Positions 1-64,000 of a stretch of 64,000 bases of DNA are shown here, in pieces (the stretch's first letter is position 1; the number at the start of each line of letters is the position of its first letter). The DNA is from Spirochaetales bacterium. GTDB lineage: Bacteria > Spirochaetota > Leptospiria > Leptospirales > Leptonemataceae. Under the pieces are notes generated by a model, which saw only the letters and a list, made by a program, of their open reading frames with translations, ran no database searches and had not been told where the DNA came from. Both the position numbers and the translations under genes were made by a program. Where the stretch lies: contig JABTUL010000001.1 in assembly GCA_015075425.1 (NCBI GenBank), forward strand, positions 930,001 through 994,000. Direction: 5' to 3'.

Positions 1-1
1 C

Positions 2-694
2 GCGCTGAATCTCTCTCAGATCAGCGAATTTTCCCTGGTGATTTTAGCGCTGGGCGTGGGTTACGGTCACATTGACTCCGGACTTTCCGCAACTGTACTC
101 TCTGCGATGATTTTGACGTCCGTAGTATCCACCTATGTAATCAATTTTAATGAAAAAATCGCTTCGTTTTTTATGCGTTACTTTGCGAAAACAGGTTTAC
201 GCGACACGCCCACACATACAGAATCCGGTCCTGATGGGCACGCCCATGAAGCGGATATCGTTGTGCTCGGGTATTTTCGCATTGCCCGGGCTTTTCTTGA
301 GCGGCTCAAGCAGGAAAAGCCGGAACTCTGCGGGCGAACTCTTATAGTGGATTTTAATGTTGCTCTTTCCAAAAAACTGGAGGCTGAGGGATTTCAGTGG
401 GCCTACGGGGATTTATCCCACCCTGAGACTCTCTCTCACTGTGGCATTGAATCGGCTCGTGTAATTGTCTGCACCATTTCTGATACTTTCCTCAAAGGAA
501 TCACAACCCGGCGACTGCTACAGAATCTAAAACAACTGGCCCCGGGAGCGCGGATCGTCATGGTCGGAGAAGAGAAGGTGGACCGCGACGATTTGCTCGC
601 GCTGGGCGCTTCTGATGTCCTCGTTGCCGGGGAAGTGGCCGGGCAGGGGCTATTCGGGATGGTCCAGGATGGGCTGCGACTGGAGGCACATTGA
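2..694 (+). CDS. Kef-type cation/proton antiporter, C-terminal part (5' truncated)
   Basis: The frame is open from the left edge, so the start and most membrane helices lie outside the window. What remains is the end of the transporter domain (hydrophobic stretch after LSQISEFSLVILALG) followed by a cytoplasmic TrkA-N/RCK-like domain with an IVVLGYFRIAR strand-turn, a LIVDFN strand end and the YGDLSHPETL and VIVCTISD segments. This order is typical of CPA2 family K+/H+ or Na+/H+ antiporters (KefB/KefC, YbaL type). The nucleotide-binding glycine loop is weak (GYFRIA instead of GxGxxG), so NAD(H) control may be altered. Family assignment is firm; the transported ion cannot be told. Confidence 0.82.
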   Translation, partial: ALNLSQISEFSLVILALGVGYGHIDSGLSATVLSAMILTSVVSTYVINFNEKIASFFMRYFAKTGLRDTPTHTESGPDGHAHEADIVVLGYFRIARAFLERLKQEKPELCGRTLIVDFNVALSKKLEAEGFQWAYGDLSHPETLSHCGIESARVIVCTISDTFLKGITTRRLLQNLKQLAPGARIVMVGEEKVDRDDLLALGASDVLVAGEVAGQGLFGMVQDGLRLEAH

Positions 695-739
695 TTTTTT
701 TGCCGTTGACCCCGGCGGGCAGGAGATCCTCTCTGGGTT

Positions 740-1741
740 ATGAAAGTTGCTGTACTCGGATCGGGAACCTTTGGCACGGCTCTGGCATCCGTTCTGGCCG
801 ATAAGGCCAATGAAACCTGGATCTGGACGCGCCGTGAAGATCAGGCAGCGGACATCAACGAGCGTCATGAAAATACGCGCTACCTGCCGGGTCTCGCTTT
901 ACCTCCGTCGCTCTTTGCTGCAACGGACATAGAAAGGGTGCTGTCTTCAGCGGATCTGGTGGTTGCTGCGATCCCCACCCAGTCCATCCACGGAGTTCTG
1001 GAAAGCTACAGTCGGTTTCTACCCCGTGATGTGCCGATTGTTGTGGCCGCCAAAGGTATTGAAGAAGGCCGCCTCCGGCTTGTCTGCGAAATCTTTGAGG
1101 AAGAGTTACCCGGTGCTTACCATAAGTATCTTACCTATTTGAGCGGCCCGAGTTTTGCCCGGGAAATCATCAAAAAAATCCCGACTGTCGTCTCCATTGC
1201 TTCGCACAACCAGGAGATGGCCCGCCGGGTTCAGGAAATCTTCTACCACAGTTACTTTCGAACCTACTGGACGGATGATGTAATCGGTGTTGAGGTGGGT
1301 GGTGCCCTGAAAAACGTTATTGCCATTGCTGCCGGAGTGAGTGACGGTCTTGGATTCGGTCACAATACCCGGGCTGCACTCATCACCCGCGGTCTGGCGG
1401 AAATCACAAGACTGGGAGTCCTGCGCGGAGCCCAGCCCACAACGTTTCTGGGCCTTGCCGGAATGGGAGATCTGGTCCTTACCTGCACCGGTGATCTTTC
1501 CCGCAATCGCACGGTGGGTATGAAACTGGGCCAGGGTCAGAAACTACCGGATATCCTGGAGGAAATGAAACAGGTGGCAGAAGGAGTTCCGACCACAAGA
1601 TCGGCTTACCAGCTGGCAGGCAAATTGGGCGTGGAGATGGCCATCACCACAGAAGTCTACCACCTGCTCTATGAAGGGAAAGATCCGCTGCAAGTTACCC
1701 GCGATCTCATGGGCCGGGAATTGAAGCAGGAGAAAATCTGA
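740..1741 (+). CDS. gpsA: Glycerol-3-phosphate dehydrogenase [NAD(P)+]
   Basis: Cytoplasmic enzyme reducing dihydroxyacetone phosphate to sn-glycerol 3-phosphate, the backbone for phospholipids. The 333-aa length is normal. The N-terminal Rossmann loop GSGTFG is at residues 7-12, AAKGIE with K105 follows, SGPSFA is at 135-140, the family catalytic lysine is K191 in GGALKNV, and the substrate-binding NTR is at 209-211. It starts 45 nt after the antiporter gene and may be cotranscribed with it. No oddities. Confidence 0.97.
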
Positions 1742-1745
1742 GCTT

Positions 1746-2549
1746 TCATTTATTCTCTTTCCGTCCGTTGCGCGCTACCTTCAGGCTGCGTGACCCTCTA
1801 AGAAACCAGACGATGATACAGAAAATATAGTAACCGGGCAGCGCGGTAAGCTGCTCTAAGATACGCTGGTCCAGGGTCAGCCCGAGGCTGATCGCCAGGA
1901 AGAAATAGATGAGCGTGGGGATGAGCAGGGCGCGCCGGTAATCCTGCTGAAACAAGAAGTAGCTGCCCAGAATGAAAATGAATGCTTTGAGCAGGGTGAA
2001 AAGATCCGGCCAGAAACGCAGAAAAAAGAGCCAGGCGGGCTGTTCCCACTCGCGTTCCTGAATTCTCTGCCCGTTCAGAATACGATCCATCCAGAATAGG
2101 CCCTGGTCAATGGCCTTCAAAGTTTGTCCCTGTTTGAGTTCAGGGAGGACGTAAAGGCGCAGGAGACGGGTTCGTTGCCCGGCCGGCAGCAGATGCTCGA
2201 GAGAGTAGGTAGCGGCTATCAAAGCCCTGGACTCTTTCTTAAAAAGAACAAGAACGATGCTTTCCTCTGCTTCTCTTCCCGCTCTCCATTGCTGTAGCAG
2301 GCGTTCCGCAGCGGTCTCTGCCGGTTCTGATTCAGATTCCAGAAGAACGACTTTGATACTGATTTTCTGTTCGCTTTCTTTTTGGGCCAGCTCTTTCGTC
2401 AGTCGGGCCAGATCAGCTTCAGTCAGGCTTCCGGTGAAATCTTCCACATAGAGGGGCTTTACGGGATCAGTCTGCGCAGGGAGCTTCCCGGCGAAAGCAA
2501 TCGCACCCAGAACCAGGACAGAGCATACATTTTTCTTGAGCCGGAGCAT
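1746..2549 (-). CDS. Secreted/membrane TPM-domain protein (YgcG-like)
   Basis: A 267-aa protein with an N-terminal signal sequence (KKNVCSVLVLGAIAFAG), a TPM domain at about residues 30-160 containing the VEDFTGSLTEADLARL start and the IVLVLFKKESRALIAA core, and two or three C-terminal membrane helices. TPM domains occur in cell-envelope proteins such as YgcG; some are acid phosphatases and others assist photosystem repair, so a specific role cannot be inferred. The start at 2549 was preferred over longer in-frame choices because it places the signal sequence at the N-terminus and leaves a 33-nt divergent gap to the Sco gene. It converges on gpsA with a 4-nt gap. Confidence 0.72.
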   Translation of the reverse strand: MLRLKKNVCSVLVLGAIAFAGKLPAQTDPVKPLYVEDFTGSLTEADLARLTKELAQKESEQKISIKVVLLESESEPAETAAERLLQQWRAGREAEESIVLVLFKKESRALIAATYSLEHLLPAGQRTRLLRLYVLPELKQGQTLKAIDQGLFWMDRILNGQRIQEREWEQPAWLFFLRFWPDLFTLLKAFIFILGSYFLFQQDYRRALLIPTLIYFFLAISLGLTLDQRILEQLTALPGYYIFCIIVWFLRGSRSLKVARNGRKENK

Positions 2550-2582
2550 TGGGAGCAAAATACTGTCCTGGTGAAAGCGACG

Positions 2583-3107
2583 ATGAGGCTTGTGCAGTGG
2601 CCACTTTTTTTTCTTTTCCTTTGCAGTTGCCGCGAAGAATTGCCCGTACTCCCGGTGGGCGGTGATATTACGCTCACCTCCCAGGATGGACAACCGTATC
2701 GGCTTTTTTCTGGCGGAAAGCCGGCCTGGATCTTCTTTGGTTTTACTACCTGCCCGGATGTTTGTCCGGCAACCCTTGCTCGCCTTGCGGAAAGTGAAAA
2801 AGAGCTGGGAGAAGACATCGGGCTTATTTTCATCACCGTGGACACCGTTCGCGATACACCTGCTGTGCTCAAGGCCTATCTTTCGCGCTACAGATTTCGC
2901 CAAGCTACAGGTTTGACCGGAAGCCGGGAAGAGATCGCCCAGGCCGCGCGCCTCTTTGCAACCTTCTTTGATTCTTCTGACCCCGCCTTGATCGTTCACC
3001 AGAGTCGGATCTTTTTGATCGATGAGAAAGGTCAGGTCCGGCATATGTTCCGCGGCAGCGAAAGCCCCACGGAGATAGCGGCGCTCAGCCGGCGATTGTA
3101 CCGCTAA
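2583..3107 (+). CDS. SCO1/SenC family copper chaperone lipoprotein
   Basis: A 174-aa thioredoxin-fold protein that in its family delivers copper to the CuA or CuB centre of cytochrome oxidases. The copper ligands are present: C57 and C61 in the TTCPDVCP motif and H139 in the IVHQ segment. The N-terminus has a short signal peptide ending in LCSC, so it is probably a lipoprotein anchored at C16. The start at 2583 is the one that puts this signal at the N-terminus. It is unlinked to the cbb3 oxidase cluster at 41.8-49.5 kb but is a plausible partner of it, since no CuA-type oxidase is visible here. Confidence 0.9.
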   Translation: MRLVQWPLFFLFLCSCREELPVLPVGGDITLTSQDGQPYRLFSGGKPAWIFFGFTTCPDVCPATLARLAESEKELGEDIGLIFITVDTVRDTPAVLKAYLSRYRFRQATGLTGSREEIAQAARLFATFFDSSDPALIVHQSRIFLIDEKGQVRHMFRGSESPTEIAALSRRLYR

Positions 3108-3145
3108 GGCGGATTATTCCTTAAACGAGTGGGCGCACGCAAGTC

Positions 3146-3739
3146 TCAGTCCTCCGGCACGTTTAGCAAACACACCTGAATCAGCTCCGCGTCCTCACTT
3201 CCCATTATGCAGCCCAGATCATGCTCTTTGAATCGCTTCAAGCAGCGATTGCGGAAGGCATTCCGCGCCGCCGTGCTTTCCCAGTTTCGCAGGATCTCCT
3301 GGTGGGTCCGGAGGGCCAGCAAGGCCGGTGCTGAGCGAAAGACTTTGAGTAGATGATTGTAGCCGGAGTCACAACTTTCTGCGTTCACAGCGATGCCCGT
3401 TGCGGGCTTGATTTCGCTGTAGAAATTCTCATTTGCGGTTTTTGCTTCCTCTTTTTTGGCCGGTGGCGGAGCGGCACGGCAAGCCATAAGGCCGGCAAAA
3501 TTCGTGGCAGCGAGCTGGCAGCGAGCCTGGTCGGGGCTGATATCTTGCAGACAGTAGGATACCTGGGCCTGGATGGCCTCTGTTGATAGTTCCAGACGTA
3601 GAGCTGCATGTAGAGGATGTTCTGGATCTTCTCTGGCGATCTTTAGCGTATGGCGGGTCCACTCTTCACATTGACTCTGACTGAGTTTCTCCTGTCCCAT
3701 GAGTGGCAGGATGAACAGGGCTATGGCCAGTCGCTGCAT
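3146..3739 (-). CDS. Unrecognised secreted cysteine-rich protein
   Basis: A 197-aa protein with a short hydrophobic signal (LAIALFILPLMG). The rest is hydrophilic and helical, with eight or more cysteines (for example in QCEEW, YCLQD, RCQLA, MACR, ESCDS, RCLKR, GCIMG), which suggests disulfide bonds in the periplasm. I do not recognise the family. It converges with the Sco gene and is divergent from the GH1 gene (44-nt gap). The coding frame is supported by its length and by the signal peptide. Confidence 0.6.
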   Translation of the reverse strand: MQRLAIALFILPLMGQEKLSQSQCEEWTRHTLKIAREDPEHPLHAALRLELSTEAIQAQVSYCLQDISPDQARCQLAATNFAGLMACRAAPPPAKKEEAKTANENFYSEIKPATGIAVNAESCDSGYNHLLKVFRSAPALLALRTHQEILRNWESTAARNAFRNRCLKRFKEHDLGCIMGSEDAELIQVCLLNVPED

Positions 3740-3782
3740 GGTTTTCCTTGACTGCTGGCCCTTTCCCGTAAGTCAAGAAAGG

Positions 3783-5156
3783 ATGGCCAGTAAGGCAAAA
3801 AAGGTTACAAAAAAAGCGCAGTCGGGACGGGCTAAGAAGAGGCCGGCCAGGGCTCCGCACCCAGGGAAAGCAGCCCGGGATTTTCCGCGGGGCTTTCTTT
3901 TTGGTGCGGCGACATCGGCCACGCAGATCGATGGTGGTGATCGGGCTTCTGACTGGTATGAGTTTTCCGGGCGGCCTGGCAACATCCGCGATGGTTCCTC
4001 CTGCCTGATTGCCGCTGATCACTGGAATCGATACCCCGAAGATCACAGGATCCTTACAAAACTTGGCCTTAACGCCTACCGGATGGGCGTGGACTGGTCA
4101 CGGTTTGAGTCTCGTCCCGGGGAATGGGATCATCAGGCTCTGGATCATCTGCGGGGTATGCTGGATAGCCTTCGGCGCAAAAAAATCAGAACGCTTTTAA
4201 CCATCAATCACTTTACCCTTCCGGCCTGGTGGCTGGCCCGCGGTGGCTGGACGCGAAGAGAGAACCTGCCTCCATTTTTGCGTTTTGTTGAGTTTCTTCT
4301 GGAAGGAGTAGCGGATCTGGTAGATGAATACATTACCATCAACGAACCCAACGTCTACGGTTATATGGCCTACCTCACGGGTCAGTGGCCCCCAGGCGAA
4401 AGCGGGCTACGCGGGCTGCGTCTGAGTCGTGCCGTCGGTCGCAACATGGTTCTGGCCCACTGTGGTATGGTGGAACGGATCCGCAAGATTCACGCACGCA
4501 AAGGTAAGGGAAATTTAAGAATAGGGCTGGCCATGCATCTTCTGGCTCTGGAACCTTATCGTCCGGATAATGCTATGGACGTGGACCGGACCGGGCGGGT
4601 CGATTTTCTATTCAATCATGCCTTTTCCGATTGCCTTCACGCCGGCCGACTTTTGGCCCCGTACGGGCGCGGAGAAAAAATCTTTGATGGTTCCCTGCTT
4701 GATTTTTTCGGAATCAACTATTACAGCCGCAGGATCATTGCCTTTGATCTGTTTTCCCCGCGTCGCTTTTTCATCCGGGAAATGGAACCCGATAATGTAG
4801 AGCGTTCCGATTTGCACTGGGAAATCTACCCGGAGGGACTCTACCGGGTGATACGCGACAGCTATGCGCGCTATGGTTTACCCATCCGGATCACAGAAAA
4901 CGGCATTGCCGATGCCAGCGATGAGAAACGGGCTTCTTTTTTGCGCTCCCACCTGTCTTCTGTTGTCCGTGCCCTTGAGGAAGGCATTCCGGTAGAAGGA
5001 TACTACCACTGGTCGCTGCTGGATAATTTCGAATGGGCCGAGGGGCTTACGGCGCGCTTTGGCCTTGTGGCCGTTGACTATGTGACTCAGGAGCGCAGTC
5101 TGCGGCCTTCAGCCCTGCAGTACCGGAAAATTATTCAGTCCGGGCGCCTGACCTGA
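3783..5156 (+). CDS. Glycoside hydrolase family 1 beta-glycosidase with basic N-terminal tail
   Basis: A 457-aa retaining beta-glycosidase homologue. The GH1 signatures are all present: FLFGAATSATQIDG near the N-terminus, the acid/base glutamate E188 in TINEPN, the nucleophile E372 in ITENG, and the late WSLLDNFEW aglycone/glycone site. There is no signal peptide. Before the catalytic barrel lies a tail of about 34 residues dominated by Lys, Arg and Ala, which ordinary GH1 enzymes lack. The ATG at 3783 was chosen; an in-frame start at 3699 would overlap the divergent neighbour. The substrate cannot be told. The stop codon is in the same frame as the next gene. Confidence 0.9.
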   Translation: MASKAKKVTKKAQSGRAKKRPARAPHPGKAARDFPRGFLFGAATSATQIDGGDRASDWYEFSGRPGNIRDGSSCLIAADHWNRYPEDHRILTKLGLNAYRMGVDWSRFESRPGEWDHQALDHLRGMLDSLRRKKIRTLLTINHFTLPAWWLARGGWTRRENLPPFLRFVEFLLEGVADLVDEYITINEPNVYGYMAYLTGQWPPGESGLRGLRLSRAVGRNMVLAHCGMVERIRKIHARKGKGNLRIGLAMHLLALEPYRPDNAMDVDRTGRVDFLFNHAFSDCLHAGRLLAPYGRGEKIFDGSLLDFFGINYYSRRIIAFDLFSPRRFFIREMEPDNVERSDLHWEIYPEGLYRVIRDSYARYGLPIRITENGIADASDEKRASFLRSHLSSVVRALEEGIPVEGYYHWSLLDNFEWAEGLTARFGLVAVDYVTQERSLRPSALQYRKIIQSGRLT

Positions 5157-5192
5157 TCGATAATAGATCTGTGTATTAGTTCGGAAGATATC

Positions 5193-6035
5193 ATGAACTA
5201 TCTTCTGGGCCGCAGCCAGCCCCTGGCCGTGCGGGCCCATCTGTCCCGTTGCAGCAAATGCCGCAGGAGGATGATTCAGGTAGAAGACCAGTTTCTGGCA
5301 GAAGCCATGTCTCGTGATGAGGAGAAGGCTTCCTTTTCCCTTCAGGGAAAAAAGCTGGCTTTATGGTTTATACTCTTTTTCTTTCCGTACCTGGCAGAAG
5401 GGCGTGATTTTCGTTTTTCCTGGCAGGCTGTGAATGGGGCAGCCGGTTATGAAATCCAGCTGGCGGACGCGATGGATTTTGCCGGTACCGTCCTCCAGAT
5501 GGTCAGCTACGATCCGTCCACGGAGCTGAAGCTTGAGCCCGGAATTTTTTTCTGGCGCGTCCGGGCCTTTGACCGTGAAGGTCGGCGCGGGCACTGGTCC
5601 ATCCCCCGGCAATTACATTACAAACGAAACCCGCCGCCGGTGGCGGAGATGAAACGAGTAGAAAGTGCGAATCCCGCCGCCCGTAAGCTGCCAGAAGATA
5701 CGGATCGGCCGGCTCTGGCTGCACAGGTCGTTCCCGTGGCAGAAAAGACTCAGGAGAAGGAGATTACGGTGCGCAAACCAGTGGGCGGGCAGGAAGAATA
5801 TCGCCTGCTCCCCGGTAAGAAACTGACCCTGTACTTTGATGCAAAAGATCTTGTCTCAGGACTGGACCGGATCTTTGTGCGTATCAATGAAGGCAGCTTT
5901 GAAGAAGTGCCGGGGCAAAAAATCGAACTTGCCGAACCGGGCACGTATGCGATTGCCTGGTATGCAACGGACAGGGCCGGCAATCGCAGCTCTGAGCAAA
6001 AACGGAATATACTGATTGAACGGGAACGAGAGTGA
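5193..6035 (+). CDS. Membrane protein with partial anti-sigma zinc finger and Fn3-like domain
   Basis: A 280-aa protein. Residues 1-27 resemble the second half of a zf-HC2 anti-sigma zinc finger (YLLG, then HLSRCSKC). A single membrane helix (LALWFILFFFPYLAEG) follows, then an Fn3-like beta domain (FSWQAVNGAAGYEIQLA ... FFWRVRAFD) and a C-terminal segment resembling a bacterial Ig/PKD-type repeat (YFDAKDLVSGLDRI ... YAIAWYATDRAGN). The first cysteine of the finger and its helix (CISSEDI) are encoded in frame just upstream of this ATG, at 5172-5192, so the true start may be a non-ATG codon such as CTG at 5169. GGAAG precedes the ATG by 6 nt. It overlaps purM by 20 nt. Function is inferred only from domain type. 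Confidence 0.62.
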   Translation: MNYLLGRSQPLAVRAHLSRCSKCRRRMIQVEDQFLAEAMSRDEEKASFSLQGKKLALWFILFFFPYLAEGRDFRFSWQAVNGAAGYEIQLADAMDFAGTVLQMVSYDPSTELKLEPGIFFWRVRAFDREGRRGHWSIPRQLHYKRNPPPVAEMKRVESANPAARKLPEDTDRPALAAQVVPVAEKTQEKEITVRKPVGGQEEYRLLPGKKLTLYFDAKDLVSGLDRIFVRINEGSFEEVPGQKIELAEPGTYAIAWYATDRAGNRSSEQKRNILIERERE

Positions 6036-7098
6036 TGCATACGCGGCAGCAGGTGTCAGTACGGCAGCCGGAGCCCGATTTGTTTCCACCATCAAAGATC
6101 GCGTCCATTCTACTTACAACCAGGGACCGGGCCGAGTTTTATCCACCCTGCGCGGTTTTGCCGGGCTCTACGATCTTTCCTTCTTAAAGAATTACAAAGA
6201 ACCGGTTCTCGTTTCCGGAACCGATGGAGTGGGCACCAAGCTGCAACTGGCCCGCCTCTTCAACAGACACAACACCATCGGAGTGGATCTTGTGGCCATG
6301 TGCGCCAACGACATTCTGGTCACTGGAGGACAGCCCCTCTACTTTCTCGATTACATTGCCTGTGGACGCTTGCAGGTAGAGCGCATGGCTGAAATCATCG
6401 ATGGGATTGTGCAGGGCTGTAAATTAGCCGGTGCAGCGCTCCTGGGCGGTGAAACCGCGGAACATCCCGGTGTCATGGCTGTCGATGATTACGATCTAGC
6501 CGGCTTTATGGTGGGCGTCGTGGAAAAAAAAGACCTGCTGGACGGAGCGGATGTTGCTGCGGGCGATTTGCTTCTGGGACTGCCATCATCGGGAATTCAT
6601 TCCAACGGTCTTTCGCTAGTGCGACGGATCTTCCTGGGGGACGGGGACTGGCAACCGGAGGCCTGGCTGGCCAGGCTGACAGCGAAGGAGCAGGCTTTCT
6701 TGCGTGAGGAAGTGCTGCTCCGCCCAACGGAGATCTATGAGGCGTTGCTGCGGCCCATTCTCTCCCGGCAATCGGGGGAACGCAGGCTGATCAAGGCAAT
6801 GGCCCATATCACCGGCGGCGGTTTTTTTGAAAACATCCCCCGTGCGTTGCCAGCTGGCCTGCAGGCCGTCATCGATGTCCAGAGCTGGCCCCGGCCGTCT
6901 CTCTTTGATGAGCTGCGTTCCCGGGGCAATTTGACCCTACGGGAAATGTTCCATGTTTTTAATATGGGGATTGGAATGGTGCTCGTCGTGGATCCACAGA
7001 ACCGGGCGATACTCTCAGATCTCCTTAACGGCCCGCATTACTGGATCGGCAGGATAGAAAATTCTCAGGATGAAACGATTGTCCTGAATGGTCTTTGA
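6016..7098 (+). CDS. purM: Phosphoribosylformylglycinamidine cyclo-ligase
   Basis: AIR synthetase, fifth step of de novo purine synthesis. The 360-aa length is normal. Characteristic segments are YAAAGVS near the N-terminus, NQGPGRVL, SGTDGVGTKL, NDILVTGGQPLYFLDY, LLGGETAEHPG and the C-terminal HITGGGFFENIPR. The start is TTG at 6016; no ATG or GTG lies before the conserved N-terminal motif. It overlaps the upstream gene by 20 nt and rlmN by 11 nt, suggesting one transcript. Confidence 0.96.
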   Translation: MNGNESDAYAAAGVSTAAGARFVSTIKDRVHSTYNQGPGRVLSTLRGFAGLYDLSFLKNYKEPVLVSGTDGVGTKLQLARLFNRHNTIGVDLVAMCANDILVTGGQPLYFLDYIACGRLQVERMAEIIDGIVQGCKLAGAALLGGETAEHPGVMAVDDYDLAGFMVGVVEKKDLLDGADVAAGDLLLGLPSSGIHSNGLSLVRRIFLGDGDWQPEAWLARLTAKEQAFLREEVLLRPTEIYEALLRPILSRQSGERRLIKAMAHITGGGFFENIPRALPAGLQAVIDVQSWPRPSLFDELRSRGNLTLREMFHVFNMGIGMVLVVDPQNRAILSDLLNGPHYWIGRIENSQDETIVLNGL

Positions 7099-8137
7099 AT
7101 CGCGTATGGCCGTGGGTCTCGCTGCTCTGGAATCGGAATGGAAGGAATTCTTTACCTCCCTGGGAGAGAAGCCGTTTCGTGCCACGCAGGCTTTCCATCG
7201 TTTGCACCGGAAATTTGCCGCCTCCTGGGGAGAATGCCTTGAGTTTCCCCTGCCCCTGCGACAAAAACTCAGCGAAATCTGTCCGCTGGATGATCTAAAC
7301 ATACTGCATAGCAACACAACGGAGGAGGGCACAGAGAAGGTCGTTTTTGAAGCCCGCCCCGATCCGCGGGGGAGGCCCCGTCGTCTGGAAAGTGTCTGGA
7401 TTGTATCAGGAGAGCGACGGACCATTTGCATTTCTTCCCAGGTGGGCTGCAGTCTGAATTGTCGTTTTTGCGCCACGGCCACGCTTCCCTTTCAGGGCAA
7501 TCTGAGTGCCGCGGAAATTTTAGCTCAGGTTTACAGCCTGATTCGTCATCGCAAAGAATTGCCCACAAATATCGTATTCATGGGCATGGGCGAACCATTC
7601 TACAATTACGACGCTGTATTGCGGGCTGCAGATTTTTTACACCATCCCCAGGGTTTGGGACTCGGTGCCCGTCACATTACGATCAGTACTGCCGGAGTTA
7701 TTCCCGGTATTGAGCGGTTCATCACAGAGAAAAGGCCCTATAATCTGGCGATATCACTCAATGTACCTCTGGAGGAGAATCGTTCTGCACTGATGGACAT
7801 CAATGAGCGCTATGGTTTAAAAGATCTGCTGCAAATTGCGGTGCGTTACACGAAAGAGCTCAAACGGAAAATCACGTTCGAATACATTATGATGCCCGAT
7901 TACAACATGGACAGCCGGAGTTTGCAGGCTCTCATTCGGATTGCGCGCCAGCTTCCCTGCCGTATCAATCTGATCCCTCTCAATACGGATTTTGAAGGAT
8001 TCCGGCCGCCCACGGATGAGGAAGCGCTAAAGTTCCAGGTTGCCCTGCGGCAGGCCGGAATCCTGGCCTTCAACAGGGGCAATCCAGGAAAAAAAATTAA
8101 TGGTGCCTGCGGTATGCTCGCCCTGAAGATGGTTTGA
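7088..8137 (+). CDS. rlmN: 23S rRNA (adenine(2503)-C2)-methyltransferase
   Basis: Radical-SAM enzyme methylating A2503 of 23S rRNA and, in some bacteria, A37 of tRNA. The [4Fe-4S] motif is C121, C125 and C128 (CSLNCRFC). The two cysteines used in the ping-pong mechanism are C114 (TICISSQVG) and C341 (INGACGM). MGMGEPFYNYD is the SAM-binding GGE-like segment. The 349-aa length is normal. It begins inside the end of purM. Confidence 0.96.
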   Translation: MVFESRMAVGLAALESEWKEFFTSLGEKPFRATQAFHRLHRKFAASWGECLEFPLPLRQKLSEICPLDDLNILHSNTTEEGTEKVVFEARPDPRGRPRRLESVWIVSGERRTICISSQVGCSLNCRFCATATLPFQGNLSAAEILAQVYSLIRHRKELPTNIVFMGMGEPFYNYDAVLRAADFLHHPQGLGLGARHITISTAGVIPGIERFITEKRPYNLAISLNVPLEENRSALMDINERYGLKDLLQIAVRYTKELKRKITFEYIMMPDYNMDSRSLQALIRIARQLPCRINLIPLNTDFEGFRPPTDEEALKFQVALRQAGILAFNRGNPGKKINGACGMLALKMV

Positions 8138-8138
8138 A

Positions 8139-8495
8139 ATGGAAATGATTCTGTTTTATCGATTGCTGCATCATACAGGACTGGTCCTCGTTGTCTTTGC
8201 CTTGGGTGGAGTGGCTCTGCATCGCTTCCGCGGCGGTCACAGAAATGATCTGGAGGTAAGGCGCTTTGTCGCTCTGGTTCATGGTGTTGGGATGATGCTC
8301 CTCCTCGTGGGCGGGCTCATGCAGGCCATGGATCTTGGTTTTCCCATCTGGGTCTGGCTCAAGCTTCTGGTCTGGCTTTTTATGGGACTGGCTCTTGCTC
8401 TGGCGTATCGACTGCCGGCACAACTTGCCTACTGGTTGACTCCGCTACTGGCCCTGATCGCCATCGGTATTGTGCTGTATAAGCCGTTTTACTGA
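8139..8495 (+). CDS. Small four-helix inner-membrane protein, unknown function
   Basis: A 118-aa protein with four predicted membrane helices: LVLVVFALGGVAL, VGMMLLLVGGLMQ, LKLLVWLFMGLALAL and LTPLLALIAIGIVLYK. It begins 1 nt after the rlmN stop, so it is probably cotranslated with it. I do not recognise the family; there are no catalytic-looking polar clusters apart from LLHHTG near the N-terminus. Confidence 0.68.
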   Translation: MEMILFYRLLHHTGLVLVVFALGGVALHRFRGGHRNDLEVRRFVALVHGVGMMLLLVGGLMQAMDLGFPIWVWLKLLVWLFMGLALALAYRLPAQLAYWLTPLLALIAIGIVLYKPFY

Positions 8496-8503
8496 AAAAA
8501 AGT

Positions 8504-9751
8504 TCAATTGCGGATGGGCAGAGCCAGAAGGCTCAGCGGTTCCAGGTAAGCGCCGCGCATAAGTAGCGACAGGTGAAGATGCGGTCCGGCAGATGCGCCG
8601 GTATTCCCGCTCTTGCCAATCAACTGGCCGGCACGGATCCGTTCTCCTTCTTTGACCAGCAGCTGACTTTGATGCATGTATCCGGTAAAAATGCCCTGCC
8701 CGTGATCGATAACCGTAAAATTGCCCTCAAAGACCATATCTTCAGCAATGACCACCGTCCCATCGGCAACGGCATAGATGGGTTTGCCATGCTGTCCCCG
8801 TAAATCCAGCCCACGATGGCGAACGGAGCGCGGCGGTTTATAATGGATCTTTCCGTTTTTTTTGTAATACTGTACAATAGTACGATTCACATAGAATGGT
8901 GAAGTAATCTTGTGCTGCCCGCGTGGATGGGAAAGCTCCGCCCTGAATTGATCTGCACTGAAGCGGGCAAAGACCTTATTTTTTTTGGCGGTGGCCCGGG
9001 CAATTTTCTCCTCGCGTTCTTTGGCTTTGCGACGGCGTTCTTCTGCAACCTCCGGACTTACCTCGGGTGCCGGCCTGGACCAATCACCCAGATAGACACG
9101 GCGGCTATAGCTTTCATAGGACGTAGCGTTAACCGTTATGGGGTAACGACGGATCTGTGCTTTACCGGCGGCCACAAAAGAGACTTCCAGCCAGTGCAGG
9201 CCGATTTTCATCTCCGGTTCAAAACCAAAGAGACCACGATAACCAAAGGAGGTCCGGGTAAGTGGGACCTTTTTTTTGTAAAAGGTAATGGAGGGATTCT
9301 TGAAGCCAGAGTCACGCGCGGGAATGATTTCCAGATAGGCAGCCTTGCTCTGACGAAAATCTTCTGCGTAAATGTGCAGCAGAAAATGATCATCGCTATG
9401 TTCTTCCAGCCGGGGTTTGGGCGGCAGGTAATTGTAAGCGATGGTCAGTTTTGTAGGTCCATTGGTTGCGGGCAGCCGTTCTTCTTTCTGATCGACCGTT
9501 GCATGCGTCGACGCATGCTTGCTGCTTCGTTTCTTTTTTTCACCGACTTTAAGGACCCTTCCGGTTTGAATCTGGTTGCGGGACAGCTTGTTCCATTGTT
9601 TGATTTTTGCGACAGATGTTCGATAGCGTCCGGCAATCCTGCTCAGGTTTTCACCCGGTCTGACTTTATGGTAGATCGCACTCGACTCCCCCTGAACGGG
9701 CAGGGCAAAGAGGGTGCAGAAGAGTAACTGTATCAGGACCGATTTATACAT
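8504..9751 (-). CDS. LysM-domain M23 peptidase (cell-wall endopeptidase)
   Basis: A 415-aa exported protein. After the signal peptide (ending PVQGES) comes one LysM peptidoglycan-binding domain (YHKVRPGENLSRIAGRY). A long middle region and a charged EERRRKAKEREEKIARA stretch lead to a C-terminal LytM/M23 domain. The zinc ligands are present (HRGLDL, then HLHLS), so it is probably catalytic, unlike EnvC-type activators. It is the last gene of the gltA run, 3 nt after the pentapeptide-repeat gene, and converges on the small membrane protein gene. A perfect 18-bp palindrome lies inside it. Confidence 0.92.
   Translation of the reverse strand: MYKSVLIQLLFCTLFALPVQGESSAIYHKVRPGENLSRIAGRYRTSVAKIKQWNKLSRNQIQTGRVLKVGEKKKRSSKHASTHATVDQKEERLPATNGPTKLTIAYNYLPPKPRLEEHSDDHFLLHIYAEDFRQSKAAYLEIIPARDSGFKNPSITFYKKKVPLTRTSFGYRGLFGFEPEMKIGLHWLEVSFVAAGKAQIRRYPITVNATSYESYSRRVYLGDWSRPAPEVSPEVAEERRRKAKEREEKIARATAKKNKVFARFSADQFRAELSHPRGQHKITSPFYVNRTIVQYYKKNGKIHYKPPRSVRHRGLDLRGQHGKPIYAVADGTVVIAEDMVFEGNFTVIDHGQGIFTGYMHQSQLLVKEGERIRAGQLIGKSGNTGASAGPHLHLSLLMRGAYLEPLSLLALPIRN
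9501..9518. repeat. Perfect 18-bp palindrome inside the M23 gene
   Basis: The sequence GCATGCGTCGACGCATGC equals its own reverse complement. It lies in the linker region just after the LysM domain, where the protein reads SKHASTHATVD, so it is tolerated in coding sequence. With no loop it is not a terminator. It could be a protein-binding site or coincidence. Confidence 0.55.
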
Positions 9752-9754
9752 GGC

Positions 9755-10468
9755 TTAGAAGCGTTTGCTGCAGTGCTGGCTGCAAAGTGTGCCATCAGGC
9801 ATATCCGTTTTCAGAAAGGTCGCGCCATCAAGCCGGGCTCCGGTCAAATCCACGCCTTTCAATCGGGAAAATTCCAGGTTGGCTCCGGACAGATCGGCAT
9901 CACGCAGGCGAGCTCCAGAAAGGTCCGCTCCGGAAAGATCGGCTGCCGTTAAATCCGCACCGGAAAGGTCCGCGTAGCGCAAATCGGCATAACGCAAATC
10001 GGCACCGCTGAGCTCCGCGGCTCTGAGCTGCGAGCCTGCAAGGCTGCTTCCGCGCAGGTTCGCGGAATTGAGCCGGGCACTGTTCAAGCTTGCCTGATCA
10101 AGGTCGGCACCGGATAGATTCACGTCAGTGAGATCGCTGGCATCCATCTTGCTGGCTTTGAGATTGGCACCGGCCAATTGGGCCCCTTTGAAAGCCTTTT
10201 CGTTGGCCTTCAAACCTTTGAGATTGGCGCCGGCAAGATTGCAACCCTCGCAACTTTGCTTTTTGAGCCGCGTATTGATGTAATCGGAGGCACGGTAAGA
10301 TTTAAAGGGCCCCAGAGTCCAGGCCAGATCGCGCATAGTTTCATTTTGAAGCAGAAGATAGGCAATTACAGGCAACAGGGCCACCATCAGAACAAGACGA
10401 ATCTTAAAGAGCGTCCGGCGTATGATTCTTCCCATGGTAATGAAGTCGGTTAAAAAAGAAGCTTGCAA
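9755..10468 (-). CDS. Membrane-anchored pentapeptide-repeat protein
   Basis: A 237-aa protein. One N-terminal membrane helix (IRLVLMVALLPVIAYLLLQ) precedes about 25 tandem A(D/N)LXX repeats from about residue 75 to 225 (LAGANLKGL, LSGADLDQA, LRYADLRYA, DLSGADL), which fold as a right-handed quadrilateral beta-helix. The C-terminus carries two cysteines (TLCSQHC). The start taken is TTG at 10468, with GGGGAG upstream; ATG at 10435 is the alternative and gives 226 aa. Such proteins are usually interaction scaffolds; the target is unknown. It lies between the ParB-like and M23 genes. Confidence 0.8.
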   Translation of the reverse strand: MQASFLTDFITMGRIIRRTLFKIRLVLMVALLPVIAYLLLQNETMRDLAWTLGPFKSYRASDYINTRLKKQSCEGCNLAGANLKGLKANEKAFKGAQLAGANLKASKMDASDLTDVNLSGADLDQASLNSARLNSANLRGSSLAGSQLRAAELSGADLRYADLRYADLSGADLTAADLSGADLSGARLRDADLSGANLEFSRLKGVDLTGARLDGATFLKTDMPDGTLCSQHCSKRF

Positions 10469-10486
10469 CAGGTTTTTTCTCCCCGG

Positions 10487-10873
10487 CTACCGCCGAAAAA
10501 GCCGATCCACGAGGTCAAGGATCCAGTTTAAAATGTTCCAGAGGAAGCCTTTACGCTGGTGGCGTTCCAGCAGCCGTTCCAGTCGTTCGAGTTCACCGGG
10601 GGTGAAGTTTTTTCGGACTGTATTTTCTTCACTTTCAATGATCAGTCTGGCTTCCGGAGAATCGACTTCGATCAGCCTTACCTCAATAGCGTCCCAGCCC
10701 AGATTTTTAGCTGCTGTGAGCCGCCGGTAGCCGGCCAGGAGGTTGTTATCCGGATCAATGAGCAGCGGGTTCAGCAACCCGAGCCTTTGCAGGGAATTCT
10801 CCAGTTCTCCCAGATCTCCCAGTTCCCGCCGGATTCGGTTTCCCGTTTTGATTTCTGAAATACGCAGTCGCAT
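10487..10873 (-). CDS. Small ParB/Srx-like domain protein
   Basis: A 128-aa protein with a ParB N-terminal-type (nucleotide-binding) fold: ISEIKTG, LEELENSLQ-like helix, LLNPLLID, then LLAGYRRLTAAKNLGWDAI, corresponding to the GERR-type box of ParB, and EENTVRKNFTPGE. It has no helix-turn-helix DNA-binding domain and ends in an amphipathic, hydrophobic tail (FLWNILNWILDLVDRLFRR), so it is unlikely to be a partition ParB. Its ATG overlaps the gltA stop (TGATG), implying translational coupling. Role unknown. Confidence 0.78.
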   Translation of the reverse strand: MRLRISEIKTGNRIRRELGDLGELENSLQRLGLLNPLLIDPDNNLLAGYRRLTAAKNLGWDAIEVRLIEVDSPEARLIIESEENTVRKNFTPGELERLERLLERHQRKGFLWNILNWILDLVDRLFRR

Positions 10874-12159
10874 CAGCGTTGATCAAGGGGCACGTAGTTG
10901 CGTTCCGTATATCCTTCATAAATCTGTCTGGGCCGACCGATCTTGCTGCCCGGGTTTTCAATCATTTCCTTCCACTGAGCGATCCAGCCTGGCATGCGGC
11001 CCAGAGCAAACATGACAGTAAACATTTCTGTGGGGATGCGTAGAGCCCGGTAGATGATTCCCGAGTAGAAATCCACATTGGGGTAGAGCTTACGTTCTAC
11101 AAAGTAATTATCTTCCAGGGCTTTTTCTTCCAGTCTTTTGGCAATATCAAGCAGCGGGTCGCGAACACCCAGGTTACTCAGGACGTCGTCGCAGGCCTTC
11201 TTGATCAACCGGGCCCGCGGATCAAAATTTTTGTACACCCGGTGGCCAAAACCCATCAGACGGAAGGGCGAATCTTTGTCTTTAGCATAACCCAGGAAGC
11301 GATTGACATCCCCGCCTTCGCGTTCAATGGTTTCGAGCATTTCAATCACAGCCTGGTTGGCTCCGCCGTGCAGAGGGCCCCAGAGGGCACAGACGCCGCT
11401 TGATATCGTGGCGTAGAGATTGGCCCGGCTGGATCCCACAAGTCTTACGGTTGACGTGGAACAATTCTGCTCGTGATCAGCGTGCAGGATGAGCAGCAGA
11501 TCCAGCGCACGTTCCACAACGGGATCGACCATGTAATCCATGGCCGGGACAGAGAACATCATGTTGATGAAATTGGCTATGTAGCTCAGCGAGTTGCGCG
11601 GGTACACAAAGGGCTGGCCGACAGACTTTTTATAGGAGTAAGCGGCTATGGTTGGTGTTTTGGCCAGCAGGCGGACCATGGATATTTCCCGATGCCTCGG
11701 GTTCAGCGGATCCATGGAATCATTGTAAAAGCCGGAGAGGGATGTGATCATGGATGCCAGAATAGCCATGGGATGGGAGTCCTTGGGAAAGCCATCATAA
11801 AGTCTTTTAAGATCCTCATGGATCATCGTATGCATGGTGATCAATTCCCGGAATGCCTCAAATTCTGCTTTCGTGGGCAGCTCACCATAGATGAGGAGAT
11901 AGGCAACTTCCAGAAAGCTGGATTTCTCTGCCAGTTGTTCAATGGGATAGCCCCGGTAGCGGAGGATCCCCCGTTCTCCATCCAGAAAAGTAATCTTGCT
12001 GCGGGTGGCCCCCGTATTCATATAGCCCTCATCCAGAGTGATGAGGGAGGTGGCCCCGCGGAGCCTGGTTATATCAATGGCCCGCTCCTGTTCTGTGCCC
12101 GTTATCAGGGGCAATTCCAGTTCTTGATTTTCGAAGCTTAGTTTGGCTGATTGGCTCAT
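10873..12159 (-). CDS. gltA: Citrate synthase (type II)
   Basis: Condenses acetyl-CoA and oxaloacetate, the entry step of the TCA cycle. At 428 aa it has the length and N-terminal beta domain of hexameric type II enzymes. Signatures include [48 protein letters not shown] and the [14 protein letters not shown] active-site segment. ATG 12159 was chosen because GGGATC precedes it by 6 nt; the in-frame extension to 12198 adds only 13 residues. It heads a minus-strand run with the ParB-like, pentapeptide and M23 genes. Confidence 0.97.
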
Positions 12160-12245
12160 ATGGGATCCCGTTGTAAGGTGGCTTACGATTTTTTGCACGC
12201 CGGATGAGGGGTCAAGCCAAAGATTGAAAACTCCGGTCGGTTACC

Positions 12246-13580
12246 TTGACATTTCATTCATTTGATTTTCTGCTCTTTTGCCTGGTTTCTGTAGCCTGCT
12301 TTTTTTTGTTCCCGCAACTCCGCCGGCCGATCCTCCTTCTGGCTTCTCTTTTTTTTTACGCCTACTTTTCGCTTTTTCTGGCATTGCTCCTTGTGGCCAC
12401 GGCATGGCTCAATCAACGCTGCTTGCGGGTCATGCAGCAAGCGAGCGGCCCCGGCAAGGTCCGCTTGCTCTATGCTGCCATTTCATGGGATCTGGGAATT
12501 CTTTTCTATTATAAATATCTTTCTTTTTCTTTTGGAATTATGGCGGACATCTTTCCCCGGATTTCTCTGCCACGGCTCGAGATTCTTTTGCCTGCCGGGA
12601 TCAGTTTCTATACTTTCCAGATGATTGCCGCTCTTGTGGACCACTACCGTTCTTCTCAAAGGGCGGTTCCGGGTTTTCTGGATTTCACTTTGTTTTGCTT
12701 TTACTTCCCGCAGATTATGGCCGGTCCCATAGAGAGGTACGATCAGCTGGGCCCCCGGCTACAGAAGCCCGGGCTTTCCCGGGCGAGAGTTCGCAGCGGT
12801 CTTTGGCTCTGCCTCTCCGGACTGGTGAAAAAGGTTGTGATAGCCGATTCTTTAGCCGGAAATGTGAACGTTCTTCTCCTTGAGAAAAATATGCTGGCAA
12901 CCATCCTTGGTGCGAGCGCCTTTGCTCTACAGATCTATGCCGATTTTTCCGGATATACGGATCTGGCCCGCGGGATCAGTCGCATTCTCGGGATCAGGTT
13001 GAGCCGTAATTTTTACTTTCCGCTATTTGCCCGCACCCCGACAGAATTCTGGCGCCGCTGGCACATTACCCTTGGTGCTTTCTTGCGCGACTATGTGTAC
13101 ATTCCCCTGGGAGGGAATCGCTTTGGACTCATGCGCTCCCTGCGAAACCTTTTTGTGGTCTGGTTTCTGACCGGACTGTGGCACGGGGCAAGCTACGGGT
13201 TTATTCTCTGGGGACTGCATTGTTTCTTTTTTCTGGTGCTGTCGCGCCTGTGGCTGGATGGCTTGTTTATGCGTCAGGCCTGGGCCGGCCATCTGTACAC
13301 ATTTTTTACCTTTTCCCTGGGCCTGCTGCATTTCCGTCAGGAAGAAATCCTTTTTACGCTGTCCTTTCCCGGAACAGAATTTTACGGTTCTTTGCTTCCG
13401 ATCTTTTTCCTCAGCGCGCCGCTCTTTGCATTCGATTCCTGGCAGATGCACCGCCCGCGGCAGCTGATCAGCACCCTGAAGAGTTCTCTGACGGGCGGAA
13501 TTTTTCTGGGACTCGCTCTGATTCTTATCGCTTTGTTCGCCGGGGATCAAAAAGATGATTTCTTTTACTTTCAGTTCTGA
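12246..13580 (+). CDS. MBOAT-family O-acyltransferase (AlgI-like)
   Basis: A 444-aa polytopic protein homologous to AlgI/DltB-type acyltransferases that move acyl groups across the membrane onto extracellular glycans or lipids. The MBOAT signatures are FYTFQMIAALVDHYR, FYFPQIMAGPIERY, the EFWRRWHITLGAFLRDYVYIPLGG block and the catalytic histidine in LTGLWHGASYGF. The start is TTG at 12246, giving the family-typical MTFHSFDFLLF N-terminus. No AlgX/SGNH partner lies nearby, so the acceptor is unknown. It is divergent from gltA (86-nt gap) and its end overlaps epmA by 10 nt on the opposite strand. Confidence 0.92.
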   Translation: MTFHSFDFLLFCLVSVACFFLFPQLRRPILLLASLFFYAYFSLFLALLLVATAWLNQRCLRVMQQASGPGKVRLLYAAISWDLGILFYYKYLSFSFGIMADIFPRISLPRLEILLPAGISFYTFQMIAALVDHYRSSQRAVPGFLDFTLFCFYFPQIMAGPIERYDQLGPRLQKPGLSRARVRSGLWLCLSGLVKKVVIADSLAGNVNVLLLEKNMLATILGASAFALQIYADFSGYTDLARGISRILGIRLSRNFYFPLFARTPTEFWRRWHITLGAFLRDYVYIPLGGNRFGLMRSLRNLFVVWFLTGLWHGASYGFILWGLHCFFFLVLSRLWLDGLFMRQAWAGHLYTFFTFSLGLLHFRQEEILFTLSFPGTEFYGSLLPIFFLSAPLFAFDSWQMHRPRQLISTLKSSLTGGIFLGLALILIALFAGDQKDDFFYFQF

Positions 13581-14527
13581 ACCGATCGAAAAAAGGGGCT
13601 GACTGTCTTCAGGGATGTTTCCCCGCACAGGAGCATCAGCAGCCGTTCGATGCCCATGGCTATGCCGGCAACAAGGGGAAGGTTCGCGCTACGCCAGGCA
13701 CGATCAAAGCTCTCATTCATGGGAATTTCCGGTCGACCCAGGTCTTTACGCATTGCGGCAGCGCCGGCCATACGTTTGTCCTGTTCTTGGGGATCAAGCA
13801 ATTCCTGATAACCGTTGGCCAGCTCAACTCCCTGCCAGTAGATTTCAAAGCGTCGGGCATGATTCCCTTCTATTGTAGAAAGGGCTGCGAGCTGTGGCGG
13901 ATAGTCGTAAATGAAATCTATATGGGTCCGTCCCAGGTGTGGCTCAATCCATTGCAGAAAAATCAGAAAAAACATTTCATCATATCGGCCCGCTGAAGTG
14001 TCCGGCCGCTCTTTTGCCAGGAACTCTGCCAGGCTACTCTCCGCGGTGCTGCACCGGCAATGCTCCCAAAAGAGCTGTTCGATGCTTTGCATGCGCATCT
14101 GCGGCAGAGGGCATTTCAAGGGACGGGAAAGATGCTGCATGAGGGAGTAGGCTTCGTCCATGAGACTATCCAGGTCCGCTCCCACATGGTACCACTCAAG
14201 CATGAGGAATTCTTCGGTGTGGAGGTCGGAGCGTTCGCCAGCCCGAAAGGCATGGGAGATTTCAAAAATGTTCCCGCCTGTCCGGGTCAGTACGGCTTTA
14301 AGATACCCTTCCGGGCTGGCCGGGAGAAATTCTCTGTCGTGCTCAAAAGGTACTTTGAGGTTGTCCGGTCGCTGGATTTCAAAGTAGTCCATGAACGGTT
14401 CCGCAATGAGTCCAGGACAGAGCAGGGGGGTCTCCACCTCCAGGTAATTTCGGTCATGGAAAAAATCCCGGACGGCGCGGAAAAAGAGACTGCGGAGGGC
14501 CCAGCGTTCCCTTTCGAGCTGCACCAT
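13571..14527 (-). CDS. epmA: EF-P lysine (R)-beta-lysyltransferase, lysyl-tRNA synthetase-like
   Basis: A 318-aa homologue of the catalytic half of class II lysyl-tRNA synthetase without the anticodon-binding domain, the hallmark of EpmA/PoxA/GenX. Motifs: EVETPLLCPGLIAEPFMD (motif 1), FRAGERSDLHTEEFLMLEWY (motif 2) and GIAMGIERLLMLL (motif 3). In the known pathway it attaches (R)-beta-lysine to EF-P to relieve ribosome stalling at polyproline. EpmB and EF-P are not in this window. It starts 1 nt after the propeller gene ends. Confidence 0.92.
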   Translation of the reverse strand: MVQLERERWALRSLFFRAVRDFFHDRNYLEVETPLLCPGLIAEPFMDYFEIQRPDNLKVPFEHDREFLPASPEGYLKAVLTRTGGNIFEISHAFRAGERSDLHTEEFLMLEWYHVGADLDSLMDEAYSLMQHLSRPLKCPLPQMRMQSIEQLFWEHCRCSTAESSLAEFLAKERPDTSAGRYDEMFFLIFLQWIEPHLGRTHIDFIYDYPPQLAALSTIEGNHARRFEIYWQGVELANGYQELLDPQEQDKRMAGAAAMRKDLGRPEIPMNESFDRAWRSANLPLVAGIAMGIERLLMLLCGETSLKTVSPFFRSVQN

Positions 14528-14528
14528 G

Positions 14529-15899
14529 CTAAAGGGTGATGAGGTCGACTGTCACTGTGGCGTCAATCGGTTGTAGCGTACCGTTGGACTCCAGGTAGGC
14601 GGGGGAAGCGGCTGCATTTCCTGGAGCCACAAAGAGTTCCAGATCTTCCGCTGTTCGCGTAAAGGCGCCACCGCCGTTGGCTCCAGCAAGGGGCAACCAG
14701 CCAAGTCCGCGCAGGTACACCTGCAGGTTACGTTGCAGAGCAGAAAAGCGGTCGGTCTGCCTCCTGACGTCCAGCGATTCGCGTACGGGAAGCCCGGACT
14801 TTTTCAAAGCCAGCGATCTGGCGGCCAGCGTTGGTTCATTCGTGGCCTTAAGCAATGCTGCGGGCAGAGGAGCTGACAAAAATCCGCTTTCATCGTTGCT
14901 GTAATGCCTGGCCGGAGAATCTGCCAGAGTTTCTGTGGAGGAAGGATAGGGGTCGGGGACCAGGTAGTTAACATTGCGTGCTGTAATCAGACATTCATAA
15001 CTGAAGCTATGGCTACCCGGGCCAAGCACTGCCCGGAAGGATTTCTGGCCGGAGGGCAGATACCCTTCTTTGAAGCCACTCGTCCCGGTCTTAACATTCC
15101 GCACAGTCTGGTAGACGCTGCTGCCGGCCTGCACTACATGCAGGGTGCCGCTGGAAGACAGAGAGAAGGATACCTGGATGCGGACCCGGTGCCTTACCTC
15201 ATCGCTTGTTATATAAAAAGAACTGTCGGAATAAGAAAGGCGCTCGATGGCCTGTCGCGAGCGATTCACCACCCAGAGCTGGTTGCGCGTAAAGGATAAG
15301 CCTCGCGCTTCCTCCGGGGCCCGGATGCTGCCGGTGAGCTTGCGATCTTCCATGTGGAAGCGTAGAATCTGTCCTGCGCGGCCATCCGTAAGCCAGAAAG
15401 CCCCCCTGTTGATGGTTATATCGCGGGCATCTTTAACACCGGTGGCAAACGTGGAAACAATGCGGCCCAGCCCTGGATCATAGAAATGGATGATCCCGGT
15501 GTCCTTCTCGAGCAAATACCAGAAGTTGCTGCCAAAATCGAGTCCAGCAACCTTATCTACGGGAACAGGCTGTCTGCCGACCAGAGAGCCCGTTGCCGGA
15601 CTCACTTTTAGCAATTCCTTTTCCGCACCGATGTAGATCAGGCCGTCGGCGACGTTGAATTGCAGCCCGTAAATCTGCCTGTTTCCCAGGTAGAATCCCT
15701 GGGCGCGCCCGGAAGCATCGATTCGGAAAATCTTCCGGGATGCAGGCTCAGAGTACCAGAAATTCTGGCCATCGTAGGTGACACCATAGGCCTGCCCCCG
15801 GGCAGAATAGCTTTCCTTGAGTTCCTGCCCTGTCGGTAGACCGGGCCAGAGTAGCGTGAGGCCCAGGGCAGAAAGTCGGCTAAAAAAAAGCAACCGCAT
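14529..15899 (-). CDS. Secreted beta-propeller protein, unknown function
   Basis: A 456-aa protein with a signal peptide (LSALGLTLLWPGLPTG). Residues about 30-220 form repeating four-stranded units such as GVTYDGQNFWYSEP, GLQFNVADGLIYIG, GLDFGSNFWYLLE and DITINRGAFWLTDG, as in NHL/SMP-30-like propellers. The C-terminal half (SYECLITARNVNYLVPDPYP) resembles the N-terminal part of transglutaminase-like proteins but I see no Cys-His-Asp triad. It ends 1 nt before epmA begins. Likely periplasmic; function unknown. Confidence 0.72.
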   Translation of the reverse strand: MRLLFFSRLSALGLTLLWPGLPTGQELKESYSARGQAYGVTYDGQNFWYSEPASRKIFRIDASGRAQGFYLGNRQIYGLQFNVADGLIYIGAEKELLKVSPATGSLVGRQPVPVDKVAGLDFGSNFWYLLEKDTGIIHFYDPGLGRIVSTFATGVKDARDITINRGAFWLTDGRAGQILRFHMEDRKLTGSIRAPEEARGLSFTRNQLWVVNRSRQAIERLSYSDSSFYITSDEVRHRVRIQVSFSLSSSGTLHVVQAGSSVYQTVRNVKTGTSGFKEGYLPSGQKSFRAVLGPGSHSFSYECLITARNVNYLVPDPYPSSTETLADSPARHYSNDESGFLSAPLPAALLKATNEPTLAARSLALKKSGLPVRESLDVRRQTDRFSALQRNLQVYLRGLGWLPLAGANGGGAFTRTAEDLELFVAPGNAAASPAYLESNGTLQPIDATVTVDLITL

Positions 15900-16017
15900 G
15901 GCCTTCCGTTCGTCTATTAAGAGAGCGGAGGTTCAACCAAAAAAAGGAAAAAAAGAGAAACCGCCACAGTTAAAGAACGTCTCAATTTAGAATCATTTTA
16001 AATCTGGAGTGTTTATT

Positions 16018-16905
16018 ATGTTCGAAAAAAAAGCCGAGCCCCTGATCGCGCAGGTCAGCTCCCGCCGGGAATCGGAAACCGGTGGTTCGATATTGAGCTG
16101 GTACCTGAACCAGATTCACAAAATCCCCATGCTGGACCGTGAACAGGAATATGCCACAGCCCTCAAGGCCCGCAGCGGTGATCGTGAGGCGCGGGACCTT
16201 CTGGTCCGCAGCAACCTGCGTTTTGTTGTTACCGTTGCCCGGCGTTACCAGTCCAGCGGCCTTTCGCTGATGGACCTTATTAATGAAGGAAACATGGGTC
16301 TCATTAAGGCAGCCGAGCGCTTCAATCCCGAGCGCGGCTACCATTTTATCAGCTATGCCGTCTGGTGGATCAAACAATCCATTCTTTTTGCCATCCAGCA
16401 AAAATCCAGCCTGATCCGGCTGCCCCTCAATCGCACAGCGGAGCTGCGGCGTCTGGAGGAATGGGAGCGTTGGGTAGAGAACCAGGACGACGTCTCCGGC
16501 AGTCTGGACTCTATTGCCGACTTAATGGATAAAGATGTGCGGGACTTGCACCACCTGCTGACTATGAGTCGGGATCAGCTGAGCCTGGACGCGCCGCTAC
16601 TGGAAGGGGAGGATGGGTCTCTTGCGGAGACCATTGAGGATCCCAATAAACCCGGGCCCACAGACAGAATGGAGCTGGAAGAGCTGCAGGAAGAATTGTC
16701 CGAATCTTTTGAAAATCTCACCAGTCGGGAGAAAAGGGTACTGCAATTCCGCTTCGGGCTCGCTGGCCATCCTGTGCTCAGCTTGCAGAAGATCGGGGAG
16801 AAAATCGGTCTTTCCAAGGAGCGCATACGGCAGATTGAAAAAAAAGCGATCCGTAAGATACGGACCGGTAAAAAGGCTGCTCATCTGGTTGCTTACTTAG
16901 GATAG
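16018..16905 (+). CDS. RNA polymerase sigma factor, sigma-70 group 1/2-like without region 1.1
   Basis: A 295-aa sigma factor. Region 1.2 (SWYLNQIHKIPMLDREQE), region 2 (LVRSNLRFVVTVARRYQ, NEGNMGLIKAAERF, FISYAVWWIKQSI), region 3 (IRLPLNRTAELRRL) and region 4 (LTSREKRVLQFRFG, SKERIRQIEKKAIRKI) are all present. Region 1.1 and the large non-conserved insert of a housekeeping RpoD are absent, so it is probably an alternative RpoS/SigA-like factor. ATG 16018 was chosen for the GGAG 8 nt upstream; a GTG at 16009 overlaps that site. A 118-nt leader precedes it, with no clear promoter. It may be cotranscribed with the following gene (5-nt gap). Confidence 0.93.
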   Translation: MFEKKAEPLIAQVSSRRESETGGSILSWYLNQIHKIPMLDREQEYATALKARSGDREARDLLVRSNLRFVVTVARRYQSSGLSLMDLINEGNMGLIKAAERFNPERGYHFISYAVWWIKQSILFAIQQKSSLIRLPLNRTAELRRLEEWERWVENQDDVSGSLDSIADLMDKDVRDLHHLLTMSRDQLSLDAPLLEGEDGSLAETIEDPNKPGPTDRMELEELQEELSESFENLTSREKRVLQFRFGLAGHPVLSLQKIGEKIGLSKERIRQIEKKAIRKIRTGKKAAHLVAYLG

Positions 16906-16910
16906 GCTAT

Positions 16911-17939
16911 GTGCTGCGCTATCTTTTGTTCTTTGGACTCTTATTCAGCGGAATTCTGATTTTTTATCCACCGCATGAAAGGACTTTCGCCCCGTCCTTT
17001 CATACGGTGGAAGACTGGAAAGCGGGTACATTCGGGCAGACCTCGTTCAATGGTATTTACCATGCGCCCCACAAGCAGGCGTACTTCCGGGATGGAAGCA
17101 GTCTGACCACGGAGGAAGAGCTGGCCCTTCCTCTTTTTGGCCCCGGATATTTCACGTATTCTCTTGCCGGAAGGACAGTGGCCTTTCATGCCGCGTCCGG
17201 TGAGCTCTTCTGGAAGAGGGATTTGCGCGGCTACCCGCTCCCGCACCCTTCCGGTGGCATTACCCTCTGTCTGTCCAGTGACAACAACAAAGTGCAGGTT
17301 CTGGACTCTGACGGGATGGTGCAAAAAGAAGTGCAGGGAGTCATGGTGATGGACTACGCCTTTGCAGCCCGGGTGCCCCGGGCTGCAGTGGTGTTTTCGG
17401 ACGGTCGCTTGATTCTTGCTGAAACAGCGCAGGTTCTCGAGCATACGATTTCGCGCTCAGGATTCTTTTTCGCCAAAAGTGTGGCTGTGTCGACCGATGG
17501 GCAACGCGTTGCGGTCCATGCCCTGGACACGGATCAGGACCGGATCATTTTGCTCAGGCGTACGGCAGATGGTTTGAAAGAGCAGGGCCGAATTGTACTC
17601 GATGCGGTCTACCCGCATACAATCCAGATGGCTGTTGAACAAAACGGATTACTCCTCGGGCTGCCGGATCGAACCCTGTTTTATCTGGATGGTGCGCGAA
17701 AATTCGAGCGACCCATAAGCGGTGGCCTTTACCGGGCCGTCCTTTCGACGGGCAGCCTGTTTCTTTTCGCTGAAGGTGATGCGACCTTTGTTCTGGATGC
17801 TAAAGGATCCCTGCTTCTGGTTTACAGTCGGCGGGACGGTGGACCGGTTCAATTTACAGCAGGGAAGGATCTTTTTGCGGAAGAGACCCGTGAGGGGGTC
17901 GTATTTCGCTCTTCCTCTCTTTTTGGTAGATCGAAATAG
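16911..17939 (+). CDS. Membrane-anchored beta-propeller-like protein, unknown
   Basis: A 342-aa protein starting at GTG. An N-terminal helix (LLFFGLLFSGILIFYP) anchors or exports it. The remainder shows repeating beta units with PQQ/WD-like spacing (TVAFHAASGELFWKRDL, KVQVLDSDGMV, RLILAETAQVL, GLLLGLPDRTLFYLDG). I do not recognise a specific family. It follows the sigma factor gene by 5 nt. Its last 86 nt are antisense to the end of the response-regulator gene. Confidence 0.68.
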   Translation: MLRYLLFFGLLFSGILIFYPPHERTFAPSFHTVEDWKAGTFGQTSFNGIYHAPHKQAYFRDGSSLTTEEELALPLFGPGYFTYSLAGRTVAFHAASGELFWKRDLRGYPLPHPSGGITLCLSSDNNKVQVLDSDGMVQKEVQGVMVMDYAFAARVPRAAVVFSDGRLILAETAQVLEHTISRSGFFFAKSVAVSTDGQRVAVHALDTDQDRIILLRRTADGLKEQGRIVLDAVYPHTIQMAVEQNGLLLGLPDRTLFYLDGARKFERPISGGLYRAVLSTGSLFLFAEGDATFVLDAKGSLLLVYSRRDGGPVQFTAGKDLFAEETREGVVFRSSSLFGRSK

Positions 17940-18798
17940 CCCGTGCCCGGTAGGTTGAATGAAATCCCCACATGGCAATCACTTCCGTCCGTTCACCGGG
18001 CGCTATATTGAATACCAGGTGATCCACCTGCTCGCGGCTGATGTGCAGTCCGCGCCCCCGATGGTCGAACACACCAATGGGCAGACCGGTATCGGGATCG
18101 AGTTGCACTTGCCGCTCCAGACTGTAAAGGACATCTTCGCGCCGTAAATTTCCACGGAAATCTTCCGTCACGATAAAGACCTGACCATCATCCAGAGCAA
18201 ATCGTAAAAAAAAGGGATCCTGCGCTCCCGCTGCATTGGCCGTCAATTCATCGAGAATCTGCCGGCAGGAGCGCTTGGCCCCCTGTTTGCGCAGAACATG
18301 GTCAATATGATGGCAGGCCCGATCTTTTTGCGCACTATTTTCAATGAGTTCAGAGAACAGATATCCAGGTTGAAAGTCTTCGTAAAATCCCGTGGCTTCT
18401 TTCAGACCCGGTGCGTAGAGTTTCACCCCGAAGATTTCCGGGCCCAGCAGCTTGTCCACCATGACCCGGATGTGGCTCAGATTCAGAAAGGAAGTTTTAG
18501 GGATGATATTCCAGATCTTGCGAATGCGCGCATACTGGATGTAATCATTCACATTGTAAGCTGTCATCAGGATGTAAGAACTTTCGGGATGGTGGATGCG
18601 AATCTCTTCAATGAGTTCCAGCCCCCCGAGTTCTGGCATGCGAATATCCGTCAAAACCAGATCTGCTCCCTGTTCGCCCAGAATGCGCAGGGCTTCCCGT
18701 CCGTTGCTGGCTTCCAGAATGCGATAACTGCTGGACAGATATTCTTTGATGGCTACGCGAATGGAATCGATGTCATCAACGACCAGAACGGTTTTCAT
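17854..18798 (-). CDS. Response regulator with RsbW/SpoIIAB-like ATPase output domain
   Basis: A 314-aa regulator. Residues 1-120 are a complete receiver domain with acidic D8/D9, phospho-acceptor D51 in LTDIRMP, T79 and K101. There is no DNA-binding domain. Residues about 145-290 look like a GHKL ATPase of the HATPase_c_2 (anti-sigma kinase) type: N-box LDELTANA at 183-190 and an ATP-lid loop GVFDHRGRGL at 242-251 followed by HISREQVDHLVFN. Phosphorylation may therefore gate a partner-switching kinase; this is inference. Its ATG overlaps the kinase gene stop by 4 nt. The last 28 codons are antisense to the neighbouring gene. Confidence 0.82.
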   Translation of the reverse strand: MKTVLVVDDIDSIRVAIKEYLSSSYRILEASNGREALRILGEQGADLVLTDIRMPELGGLELIEEIRIHHPESSYILMTAYNVNDYIQYARIRKIWNIIPKTSFLNLSHIRVMVDKLLGPEIFGVKLYAPGLKEATGFYEDFQPGYLFSELIENSAQKDRACHHIDHVLRKQGAKRSCRQILDELTANAAGAQDPFFLRFALDDGQVFIVTEDFRGNLRREDVLYSLERQVQLDPDTGLPIGVFDHRGRGLHISREQVDHLVFNIAPGERTEVIAMWGFHSTYRARAISIYQKERKSEIRPPHGSLPQKDPSLL

Positions 18799-19856
18799 GT
18801 TTCAAGTGGCAAAAGGATACTGAACCGTGTCTTCCCGTCGCTGGAACTGGCCCGGATTTTACCCTTATGCTCATTGATTGTATTGTAGGCAATCGACAGG
18901 CCAAGTCCCTTGCCTCCCTGTCCCCTTGTGAAGAAGGGATCAAAAATGCGCTGAATGTATTCATCGGGGATGCCCCCGGCATCGTCCTCAATAATGATCT
19001 GCGCCCAGTGCCGGGAAGTGCGCGCTTCCACGCTGATGTAACCCGGCCGGTAATCCAGAGCCTGTATGGAATTTTTGAAAATATTTATGAATAAGCGCTC
19101 AATTTTCTGAGGATTGAGAAAAAGAAAAAGGTCGGCTTGAATTTGCAGACGAAAATCAACCTGGCGGGAAAGAACGGGGTACAGACGTTTCACATTCAGG
19201 ATGGCTTTCTGAATGACCTGTCCCAGATTGGTGCGCAGGCGTTTGACTTCTCCGGTTGCGGAGAACCCCAGAATGTCAGCAACCATGAGGGAGGCGCGGC
19301 TTAAATCCTTGCGCAACATTCCCAGGCGCGCGGCAATGCTTTCCGGGGACAGAGCGGGCAGACTGGCTTCCAGGGTTTGCAGGGTCAGATTCATTCCCGT
19401 CAAAGGATTGTTGAGCTCGTGAGCAATGCCACTGATCATGGTTCCCAGTGATGCCAGGTTTTCTTTGCGCAGATTGTCCTCTTCCAGTCTTTTTTTTTCT
19501 GTGATGTCGATGATCATTTCCACCATGGCCGGATCACCACCCTGGATATTGTACATGGTCAGATGCAGAACCTTCTCTTTTCCGCGGGTGACATGGACGG
19601 TACGTTCCGCTCTGTAGGAAGCATCGGATCGCCATTCTGCAAGTACCGGACAGTACGGGCAGATACTGCTGCGGCCGTAGAGAGTTTCGTAGCACAATTT
19701 TTCCCGCTTGATACTTTCCCAGTTCCCGCTCAACTCCGGGTCGTTGCCCAGAAAGGCGGCGGCGCTCTGATTCAGACGCAGGATCTGAAAATTGCGGCCA
19801 ATGCCTACGATGGGGTAAGGCAGGGTAGTGAGAATGATGTCCGCTGAGTCCGGCAC
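18795..19856 (-). CDS. PAS-domain sensor histidine kinase with C-x10-C-x2-C motif
   Basis: A 353-aa soluble kinase. Residues about 8-118 form a PAS domain carrying C55, C66 and C69 (LCYETLYGRSSICPYCP), a cysteine pattern seen in some PAS sensors and able to bind metal or sense redox. HisKA follows with H146 in ISGIAHELNNPL, then the HATPase with INIFKNSIQAL, DDAGGIP, FDPFFT and GKGLGLSIA. No membrane helix is seen, so the signal is probably cytoplasmic. It is coupled to the receiver-ATPase regulator by an ATGA overlap. A terminator separates it from the gene upstream. Confidence 0.92.
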   Translation of the reverse strand: MPDSADIILTTLPYPIVGIGRNFQILRLNQSAAAFLGNDPELSGNWESIKREKLCYETLYGRSSICPYCPVLAEWRSDASYRAERTVHVTRGKEKVLHLTMYNIQGGDPAMVEMIIDITEKKRLEEDNLRKENLASLGTMISGIAHELNNPLTGMNLTLQTLEASLPALSPESIAARLGMLRKDLSRASLMVADILGFSATGEVKRLRTNLGQVIQKAILNVKRLYPVLSRQVDFRLQIQADLFLFLNPQKIERLFINIFKNSIQALDYRPGYISVEARTSRHWAQIIIEDDAGGIPDEYIQRIFDPFFTRGQGGKGLGLSIAYNTINEHKGKIRASSSDGKTRFSILLPLET

Positions 19857-19892
19857 AGAACAGAAGGGAGTTGTGGCTTGTGCTCTGGCAAT

Positions 19893-19921
19893 AAAAAAGG
19901 CAGCCCGGAGCTGCCTTTTTT
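19893..19921 (-). terminator. Intrinsic terminator after the secreted-protein gene
   Basis: A perfect stem GGCAGC (19899-19904) with GCTGCC (19910-19915), loop CCGGA, flanked by six A on one side and six T on the other, so it can work in either direction. Here it ends transcription of the minus-strand gene at 19944-20855 before the sensor kinase gene. Confidence 0.88.
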
Positions 19922-19943
19922 AAGCTGGCGACTTAGCGCTTTT

Positions 19944-20855
19944 TTAATAGGAGAGAGAGCGATCCAGCCGGTCGAGCTGCGAACGGTTCACGTCATTTCC
20001 TTCCCGGGCCGCATAGTCATTTACCATGGTCATCAGTCGGTAGAAATGGTCCAGAACCTTGAAATAGAACTTCTGTTTGAATTGTGTACGGTGTGGATCG
20101 TTGGGTGTGTTAGACATAGTGCCTACCAGTACGATATCCGTAGGTTTCTGGTTGTAACGATGAAAGACCACGATGTCATCCATGTCTTCTGTTAGTGGAC
20201 TGGGATCGACAACGACTTCCACGTCTTTTACTCCGTCGCGCAGGTGGTCATTGACGATTCGGGTTATGGCCATTTCCAGATTGAATACAGGCTCATTGTC
20301 CGGGCCCGCCCCTGCTGGCTTGAAATACAAAGTGAGGCTTTTGCGGGTCGAGCCAACAGCCCGGCGCTCAAAACCGTCGTTCTGATAGATAAAATCAAAG
20401 TGAGTGATTTCAATGCCGTCCATGGGGGCAAATTGCAGGTTCTTGACGGGGACACCGACTCCATTGGCCAGCTTGACCCTTTCATCCAGCTCCTTGAGCA
20501 GCTCCTGTTCATTTCCCAGGCCGACGAGAGAAAGTTTATCGCTGTTAGAGACAAACCGGACATAGGTATTGCGCGGTGTGAATTTCACCGACCGGAAAGT
20601 ATGGGAGAATTTATTGGGCTCCTGGGTTTCCCGAAAAGCGTTGACCCGGTCCTGGCGGGTGAGTTCCACCAGGTGGCCGAATTTCCCCAGTCTCTCCATG
20701 ACCTCTTTGACATTCAATTCCTGACGTTTTTCCGTGGCTTGCAGCTCAGGATATTTTTCAGCCTCGGTTTTGCGGTTGATCCGTTTGCTTTGAGCAAGAA
20801 TACTCCCGCTCATTAATAGGGCACAGGCTAAAGCTGCAAGTTTCATCCGTTTCAT
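19944..20855 (-). CDS. Unrecognised secreted protein
   Basis: A 303-aa protein with a good signal peptide (KRMKLAALACALLMSGSILAQ) and a mature part rich in charged residues and beta-forming segments (NTYVRFVSNSDKLSLVG, ITHFDFIYQNDGFERRA, KDVEVVVDPSPLTEDMDDIVVF). I see no catalytic motif and do not recognise the family. It is monocistronic: a strong terminator lies 23 nt downstream and a terminator-like element lies upstream. It is probably periplasmic or outer-membrane associated. Confidence 0.7.
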   Translation of the reverse strand: MKRMKLAALACALLMSGSILAQSKRINRKTEAEKYPELQATEKRQELNVKEVMERLGKFGHLVELTRQDRVNAFRETQEPNKFSHTFRSVKFTPRNTYVRFVSNSDKLSLVGLGNEQELLKELDERVKLANGVGVPVKNLQFAPMDGIEITHFDFIYQNDGFERRAVGSTRKSLTLYFKPAGAGPDNEPVFNLEMAITRIVNDHLRDGVKDVEVVVDPSPLTEDMDDIVVFHRYNQKPTDIVLVGTMSNTPNDPHRTQFKQKFYFKVLDHFYRLMTMVNDYAAREGNDVNRSQLDRLDRSLSY

Positions 20856-20923
20856 CAGAGCTCCTCTCTTTATCTCTGTAGACTATTATTGGCATCAGCT
20901 TCCCTGAAATTTACGGGACGCGG

Positions 20924-20972
20924 CAAAAAAAAAGGCTTTTTTAACCCGCCTGGCCTTAAGGGGTGGCGGGTT
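20924..20972 (-). terminator. Probable terminator of the secG operon
   Basis: Reading the minus strand, a stem AACCCGCC / GGCGGGTT (20972-20965 with 20950-20943) encloses the secG stop codon. It is followed by a short AAAAAAGCCTTTTTT element and a run of nine T. The layout fits an intrinsic terminator, although two hairpins compete. Confidence 0.6.
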
Positions 20973-21297
20973 TTGCAGGAGTCTCTGCCGGTTTGTCGGT
21001 GGCTCCGGGCAGGGGCTCTTCAAGGCCCATTTCCTCCATCTCATCGATGGGGATGCGCGGCCCAAAGTCGGCAAAAGCGATGGCTGCCAGGATGGAGAGC
21101 GCAAAGAAAAGCCCGGCTCCCCACCAAGTCGCCCGGGTGACAATGTCCATGGTAGACGCACCAAAGGCCGATCCAGAGGAGCTTCCGCCCAGTATTCCGA
21201 GGCCGCCGCCCTTGCCCGCCTGAATGAGGACCAGAAAGATGAGTACGGCGCAGCAGACAAAGAAGAGTACAAGAAGACTGACCTGCAGGATTTGCAT
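20956..21297 (-). CDS. secG: Preprotein translocase subunit SecG
   Basis: A 113-aa homologue of the small SecYEG subunit. Two membrane helices flank the conserved glycine-rich loop: LLVLFFVCCAVLIFLVLIQ, then GKGGGLGILGGSSSGSAFGAS, then GAGLFFALSILAAIAF. The tail is extended and rich in Pro, Ala and Glu (KPAETPAKPATP). It is the last gene of a minus-strand run, 39 nt after the phosphoglycerate kinase homologue. In many bacteria secG follows gap-pgk-tpiA; here gap and tpiA are absent. Confidence 0.92.
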   Translation of the reverse strand: MQILQVSLLVLFFVCCAVLIFLVLIQAGKGGGLGILGGSSSGSAFGASTMDIVTRATWWGAGLFFALSILAAIAFADFGPRIPIDEMEEMGLEEPLPGATDKPAETPAKPATP

Positions 21298-21336
21298 AAG
21301 CCTGCATTTCTGAAGGCGATTTGAAGTAAAGTCGAA

Positions 21337-22506
21337 TTAAGACTCCAGCAGTGGCTGAAGGCTCTCCGGCACTTTCCCGCTGAGCAGTGCAAAGGGCAGA
21401 TCCGAATAGAAGCTTGCATGGCCCATCTGGTCAAGCATCCCTTCCTGGGCCAGGAACTGGCAGGTTTGCTCCCCGATGATGACCGTCCGTGCCTTAGTTT
21501 TTTTCAGAAATTTGCCCAGATTCCGGCTGGCTACCTGATAGGGCTCGAACTCGATCACACCGAGCGGTCCGTTCCAGTACACAGTGCTGCATTTTTTCAA
21601 AACCTTCTCGAATGCAGAGACCGTGCGATGGCCGCTATCCATGGCAAGAAAATGGTCGGGGATCCGCTCTACCGTCTTGCTTTTCCCCTGGCGCGAAAAT
21701 TGCTCCGCAACGACATGATCGAGCGGCAAAAGATAGGCCGTCTCATCCAGTTCGGCACGCTCCAGAATCTGAAATGCGGTCACCTCCTGGGTTTTATCGT
21801 AGCTGCTATTGCCAATGGGCAGGGCCCGTCCTTTCAGGAAGGTAGTCGCGATCCCACCACCGATGAGCAGATAATCCAGGGAAGGCATGATTTTACGGAG
21901 AAGCTCGATTTTGCGTGCCGGATTCTGTCCACCGAGGACCATGCCGACCGGTCGACGGGCCTGTTTAAATCCCCGCGTGTATTCATCGATTTCCTTCTGG
22001 AGTCGCAGGCCGGCCACGGCCGGTAGCAGCCCCCCCGTATGCTGGTTGCTGGCTGTACTGGCAAGGACCATCCCGGGAGCATCATGAATGAACAGATCCG
22101 CGAGACGGGCGAGCTCCCGGGCAAACTCCGCCTTACCCTTTTGCTCATCCGGAAAATGGGCAAGGTTTTCCAGAAGGAAAACCTTGCCGGGACCGGCGTT
22201 TTTGAAGCGAATCTTATTCGCGTCCGTAAAGGGGTCGAGGACTGGAATGATTTCTGAGGAAAGGTCTTTAAGAATACTGATTATTTCTGCCATCATCTCC
22301 TTTTGAGCAACTTCCTGATGGGATGGCTGAAAATGGGTACACAGCAGGACGCTGCCTCCGCGATCGAGAACCAGTTGTGCTGTGGGAATGACTCGCTTGA
22401 TTTGTTCGGGATCCAGCTTTTGTTTTTCGTGGCTCTGGCAGCTATCAAAAAGTAAGAGAGCTTTTTGACCGGATACATCAAGGCTTTCCAGCCGTTTCAA
22501 GTTCAT
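21337..22506 (-). CDS. Phosphoglycerate kinase homologue lacking catalytic residues (probable pseudoenzyme)
   Basis: A 389-aa protein colinear with PGK over its whole length. Fold landmarks remain: IPTAQLVLDRGGSVLL, FLLEN, LADLFIHDA, LPAVAGLRLQKEI, GGGIATTFLKG and VYWNGPLGVIE. The functional residues do not. RVDxNVP reads LFDSCQS (residues 19-25), SHLGRP reads THFQPS, ENVRF reads ENLAH, AHRAHAS reads LASTAS, GGAKVxDK reads GGQNPARK, and both glycine-rich nucleotide loops (GGGD, STGGGA) are gone. The 3-phosphoglycerate arginines and ATP contacts are thus missing. The frame is intact, so it is not a decayed pseudogene. The position beside secG is the classic pgk locus. Confidence 0.85.
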   Translation of the reverse strand: MNLKRLESLDVSGQKALLLFDSCQSHEKQKLDPEQIKRVIPTAQLVLDRGGSVLLCTHFQPSHQEVAQKEMMAEIISILKDLSSEIIPVLDPFTDANKIRFKNAGPGKVFLLENLAHFPDEQKGKAEFARELARLADLFIHDAPGMVLASTASNQHTGGLLPAVAGLRLQKEIDEYTRGFKQARRPVGMVLGGQNPARKIELLRKIMPSLDYLLIGGGIATTFLKGRALPIGNSSYDKTQEVTAFQILERAELDETAYLLPLDHVVAEQFSRQGKSKTVERIPDHFLAMDSGHRTVSAFEKVLKKCSTVYWNGPLGVIEFEPYQVASRNLGKFLKKTKARTVIIGEQTCQFLAQEGMLDQMGHASFYSDLPFALLSGKVPESLQPLLES

Positions 22507-22537
22507 TGTTTCCAGACTTCTTAAGTCAGGAAGGCCG

Positions 22538-23359
22538 TCAAGTTGAGCCAGAAAGCGCCTGCCAGTCGATCAGGTGATTGAGTGGTTTTGCGCTGCCGCC
22601 GCCAAGCCCCGGAGCCGATAGCATGGCTTTCTCCAGGTATTTACGGGCTTCCTTCACGGCTACCGGTAAAGACAGGCCATGTGCCAGGCCTGCCGTAATG
22701 GCGGCGGACAGAGTGCATCCTGTGCCGTGCGTATTCTGCCCTTTGATCCAGGGGGCCCGTATCTCTTCTTCACCGTCCTCGTGCAGGAGGATGTCCATGA
22801 CCCACTCCGGACTGATTGATTCGGGCAGATGGCCGCCTTTGATGAGAACAGCGGCTCCCGTGCTTTCCTGCAGCCTCCGGGCCGCTTCCTTCATGTCTTC
22901 CCGACTCTTTTGTGGCAGGCCGGTGAGTGCGGAAGCCTCGGGTAGATTGGGAGTGAGTAAAGAGGCCACCCGTGCCAGGTCCGCCATCGCCCGCATGGCT
23001 TCCGGTTTAAGCAGGGGCGCGCCGGTAGCGGCAACCATGACCGGATCCATGACAATCGGAATGTTCCGTGCCCGACAATCGGCAAGGAAGGGATGTATTT
23101 CGCGAATGATTTCTTCCGAAAAAAGCATGCCTGTTTTGATGGCTCGCACAGGAAAATCGGAAAGTACTGCTTCGAGTTGCGCGCGCACCATCGCCACGTC
23201 CGTTCCTGTGACCATGCTTACCGTTTGAGTATTCTGTGCCGTGAGCGCCGTGATTACGGTTGTGCCAAAGCACCCAAAAGCCCCGAAAGTTTTTAGATCC
23301 GCCTGGATGCCAGCTCCGCCGCCGCTATCCGATCCGGCAATGGTCAGGGTGACGGGCAT
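22538..23359 (-). CDS. thiD: Hydroxymethylpyrimidine/phosphomethylpyrimidine kinase
   Basis: A 273-aa ribokinase-fold enzyme phosphorylating HMP and HMP-P in thiamine synthesis. Signatures: the N-terminal [58 protein letters not shown] and the anion-hole loop [15 protein letters not shown]. The ATG at 23359 fits the family N-terminus; an in-frame GTG at 23392 would add 11 residues with no better ribosome site. It lies between the serine hydrolase and the PGK homologue with short gaps. Confidence 0.95.
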
Positions 23360-23416
23360 TTGCGGTTGCACAGCGCCAATCGGCCCGCACACCCCGGGGG
23401 GACAAACGCAAAATTT

Positions 23417-24514
23417 TCAGGGCGAGAGTGCCTCCCCGGAAGTCAGCGAAAAAAAAGCCTGCCCCAGGGCGTAGAGCGCCGGCCAGCCCAGTTCTTCGTA
23501 TTCGTAGATGTCATCGTTCAGCGTTTCATTGGCATTTACATACAGACCGGCAGTGAGGTAAAATGCCTTTCCACTTGCGCGGTTTTTTATACGAGCGGAG
23601 TCGGATAGAAATCCATAGGCACGACCGGCTTTGCTTGAGACTTCAATGTGATCGGGCAGATTCCGGCAGGGATGGTTCCTGAAAAAATACCTGAATTCCG
23701 AATTGCATCGGATACGGCCTCGCCCGTGCCGAATCCGTGAGGGCGGAAGCCGCAGCGTGCTATGCAAAAACTTTCTTTCCTCGGGGCCCAGCTGAAAATG
23801 GACCGCTTCCCGGCTGTAGGCATCGATGAATAGTTCATGCAGGGTCTCCAGGGGCAGTTGATTCTCTGCGCTAAAATCCATGGGTTTTTCTATATAGCGG
23901 GTCCCATCGTAGTAAGCCCTGCCAATGCGGATGGGTTCTAAAGATTTAGGCGAAGGATAGCGCACTTCACCCAGGGCAAAAATCAATCGAGAACCACTGA
24001 AAATGCGGATGGCCGGAGACTTCCCCGCTTCTTCCCCGAAGGGTCGCGAGAGAACTACGGGCAATTTTTTTTCTTTCCATATTCGGGCTATGTTCCGCGC
24101 ACCCAGAAAATGGAAAAGGCAACTGTAGGACTGATTGTCGCTGACGACGAGCATCTTCTCAAGGAGTTCTCGCATGGTGGATCGACATTCGTTCTTGCCC
24201 TCGATTTGTAATAGGGAATCCAGAGTGAGGCGCGGGATGGTTCCCTTGCTCATTTTCTCAAGGAGCAAAAGTGCGAGCGGTAGTTTTACGAGACTTGCCG
24301 GGTAGAAATATTCTTCTCCCGAGCGAAAGCTAAGGACAGGATGGGCTGCCCCTTCCGGTGTATAGAACAGTTGAAAGCGATAGCGGGCCGGATCGTGCAG
24401 AATGGTTTGCACAGCCGTTGACGGGATGCGTTTCAAGAACTGCTCGAGCTCTGTGTTTGTGCTCGGTTGTGCCGGAATTGCGAGCGGTAAAAACCAGAGC
24501 AGCAGGTATTTCAC
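23417..24514 (-). CDS. Secreted class A beta-lactamase-like serine hydrolase
   Basis: A 365-aa exported protein (signal [12 protein letters not shown]). It has the serine-hydrolase motifs SxxK (S74-K77 in YPASLVKLP) and SDN (S125-N127 in VVSDNQ). The third motif is KAG (SSKAGRAYG) instead of KTG. The region between is longer than in true class A enzymes. The active-site pattern supports acylation chemistry on a cell-wall or peptide substrate; resistance cannot be inferred. Its ATG overlaps the upstream lipoprotein gene by 4 nt, so the two are probably made together. Confidence 0.85.
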
Positions 24515-25659
24515 TGCCGCAGAGCCAGCATCAGGTTCTGCGCGCCATCCTGCCAGTGGTAGCCCATGTTAAAGGGGAGGGGCTGCGCTGTTTGCGATTG
24601 ATACAGGGAAGCCAGGTCAGCCTGGTACGTCCAGCCGGAGAATGAGGCGATGGGTCGGGCGTAGGATCCGTAGATCTTGAGTTTCCATTTTTCCGGGGCG
24701 AAGAACTTAAGAGCAATGCCAGAATCGTCCTGGAGAATGACCTGGCAGCGATCCAGAAGTGTTGTGCGCATGACGTTGAAATTCGGGCTGTGCAGCATGT
24801 ACGCCGCAGATTTGAGGAAGCAATTGGCCGGCGGCAGCCGCGAAAGAAATTGCATGATGGCCGGGTTCAGCGTGGCTTTTTCATCAGCAAGGTTGGCACG
24901 TAAATACAGAATGGACTGTTCGCGCGCTGAAGGGGCCTTCTCCTGGCTACGCCGAAACACAATGCGCGCGAAGAGCACGGGCGCTCTCCGATCCAGTTGC
25001 CCGAACGGTAGTTGACGGAATTTACCTTCAGGGGTGTATTCGAGATCAAAAACATTGATAATTTCATAACCCTGGAGGACCAGAAAAAGACTCATCAGCG
25101 GTACCGTCCCTTCCGCCTGACCTTCCTGCAAATGTTTGAGCATGTGACTGGTGATGAAATAGCTGCGCACAAATAAATCGTAGAGAGCACGATCGATATG
25201 CATCAGGGCCTGGCTCAGAGCCGGATCATTCCACTGTAGATAGTTCGGGAAAAGGCCCGGACGTTCGAGTCCGGCCATTACGTAAAGAGGGGCGTCCGGA
25301 TACAGGGAAAGCATGCTGGGGGTGTCCGGTCCGGAGAAGGGATACAGTACAACGCGATCCGCTATGGCGTGCGTTTTTCTCTCCGCAGCGGACCAGTCTG
25401 CAAATTTCTGCAAGCGATTGCTCATAGTTTTCTGCCAGGCCAGGCTCATTTTCTGTTGATGATTGCGCCAGGCCGGCAAATTTTCCCGCATGAGATAGGG
25501 GCTTCCGGGCCTGCCGGGTAATCCGGCCATGAAGCGTGCCTGGTCATCATAAGCCCGGTCCGCGCTGTGTACTTTTTCGAGAAAACCGGTGGCGCTATCC
25601 CGATCCAGAGGCGGCTTGCATAGAGCGAGCAGGATAAGCAGGCAAGGCAGACGCCGCAC
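24511..25659 (-). CDS. Lipoprotein of an unrecognised family, copy A
   Basis: A 382-aa protein, clearly paralogous to the product of 57535-58647. Shared landmarks in order: AGLPG near the N-terminus, YPFSGPD...LYPDAPLYVMAGLERPG, AAYMLHSPNF, VILQDDSGIALKFF, IYGSYARP, then YQADLASLYQ and GYHWQ. GTG 25659 was chosen since it yields a signal with lipobox LLALC and leaves an 85-nt divergent gap to prsW; extension to 25746 adds a second lipobox-like LVTGC and leaves no promoter space. It is coupled to the serine hydrolase gene by ATGA. Function unknown; probably on a membrane facing the periplasm. Confidence 0.75.
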   Translation of the reverse strand: MRRLPCLLILLALCKPPLDRDSATGFLEKVHSADRAYDDQARFMAGLPGRPGSPYLMRENLPAWRNHQQKMSLAWQKTMSNRLQKFADWSAAERKTHAIADRVVLYPFSGPDTPSMLSLYPDAPLYVMAGLERPGLFPNYLQWNDPALSQALMHIDRALYDLFVRSYFITSHMLKHLQEGQAEGTVPLMSLFLVLQGYEIINVFDLEYTPEGKFRQLPFGQLDRRAPVLFARIVFRRSQEKAPSAREQSILYLRANLADEKATLNPAIMQFLSRLPPANCFLKSAAYMLHSPNFNVMRTTLLDRCQVILQDDSGIALKFFAPEKWKLKIYGSYARPIASFSGWTYQADLASLYQSQTAQPLPFNMGYHWQDGAQNLMLALRQ

Positions 25660-25744
25660 GCTGTCGAAACTACGGACGGAGCATCCTGTTACAAGCAAAA
25701 AGCAAAAAGAGTGGACGAAGCAATCGGTCGATTTCTGTGCTGCC

Positions 25745-26650
25745 ATGCAGTCACTGTTGCTTTTTGGACTGGCCCTCCTGCCGGGATGCGTTGGTTTTCT
25801 ATACTATTACCGTAAAGACGAATTGAATCGTGAACCATTGCGGTTGCTTGCCTATGCTTTTTTTCTGGGAATGGTTGCCGTGTTTCCCGCAGGCCTTCTG
25901 GAGGCCTGGATCTGGCCGGAGGAGCCTCGCGATTTAACGGAATCCGTGATGCAGGCTTTTCTGGTAGTTTCTCCGGTGGAGGAGGTGGCCAGACTTCTGG
26001 TTATCCTCTGGATTACGCTACGGACTGTCCATTTTGATGAAGTCGTGGATGGCGCGGTCTATGGAGCTGTTGTTGCTGCCGGTTTTGCCACCCTTGAGAA
26101 CATCTTTTATGTTATGGAGCATGGTTTTGCCGTGGGATTCCTGCGAGCTGCTTTGTCCGTTCCCATGCATATTTTCTGCGGTGTTTTGATTGGTCACGGG
26201 GTGGCCCGCTACAAGCTCTCGGGAAGGCCCGGAGTATTCTTTTCCCTTTTCTTTCTGGCAGTGTTCTGCCATGGGGCTTTTGATGCGCCCCTGCTTTACG
26301 GGGACAGTCCAGGCGTATTCATTGTTCTCCCTGTTTTTGTCGTGCTGGGGCTTGCCTTTGTGTCCGCAGGCATATTGCGATCCGCGCTGGCTGCAGACGG
26401 CCTGCGCCTGCAAGAATTGCCAGGGAGACAGGATAGCTGGCCGGCCAGACTCCTGCGGGTTGCCTTCCTGTCCCTGTTCTTGCTGACTTCTGTCGGTGGA
26501 CTCTTCATGCTCTCCGGAGCCGGCCTTATGTATAAGGACGGCGATGAGGGTTCCGGGTGGGCTCTGGGCATTGGCCTTATCCTCCTGACATTGTCTCTCC
26601 TGCCTCTGCTCTGGAAACGCGCTCAGGATCGGCTCACCCGGTCTTTGTAA
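25745..26650 (+). CDS. PrsW-family intramembrane metalloprotease
   Basis: A 301-aa polytopic protein with the glutamate and histidine motifs of the PrsW/CPBP-like group in order: SPVEEVARLL, AGFATLENIFYVMEHG, PMHIFCGVLIGHG and FCHGAFDAPL. In Bacillus, PrsW makes the first cut in an anti-sigma factor; the target here is unknown. The start was set at 25745 (MQSLLLFGLALLPG). It converges on recD, overlapping its end by 17 nt. Confidence 0.9.
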   Translation: MQSLLLFGLALLPGCVGFLYYYRKDELNREPLRLLAYAFFLGMVAVFPAGLLEAWIWPEEPRDLTESVMQAFLVVSPVEEVARLLVILWITLRTVHFDEVVDGAVYGAVVAAGFATLENIFYVMEHGFAVGFLRAALSVPMHIFCGVLIGHGVARYKLSGRPGVFFSLFFLAVFCHGAFDAPLLYGDSPGVFIVLPVFVVLGLAFVSAGILRSALAADGLRLQELPGRQDSWPARLLRVAFLSLFLLTSVGGLFMLSGAGLMYKDGDEGSGWALGIGLILLTLSLLPLLWKRAQDRLTRSL

Positions 26651-28448
26651 AGGCGCTCAGCGGTGGGCCGCTCTGCCGACTGGTGCGAATGCGGGCAGCA
26701 AGCTCAAGCATTTCCGGCGGCCCGTGAATGGAGAGTTTGTTCCGGGCGCGGGTAATCGCCGTATACACCAGGTCACGCTGGAGGTTACGTACCTTTTGTT
26801 CCGGCAGGCAAAAAAGCACCGTTTCGTACTCGGAACCCTGGCTTTTGTGAACAGTATGAGCAAAGGCAAGGCTGTACTGAATGAGATCCTGAGCGGGCAG
26901 GCTACGAAATCCTTTCTCCTGCTGGAAAACGATTTGCTCCTGACCGCCAAGGTAGAGCAAAATCCCTGGATCCCCGTTGTACAATTCCAGAGCGTAGTCG
27001 TTGCGCAGCATCATCACGGGAAAACCAGAAACGTAGCGCATTCGTCCCTGCAGTCGATTCCCTACCCAGTGGCGGCACAGAGTATTGATTTTATCCACGC
27101 CCGATGGGCCCTGGTGCGTTAAGGTTAAGATTCTATTGTCATGGAGGATTTGAAATAGCGAAGCCATTCCGTCACTTTCCAGCGCCTCTGCGGTACTCAG
27201 CCCGGAAAGCTCGACGATCGTGTCAAGCCAGGGCTCTCCCCAATGCTCTTCCAGGTAGGTCTGCACGGCCTCTTTCAGCTTCATCCCGGAAAGGAAATGG
27301 ACCTCTGCCGCCTCCGGTCTTTTCCTGGTCGCCCCGTCCTGAACCCAGCGAGCAAGTTCCACAATCCCTGTCTTTGAGCGGTGACTGCCTTCCAGAACGA
27401 TTGCATCCAGACCCTCCACTCCGCCTGGTTCCATCAAATCAGAAAGGACAGTGCCGGCCAGAACGGAGGGCAACTGGTTTGGATCGCCAAGAAAGGTGAG
27501 AGCAGTTGTCCCGGGATCAACGGCCGAAAGAAGATCGGCAAGAACGATCACGTCCAGCATGGAAGTCTCGTCGATGATAATATGCTTCTGGCGAAGCGGA
27601 AAACCGGCATGGAACATGTAGCCGTTACGCCGGAAACCAAGCAGCCTTTGCACCGTAGAACAGGATATATCCGCGTTGCCTTCCTCTGCACCTAACGTTT
27701 CCCGGATGCGATCTGCCGCTCTGGCTGTTGGAGCCGCGATGGCGATGTCTGCGGGCCCGAACCCGGAAGCACGCAGAAGTCCGAGCAGACCACGAATGAC
27801 CGTCGTTTTCCCGCTTCCGGGGCCGCCACTGATAAGGCCAAGAGAAGAGCTAAAAGCGGTCAAACAGGCCTGTTTTTGTCGATCGGTGTAGGGGAAGCTG
27901 CCCAAAACCGCTTGCATCCTGTCCGCAGCCGGCAGAGAGCGGGAGGGACGCGCGCCCAGCTCTGCAATGCGTCGGGCAATCAGAGAACGGGCCAGGTGGT
28001 AGCGCTGGAAATAGATAAAGTCCGTTCCCGCGTAGCGGTGTACGATTAAAGGGCGGAATTCTCCGGGCTGGCCCAGACATTCATGTCCTTGATTTAAGAT
28101 CTGCATGGATTTTTTTGATATTGATTTTAAAGTATCTGTGAGTTCAAACTCCAGAACATCTTTGAGATAACTGGCAAACTTCGCCGCGCTCAAGAGGGGC
28201 ATGGTCAGACTGCCCTGACTGCGGGCAATGAATAGGCCCAAAAACAGGAGCGCCATGGCATCGGATTCCCTTCTGTCCGGGAGTGGCCCAAAAAGGCGAC
28301 CGGCTCCCGGTTCTTTACGCTGATCATACAGGAATTTTTTGATCAAGAACAGATCAGCAGGCCGCACAATGTCGAGATCTGCGGCCCTTTCAAAAAGGGC
28401 TCGCAGATCGGGATCGGTAAAAAGCTGCGAGATCGTGCGTTGCATCAT
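26634..28448 (-). CDS. recD: Exodeoxyribonuclease V alpha subunit
   Basis: A 604-aa superfamily 1B 5'-3' helicase of the RecBCD complex. Walker A is GGPGSGKTT at about 208-216, Walker B/DETS is in IIDETSMLDV, followed by LTFLGDPNQLPSV and the C-terminal UvrD-like SLAFAHTVHKSQGSEYE and YTAITRARNKLSI. It is last of three genes and its ATG overlaps the recB stop. Length is close to the E. coli protein. Confidence 0.96.
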   Translation of the reverse strand: MMQRTISQLFTDPDLRALFERAADLDIVRPADLFLIKKFLYDQRKEPGAGRLFGPLPDRRESDAMALLFLGLFIARSQGSLTMPLLSAAKFASYLKDVLEFELTDTLKSISKKSMQILNQGHECLGQPGEFRPLIVHRYAGTDFIYFQRYHLARSLIARRIAELGARPSRSLPAADRMQAVLGSFPYTDRQKQACLTAFSSSLGLISGGPGSGKTTVIRGLLGLLRASGFGPADIAIAAPTARAADRIRETLGAEEGNADISCSTVQRLLGFRRNGYMFHAGFPLRQKHIIIDETSMLDVIVLADLLSAVDPGTTALTFLGDPNQLPSVLAGTVLSDLMEPGGVEGLDAIVLEGSHRSKTGIVELARWVQDGATRKRPEAAEVHFLSGMKLKEAVQTYLEEHWGEPWLDTIVELSGLSTAEALESDGMASLFQILHDNRILTLTHQGPSGVDKINTLCRHWVGNRLQGRMRYVSGFPVMMLRNDYALELYNGDPGILLYLGGQEQIVFQQEKGFRSLPAQDLIQYSLAFAHTVHKSQGSEYETVLFCLPEQKVRNLQRDLVYTAITRARNKLSIHGPPEMLELAARIRTSRQSGPPLSAFTKTG

Positions 28449-31400
28449 CGATCAAAGATCCGTTCTATCATGTCCTGTTCCGGGCGCGCAAAATAGATGC
28501 CCTGCCCTGGCCTGTGAGGGTCCAGTCCACGGATAAAGAAGTAGTAGTAGCCTCCAAAATGCCGGACGTAATCAAAGTCCGGCAGGCATTTTTTTAAAAA
28601 CCGAACCAGCGCTGCGCAGTAGATGCGGGCTTGCAGATCATACCCCTGCATGACAGCTGAGAGGCTATCACTTGCATAATCCTCCAGAAAATTGGTTTTC
28701 CAGTCGGCCAGGTAGAAGCGGTTCTCGTAAGAAAATACTAAATCTATGGAGCCCTGTAAATAGCCGCGGCCGATCCTGATGTCCTCTACCTGCTTCAGTG
28801 TCTGCAGCTGCTCTTTGCTTAAGGTAAAAATAAATTCCATTTCCTTTATGGTTTGCTCAATTTGAGCAATGGCGACAGGCACCTGGTGACCGGGGATGGT
28901 GCTGAGTGTCTTGAGAATCCACCCTCTGGCAAGTTCCCTGTCACCTTCGTCAGCCTGAGTTGAAAAATACTGATGGTAGAGTTCCCTCAGCAGAAGATCG
29001 GCTGTATCCGTCCAGCCATTGCTCAGGCTTTGCCAGTCCAGGCGCTCAAGCAGGCTGTGGATGAAAGAGCCTCCTTCAAGGCCGCGCAGGCGGCGGCTCT
29101 CTACATCCAGGACGGCCGCCGTTTCCGTGCGTAATTCGCCAGATTTTTCGTCAGACTTTTCATCATCTGTTTCGAAATGCTCTTTGCGCCGGCGACGGTA
29201 GTGCAGGATTCGGGAAAAGGAGAGCAGTCCGGTTGATCGTTGTGGAATTTGCAATAAATCAGAACTCACGGGTGGATCAAACGAAGGGGCCATGGACGGA
29301 AGTCTCTCTGCGGAAATTCCAGATTCGACAAAAGCCGGAGGAGTTCGTTCGACCGCCTGAAGCGCTTTCAGGGCGGGATAGACGGTTGTGGAAAGGAAAG
29401 CCCGATTCTTCCGTGGAGGACAGTAATAAGGCAGATACAGACGAATGGCCGCCCGGGTGCAGGCAACGTAGTAAAGTCTCTTTTCTTCTTCCTCCTGTTC
29501 TCTTCTCCACCGTTCCTTCTCCTGCTCTTGAAAAGCAAAAGGACTGGCCGTTACCGGAACAGTGAAGACGCGGCGTGTGCCCCCCTCTGTTTCCTCCCTG
29601 TAGGTCAAAAGAGATTGCCGATGCGCCGCCTGCTCACTGAGTCCACCGCAAACAAAAACCACCGGGAATTCCAACCCCTTGGAGGCATGCATGGTCATGA
29701 TCTGCACTCTGCTTGTTTGTGTTTCCCGACGGTGCAATGCTGCCTCGTCTTCGAGTTGCCGATCCTCAAGGCGCAGACGGAGCAGGGTATCCCGTAAAGA
29801 AACAATAGAATGCTCACTGGAAAGCGCCTGTTGCTCCAGTTCTTCAGCGATTTGAAAATAGTTTTCACGTCGGCGTGACCAGGAAAAATTACGCTCGCCC
29901 TGCAGCGCACAGGAATCAAAAAGAATGGAACGGAACATTTGCGACCATTGCCCCTCCCGGGAGTAGAGCAACCAGCGATCGAACAGTTCCCGAAATAAAG
30001 GCTGATCCGTCCCGAATTTTTCAATTTCTACCGGCTGGACGGCAAAGAATCCCGTAAGAAGAACGATGCGCTTGAGGTTTGCATCTCGTGGGTTGGCAAG
30101 ACTGCAGAGCAGGTGCTCCCATTCGGCTGCCTCTCGTGAAGTAAAAAGTCCAGGTTTTTTATAATAACTGAAGGGAATGTTTGCCTGGCGCAGTATTTTC
30201 TCAAGATTACTGGCATCACGACTGCGACGCACCAGAACGGCGATATCTCCTCCTTCCAGCTGTCGATTTTCACCATCCCTTTTAAAGGTAAGCCCCCCGC
30301 CCAGGAGCTCTTTGATTTCCTGGGCAATGAAGCGATGGTAAGCCCAGAGCGCGGTGACCGTTCTGCTCTCTTTCTGCAAATTTACCAGTTGCACCGCCTC
30401 GCCCGGCCACTCCTCCTGAAACTTGTGTGTTTGTGGTGGAGCCGCGTTTACATCCCTGTAATCCGGACCAAACCAGCATGGATGCTTGAACAAAAGGCCC
30501 AGCGAATCGAGCAGGGCCTGCGAGCTACGATAGCTTGTACCTAAAATGATTTCATCAAATTGTTTATCTTCCAGTGTCCGGTAGGTCTGGCGAGCATCCC
30601 GGTATGCTGAGATATCTGCACCGCGGAAACTGTAGATGGCTTGCTTTTCATCCCCCACAACCATAAGGGCAGTGTCGGTGTTCAGGAATAGTTCACGAAA
30701 GATCTTCCATTGAACCTGATCTGTATCCTGGAATTCATCCACTATGGCAAAGGGAAAGCGCTGGCGGATCTTTTTTTTGAGGTCATCGGATCGCTCGATC
30801 GCTTCGAGAAAGTGCAGTAGCATGTCATCGTAACTGGTAAGTCCCCATTTTTGCTTGTAGGATTTGATTCGCTGTTGAGCTTCCTGCATTGTCCAGGTCA
30901 GCAGTCGGAAGTCCAGATCTCCCAGATTTTCCGTCAGAGTCGGACTGAGAGAATCGAAATGAGGCCGGTACATCAATGTTAGGTCTGCGCAGGTCTTAAG
31001 CCATTTGGAGGAATCCCAGTAATACTCATATTGAGGGAAGCGACTTTTTCGCAAGCCATCCCGAAAATCCAGCGGAATCTTGAGCTGGAGATCCTGTAAT
31101 ATTGCCGGTAGCATTTCCAGAGCAAGAGACCGATCTTCAATCAGCTCACTGGTAAAACCCACTCCGGTTTCAAAGTTATATTCTGTAAGCATTCGATGAC
31201 AGAAACGATGGATGGTGTGAATCTCAGCGAGTTCAAAATCCAGCAGCGCATCGTCAAGGCCGCTGCTCATAAGCTCACTGTGAATCCGCTTCTTTAGTTC
31301 TGTTGTCGCTTTGTCCGCGAATGTTACCAGAAGGATTTCCGGCAGCCGGGCCGCTTTTAGTTTTAAAATTTCAATAACTTTTTGTACAATCCAGTAGGTC

Positions 31401-31453
31401 TTGCCGGTTCCGGCTGAGGCCTCGACCCAGGTATGTCGGTGCGCTGAACTCAT
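28445..31453 (-). CDS. recB: Exodeoxyribonuclease V beta subunit
   Basis: A 1002-aa helicase-nuclease. Walker A is EASAGTGKT at residues 11-19, AIVDEFQDTDQVQW is motif II, GDEKQAIYSFRGAD is motif III and TMHASKGLEFPVVFV is motif V. The C-terminal nuclease domain shows GSIDLVFSYENRFYLADWKTN, the metal-binding RecB nuclease motif. It is shorter than E. coli RecB (about 1180 aa) but no motif is missing. It overlaps recC and recD by 4 nt each. Confidence 0.96.
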   Translation of the reverse strand: MSSAHRHTWVEASAGTGKTYWIVQKVIEILKLKAARLPEILLVTFADKATTELKKRIHSELMSSGLDDALLDFELAEIHTIHRFCHRMLTEYNFETGVGFTSELIEDRSLALEMLPAILQDLQLKIPLDFRDGLRKSRFPQYEYYWDSSKWLKTCADLTLMYRPHFDSLSPTLTENLGDLDFRLLTWTMQEAQQRIKSYKQKWGLTSYDDMLLHFLEAIERSDDLKKKIRQRFPFAIVDEFQDTDQVQWKIFRELFLNTDTALMVVGDEKQAIYSFRGADISAYRDARQTYRTLEDKQFDEIILGTSYRSSQALLDSLGLLFKHPCWFGPDYRDVNAAPPQTHKFQEEWPGEAVQLVNLQKESRTVTALWAYHRFIAQEIKELLGGGLTFKRDGENRQLEGGDIAVLVRRSRDASNLEKILRQANIPFSYYKKPGLFTSREAAEWEHLLCSLANPRDANLKRIVLLTGFFAVQPVEIEKFGTDQPLFRELFDRWLLYSREGQWSQMFRSILFDSCALQGERNFSWSRRRENYFQIAEELEQQALSSEHSIVSLRDTLLRLRLEDRQLEDEAALHRRETQTSRVQIMTMHASKGLEFPVVFVCGGLSEQAAHRQSLLTYREETEGGTRRVFTVPVTASPFAFQEQEKERWRREQEEEEKRLYYVACTRAAIRLYLPYYCPPRKNRAFLSTTVYPALKALQAVERTPPAFVESGISAERLPSMAPSFDPPVSSDLLQIPQRSTGLLSFSRILHYRRRRKEHFETDDEKSDEKSGELRTETAAVLDVESRRLRGLEGGSFIHSLLERLDWQSLSNGWTDTADLLLRELYHQYFSTQADEGDRELARGWILKTLSTIPGHQVPVAIAQIEQTIKEMEFIFTLSKEQLQTLKQVEDIRIGRGYLQGSIDLVFSYENRFYLADWKTNFLEDYASDSLSAVMQGYDLQARIYCAALVRFLKKCLPDFDYVRHFGGYYYFFIRGLDPHRPGQGIYFARPEQDMIERIFDR

Positions 31454-34400
31454 GAAGTAGATTTTCTCGCGCTCTTTCTTTGCGGCGTAAAGTCCTGGAA
31501 GCGCAGAAATGGTCCGATTCGCTGCCAGGACTCAGCAACCACTCCGTCATCAATGACAACTTCCACAAGTTCTTCCAGGCCCGGGGGGTAGCGACTTTCT
31601 TCCGCATCCTCTTTCAACTTACGTATGAAAGAGGATGGATTTCTTTTATCCGGGTCTATCAGATCCTTTTGCTTGAGGAGAAAGGAGACAGCAAGCGGGT
31701 AGTACGGACCATACAAAAGCGAATAACTGAGATTCTGGAGATAATCATGCGATTCGACCGGCGTCATTTCCCAGCAGAGCGTTCTGTGGCCGTCCGGTGC
31801 GGCGATGGTGGATTGAAAAATATGCGGCCCATCTTCCCGGGTCAGGTTCCAGATCTGAAAAAAAAGGAAAGGCCATAGAAAGTAGTGATCGTTTGTTTTG
31901 TGCGCATACTGAATTGTTTCCAGTCTGTTGCCAGAAATCCGATAGAAGGGCAGCCAGCCCTCAAACCGCACCGGAAGGGCACGTCCATCAGGTCCGGCCA
32001 GCTCAAGTTCCGGGCCCGACTGCGGTCCTGTTATTTCCAGCCTCAGCATCCAGCTGCCGTCAATGTCGGGTAGCTCCGGCAGAAGGTTTTTGAGCAAATC
32101 CATTTCCAGATCGCCAAAGTGCCGTTCCGGTAAGTGCGATTTTTTTTGTTCGCGCCTGTAAAGCGCAAGGGCCGTTTCTTCCAGGTCCGGGCCAGTGGCA
32201 CCCAGAATTTTTCTTCTCAGAGTTTCATGAAAGGCCTCTTTGGCCAGAGCATAGAGTTCGCCTGGGCGCGAATACAAAGGCTCGGCGTCTTTGCCGTGCA
32301 GTAGAGGCCTTTGCGGTGAACGCAATCCGCAGCGGCGCTTGAGCTGTTCGCGGACCGGATAACTCAAAAAGGAATACAATTCGCCATGTGTAAGGATGAT
32401 CGAACCTTCTTTGAAGTTTTGCGATGCGGTAACAGCCGGAAGGCGAGGTTGTGACGCCGACAATTCTGCGAGGGATTGTTCTTCCGCTGTGAGGCAGGCA
32501 TAAAACTCATGGGACCGGTCCGGTGGATCCCACAGTTGCAACGGCACCGCTACAGGTCGGAACGGCGTTCCGGTAATTTCTTCCAGGGCATTCATGAGTT
32601 CAAGCAGCACGGAGCAGGGATTAAAAGTCCTTTCATCATGCGGATCTTCAGCAGTGTAAGTCATAATCAGCCGATCGCGGGCCGCGAAAATCATTTCCAG
32701 AAAGAGATTTTTGTTCTCATCGACGCCGGTCGCATCACCACTGCGCATAGACTCGGTCAAAGGGTCCAGAGCCCAGGCATGGAGCTGTCCGGGAAATTGT
32801 CCTTCTGCAAGGCCCATGATATAAAGGATACGAAACGGAAGCGGCCTCATCGGCTGAAGGCTGCATATGGTGATGCCATCCGTCAGATAGCTCCCCCTAC
32901 CGCCGGCCGGGCCGTCCAGCCCGCTCAGAATAAACTCCCGAAAAAAGGCGCTATCCATTCCGGGTGGAACGGGCGAGTTCTGCCAGCGACGCAGGCGATC
33001 ACGCACATTCTGGTCCATGGCCAATTCCAGTGGATGCGTTGTGGGCTTCAGGGTATTGTTCAGGAGTTCAATAAAGATAGTAGAATATTCCCCGGGATCC
33101 TGTTCTTTCATTTTCCCGCTAAGATCAAGCAGATCATGAACAGCATCGGTGAAGGCGGAGACCAGTTCGGGATCTTCCCGGAGCATCCTCAAGGGAATTC
33201 GGTCGCGGAAAGAATTTTGCTGGAATGGGTCGGCGACGGATTCGGTCTGCATAATAGTACCCAGAGTCAGTCTCTCCAGAGCCTGATCAAAGTTGAAGGG
33301 GGAGCCGGGCCGATTGTGAAAGGCCCCCAGTTCTTCTACCCAGCCCAGCCAGGTCTGCACGTCATCGTAGGCCAGTCCCCGTGCCCGAAGGAAGCAGGGG
33401 TTAAAAAAAAGCTCGAACAGGTTTTCTCTGGACGCATTGCCGTCAATGATCTTAAAAAGAGTACGCACACCGCGGGCCAGATGGCTGCTATCACTCAGAG
33501 AAAAGTCAGTCAAGTTATAAGGAAGTTTCAATTGATCATTTGAATAGCTTGCTCCAAAGACGGTTTCAATGAGCGGCCTGTAGGATGCCATGTCCGTAGT
33601 GAGTACAGCAATGTCGTGCAATTGCAGGCCAGGATCCTCTTTTAAGTTATAGAGAATATTTTGATATACTGTTTCTACTTCGCGCCGCCTGCCGGGACAG
33701 GCGGCGATTTCTATCGAGCGATCTTTCTGTGTTTGCAGTTTTGTTCCCAGGGCAAAGAATCGCTGCAGGCGTCCAAGTAAATGCTCTCTGTATTCTGTGG
33801 CCGGCAACCGAATGCTTTCCGGTTCAAGCTGATTTTGTATCAATTGTAGATTTTCCCGGGAAGGTTTGCTCCATTGTATGGCCCGCCCGTCGGCTGAAGG
33901 AGTGGTGAGTTCGAGCATGTACAGAGATATATTTTGTTTTCCGGCTAATTCTTTGAGCCATGCCAGGTGAAAACGGGATATTTGAGAGAAGCCGAATACA
34001 TGCAGCGGTTGTGGTCTGTCCCTTTCCCCGGAGGAGGCGAGAACCAGAGAGCTGAGGATTTTGCGTTCTGGATAAAGCCGCGGGCCCAATTCACGGAGTG
34101 CATAAGCGAAGAAAGCAAGCTCTGCCTGCAATGTTCTGGACTGCGGTCGGGCCGGTGCGGGAGGAAGATCCATGGCTCTTTGCTCCAGCGCTTCAGCGAG
34201 CCAGAAATTACGCTGGTATTCCATACGTCGAAATGCCTGGACCAGGGAGCGAGCCAGGCCCGCCGAGCGTCCGGCTCGCGCCGGATGATCGTCAGGCCCC
34301 AGGTAGTCACGGAAGATCTGCCATTCCCGGTTGCGGGATTCAAGGAGCGCAGTAGAAAAAAGAAAGAAGAGATCGTGCTCGGTCAGGAGCTGTGAGCGAT

Positions 34401-34623
34401 CGGTCCCCAGAAGTTCAAGGAGAGCCTGTTCCAGGAACAAGAACTTTATGTGAGCGGCAATCCCCTGGCGATCCGCAAGCCTGAGCTGAATAAACCGCCG
34501 CAGATTTCTGTTGGGTACGACGAGCAGAGGCGAACGGTCCCATTGCGCTACTTGCTCCGCCTGCAGATTTTCCTGCAGGGAATTGCAGAGAGTGCTCAGA
34601 TCGTTACAGGTGTAAAGACGCAT
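31450..34623 (-). CDS. recC: Exodeoxyribonuclease V gamma subunit
   Basis: A 1057-aa RecC homologue, the Chi-scanning subunit with an inactivated helicase fold. Recognised by VVPNRNLRRFIQLRLADRQGIAAHIKFLFLE near the N-terminus, HVFGFSQISRFHLAWL, HDIAVLTTDMASYRPLIE, LPYNLTDFSLSDSS and ITICSLQPMRPLPFRILYIMGLAEGQFPG. ATG 34623 (MRLYTCNDL) was chosen: the longer reading to 34863 would run across the start of the divergent cyclase gene. There are 51 nt between the two starts, which must hold both promoters. Confidence 0.94.
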   Translation of the reverse strand: MRLYTCNDLSTLCNSLQENLQAEQVAQWDRSPLLVVPNRNLRRFIQLRLADRQGIAAHIKFLFLEQALLELLGTDRSQLLTEHDLFFLFSTALLESRNREWQIFRDYLGPDDHPARAGRSAGLARSLVQAFRRMEYQRNFWLAEALEQRAMDLPPAPARPQSRTLQAELAFFAYALRELGPRLYPERKILSSLVLASSGERDRPQPLHVFGFSQISRFHLAWLKELAGKQNISLYMLELTTPSADGRAIQWSKPSRENLQLIQNQLEPESIRLPATEYREHLLGRLQRFFALGTKLQTQKDRSIEIAACPGRRREVETVYQNILYNLKEDPGLQLHDIAVLTTDMASYRPLIETVFGASYSNDQLKLPYNLTDFSLSDSSHLARGVRTLFKIIDGNASRENLFELFFNPCFLRARGLAYDDVQTWLGWVEELGAFHNRPGSPFNFDQALERLTLGTIMQTESVADPFQQNSFRDRIPLRMLREDPELVSAFTDAVHDLLDLSGKMKEQDPGEYSTIFIELLNNTLKPTTHPLELAMDQNVRDRLRRWQNSPVPPGMDSAFFREFILSGLDGPAGGRGSYLTDGITICSLQPMRPLPFRILYIMGLAEGQFPGQLHAWALDPLTESMRSGDATGVDENKNLFLEMIFAARDRLIMTYTAEDPHDERTFNPCSVLLELMNALEEITGTPFRPVAVPLQLWDPPDRSHEFYACLTAEEQSLAELSASQPRLPAVTASQNFKEGSIILTHGELYSFLSYPVREQLKRRCGLRSPQRPLLHGKDAEPLYSRPGELYALAKEAFHETLRRKILGATGPDLEETALALYRREQKKSHLPERHFGDLEMDLLKNLLPELPDIDGSWMLRLEITGPQSGPELELAGPDGRALPVRFEGWLPFYRISGNRLETIQYAHKTNDHYFLWPFLFFQIWNLTREDGPHIFQSTIAAPDGHRTLCWEMTPVESHDYLQNLSYSLLYGPYYPLAVSFLLKQKDLIDPDKRNPSSFIRKLKEDAEESRYPPGLEELVEVVIDDGVVAESWQRIGPFLRFQDFTPQRKSARKSTS

Positions 34624-34674
34624 TTCTGGTTGACGGTTTCCTGCCGGCTCATGCTCTGCAATACTAATTCTTTT

Positions 34675-36654
34675 ATGATCTCCTGGTACAATCGGATTGG
34701 ATTTCGCGTGTTTCTTGTTGTTCTGGGACTCAACGTGTTCCTCTCTCTGGGCATTTCGCTGGGAATGCATGTCCTGCTCCGCGCACAGTATTTTGCGCAA
34801 TTTAAAGAGAGCAAGCTGGCTCTGGCACGTGCCCTGGCGCGAGCCGTGGATGGTGCGGCCCATGACCGTTTTCGATCTCTTGATTCTTTACAGGACCCCT
34901 ACTATCAGCGTTTGCTGTCCTATTTTCGCGGAATCCGCGAGCAGCACCCCGAGATTGTTTATCTTTATTCGCTCTCTTACGATACAGAACAAGAGGTTCT
35001 GCTTTACGGAGTGGATGCGACTGATGTTCCCACTGATACCGTATGGATCGAAAGCGAGCCGGTGTCTTTTTACATCAACCGGGTAACGGATGACTCCCTG
35101 CATCTGGTTTACAATGAACGTGATCAATCCGACTCTTTTATGGCTTTGAACGGGGCCCGGATCGAATACGACCCGGGGGATCGGCTCATAGAAATAGACG
35201 GTGTTCCTCTGCTGCGGATTTCACAGTCCAGCCCTCTGCGCCTGGAAATCCTTGCCGCAGACGCAAAGGGCGTTCAGGTGCACGCGCAAAATCGGATTGT
35301 GAGCTTTAAAGAAAATATGGAATTTCAGGGCGGGGAATCTGTCGAATGGTCGCTCTCCTTTAGTGCGGCGGGAGATCCAGGTTCAGATCCTGGTTCGGAA
35401 TACGTGGACGACGAAGAGAGTGTGCGTCTGCTCCTCGAGCAGATCCAGACCGGTAATGATCTGGTAGAAGATCAACTGCGGGTAACCAGTTATGGAGAAT
35501 ATATTTCTGCCCGGGCTGTCATCAGAAATGCAGGGCAGGTGAGCGGGCTTCTGGCCCTGGACATTTCCGTTGTGGCCATTGAAGAGTTCAACCGTTCTCT
35601 GGCTTTTCTGTCTCTGGGAGTTTTTCTGGTGGCGCTGCTACTCTCCTTTGCTCTGGCGATTTTTCTTACCCGGTTTATCAATCGTCCCATCAATGCCCTT
35701 TCTCAGGCTGTGGCCGCTTTTGGGCGGGGGGATCTCTCTGTGCCCGTGGCCTGGCACAGTCCGGATGAATTCGGGCAACTGGCTTTGAGCATGACGGCGA
35801 TGGCCGGCAGCCTTGAGGCTGCCAGATCGCACATTTTACGGATCAATGAGGCCTCGCGCAAATTCGTGCCTCAAGATTTCCTGCATTTTTTGAATCGCGA
35901 AGATCTCACCCAGATCCGTCTGGGCGATCAGGTTGAGGCATCTTTGAGCATACTGTTTTCTGATATTCGTTCTTTTACTTCGATCTCTGAAGCTATGTCT
36001 CCGGAAGAAAATTTCCGTTTCATTAATGATTATTTAAAAACTATGGGTCCCCGTATCAGAGATCATTCAGGATTTATTGATAAATATATTGGAGATGCCA
36101 TCATGGCTCTGTTTCCACAGGCCGCAGAGGATGCGGTGGCCTCCGCTATCAGCATGCAGCAAGCCATGAACCACTACAATGAATCCTGGGATGTCAACCG
36201 CTTTGGTCGCCTGCGGATTGGAGTGGGAATCCATACCGGCCGCATGATGCTGGGAATTGTGGGTGAAGAGATGCGCATGGACAGTACCGTGATCAGTGAT
36301 GCTGTAAATATTGCGGCCCGTCTGGAAAGTCTGAGCAAATCGTACGGTTGCCGCATCCTGATCAGTTCTGTAACCTATAACGAACTACAGCCCGCACAGA
36401 GGGAAGATTGTCGCTATCTGGGTCCCATGCCCATTCGCGGTAAGTCGAGTGAAGTGCAGATCTATGAGGTCTTCTCCGCAGACTCCGATTCCATGCGCTC
36501 CTGGAAATTAGCGTCCCGGAACCGATTTGAGGCAGCCGTCCAGGCTATGGCTGAAGGCAATAATCTGGCTGCGGTCACTCTTTTTGGGGCTCTGGCTAAA
36601 GAAATGCCGGCAGATCGGACCATCAACGCTCTGCTGGCCCGTTCTCAGGCTTAG
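34675..36654 (+). CDS. Membrane-bound class III adenylate/guanylate cyclase
   Basis: A 659-aa sensor enzyme. TM1 lies at about residues 10-33, a periplasmic sensor region of about 270 residues follows (with a PDZ-like GDRLIEIDGVPLL segment), TM2 lies at about 305-330 (LGVFLVALLLSFALAIFL), then HAMP (RFINRPINALSQAVAAFG), then the cyclase domain. Metal aspartates are in FSDIRSFT and YIGDAIMALF. The IDKYIGDA lysine and DSTVISDAVNIAARLE favour adenylate cyclase. No receptor domain I can name. A start at 34651 is possible. It is divergent from recC. Confidence 0.92.
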   Translation: MISWYNRIGFRVFLVVLGLNVFLSLGISLGMHVLLRAQYFAQFKESKLALARALARAVDGAAHDRFRSLDSLQDPYYQRLLSYFRGIREQHPEIVYLYSLSYDTEQEVLLYGVDATDVPTDTVWIESEPVSFYINRVTDDSLHLVYNERDQSDSFMALNGARIEYDPGDRLIEIDGVPLLRISQSSPLRLEILAADAKGVQVHAQNRIVSFKENMEFQGGESVEWSLSFSAAGDPGSDPGSEYVDDEESVRLLLEQIQTGNDLVEDQLRVTSYGEYISARAVIRNAGQVSGLLALDISVVAIEEFNRSLAFLSLGVFLVALLLSFALAIFLTRFINRPINALSQAVAAFGRGDLSVPVAWHSPDEFGQLALSMTAMAGSLEAARSHILRINEASRKFVPQDFLHFLNREDLTQIRLGDQVEASLSILFSDIRSFTSISEAMSPEENFRFINDYLKTMGPRIRDHSGFIDKYIGDAIMALFPQAAEDAVASAISMQQAMNHYNESWDVNRFGRLRIGVGIHTGRMMLGIVGEEMRMDSTVISDAVNIAARLESLSKSYGCRILISSVTYNELQPAQREDCRYLGPMPIRGKSSEVQIYEVFSADSDSMRSWKLASRNRFEAAVQAMAEGNNLAAVTLFGALAKEMPADRTINALLARSQA

Positions 36655-36720
36655 TTGGAGCAGGCTGAGTTTACCTTGAAAAAGAGCAGACGAGGCAATA
36701 ACTTGGATAGAAATGGATGA

Positions 36721-36978
36721 ATGCTCCTTCATCGTGTTCTTCCGCTTCTTCTCCTTCTTTCCTGCAGCGCTCTGCCCAGTGATGTAGATGTAGAGCGGGT
36801 TAAAGAAACGTTTCTGGCCCTTCGATTTCAATCTGCGGCAACTGACGAGAATCAGGGTCTTCCCGATCGTGAGCTCTTTGAACAGGCCTGCCGGCGAGTC
36901 GGCGTGCGCTGTAACCATGTGCTGCAGAAACTTAAGGAAAAAGATCCAGAATTTTACCGCCGACTTGAAATGCCATGA
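36721..36978 (+). CDS. Small lipoprotein of unknown function
   Basis: An 85-aa protein with signal and lipobox (VLPLLLLLSC). The mature part is charged, with one Cys pair (QACRRVGVRCNH) and a helical tail. Its stop overlaps the start of the S41 protease gene by 4 nt (ATGA), so it is probably a partner, substrate or adaptor of that protease. Not recognised otherwise. Confidence 0.68.
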   Translation: MLLHRVLPLLLLLSCSALPSDVDVERVKETFLALRFQSAATDENQGLPDRELFEQACRRVGVRCNHVLQKLKEKDPEFYRRLEMP

Positions 36979-38312
36979 AATTTTCCCCGCGGGCTGTAAG
37001 GATGCTCCTTGCCCTTTCTTTAGGATTGAATGTATTCCTGCTGGCTCTGCCAGCCCGGGCCAATGCAGGCAGTCATCGCTACCAGGAAATATTTCAGAAT
37101 GTACTTTTTTATGTAAGGACTCTCTTTCCCATCGAGATAGATGATCATCGCTTATTTGTAGGCGCCATTCGCGGCCTCCTCAGTGCCACGGGCGACCCGC
37201 ATACACGATTCCTGGACGCGGATGAGCACAAAGAGTTCAATCAGGCAGAGGGAGGTCAAAGAATCGGAGTTGGTGTTGAGGTTACTCTCCGGGCCGGTTA
37301 CCCTGTGGTTGTGGCACCCGTCCCCGGTAGCCCGGCAGAAAAGGCAGGAATCAAGACAGGTGACATTATTGTTGCCATCGATCAGCAAAGTATGACCGGG
37401 CTTGAGTTCGGACGCATTCTGGACCTGATCTCGGGCCCGGCGGGCAGTGTTGTTGCTCTGCGTATCAAGCGCGGTGATGATCTTTTTACCGTAAATATTG
37501 AGCGTGGCCTGTTTGATCTGGAGTATTGCACGGGAGAGAAAATCGATGATGTGGGTTACATACGACTGACGCAGTTTTATGGCGAAGAATCCGGCGCCAT
37601 AACTCGTTTCCGCGCTTTGCTCCTTGAATACCGCTCCTTGAAGGGCTTGATTTTAGATTTACGCAATAACACTGGCGGGCACCTTTCTATGGCGGCCACT
37701 CTCACGGCGTATTTCCTCAAAGAGGGCCAGCCGATTGTCCATGCTCAGGGCAGAGAGGGCAAGCGCAGTCTTCTGGCCCAGGGAGAGGTGGACCTGGCAG
37801 GAAACGCACCGCTGGTCGTTCTGGTAAATGAAGGATCGGCTTCCGCTTCAGAGATTATGGCCGGAGCATTGCAGGATCATCGTCGAGCAGTGATCATTGG
37901 TAAAAAAACTTTTGGAAAGGCAAGCGTGCAAAGGATCATTCGTCCCCTGCCAGCAGACAGTGCACTGATTATCACTACCCAGCACTATCTGACGCCATCC
38001 ATGCGCAACTTGCAGGGGCAGGGACTCATGCCGGATATTGTTGTTCCGGAAATCGCACCGGACGAGGAAGAGGTGTTTTATCTCAAACAGATTCGCCGGA
38101 AAGGATTGATTGAAAACTTTCGGACCCGGGGAGCTTACAATGAAACTTCCGTGGCAAGATTTCAGGAAGAGTTAAAAGGCCATGGCTTTAGAATCCGCCC
38201 GCAGCTGTTGACCATTATTTTGAAACAGGAATACGGCTTGATGGAGAAGGTGGATCTTGAGACAGATGTCCAGCTATCTCGGGCTGTGCAGTTTATCCAG
38301 ACAGGAAAATGA
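36975..38312 (+). CDS. S41-family C-terminal processing protease (Ctp/Prc type)
   Basis: A 445-aa exported protease. Signal sequence (MLLALSLGLNVFLLALPARANA), then the N-terminal GDPHTRFLD segment, a PDZ domain (GVGVEVTLRAGYPVVVAPVPGSPAEKAGIKTGD) and the peptidase core. The catalytic serine is in NEGSASASEIMAGALQD and the lysine in GKKTFGKASVQ. It trims C-termini of periplasmic proteins. It is coupled on both sides by 4-nt overlaps, to the small lipoprotein and to the zinc-ribbon protein. Confidence 0.95.
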   Translation: MKFSPRAVRMLLALSLGLNVFLLALPARANAGSHRYQEIFQNVLFYVRTLFPIEIDDHRLFVGAIRGLLSATGDPHTRFLDADEHKEFNQAEGGQRIGVGVEVTLRAGYPVVVAPVPGSPAEKAGIKTGDIIVAIDQQSMTGLEFGRILDLISGPAGSVVALRIKRGDDLFTVNIERGLFDLEYCTGEKIDDVGYIRLTQFYGEESGAITRFRALLLEYRSLKGLILDLRNNTGGHLSMAATLTAYFLKEGQPIVHAQGREGKRSLLAQGEVDLAGNAPLVVLVNEGSASASEIMAGALQDHRRAVIIGKKTFGKASVQRIIRPLPADSALIITTQHYLTPSMRNLQGQGLMPDIVVPEIAPDEEEVFYLKQIRRKGLIENFRTRGAYNETSVARFQEELKGHGFRIRPQLLTIILKQEYGLMEKVDLETDVQLSRAVQFIQTGK

Positions 38313-38515
38313 AAGAGTATCGATGTTCATGCGGGCGCGGCCCGGGAGACGATGGTGTTGAGATCCACTCCAGCTACTCCCTGTGGGGTTATATCAAACT
38401 GGGTCTTGTGGGTATCACTGCCATGCCCCGTGAGATCACTTTCTATTGCTCCAGTTGTCGGCAGAGCTTTGCTCGAACGTCGGATAAGAAAACCATCGCA
38501 GAATTTTCTCGTTGA
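38309..38515 (+). CDS. Small zinc-ribbon-like protein
   Basis: A 68-aa cytoplasmic protein with two cysteine pairs: CSCG near the N-terminus and CSSC about 40 residues later, spaced like a zinc ribbon. In between is a hydrophobic stretch (LWGYIKLGLVGITAMP). It overlaps the S41 gene by 4 nt and tsaD by 1 nt. No known family comes to mind; nucleic-acid or protein binding are both possible. Confidence 0.62.
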   Translation: MKEYRCSCGRGPGDDGVEIHSSYSLWGYIKLGLVGITAMPREITFYCSSCRQSFARTSDKKTIAEFSR

Positions 38516-39504
38516 TGCTGGTGCTGGGAATTGAAAGTTCCTGTGACGAAACTTCCATAGCGATTGTCCGCGATGGTCGGCAAATTCTTTCTGTAAAAAC
38601 CTATTCCCAGATTGCCGAGCATGCCCCCTTTCAGGGGGTAGTGCCGGAGATCGCCAGCCGGTCCCATCTGGAAAAAATTAATTTTATTTATGAATCAGCA
38701 ATGGAGGAAAGCGGTGTCCAGCCCGGAGATCTGTCCGGTATTGCTGTGGCCAACCGCCCCGGTCTACCGGGATCTCTGCTCATGGGTGCTCAGTTTGCTC
38801 GCTGTTTATCTCTGGTTTATGATCTGCCCATCGCCCCGGTCGATCACGTAGAAGCACATTTTTATGCTCCCTGTCTGGAGGGGTTTGAGATGGAGTATCC
38901 GTTGATTGGCCTTTTGCTCTCCGGGGGCAATTCTGCCGTCTTTGAAATTCAAGACCTGGAGGATTTGCGCATTCTGGCCGATACGCATGACGATGCTCTG
39001 GGAGAAGCATACGATAAATGTGCTTCCATGCTGGGGCTTGGTTTTCCGGGAGGTCCGGCTCTCGAGGCTCTTGCGGCCCGTTGCGATTCATCGGTCCCTC
39101 TTTTGCTGCCGCCGCTCCTTCGTGAAATGCCGGAACCGCGATTTTCTTTTTCTGGCATCAAAACCGCTGTGCAGAAGGCTATCCGTGCCGGAGCCGATCC
39201 CACTACGCTGGCTTATAGCTTCCAGGAGCGCACCGTGGAGCTGGTGCTGCGTGTATTGGTGCGCTGTGTAGAAAGTTCGGGATGCCAGAAAATCGTGGCC
39301 GGCGGGGGGGTTCTGGCCAATGCAAACCTGAGAGGCCGACTCGATGAACTGGCAAATAAGGCCGGCTGGACAATCGTTTATCCGCAATCCCGCGCTCTTT
39401 GCACGGACAATGCGGCCATGGTAGCGGCCCTGGGCACCCGGCTCCTTTCTGGCAGGAAGCGGGCTGGCCTTGATTTTCCCGTTTCCAGCAGCCGATCGAC
39501 ATAG
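38515..39504 (+). CDS. tsaD: tRNA N6-adenosine threonylcarbamoyltransferase
   Basis: A 329-aa Kae1/TsaD ASKHA-fold enzyme that completes t6A37 of ANN-decoding tRNAs with TsaB and TsaE. Signatures: LGIESSCDETSIAIV at the N-terminus, PGLPGSLLMGAQFAR, the metal histidines in VDHVEAHFYA, LLSGGNSAVFEIQ, LGEAYDKCASMLGLG, ARFSF-like PRFSFSGIKTAV and AGGGVLANANLR. ATG 38515 overlaps the stop of the zinc-ribbon gene (TGATG). A terminator follows. Confidence 0.96.
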   Translation: MLVLGIESSCDETSIAIVRDGRQILSVKTYSQIAEHAPFQGVVPEIASRSHLEKINFIYESAMEESGVQPGDLSGIAVANRPGLPGSLLMGAQFARCLSLVYDLPIAPVDHVEAHFYAPCLEGFEMEYPLIGLLLSGGNSAVFEIQDLEDLRILADTHDDALGEAYDKCASMLGLGFPGGPALEALAARCDSSVPLLLPPLLREMPEPRFSFSGIKTAVQKAIRAGADPTTLAYSFQERTVELVLRVLVRCVESSGCQKIVAGGGVLANANLRGRLDELANKAGWTIVYPQSRALCTDNAAMVAALGTRLLSGRKRAGLDFPVSSSRST

Positions 39505-39547
39505 CGCACAGCCTCACTCGCTGACAGCGCTCCGCCGGGGGCTTGAA

Positions 39548-39579
39548 AAAAGAGCTTTGCATTTCTCCGGGGCTCTTTT
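39548..39579 (+). terminator. Probable intrinsic terminator after tsaD
   Basis: AAAAGAGC (39548-39555) pairs with GCTCTTTT (39572-39579) around a 16-nt loop, 44 nt after the tsaD stop. The T tract is only four long, so strength is uncertain. The remaining leader up to 39706 contains no gene. Confidence 0.58.
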
Positions 39580-39706
39580 AGGGTGGCTTACTCTTCTACA
39601 GGCGCAAAGTCCCCCGGTTTTTCTTCTGCTCATTTATGATTCTCAAGTTTGAAAGAAAAAAGGCCCCTTTACGTCAGGAGAGAAATTGTTTCAGGATTTA
39701 AGACAG

Positions 39707-39985
39707 ATGAATATTTATGTAGGAAACCTTTCTTACAATACGACAGAAGCAGCCCTGCGCGATAAGTTCGGGGCATTTGGTGACGTGGAAAGCGTTAAAA
39801 TCATTAAAGATCAGTATTCCGGTCGTTCTAAGGGCTTTGGTTTTGTTACCATGCCTGATGACGACAAAGCACAGCTCGCAATCAAAGAACTCAATGGCAA
39901 GAATATCGATGGGCGCGATGTTAAAGTGAATCAAGCCCGCGACCGCGAACCGCCCGCACGTGGTGGTCGGGATCGCGACCGCTAA
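39707..39985 (+). CDS. RRM-domain RNA-binding protein
   Basis: A 92-aa single RNA-recognition-motif protein of the glycine-rich/cyanobacterial Rbp type. RNP2 is IYVGNL at residues 3-8 and RNP1 is KGFGFVTM. The short tail is Arg/Asp/Gly rich (RDREPPARGGRDRDR). ATG 39707 with AGGA 10 nt upstream fits the family start; a TTG at 39686 with AGGAG 5 nt upstream would add seven residues. Such proteins are often cold-induced; no cold-shock leader can be proved here. A 202-nt leader region separates it from tsaD. Confidence 0.93.
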   Translation: MNIYVGNLSYNTTEAALRDKFGAFGDVESVKIIKDQYSGRSKGFGFVTMPDDDKAQLAIKELNGKNIDGRDVKVNQARDREPPARGGRDRDR

Positions 39986-40003
39986 CGCTTGAGAAATCCC
40001 GGG

Positions 40004-41740
40004 TCACTGGCCCGGGGTTCCGTTGGGATTGGCCGCATCACAGCTAAAATCCGTACTGTTATTGCCTGTGTTGCCAGTTGCCGGGCTGCGCACCGATGGT
40101 TGATCAGAACACCCTGTGGTGGCTGCCGTCTGGAAAACACAGGCGGTCCCCCAACCTACATAATCCATTACCGCCGGTCCGGTGGCTCCTGGCGCCAGGG
40201 CACCGCCGCACGCTTGAGCGGGCAGGGTCAGGTCCGTTTTGAGCAAAGACACCGTTGCCCCACCGTTGGTCAGGCTCCAGGTGGCTGTATCAAAGTAGGC
40301 CGTGACCGCTGATAGACTGGCAGAAGTATAACAATTGCTATCCCCTGCCACAAGGACAGCGCGCCCGTTGGCCGCCAGTGATTCTGCGCCAAACGTATGC
40401 ATAAGAGCCACAGTGCCGGCACCGTTGATCCAGCGCAATGTTGCTCCCTCCAGGTGAACCGCTGAACCTGTCGTATTGATGATTTCAACAAATTCATCCG
40501 CTGTCGTGCTACAGGCACCACTGGGATCATAGAGTACTTCTGAAATGAGCACACTTCCAGCCGATAGGTTTCCTATGTGCTGTGTTGTGCAGTCATTGGT
40601 CGCACCCGGGGTTTTGACCGCGTAGCGGAAATCCGTGGCATTGGTATTGGTATCGGAACCGTTGGTGCACCGGGAAATACCGGAAGAGTCGCCAACCGAC
40701 GGGGCACGTGAACTGTTCTCCGTGGTCCCGCTACCTCCCAGAGTAACCCAGTCAATGACATGAGCATCGGTTGGAGCGGTAATATTAGAATTACCAACAG
40801 TTAGAGCAATACAATAATCTTCTTCTATGTTTCCCAGGTCAGCCTGGTTGACATTGAGAAGTGCATGACCGGAACGGGCAATGACATAGTAGCCCCCCGC
40901 AGGGATGGTGCCTACAAGGGCATGTTTTCCGCTGATCGAGCCCATGTCACAATTGTCGTCACGCTGGATCCAGGCATTGCTTGCGGCAAGGTCCACGGCT
41001 GCCGTGCCTGTATTGTAAAGCTCAATAAAATCATTGTTCGCAGCACCGGATCCCACTTCATTGATCACAACGGTCGTCAAACGGGCTCCATTGGAAGAGC
41101 CGATGGTTGGATCCTGTCCGCGAAAATCATCGTTGTTTCTGTTGGTATCAGTTCCATTGGGGAAACGCGCAGCGGCCTGATCGTTTCCAGGATAGGTGGC
41201 GCGAACGCCGTTTTCCGTTGTTCCCGCACCGCCCACCGTGACCCAGTCAAGCACTGTGGTATCCGATGGTCCGGCGACGGCAGAACTGGACCGGGCCAGA
41301 GCAAAGCAGTGACCGTCGGCCAGAGCATTGCTCAGACCGATCTGGTTCACTTTCAGTAAATTGTGCCCGGAAGGCGCGATCACGAAATAGCTTTTCTCCG
41401 CGAGGCTACCACTCAAAGCGATGATTTGATCCGCGCCATTGCAGGCCGCGTCAACATGTAGATAGATGCCCTCTGAGCTCAAATTTACCGTGCTGGAAGA
41501 AGGATTGTAAATTTCCACAAAATCATTATTGGGAAGGGTTGTTGCAAAGTAGACTTCATTGATGCACAGGTCCGTGCATTCATTGGGAATGCTTGTCGTG
41601 GTAGTACTGCCAGCTGAGGTAGAGCTGCTTTTGGGCCCGCCCCAGAGCATGAGCACCGCCAGATTCTGGGTATCATCCTCCTGATACTGGCAGGCCAGAA
41701 GAAGGGCCAGGCAGAGCACGATTTTGGGCAGACGGTTCAT
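40004..41740 (-). CDS. Lipoprotein with three lamin-tail (LTD) domains
   Basis: A 578-aa surface-type lipoprotein. Signal and lipobox end at LALLLAC; a Ser/Thr linker (SSSTSAGSTTTTS) follows. Three Ig-like lamin-tail domains come next, starting at CINEVYFATT, VINEVGSGAANNDFIELYN and ISEVLYDPSGACSTTADEFVEI, each with the INEV...FVEIYN...V.L signature and ending in a DWVTVGG / DYVGWG strand. Paired cysteines lie in each. LTD domains in bacteria are adhesive or tethering modules attached to exported proteins; no enzyme domain is present. It converges on the RRM gene. Confidence 0.88.
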   Translation of the reverse strand: MNRLPKIVLCLALLLACQYQEDDTQNLAVLMLWGGPKSSSTSAGSTTTTSIPNECTDLCINEVYFATTLPNNDFVEIYNPSSSTVNLSSEGIYLHVDAACNGADQIIALSGSLAEKSYFVIAPSGHNLLKVNQIGLSNALADGHCFALARSSSAVAGPSDTTVLDWVTVGGAGTTENGVRATYPGNDQAAARFPNGTDTNRNNDDFRGQDPTIGSSNGARLTTVVINEVGSGAANNDFIELYNTGTAAVDLAASNAWIQRDDNCDMGSISGKHALVGTIPAGGYYVIARSGHALLNVNQADLGNIEEDYCIALTVGNSNITAPTDAHVIDWVTLGGSGTTENSSRAPSVGDSSGISRCTNGSDTNTNATDFRYAVKTPGATNDCTTQHIGNLSAGSVLISEVLYDPSGACSTTADEFVEIINTTGSAVHLEGATLRWINGAGTVALMHTFGAESLAANGRAVLVAGDSNCYTSASLSAVTAYFDTATWSLTNGGATVSLLKTDLTLPAQACGGALAPGATGPAVMDYVGWGTACVFQTAATTGCSDQPSVRSPATGNTGNNSTDFSCDAANPNGTPGQ

Positions 41741-41816
41741 TCCCGTACCAATCGACGATCAATTAACCAGAAGAAAGGGTGCTGCAAAGGAAAAAAAGGT
41801 CGGTCCCGGAAAAAAA

Positions 41817-44174
41817 TTAGCCGCGCCGCAAAGCGTTCACGGTAACGCTGATGCTCGACAGGCCCATGAAAATGGCCCCGACTACCGGAGCGAGCCAGCC
41901 AACCATGGCCAGGGGCAGCAAAATCAGGTTGTACAGAAAGGCGAGGATCAGGTTTTGTTTCATGGTGCCTGCAGTACGCTTGCGGATGGCAAAAAATCGT
42001 TCGAGGAGCGGGAGTTCCTCGCGTAAGAAAAGGACATCGGCAGAATTGTGCAAGAGCTCATGGCGTCCCACAAAAGAAAAGCTGAGGTCAGCCGCTTTCA
42101 GGGCCACCGTATCATTGAGTCCGTCGCCAAAAAAAGCCACCCGGCCTTCCTGCCGGGCCTTCAGAATTTGCTCCTTTTTCATCATGGGCAGTTGCCCGGC
42201 AAGAAAATGCTCTATTCCCAGCTCGGTTGCAATGGCAGCTACGGCCTCCCGCCGGTCACCGGAGAGAAGGACCACCGGCAGGCCGATTTTTCTCAACACC
42301 TCCCGGGCTTCCGGTCGCAGAGCATCATCAAAGACGAAACGGGCGAGGATTTTGCCATCGCGCGCGAGCCACGTTTCCAGTTCAGGGGTTTGTTCACCGT
42401 GCACGACAATCCCGGCAGTATCTAAAAACGAGCGACTGCCCAGGAGAATGGATGACTGCCCGTCCTCTGAGCCAAGTCCCTGCCCGGTGTGTATATGCAC
42501 AGGGGAAGGCAGGGGAACGGCAGTACCTTCCACATCAGCTGCCGCCCGTTGCAGAGCTTCCGCTAAAGGATGTCCGGATCGCGCTTCTTTTTCCAGGGCA
42601 GCTGCCAGGAGAATAGCCCCGCTGACGGTTACATTGCTGTAAAGTTCAGTTTTCTTTAATTCAGGTCTTCCCTGGCTTACCGTGCCCGTTTTATCGATGA
42701 ACAGTTTTGTTAAACGAAGGGGAGTAAATGCCCGGCTGGCATTTTTTACCAGGATCCCCTGGCGATAAGCCTGACTCAGACCCACAATGCGGGCAACGGG
42801 CACGGCAAGGGCCAGGGCGCAGGGGCAGGCAACAATGAGCAGAGCGATGGTAGCGGATATCCCCCGGTTCAGATCCACCTGCCAGTAGAAGAGCAGGGTC
42901 AAAAAGGCCATAGCCAGTACAACGATGGTGAAAACCTGGCTGGTGATTTTAAAAAAACGTTCTGCGGGATCTTCTACCAGGGCCTGATCTATCCAGTGAC
43001 GCAGGCGGGCCAGTGTTCCGTCCTTTGTGCTTGTTTCAGCTTCGATGGTGATGGGATGAATGGTTTTGGATCCAGAAAAAATCTTCTGGCCACGAAAGCG
43101 CTCTACGGCGCGAAATTCTCCGGTCAGGAAGGACTCATCAAGCTCGGCTTTACTGTCCAGAAGAATGCCGTCCACGGGAACTATGGTTTTCGCCGGGATC
43201 TCAAGGTGCATCCCGGGTTCAATGGCCCCTGGACGAAGCATTGTTCTCTCAGGGAGCAGGTAAAGAACGCTGTCCGTGTATAGATTTTCCAGGTGGTAGG
43301 TGGTTTGCAGGCGGAGCTTTTGCTCCAGATATCTGCTGCACAAAAGAGCAAAGACTACAAAGGTTATCGAATCAAAGTAAACTTCTCCATTCCCGGAAAG
43401 CATAACCCAGGAACTGTAAAAAAAAGCTATGCCGATGCCGCTGACTGTAAGTATCTCCATGCCCGGTAGCTTCTTCTGGAAGAGAGCCAGGGCAGACTGA
43501 AAAATCGGCCGGGCAGAGTAAAGGAGTACCGGTAAAGTAAAAAGAAAAGCTACAATGTGAAAAAGATTTTTGATATGGGGATCCATTGTGGAAAAGAAGC
43601 CCGCGTAGAGGGACAGGCTCAGGATCATCATGTTGCCGCTGAAAAAGCCGGCCACCCCCATTCTCTGCAGAAGATCTCTGGTAGATTGCTTTTCCTGGTC
43701 GGCACGCCCACCCTGACTTACGGGAAAGAGTCCGTAGCCTGTCCGGGCCAGCCGGCCGGCAATGGTACGCAGGCGCACCTTTGCGGGATCATAGCAGATG
43801 GATAGCCGCATCGCTGTAAGACTTATCCGGTAGCTCTCGATGCCCGGTATATCTTTCAGGATTCGTTCTGATAGCCAGATGCAACTGGGGCAGTGCAGGG
43901 CGGGAATACTGAAGGTGCCTTTTTTTTTTCCTGCTTCCGTGGCGAGGCCTTCCTCCCATAAATCGTATTTTAGATCGTTGTCCGTGTCTGCCGGACGGGC
44001 TGCAAAATCATTACGTTTGATATAGTAATCGCCAAGGCCGGTGGAATGGATGATTTCCCAGGCCGTCCGGCAGCCTGGACAGCAAAAGGAATGTTCCGCG
44101 TTTTCCTGAGAAAGTATTCCGTCAACCAGAGCTTCGCCACAGTGGTAGCATTGATTTCTGGATACAGTAAGCAT
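41817..44174 (-). CDS. ccoI: Copper-translocating P-type ATPase of the cbb3 assembly set
   Basis: A 785-aa P1B ATPase that in the CcoI/FixI group exports Cu+ for assembly of the CcoN CuB site. The N-terminus carries the CcoI-type cysteine cluster CYHCG...FCCPGC (residues 9-35), then an HMA site C95-x2-C98 (ALHCPSC). The membrane CPC is C450-P-C452 and the phosphorylated D494 is in DKTGT; GDGLNDTVAL is the hinge. ATG 44174 overlaps the stop of the SafE-like gene by 1 nt. It ends the cco gene run. Confidence 0.94.
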   Translation of the reverse strand: MLTVSRNQCYHCGEALVDGILSQENAEHSFCCPGCRTAWEIIHSTGLGDYYIKRNDFAARPADTDNDLKYDLWEEGLATEAGKKKGTFSIPALHCPSCIWLSERILKDIPGIESYRISLTAMRLSICYDPAKVRLRTIAGRLARTGYGLFPVSQGGRADQEKQSTRDLLQRMGVAGFFSGNMMILSLSLYAGFFSTMDPHIKNLFHIVAFLFTLPVLLYSARPIFQSALALFQKKLPGMEILTVSGIGIAFFYSSWVMLSGNGEVYFDSITFVVFALLCSRYLEQKLRLQTTYHLENLYTDSVLYLLPERTMLRPGAIEPGMHLEIPAKTIVPVDGILLDSKAELDESFLTGEFRAVERFRGQKIFSGSKTIHPITIEAETSTKDGTLARLRHWIDQALVEDPAERFFKITSQVFTIVVLAMAFLTLLFYWQVDLNRGISATIALLIVACPCALALAVPVARIVGLSQAYRQGILVKNASRAFTPLRLTKLFIDKTGTVSQGRPELKKTELYSNVTVSGAILLAAALEKEARSGHPLAEALQRAAADVEGTAVPLPSPVHIHTGQGLGSEDGQSSILLGSRSFLDTAGIVVHGEQTPELETWLARDGKILARFVFDDALRPEAREVLRKIGLPVVLLSGDRREAVAAIATELGIEHFLAGQLPMMKKEQILKARQEGRVAFFGDGLNDTVALKAADLSFSFVGRHELLHNSADVLFLREELPLLERFFAIRKRTAGTMKQNLILAFLYNLILLPLAMVGWLAPVVGAIFMGLSSISVTVNALRRG

Positions 44175-44797
44175 TACTGACAGAAGGGGTCGGGTAGAAA
44201 AAAAGCCCGGTACAGGAGCACGGATAACCCGGAGATAAGGAAGACTCCGCTCAGAAGCGGCTGCAGGCGCCGCCAGTTTGCCGGGATGCGGTGGCTGCTG
44301 TAAGCCACAAAGAAAAGAACGGGCCACGTTGCCACACTGAAGGAAGCCATGACCAGTGCGCCCCGGCTGAATTCACCGGTGCTCATGGCCAGAGCATAGG
44401 CGGAAAGGAGCAGTCCACAGGGCAAAAAAGCCGCCACCAGACCAAAGGTGATGGCTCGTAAGTTCGCAGAAGGCAAGAGGCGCAAGAGTCTGCCGGTCCA
44501 GCGGTAGGACAGGCGCCGGCGTAAGAGAAGCAGGATAAGGGCTGTCAGCATGACGGCGCCGATGATGGCGGCCAGACTGCTAAAAAAGGTCCGGTTGAAA
44601 AGGTTTCCACTCAAGCCAAGCAAAGCACCCATGCTGATGTAAGAAATGGAGCGTGCTGAATTATAGAGAGTCTGGGTGTACCACGGCCGGCTGGCATCCT
44701 GTCCGGCAAGGCAGGCAAAAGGGCCGCACATCCCCGCGCAATGCAGGGAGCCACCCAGACCCTGCAAAAAGGCGAAACTATAGAGCGCCAGGTCCAT
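44174..44797 (-). CDS. SafE/UreH-like transmembrane protein of the cco cluster
   Basis: A 207-aa six-helix membrane protein. The N-terminal HCAGMCGPF motif is typical of the sulfite exporter TauE/SafE-like (UreH-domain) proteins that sit in many cbb3 clusters between ccoS and ccoI. Family members are proposed to help copper handling for oxidase assembly. It overlaps ccoS by 20 nt and ccoI by 1 nt, so all three are surely one transcript. Confidence 0.88.
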   Translation of the reverse strand: MDLALYSFAFLQGLGGSLHCAGMCGPFACLAGQDASRPWYTQTLYNSARSISYISMGALLGLSGNLFNRTFFSSLAAIIGAVMLTALILLLLRRRLSYRWTGRLLRLLPSANLRAITFGLVAAFLPCGLLLSAYALAMSTGEFSRGALVMASFSVATWPVLFFVAYSSHRIPANWRRLQPLLSGVFLISGLSVLLYRAFFLPDPFCQ

Positions 44798-44948
44798 TCT
44801 TGTCTGCTTCGTCTTCGTCGAACAAAATTTTCTCGCCGGTTACCTCCGAGTCTTCAAAGTCCCCATTTTTGACGCTCCACAGAAAAAATCCCAGAAAAAT
44901 AAGGGCAATGATCAGGGACACGGGCAGAGTGATGGCAAGACCGGGCAT
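44778..44948 (-). CDS. ccoS: cbb3-type cytochrome oxidase assembly protein CcoS
   Basis: A 56-aa protein. One membrane helix (LPVSLIIALIFLGFFLW) near the N-terminus is followed by SVKNGDFEDSE and an acidic tail with ILFDEDEAD, the standard CcoS/FixS pattern (LPVSLxxxxxxLxxFLWxxxxGxFDD). It works with CcoI in copper insertion. The ATG at 44948 overlaps the stop of the FixH-like gene (TGATG), and the 3' end overlaps the SafE-like gene by 20 nt. Confidence 0.92.
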   Translation of the reverse strand: MPGLAITLPVSLIIALIFLGFFLWSVKNGDFEDSEVTGEKILFDEDEADKNGPGAL

Positions 44949-45412
44949 CAAAGGACCTGGAAACGTTTCTGATAAAACGTTTCATATTGTTTATTGTAGA
45001 TAACATGGATGGATAAATCAAAGGATCCCTTTACCCGGAGTTCTACCGGTACAGTGAAATGCATACCGCTCCCATCCACAGTGCTCTGCGAATGATCCAG
45101 ATGCAGTTCCAGGGCATCCCTGCGGCTGGCCGGACGCTCAATGCTGATCCTGATTTGCGAGTCACGGAGCGCTTCCTTTGTGTTAAGCGATAGACGAATC
45201 TCATGCTTCCCCGCTGGCAGTGAATCGGGCCAGTCGGTTAAAAGATCTGCCGTTCCCCGGCGCAACTCACTCTGGCGGGAAAGCTCTGGATGCTCGATCA
45301 GCGGTGCTTCATGATCCTTGAAAGCCAGGTAGATGGTCAGCGCAAGCCCTGCCCACATGAGGCCAAAGAATACTCCGATACTTATGAATGCGGTGCGCAA
45401 CTGTCCGGACAT
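44948..45412 (-). CDS. ccoH: FixH/CcoH-like cbb3 oxidase assembly protein
   Basis: A 154-aa protein with one N-terminal helix (FISIGVFFGLMWAGLALTIYLAF) and a periplasmic beta domain (HEIRLSLNTKEALRDSQIRISIERPAS, HLDHSQSTVDGSGMHFTVPVEL). Topology, size and position between ccoG and ccoS match CcoH/FixH. ATG 45412 lies 1 nt past the ccoG stop with GAGAAG just upstream, preferable to the in-frame start at 45439 inside ccoG. Confidence 0.86.
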   Translation of the reverse strand: MSGQLRTAFISIGVFFGLMWAGLALTIYLAFKDHEAPLIEHPELSRQSELRRGTADLLTDWPDSLPAGKHEIRLSLNTKEALRDSQIRISIERPASRRDALELHLDHSQSTVDGSGMHFTVPVELRVKGSFDLSIHVIYNKQYETFYQKRFQVL

Positions 45413-45413
45413 A

Positions 45414-46718
45414 TCACTTCTCGGGATAAGAGAAAACACTCTTATTTATCTGGATTCCGTCCGGTCCCTGGACCTTAAATTCAATCGGTTCCGCAAAGCG
45501 ACCCGGGGGGCGTTCCCTTTTGCGGGCGATGACGCGGATTTTCTGTAATTCTCCGGCTGCAACGGTGTAGGACTCCTCCGGCTGGATCAGCTCAAATCCG
45601 TCAGCAGCCCGAACAGAGATGGTTAGAGGTTCCTTGCTTTTGTTCACTGCATGCAACTCATAGCCGTTCTGGTAGCCAATATCGGCAATGAACAGAGATT
45701 GCAGTTGTCTGTCGCGCAGTACAGTTGTATGTAAGATAGATCGATTGTAGAGCACAACGCCAAACACAGTACTGAAAACGAGGAGTAAGGTGGCATAGAT
45801 CAGCGTTCTTGGCCGGATATACGGGACCGCAGCGGTGGGCTCGTCAACCTGTTTGATGGTTCGATAGTCGATTAACGTTTCTTTCTTGAATTTGGCCATT
45901 ACCTGAGTGCAAGCGTCTGCACAGAGGCCGCAGGCCAGGCAACCTACCTGCAAACCCTCGCGAATGTCAATTCCGGTCGGGCAGACAACAACGCAGAGGT
46001 TGCAACTGATGCAATCGCCAGCGTGATCACCTACCTTCTGGTGTGCCTCCCGTCTGGGTTCGCCGCGCCTGAGGGTGTAGCTGACAATCGGTGAATGTTG
46101 ATCAAGCAGTGCGGTCTGGAATCGCCCGTAAGGACAAACGTATTTGCAAACATTTTCACGAAAGTAAGCTGCATTCACAAAGGAAAAAGTCGTAAGGGAT
46201 AGAAAAGCGATGGCCCAGGGTGCCGGCGCTCCATCCAGGAAAACATTGAACATTGCCAGATCATGAGCCAGTTCCTCAAAAGGCCGGAAGTAGCTTAAAT
46301 AAATAAAGGAAAGCAAAAAAGATAAGATGATCCATGCCGGGTAGACTTTCCACCAGACCCGCCTCCCGGCAGCCTTTTTGCCATAGGAACTGCCGCCAAA
46401 CAGTCGGCCGACATGATCATAAAGTTCGGTAAAAATTGTCTGCGGACAGGCGTAACCGCACCAGAGTCGGCCAAAAAGAGCGGTGAAAAAGAAAAGAGAA
46501 AGTCCGGCAATGATGAGCAGCATGTGCAGCAGGTGGAGTTCCTGCGGCCAGATGGTCAGTCCAAAGATATGGAATTTCCGGGCCGGTATGTCAAGAAGGA
46601 TGAGCGGGTCTCCCGCGATGCGCACAAAAGGGAGACCAAAGAGTATGGCCAGCAGTACCACGCTGGCTATATTCTTTCTATTGCGGTAGGTGCCGGATAT
46701 GGGCCTTGGAATAACCAT
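45414..46718 (-). CDS. ccoG: cbb3 oxidase accessory protein CcoG (polyferredoxin, FixG)
   Basis: A 434-aa membrane protein with about five helices, two [4Fe-4S] ferredoxin clusters (CISCNLCVVVCPTGID and CLACGLCADACTQVM) and a C-terminal Ig-like IG_FixG domain. The WCGYACPQTIF motif is shared with NapH/CcoG. CcoG reduces Cu(II) for CcoI-dependent delivery to the oxidase. It follows ccoP by 9 nt. Confidence 0.95.
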   Translation of the reverse strand: MVIPRPISGTYRNRKNIASVVLLAILFGLPFVRIAGDPLILLDIPARKFHIFGLTIWPQELHLLHMLLIIAGLSLFFFTALFGRLWCGYACPQTIFTELYDHVGRLFGGSSYGKKAAGRRVWWKVYPAWIILSFLLSFIYLSYFRPFEELAHDLAMFNVFLDGAPAPWAIAFLSLTTFSFVNAAYFRENVCKYVCPYGRFQTALLDQHSPIVSYTLRRGEPRREAHQKVGDHAGDCISCNLCVVVCPTGIDIREGLQVGCLACGLCADACTQVMAKFKKETLIDYRTIKQVDEPTAAVPYIRPRTLIYATLLLVFSTVFGVVLYNRSILHTTVLRDRQLQSLFIADIGYQNGYELHAVNKSKEPLTISVRAADGFELIQPEESYTVAAGELQKIRVIARKRERPPGRFAEPIEFKVQGPDGIQINKSVFSYPEK

Positions 46719-46727
46719 CTAAGCAAG

Positions 46728-47273
46728 CTAAGGACGGGCCTGTTCCATGGCACTATTTTTACTGGCGAGAAAGGCCATGATTTGCAGCACCTTCGTGCCG
46801 CCCAGACTGGTCTTGTGGGCGGGCATGGGTCCTTTGGGCGGCACCTGTTTGAAATCGGCCACGACGCCTTCCATGATGACAGCGTAGATCTCTTGATCGC
46901 TTTTGCCATGCAGAAACTGAGCATCCACCAGGTTAGGACCGATCAGTCCTGTGCCATCCGGCTTGTGGCAGGCGGCACATATCGACTGAAAATGCCGCAT
47001 ACCGCTGGCGATGGCTTCCGGGTTTCCGGCGAGAGGGTTGCGACCGTCAGCCGTCAGAGTGGCCGGTAGAATGGATGCGGATAGCCTTTTGTGGGCCTCC
47101 ACTTCTGCAGCGTATTCTTTTTCCTGAGTCCAGGACCGGGCGACATGATAGTAAAGCACATAGCCAATGGAAAATACTATGCTTGAAAAGAGCAGGTACA
47201 TCCACCAGGCGGGCAACCAACCCCGTCCTTCTTTGATATCGGTATCGTCCGGGTATTCTTCAAATTTATCCAT
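46728..47273 (-). CDS. ccoP: cbb3-type cytochrome c oxidase subunit III, single-haem CcoP
   Basis: A 181-aa membrane-anchored cytochrome c. One helix (WWMYLLFSSIVFSIGYVLYY) precedes one cytochrome c domain with C99-A-A-C102-H103 and a likely distal methionine in GPMPAHK. Typical CcoP proteins are about 290-310 aa and carry two CxxCH domains; the second is missing here and there is no frame break. It is still in the normal place between ccoQ and ccoG. Confidence 0.93.
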   Translation of the reverse strand: MDKFEEYPDDTDIKEGRGWLPAWWMYLLFSSIVFSIGYVLYYHVARSWTQEKEYAAEVEAHKRLSASILPATLTADGRNPLAGNPEAIASGMRHFQSICAACHKPDGTGLIGPNLVDAQFLHGKSDQEIYAVIMEGVVADFKQVPPKGPMPAHKTSLGGTKVLQIMAFLASKNSAMEQARP

Positions 47274-47279
47274 ATAACC

Positions 47280-47444
47280 TCACCTGTTTGGCGATTCTTC
47301 GTCGCCGTCTCTTAGCATGTTGTGTTTGGCCTGCTCCATTTTCTGCTTGCGTGAAGGCCAGAAAATATAAGCTGTGATAAAGAGAAACACGAGCCCCAGA
47401 AGGGGCAGCCGTAATCCTTTGTAAATGGCAATGTATTCTTCCAT
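47280..47444 (-). CDS. ccoQ: cbb3 oxidase small subunit CcoQ
   Basis: A 54-aa single-helix protein: short N-terminus (EEYIAIYKGLR), helix LPLLGLVFLFITAYIFWP, then a basic stretch and an acidic, Asp/Glu-rich tail. Position between ccoO and ccoP, and size, are those of CcoQ/FixQ, which stabilises the oxidase. Gaps to its neighbours are 8 nt and 6 nt. Confidence 0.88.
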   Translation of the reverse strand: MEEYIAIYKGLRLPLLGLVFLFITAYIFWPSRKQKMEQAKHNMLRDGDEESPNR

Positions 47445-47452
47445 TGAGACCT

Positions 47453-48118
47453 CTATTTCTGGATGCGATCGCGGCCCAGCTTGAGTAAATAAGCCACCAG
47501 GGCATCGCCTTCGGTTTTTCCAGCCACCAGTGTTGCCGCGCCGGCAATATCTGCCTCAGAGTAAGGCACACCAATGGAGCGCAGTGCGCGCATGCGCTTC
47601 TCCACGGTAGCACCATCCAGATCTTTTTCAAATAGCCACGGGTAGGCGGGCATGATTGAGCCGGGCGTCGTCTCCCGGGGATTGATCAAGTGCCTGCGCT
47701 GCCACTCAGGGTTGGGATTGAGGCTTGCTTCATGGGCCAGGTCCGGTCCCGTGCGCTTGGATCCCCAGAGAAAAGGATGGTCAAAGATGAATTCTCCGGC
47801 GTGGGAAAAAGGCTCGGCACCGTACTCGCGGTTACGATCCCAGCGATCCGTTTCCCATTTGAAGGGTCTGATGAGCTGGGTGTGGCAGTAGAAGCAACCT
47901 TCCTGCTGGTAGACGTCCCGGCCGGCCAGTTCCAGTGCATTGTAGGGTGTCACGCCCTCGAGTTTTTTGACCTGGTCGCGCAAGAAGAAAGGCGGCAGTT
48001 CCACAAGACCGCCGATCAGTATGGCGATGAAAGTAAAGACGGAAAACTTGAATGCTTTTGATTCAACCGCTTCACTTAGTTTTTCATAAAACGTTTTAGG
48101 ATCGTTATCTTTATTCAT
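47453..48118 (-). CDS. ccoO: cbb3-type cytochrome c oxidase subunit II (CcoO)
   Basis: A 221-aa membrane-anchored mono-haem cytochrome c. N-terminal helix (FSVFTFIAILIGGLVELPPFF), haem motif in GCFYCHTQLIRP and the family segments GPDLAHE and PGSIMPAYPWL containing the methionine ligand. It starts on the last base of the ccoN stop (TGATG overlap). Confidence 0.96.
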   Translation of the reverse strand: MNKDNDPKTFYEKLSEAVESKAFKFSVFTFIAILIGGLVELPPFFLRDQVKKLEGVTPYNALELAGRDVYQQEGCFYCHTQLIRPFKWETDRWDRNREYGAEPFSHAGEFIFDHPFLWGSKRTGPDLAHEASLNPNPEWQRRHLINPRETTPGSIMPAYPWLFEKDLDGATVEKRMRALRSIGVPYSEADIAGAATLVAGKTEGDALVAYLLKLGRDRIQK

Positions 48119-49542
48119 CAGGCTGTCTCCTTGATGCGCAGATCCACTGCGGCAAAACCCTGACCTTTTGTGCGCATGGTCTGGATAAGATTGTAGATCA
48201 TGATGAGGAAACCGCTGAGAAACAGTGTGCCCCCAATGGCCCGCACCAGACGGTAAGGCTTGAGTTCCTGAACGATTTCAATCCAGTCTGCATATTGCAG
48301 GGAGCCCGAGGCATCTACAGCACGCCACATCAAACCTTCCGTTACTCCGGAGATCCACATGGAAACAACATAGAGCAGTATACCTATAGTTGCCGTCCAG
48401 AAATGCACTTCTGCCAGTTTCTCTGACCAGAGTTTTGTGTTCCAGAGCCTGGGCACCAGGTAGTACATGGCGGCGAAGCAAAGTCCGGCCACCCAGCCCA
48501 GCGCTCCGGCATGGACATGACCGATCGTCCAGTCTGTGTTGTGAGAGATCGTATTGACGGCCCGAATCGACATCATCGGTCCTTCAAAAGTTGCCATGCC
48601 ATAGAAAGTCATCCCTACAAGAATGAATTTCAGAGTGGCATCTGTGCGCAGCTTCTCTTTTGCCTGGGTCAGGGTAAGAAAGCCGTTGAGCATCCCACCC
48701 CATGATGGCGCGATAAGCATCAGACTGAAGAGCATGCCCAGCGTCTGAGCCCATCCGGGAATGGGATGATAGAGTAGATGATGCGGTCCGGCCCAGATGT
48801 AAATGAAAATAAGCGACCAGAAATGGATAATGGAAATGCGATGGCTGAAGATGGGCAGGTTGGTATGCTTGGGCAAGTAAAAATACATCATACCCAGGAT
48901 TGGTGTGGTGAGCACAAAAGCGACAGCGTTGTGTCCGTACCACCACTGGATGGCTGCATCTGTCGAACCCGAGTAGATCGAGTAACTTTTCCACAGACCG
49001 GCCGGGACTGACAGATTGTTGATAATGTAGAGCAATGGAATAGTCAGGATCGTAGCGATGAAAAACCAGATGGCCGCATACAGGTGCTTCTCCTGGCGAC
49101 GGGCCAGAGTCATGAAAACGTTCACGGCCATGATCACCCACCAGACGGCTACCAGGATATCCAGCGGCCATTCGAGTTCCGCATATTCTTTACTCTGGGT
49201 ATAGCCGGCCATGAGAGTCACGACGGCCCCGATGATCGTCAGTGTGTAGAGCCAGAAATGGACACGCGAAAGCGTATCGGACCACATGGGTGTCTTGACG
49301 AGTCGCGGGATGGCGTAGTAAAAGGTAGCGAATACTATACTCAGGGTGAATCCAAAGATGGCACCGTTTGTATGAATGGGTCGCAGTCGCCCGAAAGAAA
49401 AATAGGGCAAACTGGTGTTCAGTTCCGGATAGACCATCTGGAAAGCGATGATCACTCCAATCAGCATGGCGGCCAGCCCCCATACGATTGCGCTCACCAC
49501 CCAGAGGCGCACAATGGCATTGTCGTATTTCAGGTTATTCAT
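48118..49542 (-). CDS. ccoN: cbb3-type cytochrome c oxidase subunit I (CcoN)
   Basis: A 474-aa twelve-helix haem-copper oxidase catalytic subunit, type C. Characteristic segments: the low-spin haem histidine region RPIHTNGAIFGF, QWWYGHNAVAFVLT, the CuB pair in GPHHLLYHP and the late GHVHAGALGW with haem ligands. It reduces oxygen with high affinity and pumps protons. It heads the cco gene run; an FNR-like palindrome lies 60 nt upstream of the ATG, and GAGGG precedes the start. Confidence 0.97.
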   Translation of the reverse strand: MNNLKYDNAIVRLWVVSAIVWGLAAMLIGVIIAFQMVYPELNTSLPYFSFGRLRPIHTNGAIFGFTLSIVFATFYYAIPRLVKTPMWSDTLSRVHFWLYTLTIIGAVVTLMAGYTQSKEYAELEWPLDILVAVWWVIMAVNVFMTLARRQEKHLYAAIWFFIATILTIPLLYIINNLSVPAGLWKSYSIYSGSTDAAIQWWYGHNAVAFVLTTPILGMMYFYLPKHTNLPIFSHRISIIHFWSLIFIYIWAGPHHLLYHPIPGWAQTLGMLFSLMLIAPSWGGMLNGFLTLTQAKEKLRTDATLKFILVGMTFYGMATFEGPMMSIRAVNTISHNTDWTIGHVHAGALGWVAGLCFAAMYYLVPRLWNTKLWSEKLAEVHFWTATIGILLYVVSMWISGVTEGLMWRAVDASGSLQYADWIEIVQELKPYRLVRAIGGTLFLSGFLIMIYNLIQTMRTKGQGFAAVDLRIKETA

Positions 49543-49594
49543 GTTCCCTCATTTCCATAATTGCGGATTCGGGACACAGGGAATAGGGAAAGGC

Positions 49595-49610
49595 TATGAT
49601 TTAAATCATA
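49595..49610 (-). promoter_or_regulatory. FNR/CRP-family operator upstream of ccoN
   Basis: The 16-nt sequence TATGATTTAAATCATA is a perfect palindrome. Its core TGAT-TTAA-ATCA matches the FNR consensus TTGAT-N4-ATCAA except at the outermost base of each half. Its centre is 60 nt before the ccoN ATG, which allows activation of the cco genes by the FNR-type protein encoded at 51107-51793. Known FNR regulons commonly include cbb3 oxidases. The regulator-site link is inferred. Confidence 0.72.
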
Positions 49611-49633
49611 ATCAGCAAAAAAAGGACTGTTTT

Positions 49634-51100
49634 TTATTCTTCGAAACGATCCTTTATCATCTGCCAGGTTTCAAAATCGGTCAGGTCAGATACACCCGGA
49701 TTTTCCCGCCGCCGGGCCAGCCGCTTCTCAATCTCCGTTGTGCTGGCCTCGCAGTAGTTCCAGGCCAGGTCAGCGGCGACCCGCTGGGCCAGCTTACTGA
49801 CTCTACTGCGTTCTGCCCGGCGTCCAAAGACGCCATCCAGGATGACCCCGCCGCTATGCAGGAATTGCCGGGCCAGCGCTGCCTGTCTGCGGTAAACCCG
49901 ATTGGATACAGAGAGGTTGTAGTCCTCGGGGCGCGCTCGCACCGAACTTTGCAGGCCCAGCATCTTTTTACGCAATCGGTCTGTAGATACAACGGGCAAT
50001 CCTTCGCTGCGGCGGCAGTCCTCTGCCCGGGTTGATTTTCCGGTTGCCGGCAATCCATAAAATACGTGCATCTTGCGCTGAGGGGGCGATGCTTGGACAG
50101 CCAGACACTGTTCGATCAAAACCTGGTAGCGGGCAATCCTCTCAGAAAGTTCGGCCTGGCGCGGGGCACTGGCGGTCTGGCTCTGGATGAGATCGATTTT
50201 AATACGAACACAGGCCCGATAGACCTCGAATAAAGGGAGCAGGTTGTAACCACCCGCATCCAGAGAGAACGAAGCATAACTGGCGCTGAGGATGCGTGCG
50301 GCCCGGTGCTGCTGTTCCATCTGTAAGCCCAGGGTGAGAAAAGCCAGGTCCTCATAAGGATCCACCAGGGATAGCTCGGGATTGAATTCAATGCAATCAA
50401 TGATGACCGGTTCGTCAGAGGAAAAGTAGATATGGTCCAGCCTTAAATCGCCATGGCCGGCAATGACATGGCCTGCCCGCATTCGTCTTTCGATCCACGG
50501 CCTGTGACGATCCAGCAGGGCCGAAATACGCTTCAGCAAATCCCCCTTGAGTTGCGGGCTGCCCTGCATCAGGACAAGATTGTCATTGTAATTTTTTATA
50601 AATTGGGAGGCGGTGAACTTATTTTTTGCGCGCTCCCTGTGAAATAGAGCCAGCTTTTCTGCCAGCCGGACCAGCTGCTTCTCATACTCTGTGAAAAAGG
50701 CAGGGTGGCCTGACAGGTGCTTGAGACTGTCTTTTTCCGGCAGGCGCTGCATGAGAACTCCCGGACAGTTGACTCCTCCTCCCTGCCATTGGACAAGATG
50801 CAGACGGCCTTCCTGCCAGATGAGGTCAAACACTCCCAGGTAAACTTCAGGCGCCAGTTCGCGATTCAGGGTCACCTCTGCCTGACAATTCTGCAATTGT
50901 CGCTGTAGAGTGTCCTGAGTTATGAAAGGAAAAGCAACCAGTTTCTTGTATTTGAATACGAGGTCGTGACCGATTAACACGATGGAAATGTGGGTTTCCA
51001 CTCGCCTGATGCTTTCCACCTCTCCTGTCCCCCGGCACAGTAGATCCCCCCTGCCTTGCAGGGCATCAAGGATCTTAGCTTGTTCGCTGGCGAGATCCAC
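49634..51100 (-). CDS. Fused aminoglycoside-phosphotransferase-like kinase and P-loop ATPase
   Basis: A 488-aa two-domain protein, start GTG. Residues about 30-320 form a kinase-like APH fold with catalytic HGDLRLDHIYF and metal-binding IIDCIEFNP. Residues about 345-488 form a P-loop kinase (FYGLPATGKSTRA) with SNRVYRRQAALAR and VILDGVF. This fusion is widespread in bacteria; substrate is unknown and drug resistance should not be assumed. It lies between fnr (6-nt gap) and ccoN and may be cotranscribed with fnr. Confidence 0.88.
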   Translation of the reverse strand: MDLASEQAKILDALQGRGDLLCRGTGEVESIRRVETHISIVLIGHDLVFKYKKLVAFPFITQDTLQRQLQNCQAEVTLNRELAPEVYLGVFDLIWQEGRLHLVQWQGGGVNCPGVLMQRLPEKDSLKHLSGHPAFFTEYEKQLVRLAEKLALFHRERAKNKFTASQFIKNYNDNLVLMQGSPQLKGDLLKRISALLDRHRPWIERRMRAGHVIAGHGDLRLDHIYFSSDEPVIIDCIEFNPELSLVDPYEDLAFLTLGLQMEQQHRAARILSASYASFSLDAGGYNLLPLFEVYRACVRIKIDLIQSQTASAPRQAELSERIARYQVLIEQCLAVQASPPQRKMHVFYGLPATGKSTRAEDCRRSEGLPVVSTDRLRKKMLGLQSSVRARPEDYNLSVSNRVYRRQAALARQFLHSGGVILDGVFGRRAERSRVSKLAQRVAADLAWNYCEASTTEIEKRLARRRENPGVSDLTDFETWQMIKDRFEE

Positions 51101-51106
51101 AGAATG

Positions 51107-51793
51107 TCAGGACTCAGCCACCAATTTTCTTAGTTCATTTTTCTTGCGTAAAAGCACACGACCTTTGCTCGTGTCGATCCAGCCCCTGGCTTTGAAGGCA
51201 GAGAGCGTTCGGATGACCGTTTCCGTGGTGGTACCGGTAAGGCTGCCGATCACTTCGCGCGTGCAGGGAAGTTCCGTTTCTTCTTCCTCTTCGTGAGATA
51301 AAGCCAGGAGGAAGTCTGCCAATCGCTCGGTGACGCTACGGGCACCAAGGTTGTAGCTCTGCCGTTCTGCCTGTTCCCAGCCAGCCGCCATTTCCTTGAG
51401 CAGGCTCATTTGCACGGCAGGGTCGCGGGTCAGGGATTCAGCAAGTAACCGAGCCGGAAACTTGCAGACCACGGCCCGATTGAGCGTGCGGGCGTTGTGG
51501 CTGCGCGGACGGCCAAGCAATACGTCGCGATGACCGATCCACTGTCCCGGACCGGCAATGCTGAAGCTATGCTCCCGCTCTGCAGAGTTACGATAGATTT
51601 GAACGGTACCGCTCTGTACGCAATAGAAGGAATCGGTTGTATCATCCTGGGAAAAAATCTTTTCTCCGCGGGCAAAAATTAGAGTTCGTTTTTGTTCATC
51701 GACTGCACGCAGGGCAGAGGTCTGGGCCGCAGCGAAAGCGTTTTTGCAGCGCTCTTCACAATCCTGGCAGTATGTTTTGCGTTGTTCAATCAT
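51107..51793 (-). CDS. fnr: FNR-type oxygen-sensing transcription regulator
   Basis: A 228-aa CRP/FNR-family regulator. Cysteines C9, C12 and C16 in YCQDCEERC resemble the N-terminal CQDC cluster of E. coli FNR, and C110 in VVCKFP aligns with its fourth ligand, so a [4Fe-4S] cluster is likely. The cNMP-like barrel (GTVQIYRNS, GQWIGHRDVLLG), dimer helix and HTH (TREVIGSLTGTTTETVIRTL) follow. The E-x2-x-R recognition residues that read TGA are kept; the intervening Ser is Ile. It overlaps dusA by 8 nt. Its likely target is the palindrome before ccoN. Confidence 0.88.
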   Translation of the reverse strand: MIEQRKTYCQDCEERCKNAFAAAQTSALRAVDEQKRTLIFARGEKIFSQDDTTDSFYCVQSGTVQIYRNSAEREHSFSIAGPGQWIGHRDVLLGRPRSHNARTLNRAVVCKFPARLLAESLTRDPAVQMSLLKEMAAGWEQAERQSYNLGARSVTERLADFLLALSHEEEEETELPCTREVIGSLTGTTTETVIRTLSAFKARGWIDTSKGRVLLRKKNELRKLVAES

Positions 51794-52808
51794 GAGTCCC
51801 CCCTCCGTTCAGTGTAACCCTTTGTTTCACATCTGACCACAGGTTAGAGTACCGATCCTGATCCGTAGAAGTACGGGCCAGTGCTTCGGCCTGTTCCCAG
51901 CGCTCAAGGAAAGGGACTTTGCTTTCTGAAAGGATCTGACGAAAGAGTTTCCCGCCCGGCCGACCATGCATCCAGTCCATAATGGCCCGGCAGAGTATTC
52001 CGGGTGGCCTTCCTGCCAGGTGGCGTTGGCGCAGGTACTCGCCTGTGCCATCCCAGAAATCGGATGGCGGGGCCGGGTCACCGAAGAAATCCCGGTCATA
52101 AGCGGAAACGATGGCCGGATTTCTGGCCACGGCCCGGCCTATCATGACGCCATCCACCCGTTCCAGGTGGGCCATTATAGCCTCTTTGCCGGCGATTCCT
52201 CCATTGATCACGATGGGCAGGTCCGGGAAGCTATCTTTGAGGCGATACACGGCATCGTAATCGAGAGGCGGAATGGTGCGATTCTCTTCGGGGCTGATCC
52301 CCCGGGAAAGGGCAATGCGAGCATGCACAATGAGGGCGTCCACTCCGGCATGAATGAGAGTCCGGCAAAATTCGAGCAGGGCGGTGGGATCGTAGCAGTC
52401 CACGCCGAGTCGATGCTTGACCGTAACCGTCAGATTCCGGGCCTTGAGCCGCTTTACCATTTCCGCCGCCATGTCCTTCTGGCCCATGAGAAAAACACCG
52501 AAACCACCGGACCGGACCCGGGGGCTCGGGCATCCGGCATTGATATTGACTGTAGTATAGCCTGCTTCTCTGGCCCGTTCCCCGGCCGCGGCCATCTTTT
52601 CCGGATCCGCGCTGCCCAGTTGAAGCACGGGCGGGCCCGGCTCATCATAGGAAAGGAGTTCTGCACTGCGTCCGTGAACGATTGCTTCTGCGGGTATCAT
52701 TTCCGTGTACAGGGTTGTGTGGCGGGTCTGCTTGCGAAGCAGATAGCGAAATTCCCGGGTGGTTACATCCATCATGGGGGCTACGGATATTTTTTCCTGG
52801 AAGGGCAT
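51786..52808 (-). CDS. dusA: tRNA-dihydrouridine(20/20a) synthase
   Basis: A 340-aa FMN enzyme making dihydrouridine in the tRNA D loop. DusA-type signatures: SVAPMMDVTTREFRYLLR, LYTEMIPAEAIVHG, VNINAGCPSPRVRSGGFGVFLM with the catalytic cysteine, VTVKHRLGVD, IVHARIALSRGISPEENR and VINGGI. It overlaps the fnr start by 8 nt, forming a dusA-fnr unit. Confidence 0.94.
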   Translation of the reverse strand: MPFQEKISVAPMMDVTTREFRYLLRKQTRHTTLYTEMIPAEAIVHGRSAELLSYDEPGPPVLQLGSADPEKMAAAGERAREAGYTTVNINAGCPSPRVRSGGFGVFLMGQKDMAAEMVKRLKARNLTVTVKHRLGVDCYDPTALLEFCRTLIHAGVDALIVHARIALSRGISPEENRTIPPLDYDAVYRLKDSFPDLPIVINGGIAGKEAIMAHLERVDGVMIGRAVARNPAIVSAYDRDFFGDPAPPSDFWDGTGEYLRQRHLAGRPPGILCRAIMDWMHGRPGGKLFRQILSESKVPFLERWEQAEALARTSTDQDRYSNLWSDVKQRVTLNGGGTHD

Positions 52809-52861
52809 TTATTCGTTTTCTCAGCGACCCGGAGTGTTGCCCTGACCATGCAGGGAAATGC

Positions 52862-54124
52862 GTGGTGCAAGCAAGCAGGATTGCGGTTTATTTGCGAGTG
52901 ATTGGGTTCTTCCTTCTGTCCGGGGCAATGTTTTCTCTGGTACCCTATCTTTACTCGTATTCATTACTGTCATTTATTAATTATTTTTTAGCAGGCTGGC
53001 ATATCCTGACTTTTGCTCTGTTCTGGTTTTCCCGTTACCGGCGCGGCTTTCTCTGGCCGGCTCTCGCGCTATTGCCAGGACTCCTGTTTTTTGACGCCCG
53101 GGAATGGCATTTCCAGCATAAGAAGCGCTATGTCCTCCGGGCCGATCCGGATCAATTGCATTCTCTGGGGGCGCACTTCATTGTGCGTCACAGCAAGAGT
53201 GCTGCCATTCAGGACTTACTGGCCAAACAGGCTGTGGCCGGTGTATATCTGCCCCGATCTCTGGTGAAAAATCTGGAATTAGCGGCCTTTCAGGAAATGA
53301 CCGGTCGGCTCCGGGAGCGCGGCTTTCTAATCTGTGCCGACCAGGAGGGCGGGCCGGTGAATCATCTATCACCACCTCTGCCCGAGCTTGCCCATTTGCG
53401 TACTGCTCTCGATCCTCTGGCTGTTGACGGTGGTCTGGCCGAGCTGCGCCGGCTTGCCCGGGATCATGCGGACTCTCTACAAAAAGCCGGGATCAACTGG
53501 AACCTTGCACCGGTTGTGGACCTGTTCGATGCACAAAATTCTTATATGGATTTTTATTCTTCTATCAATGATCGCTCCATAGGCAGTGATCCGGAGCTGG
53601 TTGCCAGTGCCATGCAAACCTACTGTGAGGAGCTGGAGAAGAGAGGCGTATCCTGCGTGCGCAAACATTTTCCCGGTCTTGGCCGGGTGACCGGTGACAC
53701 TCACGTCTTTGACCTGGAGCTGGAAATTTCCGCTGAGGAACTTGCCCTGCGTGATTGGCTCCCCTTTTCCGGTTCTTTTCCCATCATGCTGTCGCATGTC
53801 CGGCTTGCCGGAATGGATGGATTGCCCGTATCCAGCTCGCCCGCTACCATTCGTCTACTCCGTGAGAGTCGCAATTTCAACGGTATTCTCATCACCGATG
53901 ATATGAGTATGGGGCCCGCATTGCGTAGCGGCCTTTCCCCGGCGGTGCGCCGGGCACTCAATGCGGGCGTGGACTTCATTTTGATTTCTCATCATGAACG
54001 TCGTTTGTTTGAGGTTTTTTACGATTTGCTTCGTGAGGGAGGACTGGACCGTAAAGTACTTGACAGATCCCGGCTTCGCGTGCTGAAATGGCGTCAGATT
54101 CTTGAGCAAAACGGATTACCATGA
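52862..54124 (+). CDS. Membrane-anchored GH3 beta-N-acetylhexosaminidase (NagZ-like)
   Basis: A 420-aa protein. The first 90 residues hold three or four hydrophobic helices (VIGFFLLSGAMFSLVPYLY, FINYFLAGWHILTFALFWF, WPALALLPGLLFF), unlike soluble cytoplasmic NagZ. The rest is a GH3 barrel: CADQEGGPVNHL, NLAPVVDL, KHFPGLG at 268-274, the acid/base pair D279-T-H281 and nucleophile D346 in ILITDDMSM. The second histidine of KHFPGH is Leu. GTG 52862 with AGGGA 5 nt upstream was chosen; TTG 52892 is possible. It overlaps the transglycosylase-like gene by 4 nt. Confidence 0.85.
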   Translation: MVQASRIAVYLRVIGFFLLSGAMFSLVPYLYSYSLLSFINYFLAGWHILTFALFWFSRYRRGFLWPALALLPGLLFFDAREWHFQHKKRYVLRADPDQLHSLGAHFIVRHSKSAAIQDLLAKQAVAGVYLPRSLVKNLELAAFQEMTGRLRERGFLICADQEGGPVNHLSPPLPELAHLRTALDPLAVDGGLAELRRLARDHADSLQKAGINWNLAPVVDLFDAQNSYMDFYSSINDRSIGSDPELVASAMQTYCEELEKRGVSCVRKHFPGLGRVTGDTHVFDLELEISAEELALRDWLPFSGSFPIMLSHVRLAGMDGLPVSSSPATIRLLRESRNFNGILITDDMSMGPALRSGLSPAVRRALNAGVDFILISHHERRLFEVFYDLLREGGLDRKVLDRSRLRVLKWRQILEQNGLP

Positions 54125-54993
54125 TACGGCAGCTCCTGTTTCACTTGCGTCCGTGGCTCCGGCCTTCTCCGGGATACTTACATTTTCTGTCGATCGCTTT
54201 TGTCGTGGCCTGCTTCTTGCCCCAGATTCGCCAGCGCCTGGCAAGCTATCAGGAAGCCCGCTGCCAGAAGGCCGTGCTCTTCCCGGCACTGCCCGGAAAA
54301 AAACGCTGCCCGCAGTCTTTTATTCTCTATCGCCTGAGCCGGGAGGATTCTCCCCTGCGGGTGGCTCACCGTTTCAATGCACGCTACGGTACGGCTTTCA
54401 CGCCGGAGCAGATGTTCTTACATGATGATGTTCTTTTGCTTCCAGAAGAACAGATGGAGGGCAAGCTCTTTGCCCTCCCGGTACTTGATCTTGGTGTGGA
54501 TCGTCGGCGGGTCATTGTTTCCAACCTCCCGGCGCTTTTCCTGCTTGAAGAGTCGATGCGCCCCGTGCTTGAGCCTCCCTTTTATGAACTGCCCGGAATG
54601 TCCGGCGTCCCCGGGGGCGATGCCCTGATTCGCCGCTATGCACGGGCAAAAGGTGTTGATGTGGATCTGGTCCGGGCCATCCTGCATATGGAAACGACCC
54701 ATGGCTGGTATGATTCTTTGACCGGGATTTTGATCCCACCGCGCACGATCCAGCCCATGAACGTCAACATATCCTTCTGGAGTCGGAAAGACTGGGACCG
54801 TTCATCGCTCGAGAAAGTGGATAGCAATATTCGGGCAGGCGTCTGGATCATTAAAGAAATTCAGCGACGGACCCATAAACCTTCCGTGCTTAAAATCGCT
54901 ACGCTGTACAACAATCTTCGAGCGGAGCGAACAACTGTCTATGGTGCTCAGGTGGAACGCATCTATCGAGAAAAACCCTGGTTGGCAAAATGA
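54121..54993 (+). CDS. Lytic-transglycosylase-like protein (SLT fold)
   Basis: A 290-aa protein with an N-terminal membrane anchor (FLSIAFVVACFLPQ). A middle region (SREDSPLRVAHRFNARYG) has the feel of a degraded LysM module. The C-terminal 125 residues resemble lysozyme-like SLT domains: YARAKGVDVDLVRAILHMETTHG, containing the family catalytic glutamate position, IQPMNVN, SNIRAGVWIIKEI and KIATLYNNL. Coupled to the GH3 gene by ATGA, it probably cuts peptidoglycan whose GlcNAc-anhMurNAc products the partner trims. Domain call is by pattern only. Confidence 0.75.
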   Translation: MIRQLLFHLRPWLRPSPGYLHFLSIAFVVACFLPQIRQRLASYQEARCQKAVLFPALPGKKRCPQSFILYRLSREDSPLRVAHRFNARYGTAFTPEQMFLHDDVLLLPEEQMEGKLFALPVLDLGVDRRRVIVSNLPALFLLEESMRPVLEPPFYELPGMSGVPGGDALIRRYARAKGVDVDLVRAILHMETTHGWYDSLTGILIPPRTIQPMNVNISFWSRKDWDRSSLEKVDSNIRAGVWIIKEIQRRTHKPSVLKIATLYNNLRAERTTVYGAQVERIYREKPWLAK

Positions 54994-54998
54994 CCGGG

Positions 54999-57461
54999 TC
55001 AATCCAGCTTCCCCCGTTTGTATTGTGAAAGATAGTATTTAAATTCAATTTCATCACCAAGCCAGGTGTAGTAGAGAAACCGTTCGCTGCCGGGAGCTTC
55101 CTGTCTGGCCATCTCACGACACCATTTGATCAGGAATTTCCTTTTGAGTTCCTGGGCCCACGCTTTGCGGGGAAAGCAAATGGTCTCTGCTGATCCAGGC
55201 ACACGGATATCCGGCGGAATGCGGACCACCACCGCGATCGCGCGAACGAGGGCTTCGCTTGCCGCGGTCCGGGTTTTCTCATCCTGATTTTTTATTTCAG
55301 CTACCTGTGACGCTTTTTCCAGCATGCCTTCATAGGAGGTGAAGCTTTGAAAAGCAGTGCGGGCTTTTTCTTTTCCTGTTAAAGGGAAGAAATCCTTTTC
55401 TACCCGCAGGGCCAGTTTTCCTATGCTGACCGTTTTTTCCGGCTCCATAGTGGTGCGTTCTCTGGTTTCCTTGCGTGAGGGAAGCAGTCGGCCCACAAAA
55501 GATGCCACGGAGTTGCTGATCTTATCGTCCCAGGCAGGTCCGGGCGTTGTGGAATCGGGATTTTCTTTTGAATCCCGGGCAGGTGCCGATTTCTGTTGTT
55601 CATAAATTTCTTTAAATGAACCACGCTGAACGGCTTCGCTTTCGATTTCCGGAATATCCTGGTCCAGAGAATCGCTCAGAGCCGCATCCAGCAGGGCATC
55701 CAGGCCCACTTCTGTCTCCGGCCGGTTGAGAGTGAAATCGCGTTTGAGGCGCTGGATGGTGCCCAGAATTCTTTCCCGCAGATCGGCGCTGAGTTCACCT
55801 TTTTCCATTTTGCTGCGGGCCAGGCGTTGCAATGCTTCGACGGCCTGGCGCGGAGGCAGTGTGGAACTCAGCTCGGCTATTTTGTCTTCTTCCGTTCTGG
55901 TGGGCGGCGCCGTATTAACAATGCTCTGAAAATTTCTCCATGGACTGCGGGGGGCAAAATAGGATTCGACCGCGCCAAAATCGGCTAAGGGCGGGCTATC
56001 TGCCGGACGCAATCTGAGGCTCCGCTGCAGGGCCTGTCGAATCTCTTCTTTTCTTTTAACCGGGGAAAGTAAGAGGAGGCTCGAAAGTGCAGACCTTTCT
56101 GTTTCCATGGGCAGGGAAGCATAGTAGCGTAGCGGAATTTCTTCTGCTTTCAGGTTCGCGATAATGTTATAGAGGATCAGGCGAACTTTCCGGAATTGGG
56201 GATCGCTGAGTCTTTCATGAAGATAGCTTAGTTGGGCGGATCGAGTGGCCGGGCGCGGTAGCTTCTGCGATTCGATTCTGCGCAGTTCCTGATGTACTGC
56301 CTTCAAGAGCTCGGGCGGGTCTTCCTCAAGGCTATTCTGGTAGTGTCGCAATCGATCAATCAGGTGCGGATTCCCTTTCATGATTGCCGGGTCCGATTGA
56401 ATTTTCTCCAGGAGTCCATCAAGGTATTTTCGCAATTCGGGGATGGTCAGGCGCCGGGACAGTTCCGAAAGTAGAGCCATGATGCGCGCAAAGATCGGTT
56501 CACTGCCTTCCAGCAGGCCATCGAGCGCGCTGTGATGGCAGAAACTCGGATCATGCCAGACTGCGATAATCGCTTCAACCTTCTCTTCTCCGCTCAAGGA
56601 CTGGATGGATTGCAGCCGCCCCTGGCTTTCCGCCAGACAATCTGCCAGACAATCCGCAAGGATAGCTGCCGTATCTTCTTCCATGGCCGCCGGCTGTTCT
56701 GGTTCTGGTTGCTGTTCAGAGACACGCAGGGTGGCTGCATGTATTTTCTTTAGCAAAGCCAGCAATTCTCCAGAAAAAGGTCGCCGGCACATTTCCTCGA
56801 GCACTTCGACGGATTGCACGAGACTGGTGTCATGTTTGATTTTGTGAAAGAGTCTTAAGGTCAGATCCGTCAGACGCTCCGGAGTTTTTTCAAATTCGCG
56901 TAAATGTTTTTCTGTCCAGGAGAGCAGGCCACCATCGTTTTCCAGATGGAGTTCACTGTCCGCCTGCAGGCGGATTAAAAAGACGGGTGCCAGTTCCGGG
57001 TGCAGCTCCCTGTACGTCTTCCATTCACGATCCACTGCCTCGCGCTGGCCGCCCTCTTTTCTGAGTCGTCGTACGATTTCTTCCATATCGATGAGGACAG
57101 CAGCCTGTTCTTTGTGGCTCCGGGCCAGGTGACGCAGCAGGAAATCGACAAAAGTGTCCCCTTCCTTCTGCTGGCACAGAGCGATAAGCCGGGCCAGAGC
57201 GGAAAGTGAGCTATCCAGACCACGACTGTACATTTGCTTGAATCGGCGCTCGAAAGCCGACTGCAACATCCGCTGATTGTTGGGTTCATAGAGAATTTCA
57301 AAACGATGACTGACGTAAAAGGGAAATCCGGCGAGAATTTCTCTGACTTCCCGCAGCTGACCGGAGGTTACATGCCCGGAACGCCACTCTTCCAGCAGCC
57401 GGATCTGCTCATCGGGCCCGGATCGGGCAAATTGGGCGCAAAAACGGACAGCGTCGGCCAT
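54999..57461 (-). CDS. Large unrecognised helical cytoplasmic protein
   Basis: An 820-aa protein with no signal peptide or membrane helix. It is almost all alpha-helical and charged, with coiled-coil-like stretches, and a low-complexity hinge near residue 640 (KSAPARDSKENPDSTTPG) separating a conserved-looking C-terminal domain (KLALRVEKDFFPLTGKEKARTAFQSF). A 12-nt tandem duplication produces DCLADCLA. I do not recognise any domain. The C-terminal neighbour converges with a 5-nt gap; the 5' side faces the lipoprotein gene at 57535 across 73 nt. Confidence 0.72.
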   Translation of the reverse strand: MADAVRFCAQFARSGPDEQIRLLEEWRSGHVTSGQLREVREILAGFPFYVSHRFEILYEPNNQRMLQSAFERRFKQMYSRGLDSSLSALARLIALCQQKEGDTFVDFLLRHLARSHKEQAAVLIDMEEIVRRLRKEGGQREAVDREWKTYRELHPELAPVFLIRLQADSELHLENDGGLLSWTEKHLREFEKTPERLTDLTLRLFHKIKHDTSLVQSVEVLEEMCRRPFSGELLALLKKIHAATLRVSEQQPEPEQPAAMEEDTAAILADCLADCLAESQGRLQSIQSLSGEEKVEAIIAVWHDPSFCHHSALDGLLEGSEPIFARIMALLSELSRRLTIPELRKYLDGLLEKIQSDPAIMKGNPHLIDRLRHYQNSLEEDPPELLKAVHQELRRIESQKLPRPATRSAQLSYLHERLSDPQFRKVRLILYNIIANLKAEEIPLRYYASLPMETERSALSSLLLLSPVKRKEEIRQALQRSLRLRPADSPPLADFGAVESYFAPRSPWRNFQSIVNTAPPTRTEEDKIAELSSTLPPRQAVEALQRLARSKMEKGELSADLRERILGTIQRLKRDFTLNRPETEVGLDALLDAALSDSLDQDIPEIESEAVQRGSFKEIYEQQKSAPARDSKENPDSTTPGPAWDDKISNSVASFVGRLLPSRKETRERTTMEPEKTVSIGKLALRVEKDFFPLTGKEKARTAFQSFTSYEGMLEKASQVAEIKNQDEKTRTAASEALVRAIAVVVRIPPDIRVPGSAETICFPRKAWAQELKRKFLIKWCREMARQEAPGSERFLYYTWLGDEIEFKYYLSQYKRGKLD

Positions 57462-57534
57462 AAAGTCGAATTTTCGGCTTTTAGCGTCCGGGAAATTACT
57501 TTATGAAATGCTGGACTCTTGCGAAAATAGGGCA

Positions 57535-58647
57535 ATGAGTAAGAGTTCCCTTTATTTCCGGACGGCTGTTTTTCTGGCTCTAACGGCTGTATCCTGCCAG
57601 GAAACGACGATTCGGGATAGCGGGCAGGGCAGCAAAGAGGCCATCTTCTGGAACGATGCGGCTCGCTATCTGGCCGGTTTGCCGGTTGGACCCACGAGTA
57701 GTTTCTACAGGGCCGCCTCCGATCCAGGCTATTCCACACACGTTCTTTTAATGGACCGATTCTGGGAGAAGGTAAACCGGACGGAGAATGAACACATACG
57801 GGCCTTCCAGCGCGAACACCTGAAGCGCGCTCCGGACAGTGTCGTCTACCCGCTTTCGGGCGCGGATTTTGGCAACCTGTACCATCTTTTTCCTGATGCT
57901 AAGCAGTATTTAATGATTGCCACAGAACGACCCGGTCGGGTTTTGCATCCGGATAACTTCCGTCCGGAAGAACGCATTGCCTCTCTGGGCGCAATCCGTA
58001 TGGTGATTTCAAGTATTGCCCAGTACAACTATCTGTATTCGGCCTATATGCGCCGCTATATGGACGGCTTCTATGTGTACGGCGGGACGATGCCCGTAGT
58101 ACTCATCATGATGGCCCGGATGGGACATACGCCGCTGAAGGTAGAGGATGTTGTGATCAATGAAAACGGTCGTATCGAACCGGGTCTGACCGGAGCCATC
58201 CAGGGATATCGCATTGAGTTTCGTGCCGATGGTCGCGTTCGTGAACTGATCTATCTGCCCATCTGGCTTTCCAATGAGGCTGTTGATCCTTCTACAGCTA
58301 CAGGGAAGTTTCTGGCCAGCCGCCAGGGAGGGGCACTTATGCTCAAGGCAGCCGTTTATCTTTTGCACTGGCCTAAATATGATACATTGCGACAGCATTT
58401 TCTAAAGGGCAGTAAGCTCATTGTTCAGGATGATTCCGGAATCCCCTTTCGTGATCTGACTGATTTTAATGTTGAATTGTTTGGCAATTATATACGACCT
58501 GTGCCGATCGGTCTTGTGGGCTATCATCCCCAGCCAGATCTTGCCGCTGCTTATCGTCTGCGTTCACAACCGATTGCCTTTCACTATGGCTACGGGGCCC
58601 GGGTGGGGACCCACTACTCTAATTTACAGGTGGCCCGACGAAAGTAG
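57535..58647 (+). CDS. Lipoprotein of an unrecognised family, copy B
   Basis: A 370-aa lipoprotein (lipobox LTAVSC), paralogous to 24511-25659. Shared landmarks: YLAGLPVGP, VVYPLSGADFGNLYHLFPDA, ATERPGR, AAVYLLHWPKY, LIVQDDSGIPFRDL, LFGNYIRP and YHPQPDLAAAYR. ATG 57535 was chosen over 57508 since it puts the signal peptide at the N-terminus. Its TAG stop overlaps the GTG of the next gene (TAGTG), so it is the first gene of a coupled three-gene set. No catalytic motif is evident. Confidence 0.78.
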   Translation: MSKSSLYFRTAVFLALTAVSCQETTIRDSGQGSKEAIFWNDAARYLAGLPVGPTSSFYRAASDPGYSTHVLLMDRFWEKVNRTENEHIRAFQREHLKRAPDSVVYPLSGADFGNLYHLFPDAKQYLMIATERPGRVLHPDNFRPEERIASLGAIRMVISSIAQYNYLYSAYMRRYMDGFYVYGGTMPVVLIMMARMGHTPLKVEDVVINENGRIEPGLTGAIQGYRIEFRADGRVRELIYLPIWLSNEAVDPSTATGKFLASRQGGALMLKAAVYLLHWPKYDTLRQHFLKGSKLIVQDDSGIPFRDLTDFNVELFGNYIRPVPIGLVGYHPQPDLAAAYRLRSQPIAFHYGYGARVGTHYSNLQVARRK

Positions 58648-59858
58648 TGTCCTCCGTTTATGTGAAATTTGGAGTGGCGCCTCTGTCGCGGTGGGGCGCT
58701 GCTCTCCGATTGCTTGTTTTTTTTTCCTTCAGTATCTATCTCCTCATACCGGCACAGAAGCAGCCCTTCACTCGTAGCATCCAGTTGCAGGACGGCTCTA
58801 TCGTTGAGGGGCAGATTACGAGTCAACCACTGGGCTTTGCTGTGCGACTGGCCAGCGGCGAAATTCGATTTGTAGCCACGGAGGAAGTGAAGGAAGGGCC
58901 GGTCGATCTCGAGGGTTTTTCCTTCCCGCGCTGGATTCCGGTGCTGGCCATGCTGCCGGCCCTTCTCTTTTTACCCTACTTTTTCTTTGCTCTGGTATAC
59001 GGATTATCAGCATTTCTCTCTTCCCTCTTGAACGGAATCCACGGGCAACTCATGGGTCGATCGCAGGCTGACATCGACCGATTTCTGGGCCAGTGCATTT
59101 ACTTCCGGCTGAAAGTATGCATGTCCTTGCTGGGCCTGACGGATGCGCGACCCCATCTTGATGTGTCTTCACGCGAAGCCAGTGCCTACCCGCTCCTTTT
59201 TGGCTATCGCAGTGGATCTGTTGGACCCCTGCACTTTTTTCTGCTGACCACTGGCCTGAGCCGCCTGTTTCTCCTTCCCTGGTATATCCTTTCCGGGATG
59301 CTATGGCTGCTCACTGCAGTTTTATCGCCGGTCCTGTGGCTTTTGATTCTTCTGCGTGCAGAAGTTCCGGAAACACTTTTATCTGCAATCGAGCGGTTAT
59401 TTGCGTTCAGTGCGGCTCTGCAGGCAACAGGCAGTGGACTGATTTCTGGTCCTCCCTCTGTATACAGAATTTTAAGGGAAAGCGTAGCCGAAGATCTGCC
59501 CGAAGGCTACGTGAGCACATTTGGACCTTTGCAACTGGAACAAAATCTGGTGGTGCTGCACACGCTGCTCCTTTTGTCCGGTGGACTTTACGCTTACTTC
59601 TGGTTGGCGAGGATTGCGCGTATCATGGGTTACGATGTGTTCAGTGTGGTGACTTCAGCGATTATGATGCCACCGCTTGTCGGAATGTATTTCTTGCGCT
59701 TCTATCGTCGTGCGGAAAAGCTGGTACGGCAGGAAAGTGGAAGTGTACCGGAGGTGATCTGTTTGTTACCTCTGCTGAATTTATTGGTGGCACCGGGAAT
59801 GATCCAGCTTATATTGAACGAGTATGAACGGGCCCGTAAACAACAAAGAGAAGCGTAA
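58647..59858 (+). CDS. Polytopic membrane protein of unknown function
   Basis: A 403-aa protein starting at GTG. An N-terminal helix leads to a small beta region (SIQLQDGSIVEGQITSQPLGFAVRLASGEIRFVATEEV) that looks like an SH3/Sm-like fold, then about six helices (PVLAMLPALLFLPYFFFALVYGL, FFLLTTGLSRLFLLPWYILSG, VLHTLLLLSGGLYAYFWLARI). It sits between lipoprotein B and the STAS gene, overlapping each by 1 nt, so the three are likely made in fixed proportion. Family not recognised. Confidence 0.7.
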   Translation: MSSVYVKFGVAPLSRWGAALRLLVFFSFSIYLLIPAQKQPFTRSIQLQDGSIVEGQITSQPLGFAVRLASGEIRFVATEEVKEGPVDLEGFSFPRWIPVLAMLPALLFLPYFFFALVYGLSAFLSSLLNGIHGQLMGRSQADIDRFLGQCIYFRLKVCMSLLGLTDARPHLDVSSREASAYPLLFGYRSGSVGPLHFFLLTTGLSRLFLLPWYILSGMLWLLTAVLSPVLWLLILLRAEVPETLLSAIERLFAFSAALQATGSGLISGPPSVYRILRESVAEDLPEGYVSTFGPLQLEQNLVVLHTLLLLSGGLYAYFWLARIARIMGYDVFSVVTSAIMMPPLVGMYFLRFYRRAEKLVRQESGSVPEVICLLPLLNLLVAPGMIQLILNEYERARKQQREA

Positions 59859-60196
59859 TGGAAATCCGTGAGCGTGAAGCCGGACCGGTAACGATTCTGG
59901 ATGTTTCCGGAGAGATGTCTCTCTATCATACGGCAACGTTGAAAGGAGCCTTTACTCGTCTGGAAAGTAATCGTAAGCTGGATACGGTTCTCAACCTGGA
60001 CGGTGTGAACTACCTGGACTCATCGGGGATCGGTGTGCTCATCGCCCATCTTACCCGCTGTCGCAAAGAAGGCGGATCGCTGAAGCTCTGTAACCTCCAA
60101 CCCAATGTGAGCACGCTCCTCAAGCTCACTAAACTTAACAATCTTTTTGAAATCTATGAGACGGAAAGTGAGGCGCTGGAAAGTTACCAGAACTAA
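59858..60196 (+). CDS. STAS-domain anti-sigma factor antagonist (SpoIIAA-like)
   Basis: A 112-aa single-domain STAS protein. LDSSGIGVLIAHL carries the serine that SpoIIAB/RsbW kinases phosphorylate, and VTILDVSGEMSLYHTATLKGAF is the usual first half. In the family, the unphosphorylated form binds the anti-sigma kinase. No RsbW or RsbU gene adjoins it; the only RsbW-like domain in the window is in the response regulator at 17854-18798. It overlaps the membrane protein gene by 1 nt (TAATG). Confidence 0.93.
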   Translation: MEIREREAGPVTILDVSGEMSLYHTATLKGAFTRLESNRKLDTVLNLDGVNYLDSSGIGVLIAHLTRCRKEGGSLKLCNLQPNVSTLLKLTKLNNLFEIYETESEALESYQN

Positions 60197-60217
60197 AAAA
60201 GAATCGCCCCTTGTGAT

Positions 60218-60940
60218 CTACCCGGATTTTTCCCGGCCGGCCGTGTAACCATCTTTATCACCCGGAAAAGCGAGCAGCGCCGGATCTCCCAGGGCCTTGA
60301 TTTTTTGACGACAGAGCGGATTTAAGAAATGTTCCCCCTCCCGGGGCAGGCAGTGCAGGGCATAGTCCCGGTCAAAAAGGCGAAATCCCAAAAACCAGGC
60401 ATGCAAATACGTACGCTCCTCCTTTCGCGCCAGGTCATAGCGCGAGTAAAGCGGATCGCCCAGAATGGGCGCGGCAATGCTCTTGAGAGCCACGCGAATC
60501 TGATGCGTTTTTCCGGTCAGGGGTCGCAAAACAAAGAGCCGCAGCCCAGGCTTCTGGGAGGCAAGGGATGTTGAAAAGAATACCGTTCGCGCCGGATTGT
60601 TCTGGCTACGCAGCAAAATCCAGGCACCGTTGCGTCCCTTTTCCAGATCGCCGCGCACCATGCCCTGTTTTTTATGAGGCGGTCGATCACTCAAAGCCAG
60701 ATAGATTTTGCGAATTCGTCCAAAGCGGAAGTGGTTGGCCAGTTCATTGGTGGCCCGCCTTCCTCTGGCAAACAGGAGCAGGCCCGATGTCACCATATCC
60801 AGCCGATGCACCGGGTAGAGTCGATCCTCAAACATTCCACTGCGGCGCAAAAGCTCAAGGATGCCGATTTTATTAGCTACGGAATGAAATGGTATTCCCG
60901 GTCGTTTGTATATGCAGACAAAGTGTTCTGTTGCGGCAAT
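60218..60940 (-). CDS. RluA-family pseudouridine synthase with non-standard start
   Basis: Catalytic core: VHRLDMVTSGLLLFARG with the active-site aspartate, RIRKIYLALS, RPLTGKTHQIRVALKSIAAPILGDPLY. It makes pseudouridine in rRNA or tRNA; the site is unknown and no S4 domain is present. The first ATG/GTG/TTG in frame is TTG 60850, yet the family N-terminus (HFVCIYKRPGIPFH, like VVxKPaGlxvH) is encoded upstream. No standard start exists between the preceding in-frame stop and 60850. ATT at 60940 is taken as start (240 aa); ATA at 60961, with AGGGA 5 nt before it, is the alternative. The shorter form would lack the first core strands. Confidence 0.82.
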   Translation of the reverse strand: MAATEHFVCIYKRPGIPFHSVANKIGILELLRRSGMFEDRLYPVHRLDMVTSGLLLFARGRRATNELANHFRFGRIRKIYLALSDRPPHKKQGMVRGDLEKGRNGAWILLRSQNNPARTVFFSTSLASQKPGLRLFVLRPLTGKTHQIRVALKSIAAPILGDPLYSRYDLARKEERTYLHAWFLGFRLFDRDYALHCLPREGEHFLNPLCRQKIKALGDPALLAFPGDKDGYTAGREKSG

Positions 60941-60957
60941 GACCGGGATAGAAGAAT

Positions 60958-62361
60958 CTATAGTTTCCCTGCTTTCAAACGATCACGGTGGATACGCAGT
61001 TCATACTTCGCGGCCAGCTCATCGCGTATCTTTTTCATGGAATCTGCCGAGCGACTCTGGTTCAGCGTATTTTCTATTTCTGCGCGGGACTGCGCGAGGC
61101 TTTTCCCGGAGAAGTCGCTGCCTTTCTTCAAGGCATAGTATTCTGAAATATCGTCTTCAGTAACTTTGAAGTCTGCCATTTTTGCACCAAAGTAGCGGCG
61201 CGCCTGGCTTTCCATACCTTTGAGTTCCAGCAGAAAACGATATTCCGGTGTTTTGTCTGCATCTTTGAAACGGGAATCAAGCTTGATCAGCCGCGCCGGC
61301 ACCAGCACGGACTGCATAATCTGCATGTGCTCACCAGGATGGGTAGAATCCTCCGGAAGAAGAGGCTTTAAATCGCCATAGGTAAAAACTTTACCTTCGA
61401 GTTCGTACAGTTCTGTTGTGTCCTTGAGCTTATTTACATCAATTTCGCGCGGTTGGAATTTATGTTTATTACGCAATTCTTCCAGCGCTTCCTGAATGCC
61501 GGCCTGGGTGCCGCGCTGGATCTGTGCCTGAGCCTGACGGGATGAAAGATTCTCTATCATTTCCTGATTCATAAGGCCCTCGCGCATTTGTTTCTGCTGG
61601 GCTTCCGGTAATTTGCTGATGTGCCGCAATGCGATGCGGGTGACTTTGCGATGATAGTCTTCAAACGCTCCGGCAAGTTCGTCTGCGTCCAGTTCCCGTA
61701 CTTCCAGTTGCCGGGCTATCCAGTAGCCGTCAAGACTGTCAATCACCTGGAACTTACGCTTCTCTGCGCTGGCCAGTGGTTCACTCAGGAAATCCAGCTG
61801 ATTGGGTTTGCAGCTGATGCAGTGGGGGTCAAGATAGCCGCCCAGAAAGCGGTATCTTTGTTTCTCATTTTTTTCGTAAATAATATCTTCAATATCCTGA
61901 TCACTCAAGGATGCATCATTGAGCCGATCCGCCAGGGTTCTGGCTTCCGCCATTCGATCCATGGGCGGGGTCTCATGTTTGTGATCATCTCCCGGTCGAT
62001 GCTCATGCGCTGGATGTTTGCCCAGAAAAACAAACTGATAATCGGCCATGGAAAAGGTGGCATCGCTGGCCTGCCGTTTGAGCAGAACAGAGACGGTTGC
62101 CAGCAAGGCTTCTGCCTCATTGAGTGCAGCGTTTCCGGCCGGTTTTGCGTATTCCCGGGCCGCCAGCCGTATAAAAGCGATGTTCTGGATAGTCCGATCC
62201 TGGATTTCAATCGTTGCATCTGTCTGGCTGTGTCCGGTTGCTTCCATGATAATGCGCAATTCATCGCGGGTAACGGAACCATCCTTGAAGCTGGCCAGTT
62301 CTTTCTGGCAGGCAAGGGTAAAGCTAAAAAGCAGGATAGAGAATATGCGGGCAGTTGTCAT
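60958..62361 (-). CDS. SurA/PpiD-like chaperone lipoprotein with His-rich loop
   Basis: A 467-aa lipoprotein (lipobox SFTLAC). The order, a short SurA-like N-terminal helix region (DGSVTRDELRIIMEATG), a parvulin-like middle and a C-terminal helix, resembles periplasmic foldases, but the parvulin core is poorly conserved. A histidine cluster (H116, H119, H121, H127, H129) and a Cys pair (C181-x2-C184) suggest metal binding. The last bases of its coding region overlap possible starts of the RluA gene. It follows the coiled-coil gene by 10 nt. Function by analogy only. Confidence 0.68.
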   Translation of the reverse strand: MTTARIFSILLFSFTLACQKELASFKDGSVTRDELRIIMEATGHSQTDATIEIQDRTIQNIAFIRLAAREYAKPAGNAALNEAEALLATVSVLLKRQASDATFSMADYQFVFLGKHPAHEHRPGDDHKHETPPMDRMAEARTLADRLNDASLSDQDIEDIIYEKNEKQRYRFLGGYLDPHCISCKPNQLDFLSEPLASAEKRKFQVIDSLDGYWIARQLEVRELDADELAGAFEDYHRKVTRIALRHISKLPEAQQKQMREGLMNQEMIENLSSRQAQAQIQRGTQAGIQEALEELRNKHKFQPREIDVNKLKDTTELYELEGKVFTYGDLKPLLPEDSTHPGEHMQIMQSVLVPARLIKLDSRFKDADKTPEYRFLLELKGMESQARRYFGAKMADFKVTEDDISEYYALKKGSDFSGKSLAQSRAEIENTLNQSRSADSMKKIRDELAAKYELRIHRDRLKAGKL

Positions 62362-62371
62362 AGAGATCCTT

Positions 62372-62719
62372 TCAGGACGATTTCTGATAGCGAAACCGGA
62401 AAGTTTGTTCGTCCAGGTCAGTCAGTTCTTTTTTCTCTGATTTCTCCCGACGAACGGTCTTCTTTTTTTCCGGAACATGGATGGTAATTTCTGCGGTTTC
62501 CTGCCCGGCAAGAATCGGGGCCGGCGAACCTTTGACTACCTGAGAGAGGAGTTTTTTGCGCAGTCCCTCCAGGCGCATCTCTTCCTCTTTAAGAGAGGTC
62601 TGCAACCGATCCGCATACTTGCGATCCGACTGAATGGTCATCTTTAAGGAGGTAAGTTCATTCAGATCGCGTTCTACCTGTTCCAGGCTTTTGAGCAGAT
62701 GTACAGCTTTGACCACCAT
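62372..62719 (-). CDS. Small coiled-coil protein
   Basis: A 115-aa charged protein. Residues about 8-60 form a coiled coil (LLKSLEQVERDLNELTSLKM ... LEGLRKKLLSQV); the tail is Lys/Glu rich (KKKTVRREKSEKKELTDLDEQ). ATG 62719 is preferred to the longer reading to 62815, which would run into the start of the divergent kinase gene. Probably cotranscribed with the SurA-like gene. Role unknown. Confidence 0.65.
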   Translation of the reverse strand: MVVKAVHLLKSLEQVERDLNELTSLKMTIQSDRKYADRLQTSLKEEEMRLEGLRKKLLSQVVKGSPAPILAGQETAEITIHVPEKKKTVRREKSEKKELTDLDEQTFRFRYQKSS

Positions 62720-62805
62720 GCAGTGCAGACCTCTCTTTTTGTATCGTTCTGTAAAGGAAAATAAAAAAGCATGGAAGGGGAGGCGCGTGTGTATAAATCG
62801 TCCCC

Positions 62806-63540
62806 ATGAAACCAACCCCGGGTCGGGTTTTTAATCCTTACCGTAAACTCTGGCATATGCTCGGCCTTGTGATTCCCCTGTTTCTCTATCTGGATCTTCT
62901 TTCCAGTATCGGAGAGCATGCCAGCCGATTCTGGGGAATCGTGATACTCTTTTGCCTGATTGTTCTTGTTTTTGCGCTGGACCTTGCCCGATTTTTTCTA
63001 CCGCCGTTTCGAAGATTCTGGTACAACACAGTGGGCTTTCTGATGAAAGCAGAAGAAGCGCACCGGTTCAATGCGACGATCCCCTACCTTGTCGCCAGTT
63101 TGCTGCTATTTCTTTTTGTTGGCAAAGAGCTGTCACTGATTGCCTGTCTTTATCTGATGATTGGCGATCCGATGGCGGCTTTCGTGGGCGGACGGACCGG
63201 GCGTTTCCGATTTGCCAATGGTAAGTCTCTGGAAGGGTTGCTCGCTTTCATTCTGGCCGGAGCGCTGGCCGCTATTCTTTTTCTCCTGTTGCACGGGTTG
63301 TTTTTTCCGCAAAGCGTTTATGCGCTTTTCCAGAATCCCGGGCCGCTCCTTCTCGCTGCACTCTGTGGATCCGTCTTTGCGGCCGTTGCCGAATTTTTTT
63401 CCTGGACGGCTCTGCGCGGCCTGTATGACGACAACTTAAGCGTGCCCCTGGCCGGAGCGCTGGGATTTTGTCTGGCCGGTCACTATGCCGGGCTTCCCTG
63501 GTCAACACTACTCTTTGCGGTGGATCGGCTTTTTGTGTGA
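62806..63540 (+). CDS. Diacylglycerol/polyprenol kinase-like (dolichol kinase family) membrane protein
   Basis: A 244-aa polytopic protein of the SEC59/dolichol kinase family, which uses CTP to phosphorylate polyprenols or diacylglycerol. Recognised by RKLWHMLGLVIPLFLY, FWYNTVGFLMKAEEAHRFNATIPYLVAS, GDPMAAFVGGRTGR and NGKSLEGLLAF. Substrate cannot be told. It overlaps the permease gene by 4 nt (GTGA), suggesting one envelope-lipid operon. Confidence 0.88.
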   Translation: MKPTPGRVFNPYRKLWHMLGLVIPLFLYLDLLSSIGEHASRFWGIVILFCLIVLVFALDLARFFLPPFRRFWYNTVGFLMKAEEAHRFNATIPYLVASLLLFLFVGKELSLIACLYLMIGDPMAAFVGGRTGRFRFANGKSLEGLLAFILAGALAAILFLLLHGLFFPQSVYALFQNPGPLLLAALCGSVFAAVAEFFSWTALRGLYDDNLSVPLAGALGFCLAGHYAGLPWSTLLFAVDRLFV

Positions 63541-64000
63541 AGATTCTTGATCGCTACCTGGGCATTGAGTTTCTAAAGGCGGCTCTGCTTTCTTTGACTG
63601 CCCTCACCTTTATTGTCCTCATTTCCCGAGTAATGGACGTAACGCGCCTGGATATTTCCGGGAAAGAGCAGCATCTGTATTTGTATCTTATCTATTCCAT
63701 TCCACAGACGATTATGTTTGTCATTCCTGCTGCGCTGATCTTTGGTGTTTCCTTTACCCTTTCCAGTTTTGTTGTAAATCAGGAGTTGACTGCCATCTAT
63801 GCCGCAGGCATTTCCTTTTACCGCGCCGCATTTCCTGTTCTTCTTTGTGGAGCATTTGCCATGCTCCTGGTTTTTCTTTTCATGAATTTTATCGTAGCCG
63901 GAGCGACGAGACTATCGCTTTCCCATTACGCACTTTTAAAAAAAGATACAGCGACTGTGCAGGACATCGTTTTTCAGAAGAATATCAAGGGTCGTAACGG
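63537..64000 (+). CDS. LptF/LptG-family permease (YjgP/YjgQ), 3' truncated by window
   Basis: Starts with GTG overlapping the previous stop (GTGA) and stays open to the right edge (154 codons). The N-terminus LDRYLGIEFLKAALLSLTALTFI, followed by SRVMDVTRLD, YLIYSIPQTIMFVIPAALIFG and FVVNQELTAIYAAGIS, is the classic LptF/LptG pattern. The LptBFG complex extracts LPS from the inner membrane, so the cell has an LPS outer membrane. F versus G cannot be decided from this part. Confidence 0.92.
   Translation, partial: MKILDRYLGIEFLKAALLSLTALTFIVLISRVMDVTRLDISGKEQHLYLYLIYSIPQTIMFVIPAALIFGVSFTLSSFVVNQELTAIYAAGISFYRAAFPVLLCGAFAMLLVFLFMNFIVAGATRLSLSHYALLKKDTATVQDIVFQKNIKGRN

Follow-up and report, generated by a model that had tools for sequence, protein, structure and literature searches.

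A conserved and probably non-catalytic phosphoglycerate kinase homologue at the ancestral pgk locus in a family of Leptospirales

The locus and its degenerate phosphoglycerate kinase

On the minus strand of the window (the whole stretch of 64,000 nt analysed here), between thiD and secG, lies a gene for a degenerate phosphoglycerate kinase, referred to below as the pseudo-PGK (Table 1). A preliminary description had reported an intact frame of 389 residues, colinear with PGK, and this reading is confirmed to the exact coordinates by the open reading frame and by the match to the Pfam family PF00162 (246 bits, E 8e-73, profile positions 2-367 of 379). Searching PDB sequences with the protein returned PGKs at every match, with E down to 7e-50. 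The protein consists of the PGK domain only, with neither a cyclic-nucleotide-binding nor a transmembrane fusion.

Table 1. Features of the pseudo-PGK locus, in window coordinates; residue assignments follow the mapping to B. stearothermophilus PGK (1PHP).
Feature	Position	Strand	Remarks
Histidine kinase and response regulator (clusters c3, c5)	17854..19856	minus	conserved downstream neighbours in f1 and f2
FcpB/LIC_12096-like protein (cluster c2)	19944..20855	minus	64 bits, under cut-off; conserved downstream neighbour
secG	20956..21297	minus	39 nt downstream of pseudo-PGK; Pfam SecG 58.5 bits, TIGR00810 58.6 bits
Pseudo-PGK, 389 aa	22506->21337	minus	ATG to TAA, unbroken ORF
Former 3PG site, part one	22324..22446	minus	D21 and H58 kept; C23, Q35, P61
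Former 3PG site, part two	22060..22161	minus	A116 for R118, A149 for R151
Partly kept nucleotide site	21853..21933	minus	GGQNPARK (G192, G193, K199 kept; N195 for K197) to GGG216-218
Lost phosphate loops	21400..21477	minus	IGEQT for GGGDS, SFYSD for STGGG
thiD (hydroxymethylpyrimidine kinase)	22538..23392	minus	31 nt upstream of pseudo-PGK; TIGR00097 283 bits

The upstream gene thiD probably shares one transcript with the pseudo-PGK, and its position is not conserved among relatives in the neighbourhood comparison; secG is the usual downstream neighbour there. The protein encoded beyond secG resembles FcpB, LIC_12096 and LenA at scores under the family cut-offs and is possibly an envelope or flagellar protein. 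It is conserved downstream of secG both in the window's family (f1) and in the sister family (f2), and gene order marks it as an anchor of the ancestral pgk locus.

The window genome (4.13 Mb, 96% complete) also holds the canonical pgk that the preliminary description had proposed looking for. This second gene lies on a different contig, where it adjoins gap (G000:C2:957492-958637; L053:5457-6704; 486 bits), and its key residues are all intact apart from D352E, so that the protein reads GGGES for GGGDS, a change absent from nearly all the other intact PGKs in the comparison. The genome's tpiA is found on the same contig as the window, about 36 kb beyond it, and gap too is away from the locus.

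PGK binds 3-phosphoglycerate (3PG) through D21, N23, R36, H59, R62, R118 and R151, and the nucleotide site comprises K197, K201, N316, E323 and G350-S353 (numbering of B. stearothermophilus PGK, 1PHP, which served as reference for the residue mapping). In the window protein the 3PG residues N23, R36, R62, R118 and R151 have become C23, Q35, P61, A116 and A149, the catalytic lysine K197 has become N195, and in the phosphate loops G349, G351 and D352 have become I344, E346 and Q347, with SFYSD in place of STGGG (370-374). Retained are D21, H58, G192, G193, K199, GGG216-218, N312, P314, E319, G345 and T348. The 3PG site and the phosphate and catalytic loops are gone, as judged from this alignment, while the adenosine pocket survives in good part. 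The preliminary claim that every catalytic signature had been lost is therefore correct for the 3PG site, K197 and the GGGD and STGGG loops, but an overstatement for the largely kept adenosine pocket. Likewise, the substrate arginines are indeed replaced, R118 and R151 by alanine, but R62 aligns with proline, not with glutamine as described, and the arginine of RVDxNVP had been mistaken for a substrate ligand, the ligands there being D21/N23 and R36. The same description was right that WNGPLGV is kept, as the retained N312 attests.

Set against PGK as an enzyme class (EC 2.7.2.3), then, the window protein has the whole-domain homology, the full-length two-domain fold and the glycine motifs of the C-terminal domain, but lacks the 3PG arginines, the catalytic lysine and the phosphate loops, and has a separate intact PGK in the same genome. 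This makes it an annotation trap. Pfam places the dead PGK far over its cut-off (246 versus 27 bits), and bins or genomes in which only the pseudo-PGK is assembled would consequently be credited with PGK.

Distribution, selection and predicted fold

The search covered 30 genomes of the order and 48 of the class; f1 is represented by 22 genomes from 13 genera, Leptonema illini among them, and no recognisable Leptospira is among the sampled genomes. A scan of genome contigs with a narrower alignment matched mostly Bacillota PGKs, together with five records of the window's order, which where named by GTDB are Leptospirales, Leptospiraceae or Spirochaetia MAGs.

The degenerate PGK is present in 19 of the 22 f1 genomes, and 17 of these, including L. 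illini, also carry an intact PGK, usually adjoining gap. The two that have the degenerate gene without an intact one (G009 and G021) are bins 78-81% complete in which GAPDH is partial or absent as well; with G001 and G006 included, completeness ranges over 67-81%. I did not find the degenerate PGK in the poor assemblies G001 and G006, nor, even with a close query, in G014, which is 92% complete. One neighbouring gene is also missing from G014, so deletion and an assembly gap are both possible explanations, and the protein may be dispensable in some lineages. In most f1 members secG follows the degenerate gene within about 60 nt, and tpiA is gone from the locus. In the sister family the order is gap-pgk-tpiA-secG; where the locus is complete, the FcpB-like gene, the histidine kinase and the response regulator come next, and the PGK of this family is intact as a rule.

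Loss of the active site is common to the family, since catalytic positions are changed in all 14 f1 orthologues compared. N23, R62, R118, R151, K197 and G351 are kept in none of the 14, R36 in two and N316 in one. By contrast, G194, G195, G219, D265, D294, G296, G317 and G350 are invariant, K201, D352 and a threonine at 353 are each found in 12 and E323 in 10; the window protein, with Q347, is itself among those without D352. This pattern is compatible with retained binding of an adenine nucleotide, while the kept glycines may be structural.

The 18 full-length copies contain neither a frameshift nor an internal stop. Pairwise dN/dS was estimated by NG86 within three f1 genera, in pairs without a close relative of the window species, and the values are rough, with dS near saturation in most pairs. 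Degenerate PGKs gave 0.043-0.047 in one genus (g12), where intact PGKs gave 0.025-0.033, and 0.054 in another (g4), these degenerate pairs being at 80-92% identity; a more distant g4 pair gave 0.109. The third genus (g10) was the fastest, with 0.19 for the degenerate against 0.084 for the intact protein. At this range (0.04-0.19), and with frames intact in all 18 full-length orthologues, a pseudogene or a sequencing error is rejected. The ratios indicate that the degenerate PGK is under strong purifying selection; a decaying gene would look different. AlphaFold2 predicts a confident PGK fold both for the window protein (pLDDT 90.6, pTM 0.86) and for that of L. illini, encoded at G010:C1:737715-738767 (pLDDT 93.7, pTM 0.91), and the best Foldseek matches in the PDB are PGKs with a TM-score of about 0.9 (0.92 to 3q3v, 3uwd and 1php).

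Both marks of a pseudoenzyme, loss of the catalytic motif in an enzyme homologue and purifying selection over evolution, are seen here. The proposal in the preliminary description that this is a conserved pseudoenzyme is strengthened by the other pgk, the occurrence in 19 of 22 family genomes, the selection estimates and the predicted fold, and I consider it very probable, on these sequence and model comparisons, that the window gene and its family orthologues encode a conserved pseudoenzyme without PGK activity.

Displacement of the resident enzyme and losses in the sister family

The preliminary description had also placed the gene where gap-pgk-tpiA-secG usually sits, and this has held up: sequence and gene order make the degenerate PGK an orthologue of the intact PGK encoded in the f2 operon of that arrangement. 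The f2 resident PGKs (L073, L075-L077) share with it the locus anchors secG, FcpB-like gene, histidine kinase and response regulator, as well as R227, Q246, H264, K275 and K336 (window numbering). They differ in that all their catalytic residues are intact and in being the sole PGK found in those genomes.

In a tree of 74 proteins the degenerate PGKs adjoin the f2 residents and the class's other families, and all 17 intact f1 PGKs fall in a single clade (98/99) with Bacillus PGK next to it. A cleaner tree of 62 proteins recovers the f1 pseudo-PGKs as one clade (100), joined first by the f2 residents (SH-aLRT 99.8) and then by the class (100), with the intact f1 PGKs again a separate clade (100). 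A tree constrained to unite the pseudo and intact f1 PGKs is worse by 49 log units (AU p=0.027), which disfavours an origin of the pseudo-PGK by duplication of the intact PGK within the family, and a single clade of intact f1, f2 and pseudo-PGKs is rejected at a cost of 48 log units (AU p=0.005). A looser clade of intact f1, f2, class and pseudo-PGKs is not rejected by the AU test (p=0.39), and for this reason I claim a different lineage for the working f1 PGK, not a named donor. With the working copy thus standing phylogenetically apart from the resident one, it appears likely that a PGK of other origin has displaced the resident enzyme. In the GAPDH tree f1 gap groups with f2 gap (support 91/69), which leaves acquisition of a whole gap-pgk cassette unsupported, and gap of f1 was therefore probably inherited vertically and merely relocated.

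Loss of the active site is also seen in f2. The resident PGK of G025 (L079:5646-6824) carries H59N, R62S, R118N, R151K, N316T and G351E within an unbroken gap-pgk-tpiA-secG operon, and that genome has in addition an intact PGK of yet another lineage, which groups with the spirochaete family f19 (100/100). The resident PGK of G022 (L078:3012-4205), inside a gap-pgk-tpiA-(secG) operon, is degraded further than that of G025; no second PGK copy was seen in this genome, which is 75% complete. G029 has an intact resident together with an acquired PGK of the G025 type, to be taken with caution given 7% contamination. The gap genes of all three are ordinary f2 genes. Arranged by gene content, these genomes look like a series from resident only, through resident plus acquired, to dead resident plus acquired.

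The dead f2 pair lies inside f2 in the careful 74-protein tree and, weakly, with f1 (support 57) in a quick tree. A single loss common to f1 and the dead f2 copies is disfavoured by the gap tree, by the unbroken operon and by an acquired PGK that differs from that of f1. These features suggest a second, independent loss in G022 and G025, and since the two trees disagree, two losses are favoured, not proven.

Other divergent PGKs occur among spirochaetes. L221:5353-6516 (G056) and L222:1427-2629 (G068), from two further families, form a separate and very divergent pseudo-PGK lineage beside a membrane-protein gene, with a valS-like gene (named by eye) two genes away; in G068, 93% complete, this is the only PGK match found. 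These proteins resemble the window's in PGK length and in the absence of catalytic residues (8-10/31 key positions), but differ from it in their place two genes from valS, their very distant sequence and their separate branch. Second PGKs on a long branch in G102, G113, G108 and G083 (L223-L226), with K201 changed to alanine and STGGG altered, seemingly keep most 3PG residues and represent another kind of divergence.

Possible functions of the pseudo-PGK

What might a PGK without its active site be kept for? The explanation I favour, with moderate confidence, is that the resident pgk became a pseudoenzyme after a PGK of other origin took over, and was kept for a second function. A Leptospirales-like ancestor would have had its resident pgk in gap-pgk-tpiA-secG; an acquired PGK of another lineage would then have taken over glycolysis, and the resident protein would have lost catalysis while staying under selection for a second, non-PGK function. 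That function may be older than the catalytic loss (moonlighting) and may lie mainly in the C-terminal, nucleotide-binding domain. Five residues that mark the resident lineage and seldom occur outside it, R227, Q246, H264, K275 and K336, persist in 12-14 of the 14 degenerate orthologues, but they are a few C-domain residues picked after inspection, and the 17 columns specific to the resident lineage are as a set retained no better than other universal PGK columns (0.55 versus 0.59). Moonlighting before the loss is thus argued from those few residues, and an inherited C-domain interface is treated here as a hypothesis.

As to mechanism, the non-catalytic PGK-fold protein could bind a partner protein, with an adenine nucleotide possibly still in the partly kept C-domain pocket, setting the hinge open or closed. 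Such nucleotide-responsive partner binding is a tentative proposal, and the protein may act as a scaffold or regulator, as the preliminary description supposed.

Several other roles would also account for a conserved gene. PRPP-synthetase-associated proteins form heteromers with PRPP synthetase, and by analogy the pseudo-PGK could serve a glycolytic enzyme, be it the working PGK, GAPDH or another, as structural partner or modulator. An intact PGK accompanies 17 of the 19 degenerate copies, and the two exceptions are the incomplete bins described above, but bacterial PGKs are normally monomers, the working PGK comes from another lineage, and co-occurrence with glycolysis is trivial; I regard this reading as unlikely. 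It is somewhat less likely still that the protein remains a kinase or phosphotransferase acting on a different acceptor through the remaining C-domain nucleotide site. Between 10 and 14 of the 14 orthologues keep K201, E323, G350, D352 and the threonine at 353, and GGGDS has become G-x-D-T in most. Against this, none of the 14 has K197 or G351 and one alone has N316, the window protein has glutamine at D352, and the N-domain of the f1 orthologues offers no newly conserved group of polar residues as an acceptor site, the conserved R5, D21, E113, N114 and E121 all being common to at least some intact residents.

A partnership with protein export (SecG/SecYEG), mirrored in the pseudo-pgk-secG pair, is improbable. 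The pair has stayed close in most f1 members despite the departure of tpiA, but it is inherited from the sister family's pgk-tpiA-secG order, and since the gene survives away from secG in G002, G007 and G011-G013, the pairing is probably inherited operon order. A decaying relic of the displaced pgk, kept only by its operon position before secG (polarity), could be read from the low identity between genera (about 30-38%), the differing replacements at catalytic positions and the absence from G014; dN/dS of 0.04-0.05 (0.19 in the fastest genus), the unbroken full-length copies, the confident fold and retention away from secG have already largely refuted it, and I give it very little credence. 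A still working PGK with relocated residues is the least credible reading, for although the fold and part of the nucleotide site are kept, the positions of the 3PG arginines and of K197 are changed, as is N316 in 13 of 14, to residues that differ between genera, and such an enzyme would be redundant beside the intact PGK.

Dead PGKs as such are already known from kinetoplastids. The PGK-like proteins (PGKL) of Trypanosoma brucei and Bodo saltans, whose function is unknown, are fused to cyclic-nucleotide-binding and transmembrane parts, are poorly conserved between species and are dispensable in procyclic T. brucei (PMC4106842, PMC7729029). They too carry a PGK domain that lacks catalytic residues, in organisms that also have active PGKs; unlike them, the bacterial protein is stand-alone, PGK-length, subject to strong purifying selection and located at the ancestral pgk site. 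One of these sources, a review, notes that Ca. Kinetoplastibacterium, a bacterial endosymbiont, has a PGK predicted to be inactive. Searches of the open-access literature brought up no bacterial pseudo-PGK described as a conserved family.

Returning to displacement followed by retention for a second function, its possible generalization is that the C-domain of Leptospirales PGK has a conserved non-glycolytic function, such that on arrival of a foreign PGK the resident drops catalysis and survives for that function, as would have happened at least twice in the order (f1, and G022/G025 in f2). I hold this tentatively; if true, natural gene replacement has exposed a moonlighting job of a housekeeping enzyme. 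Moonlighting is often claimed for glycolytic enzymes, but only rarely can the second function be separated from the glycolytic one. In this family evolution appears to have split the two, with the chemistry now in another gene and the old protein kept under strong selection. Leptonema illini is cultured and carries both genes, and the second function of a PGK-fold protein is therefore open to direct attack.
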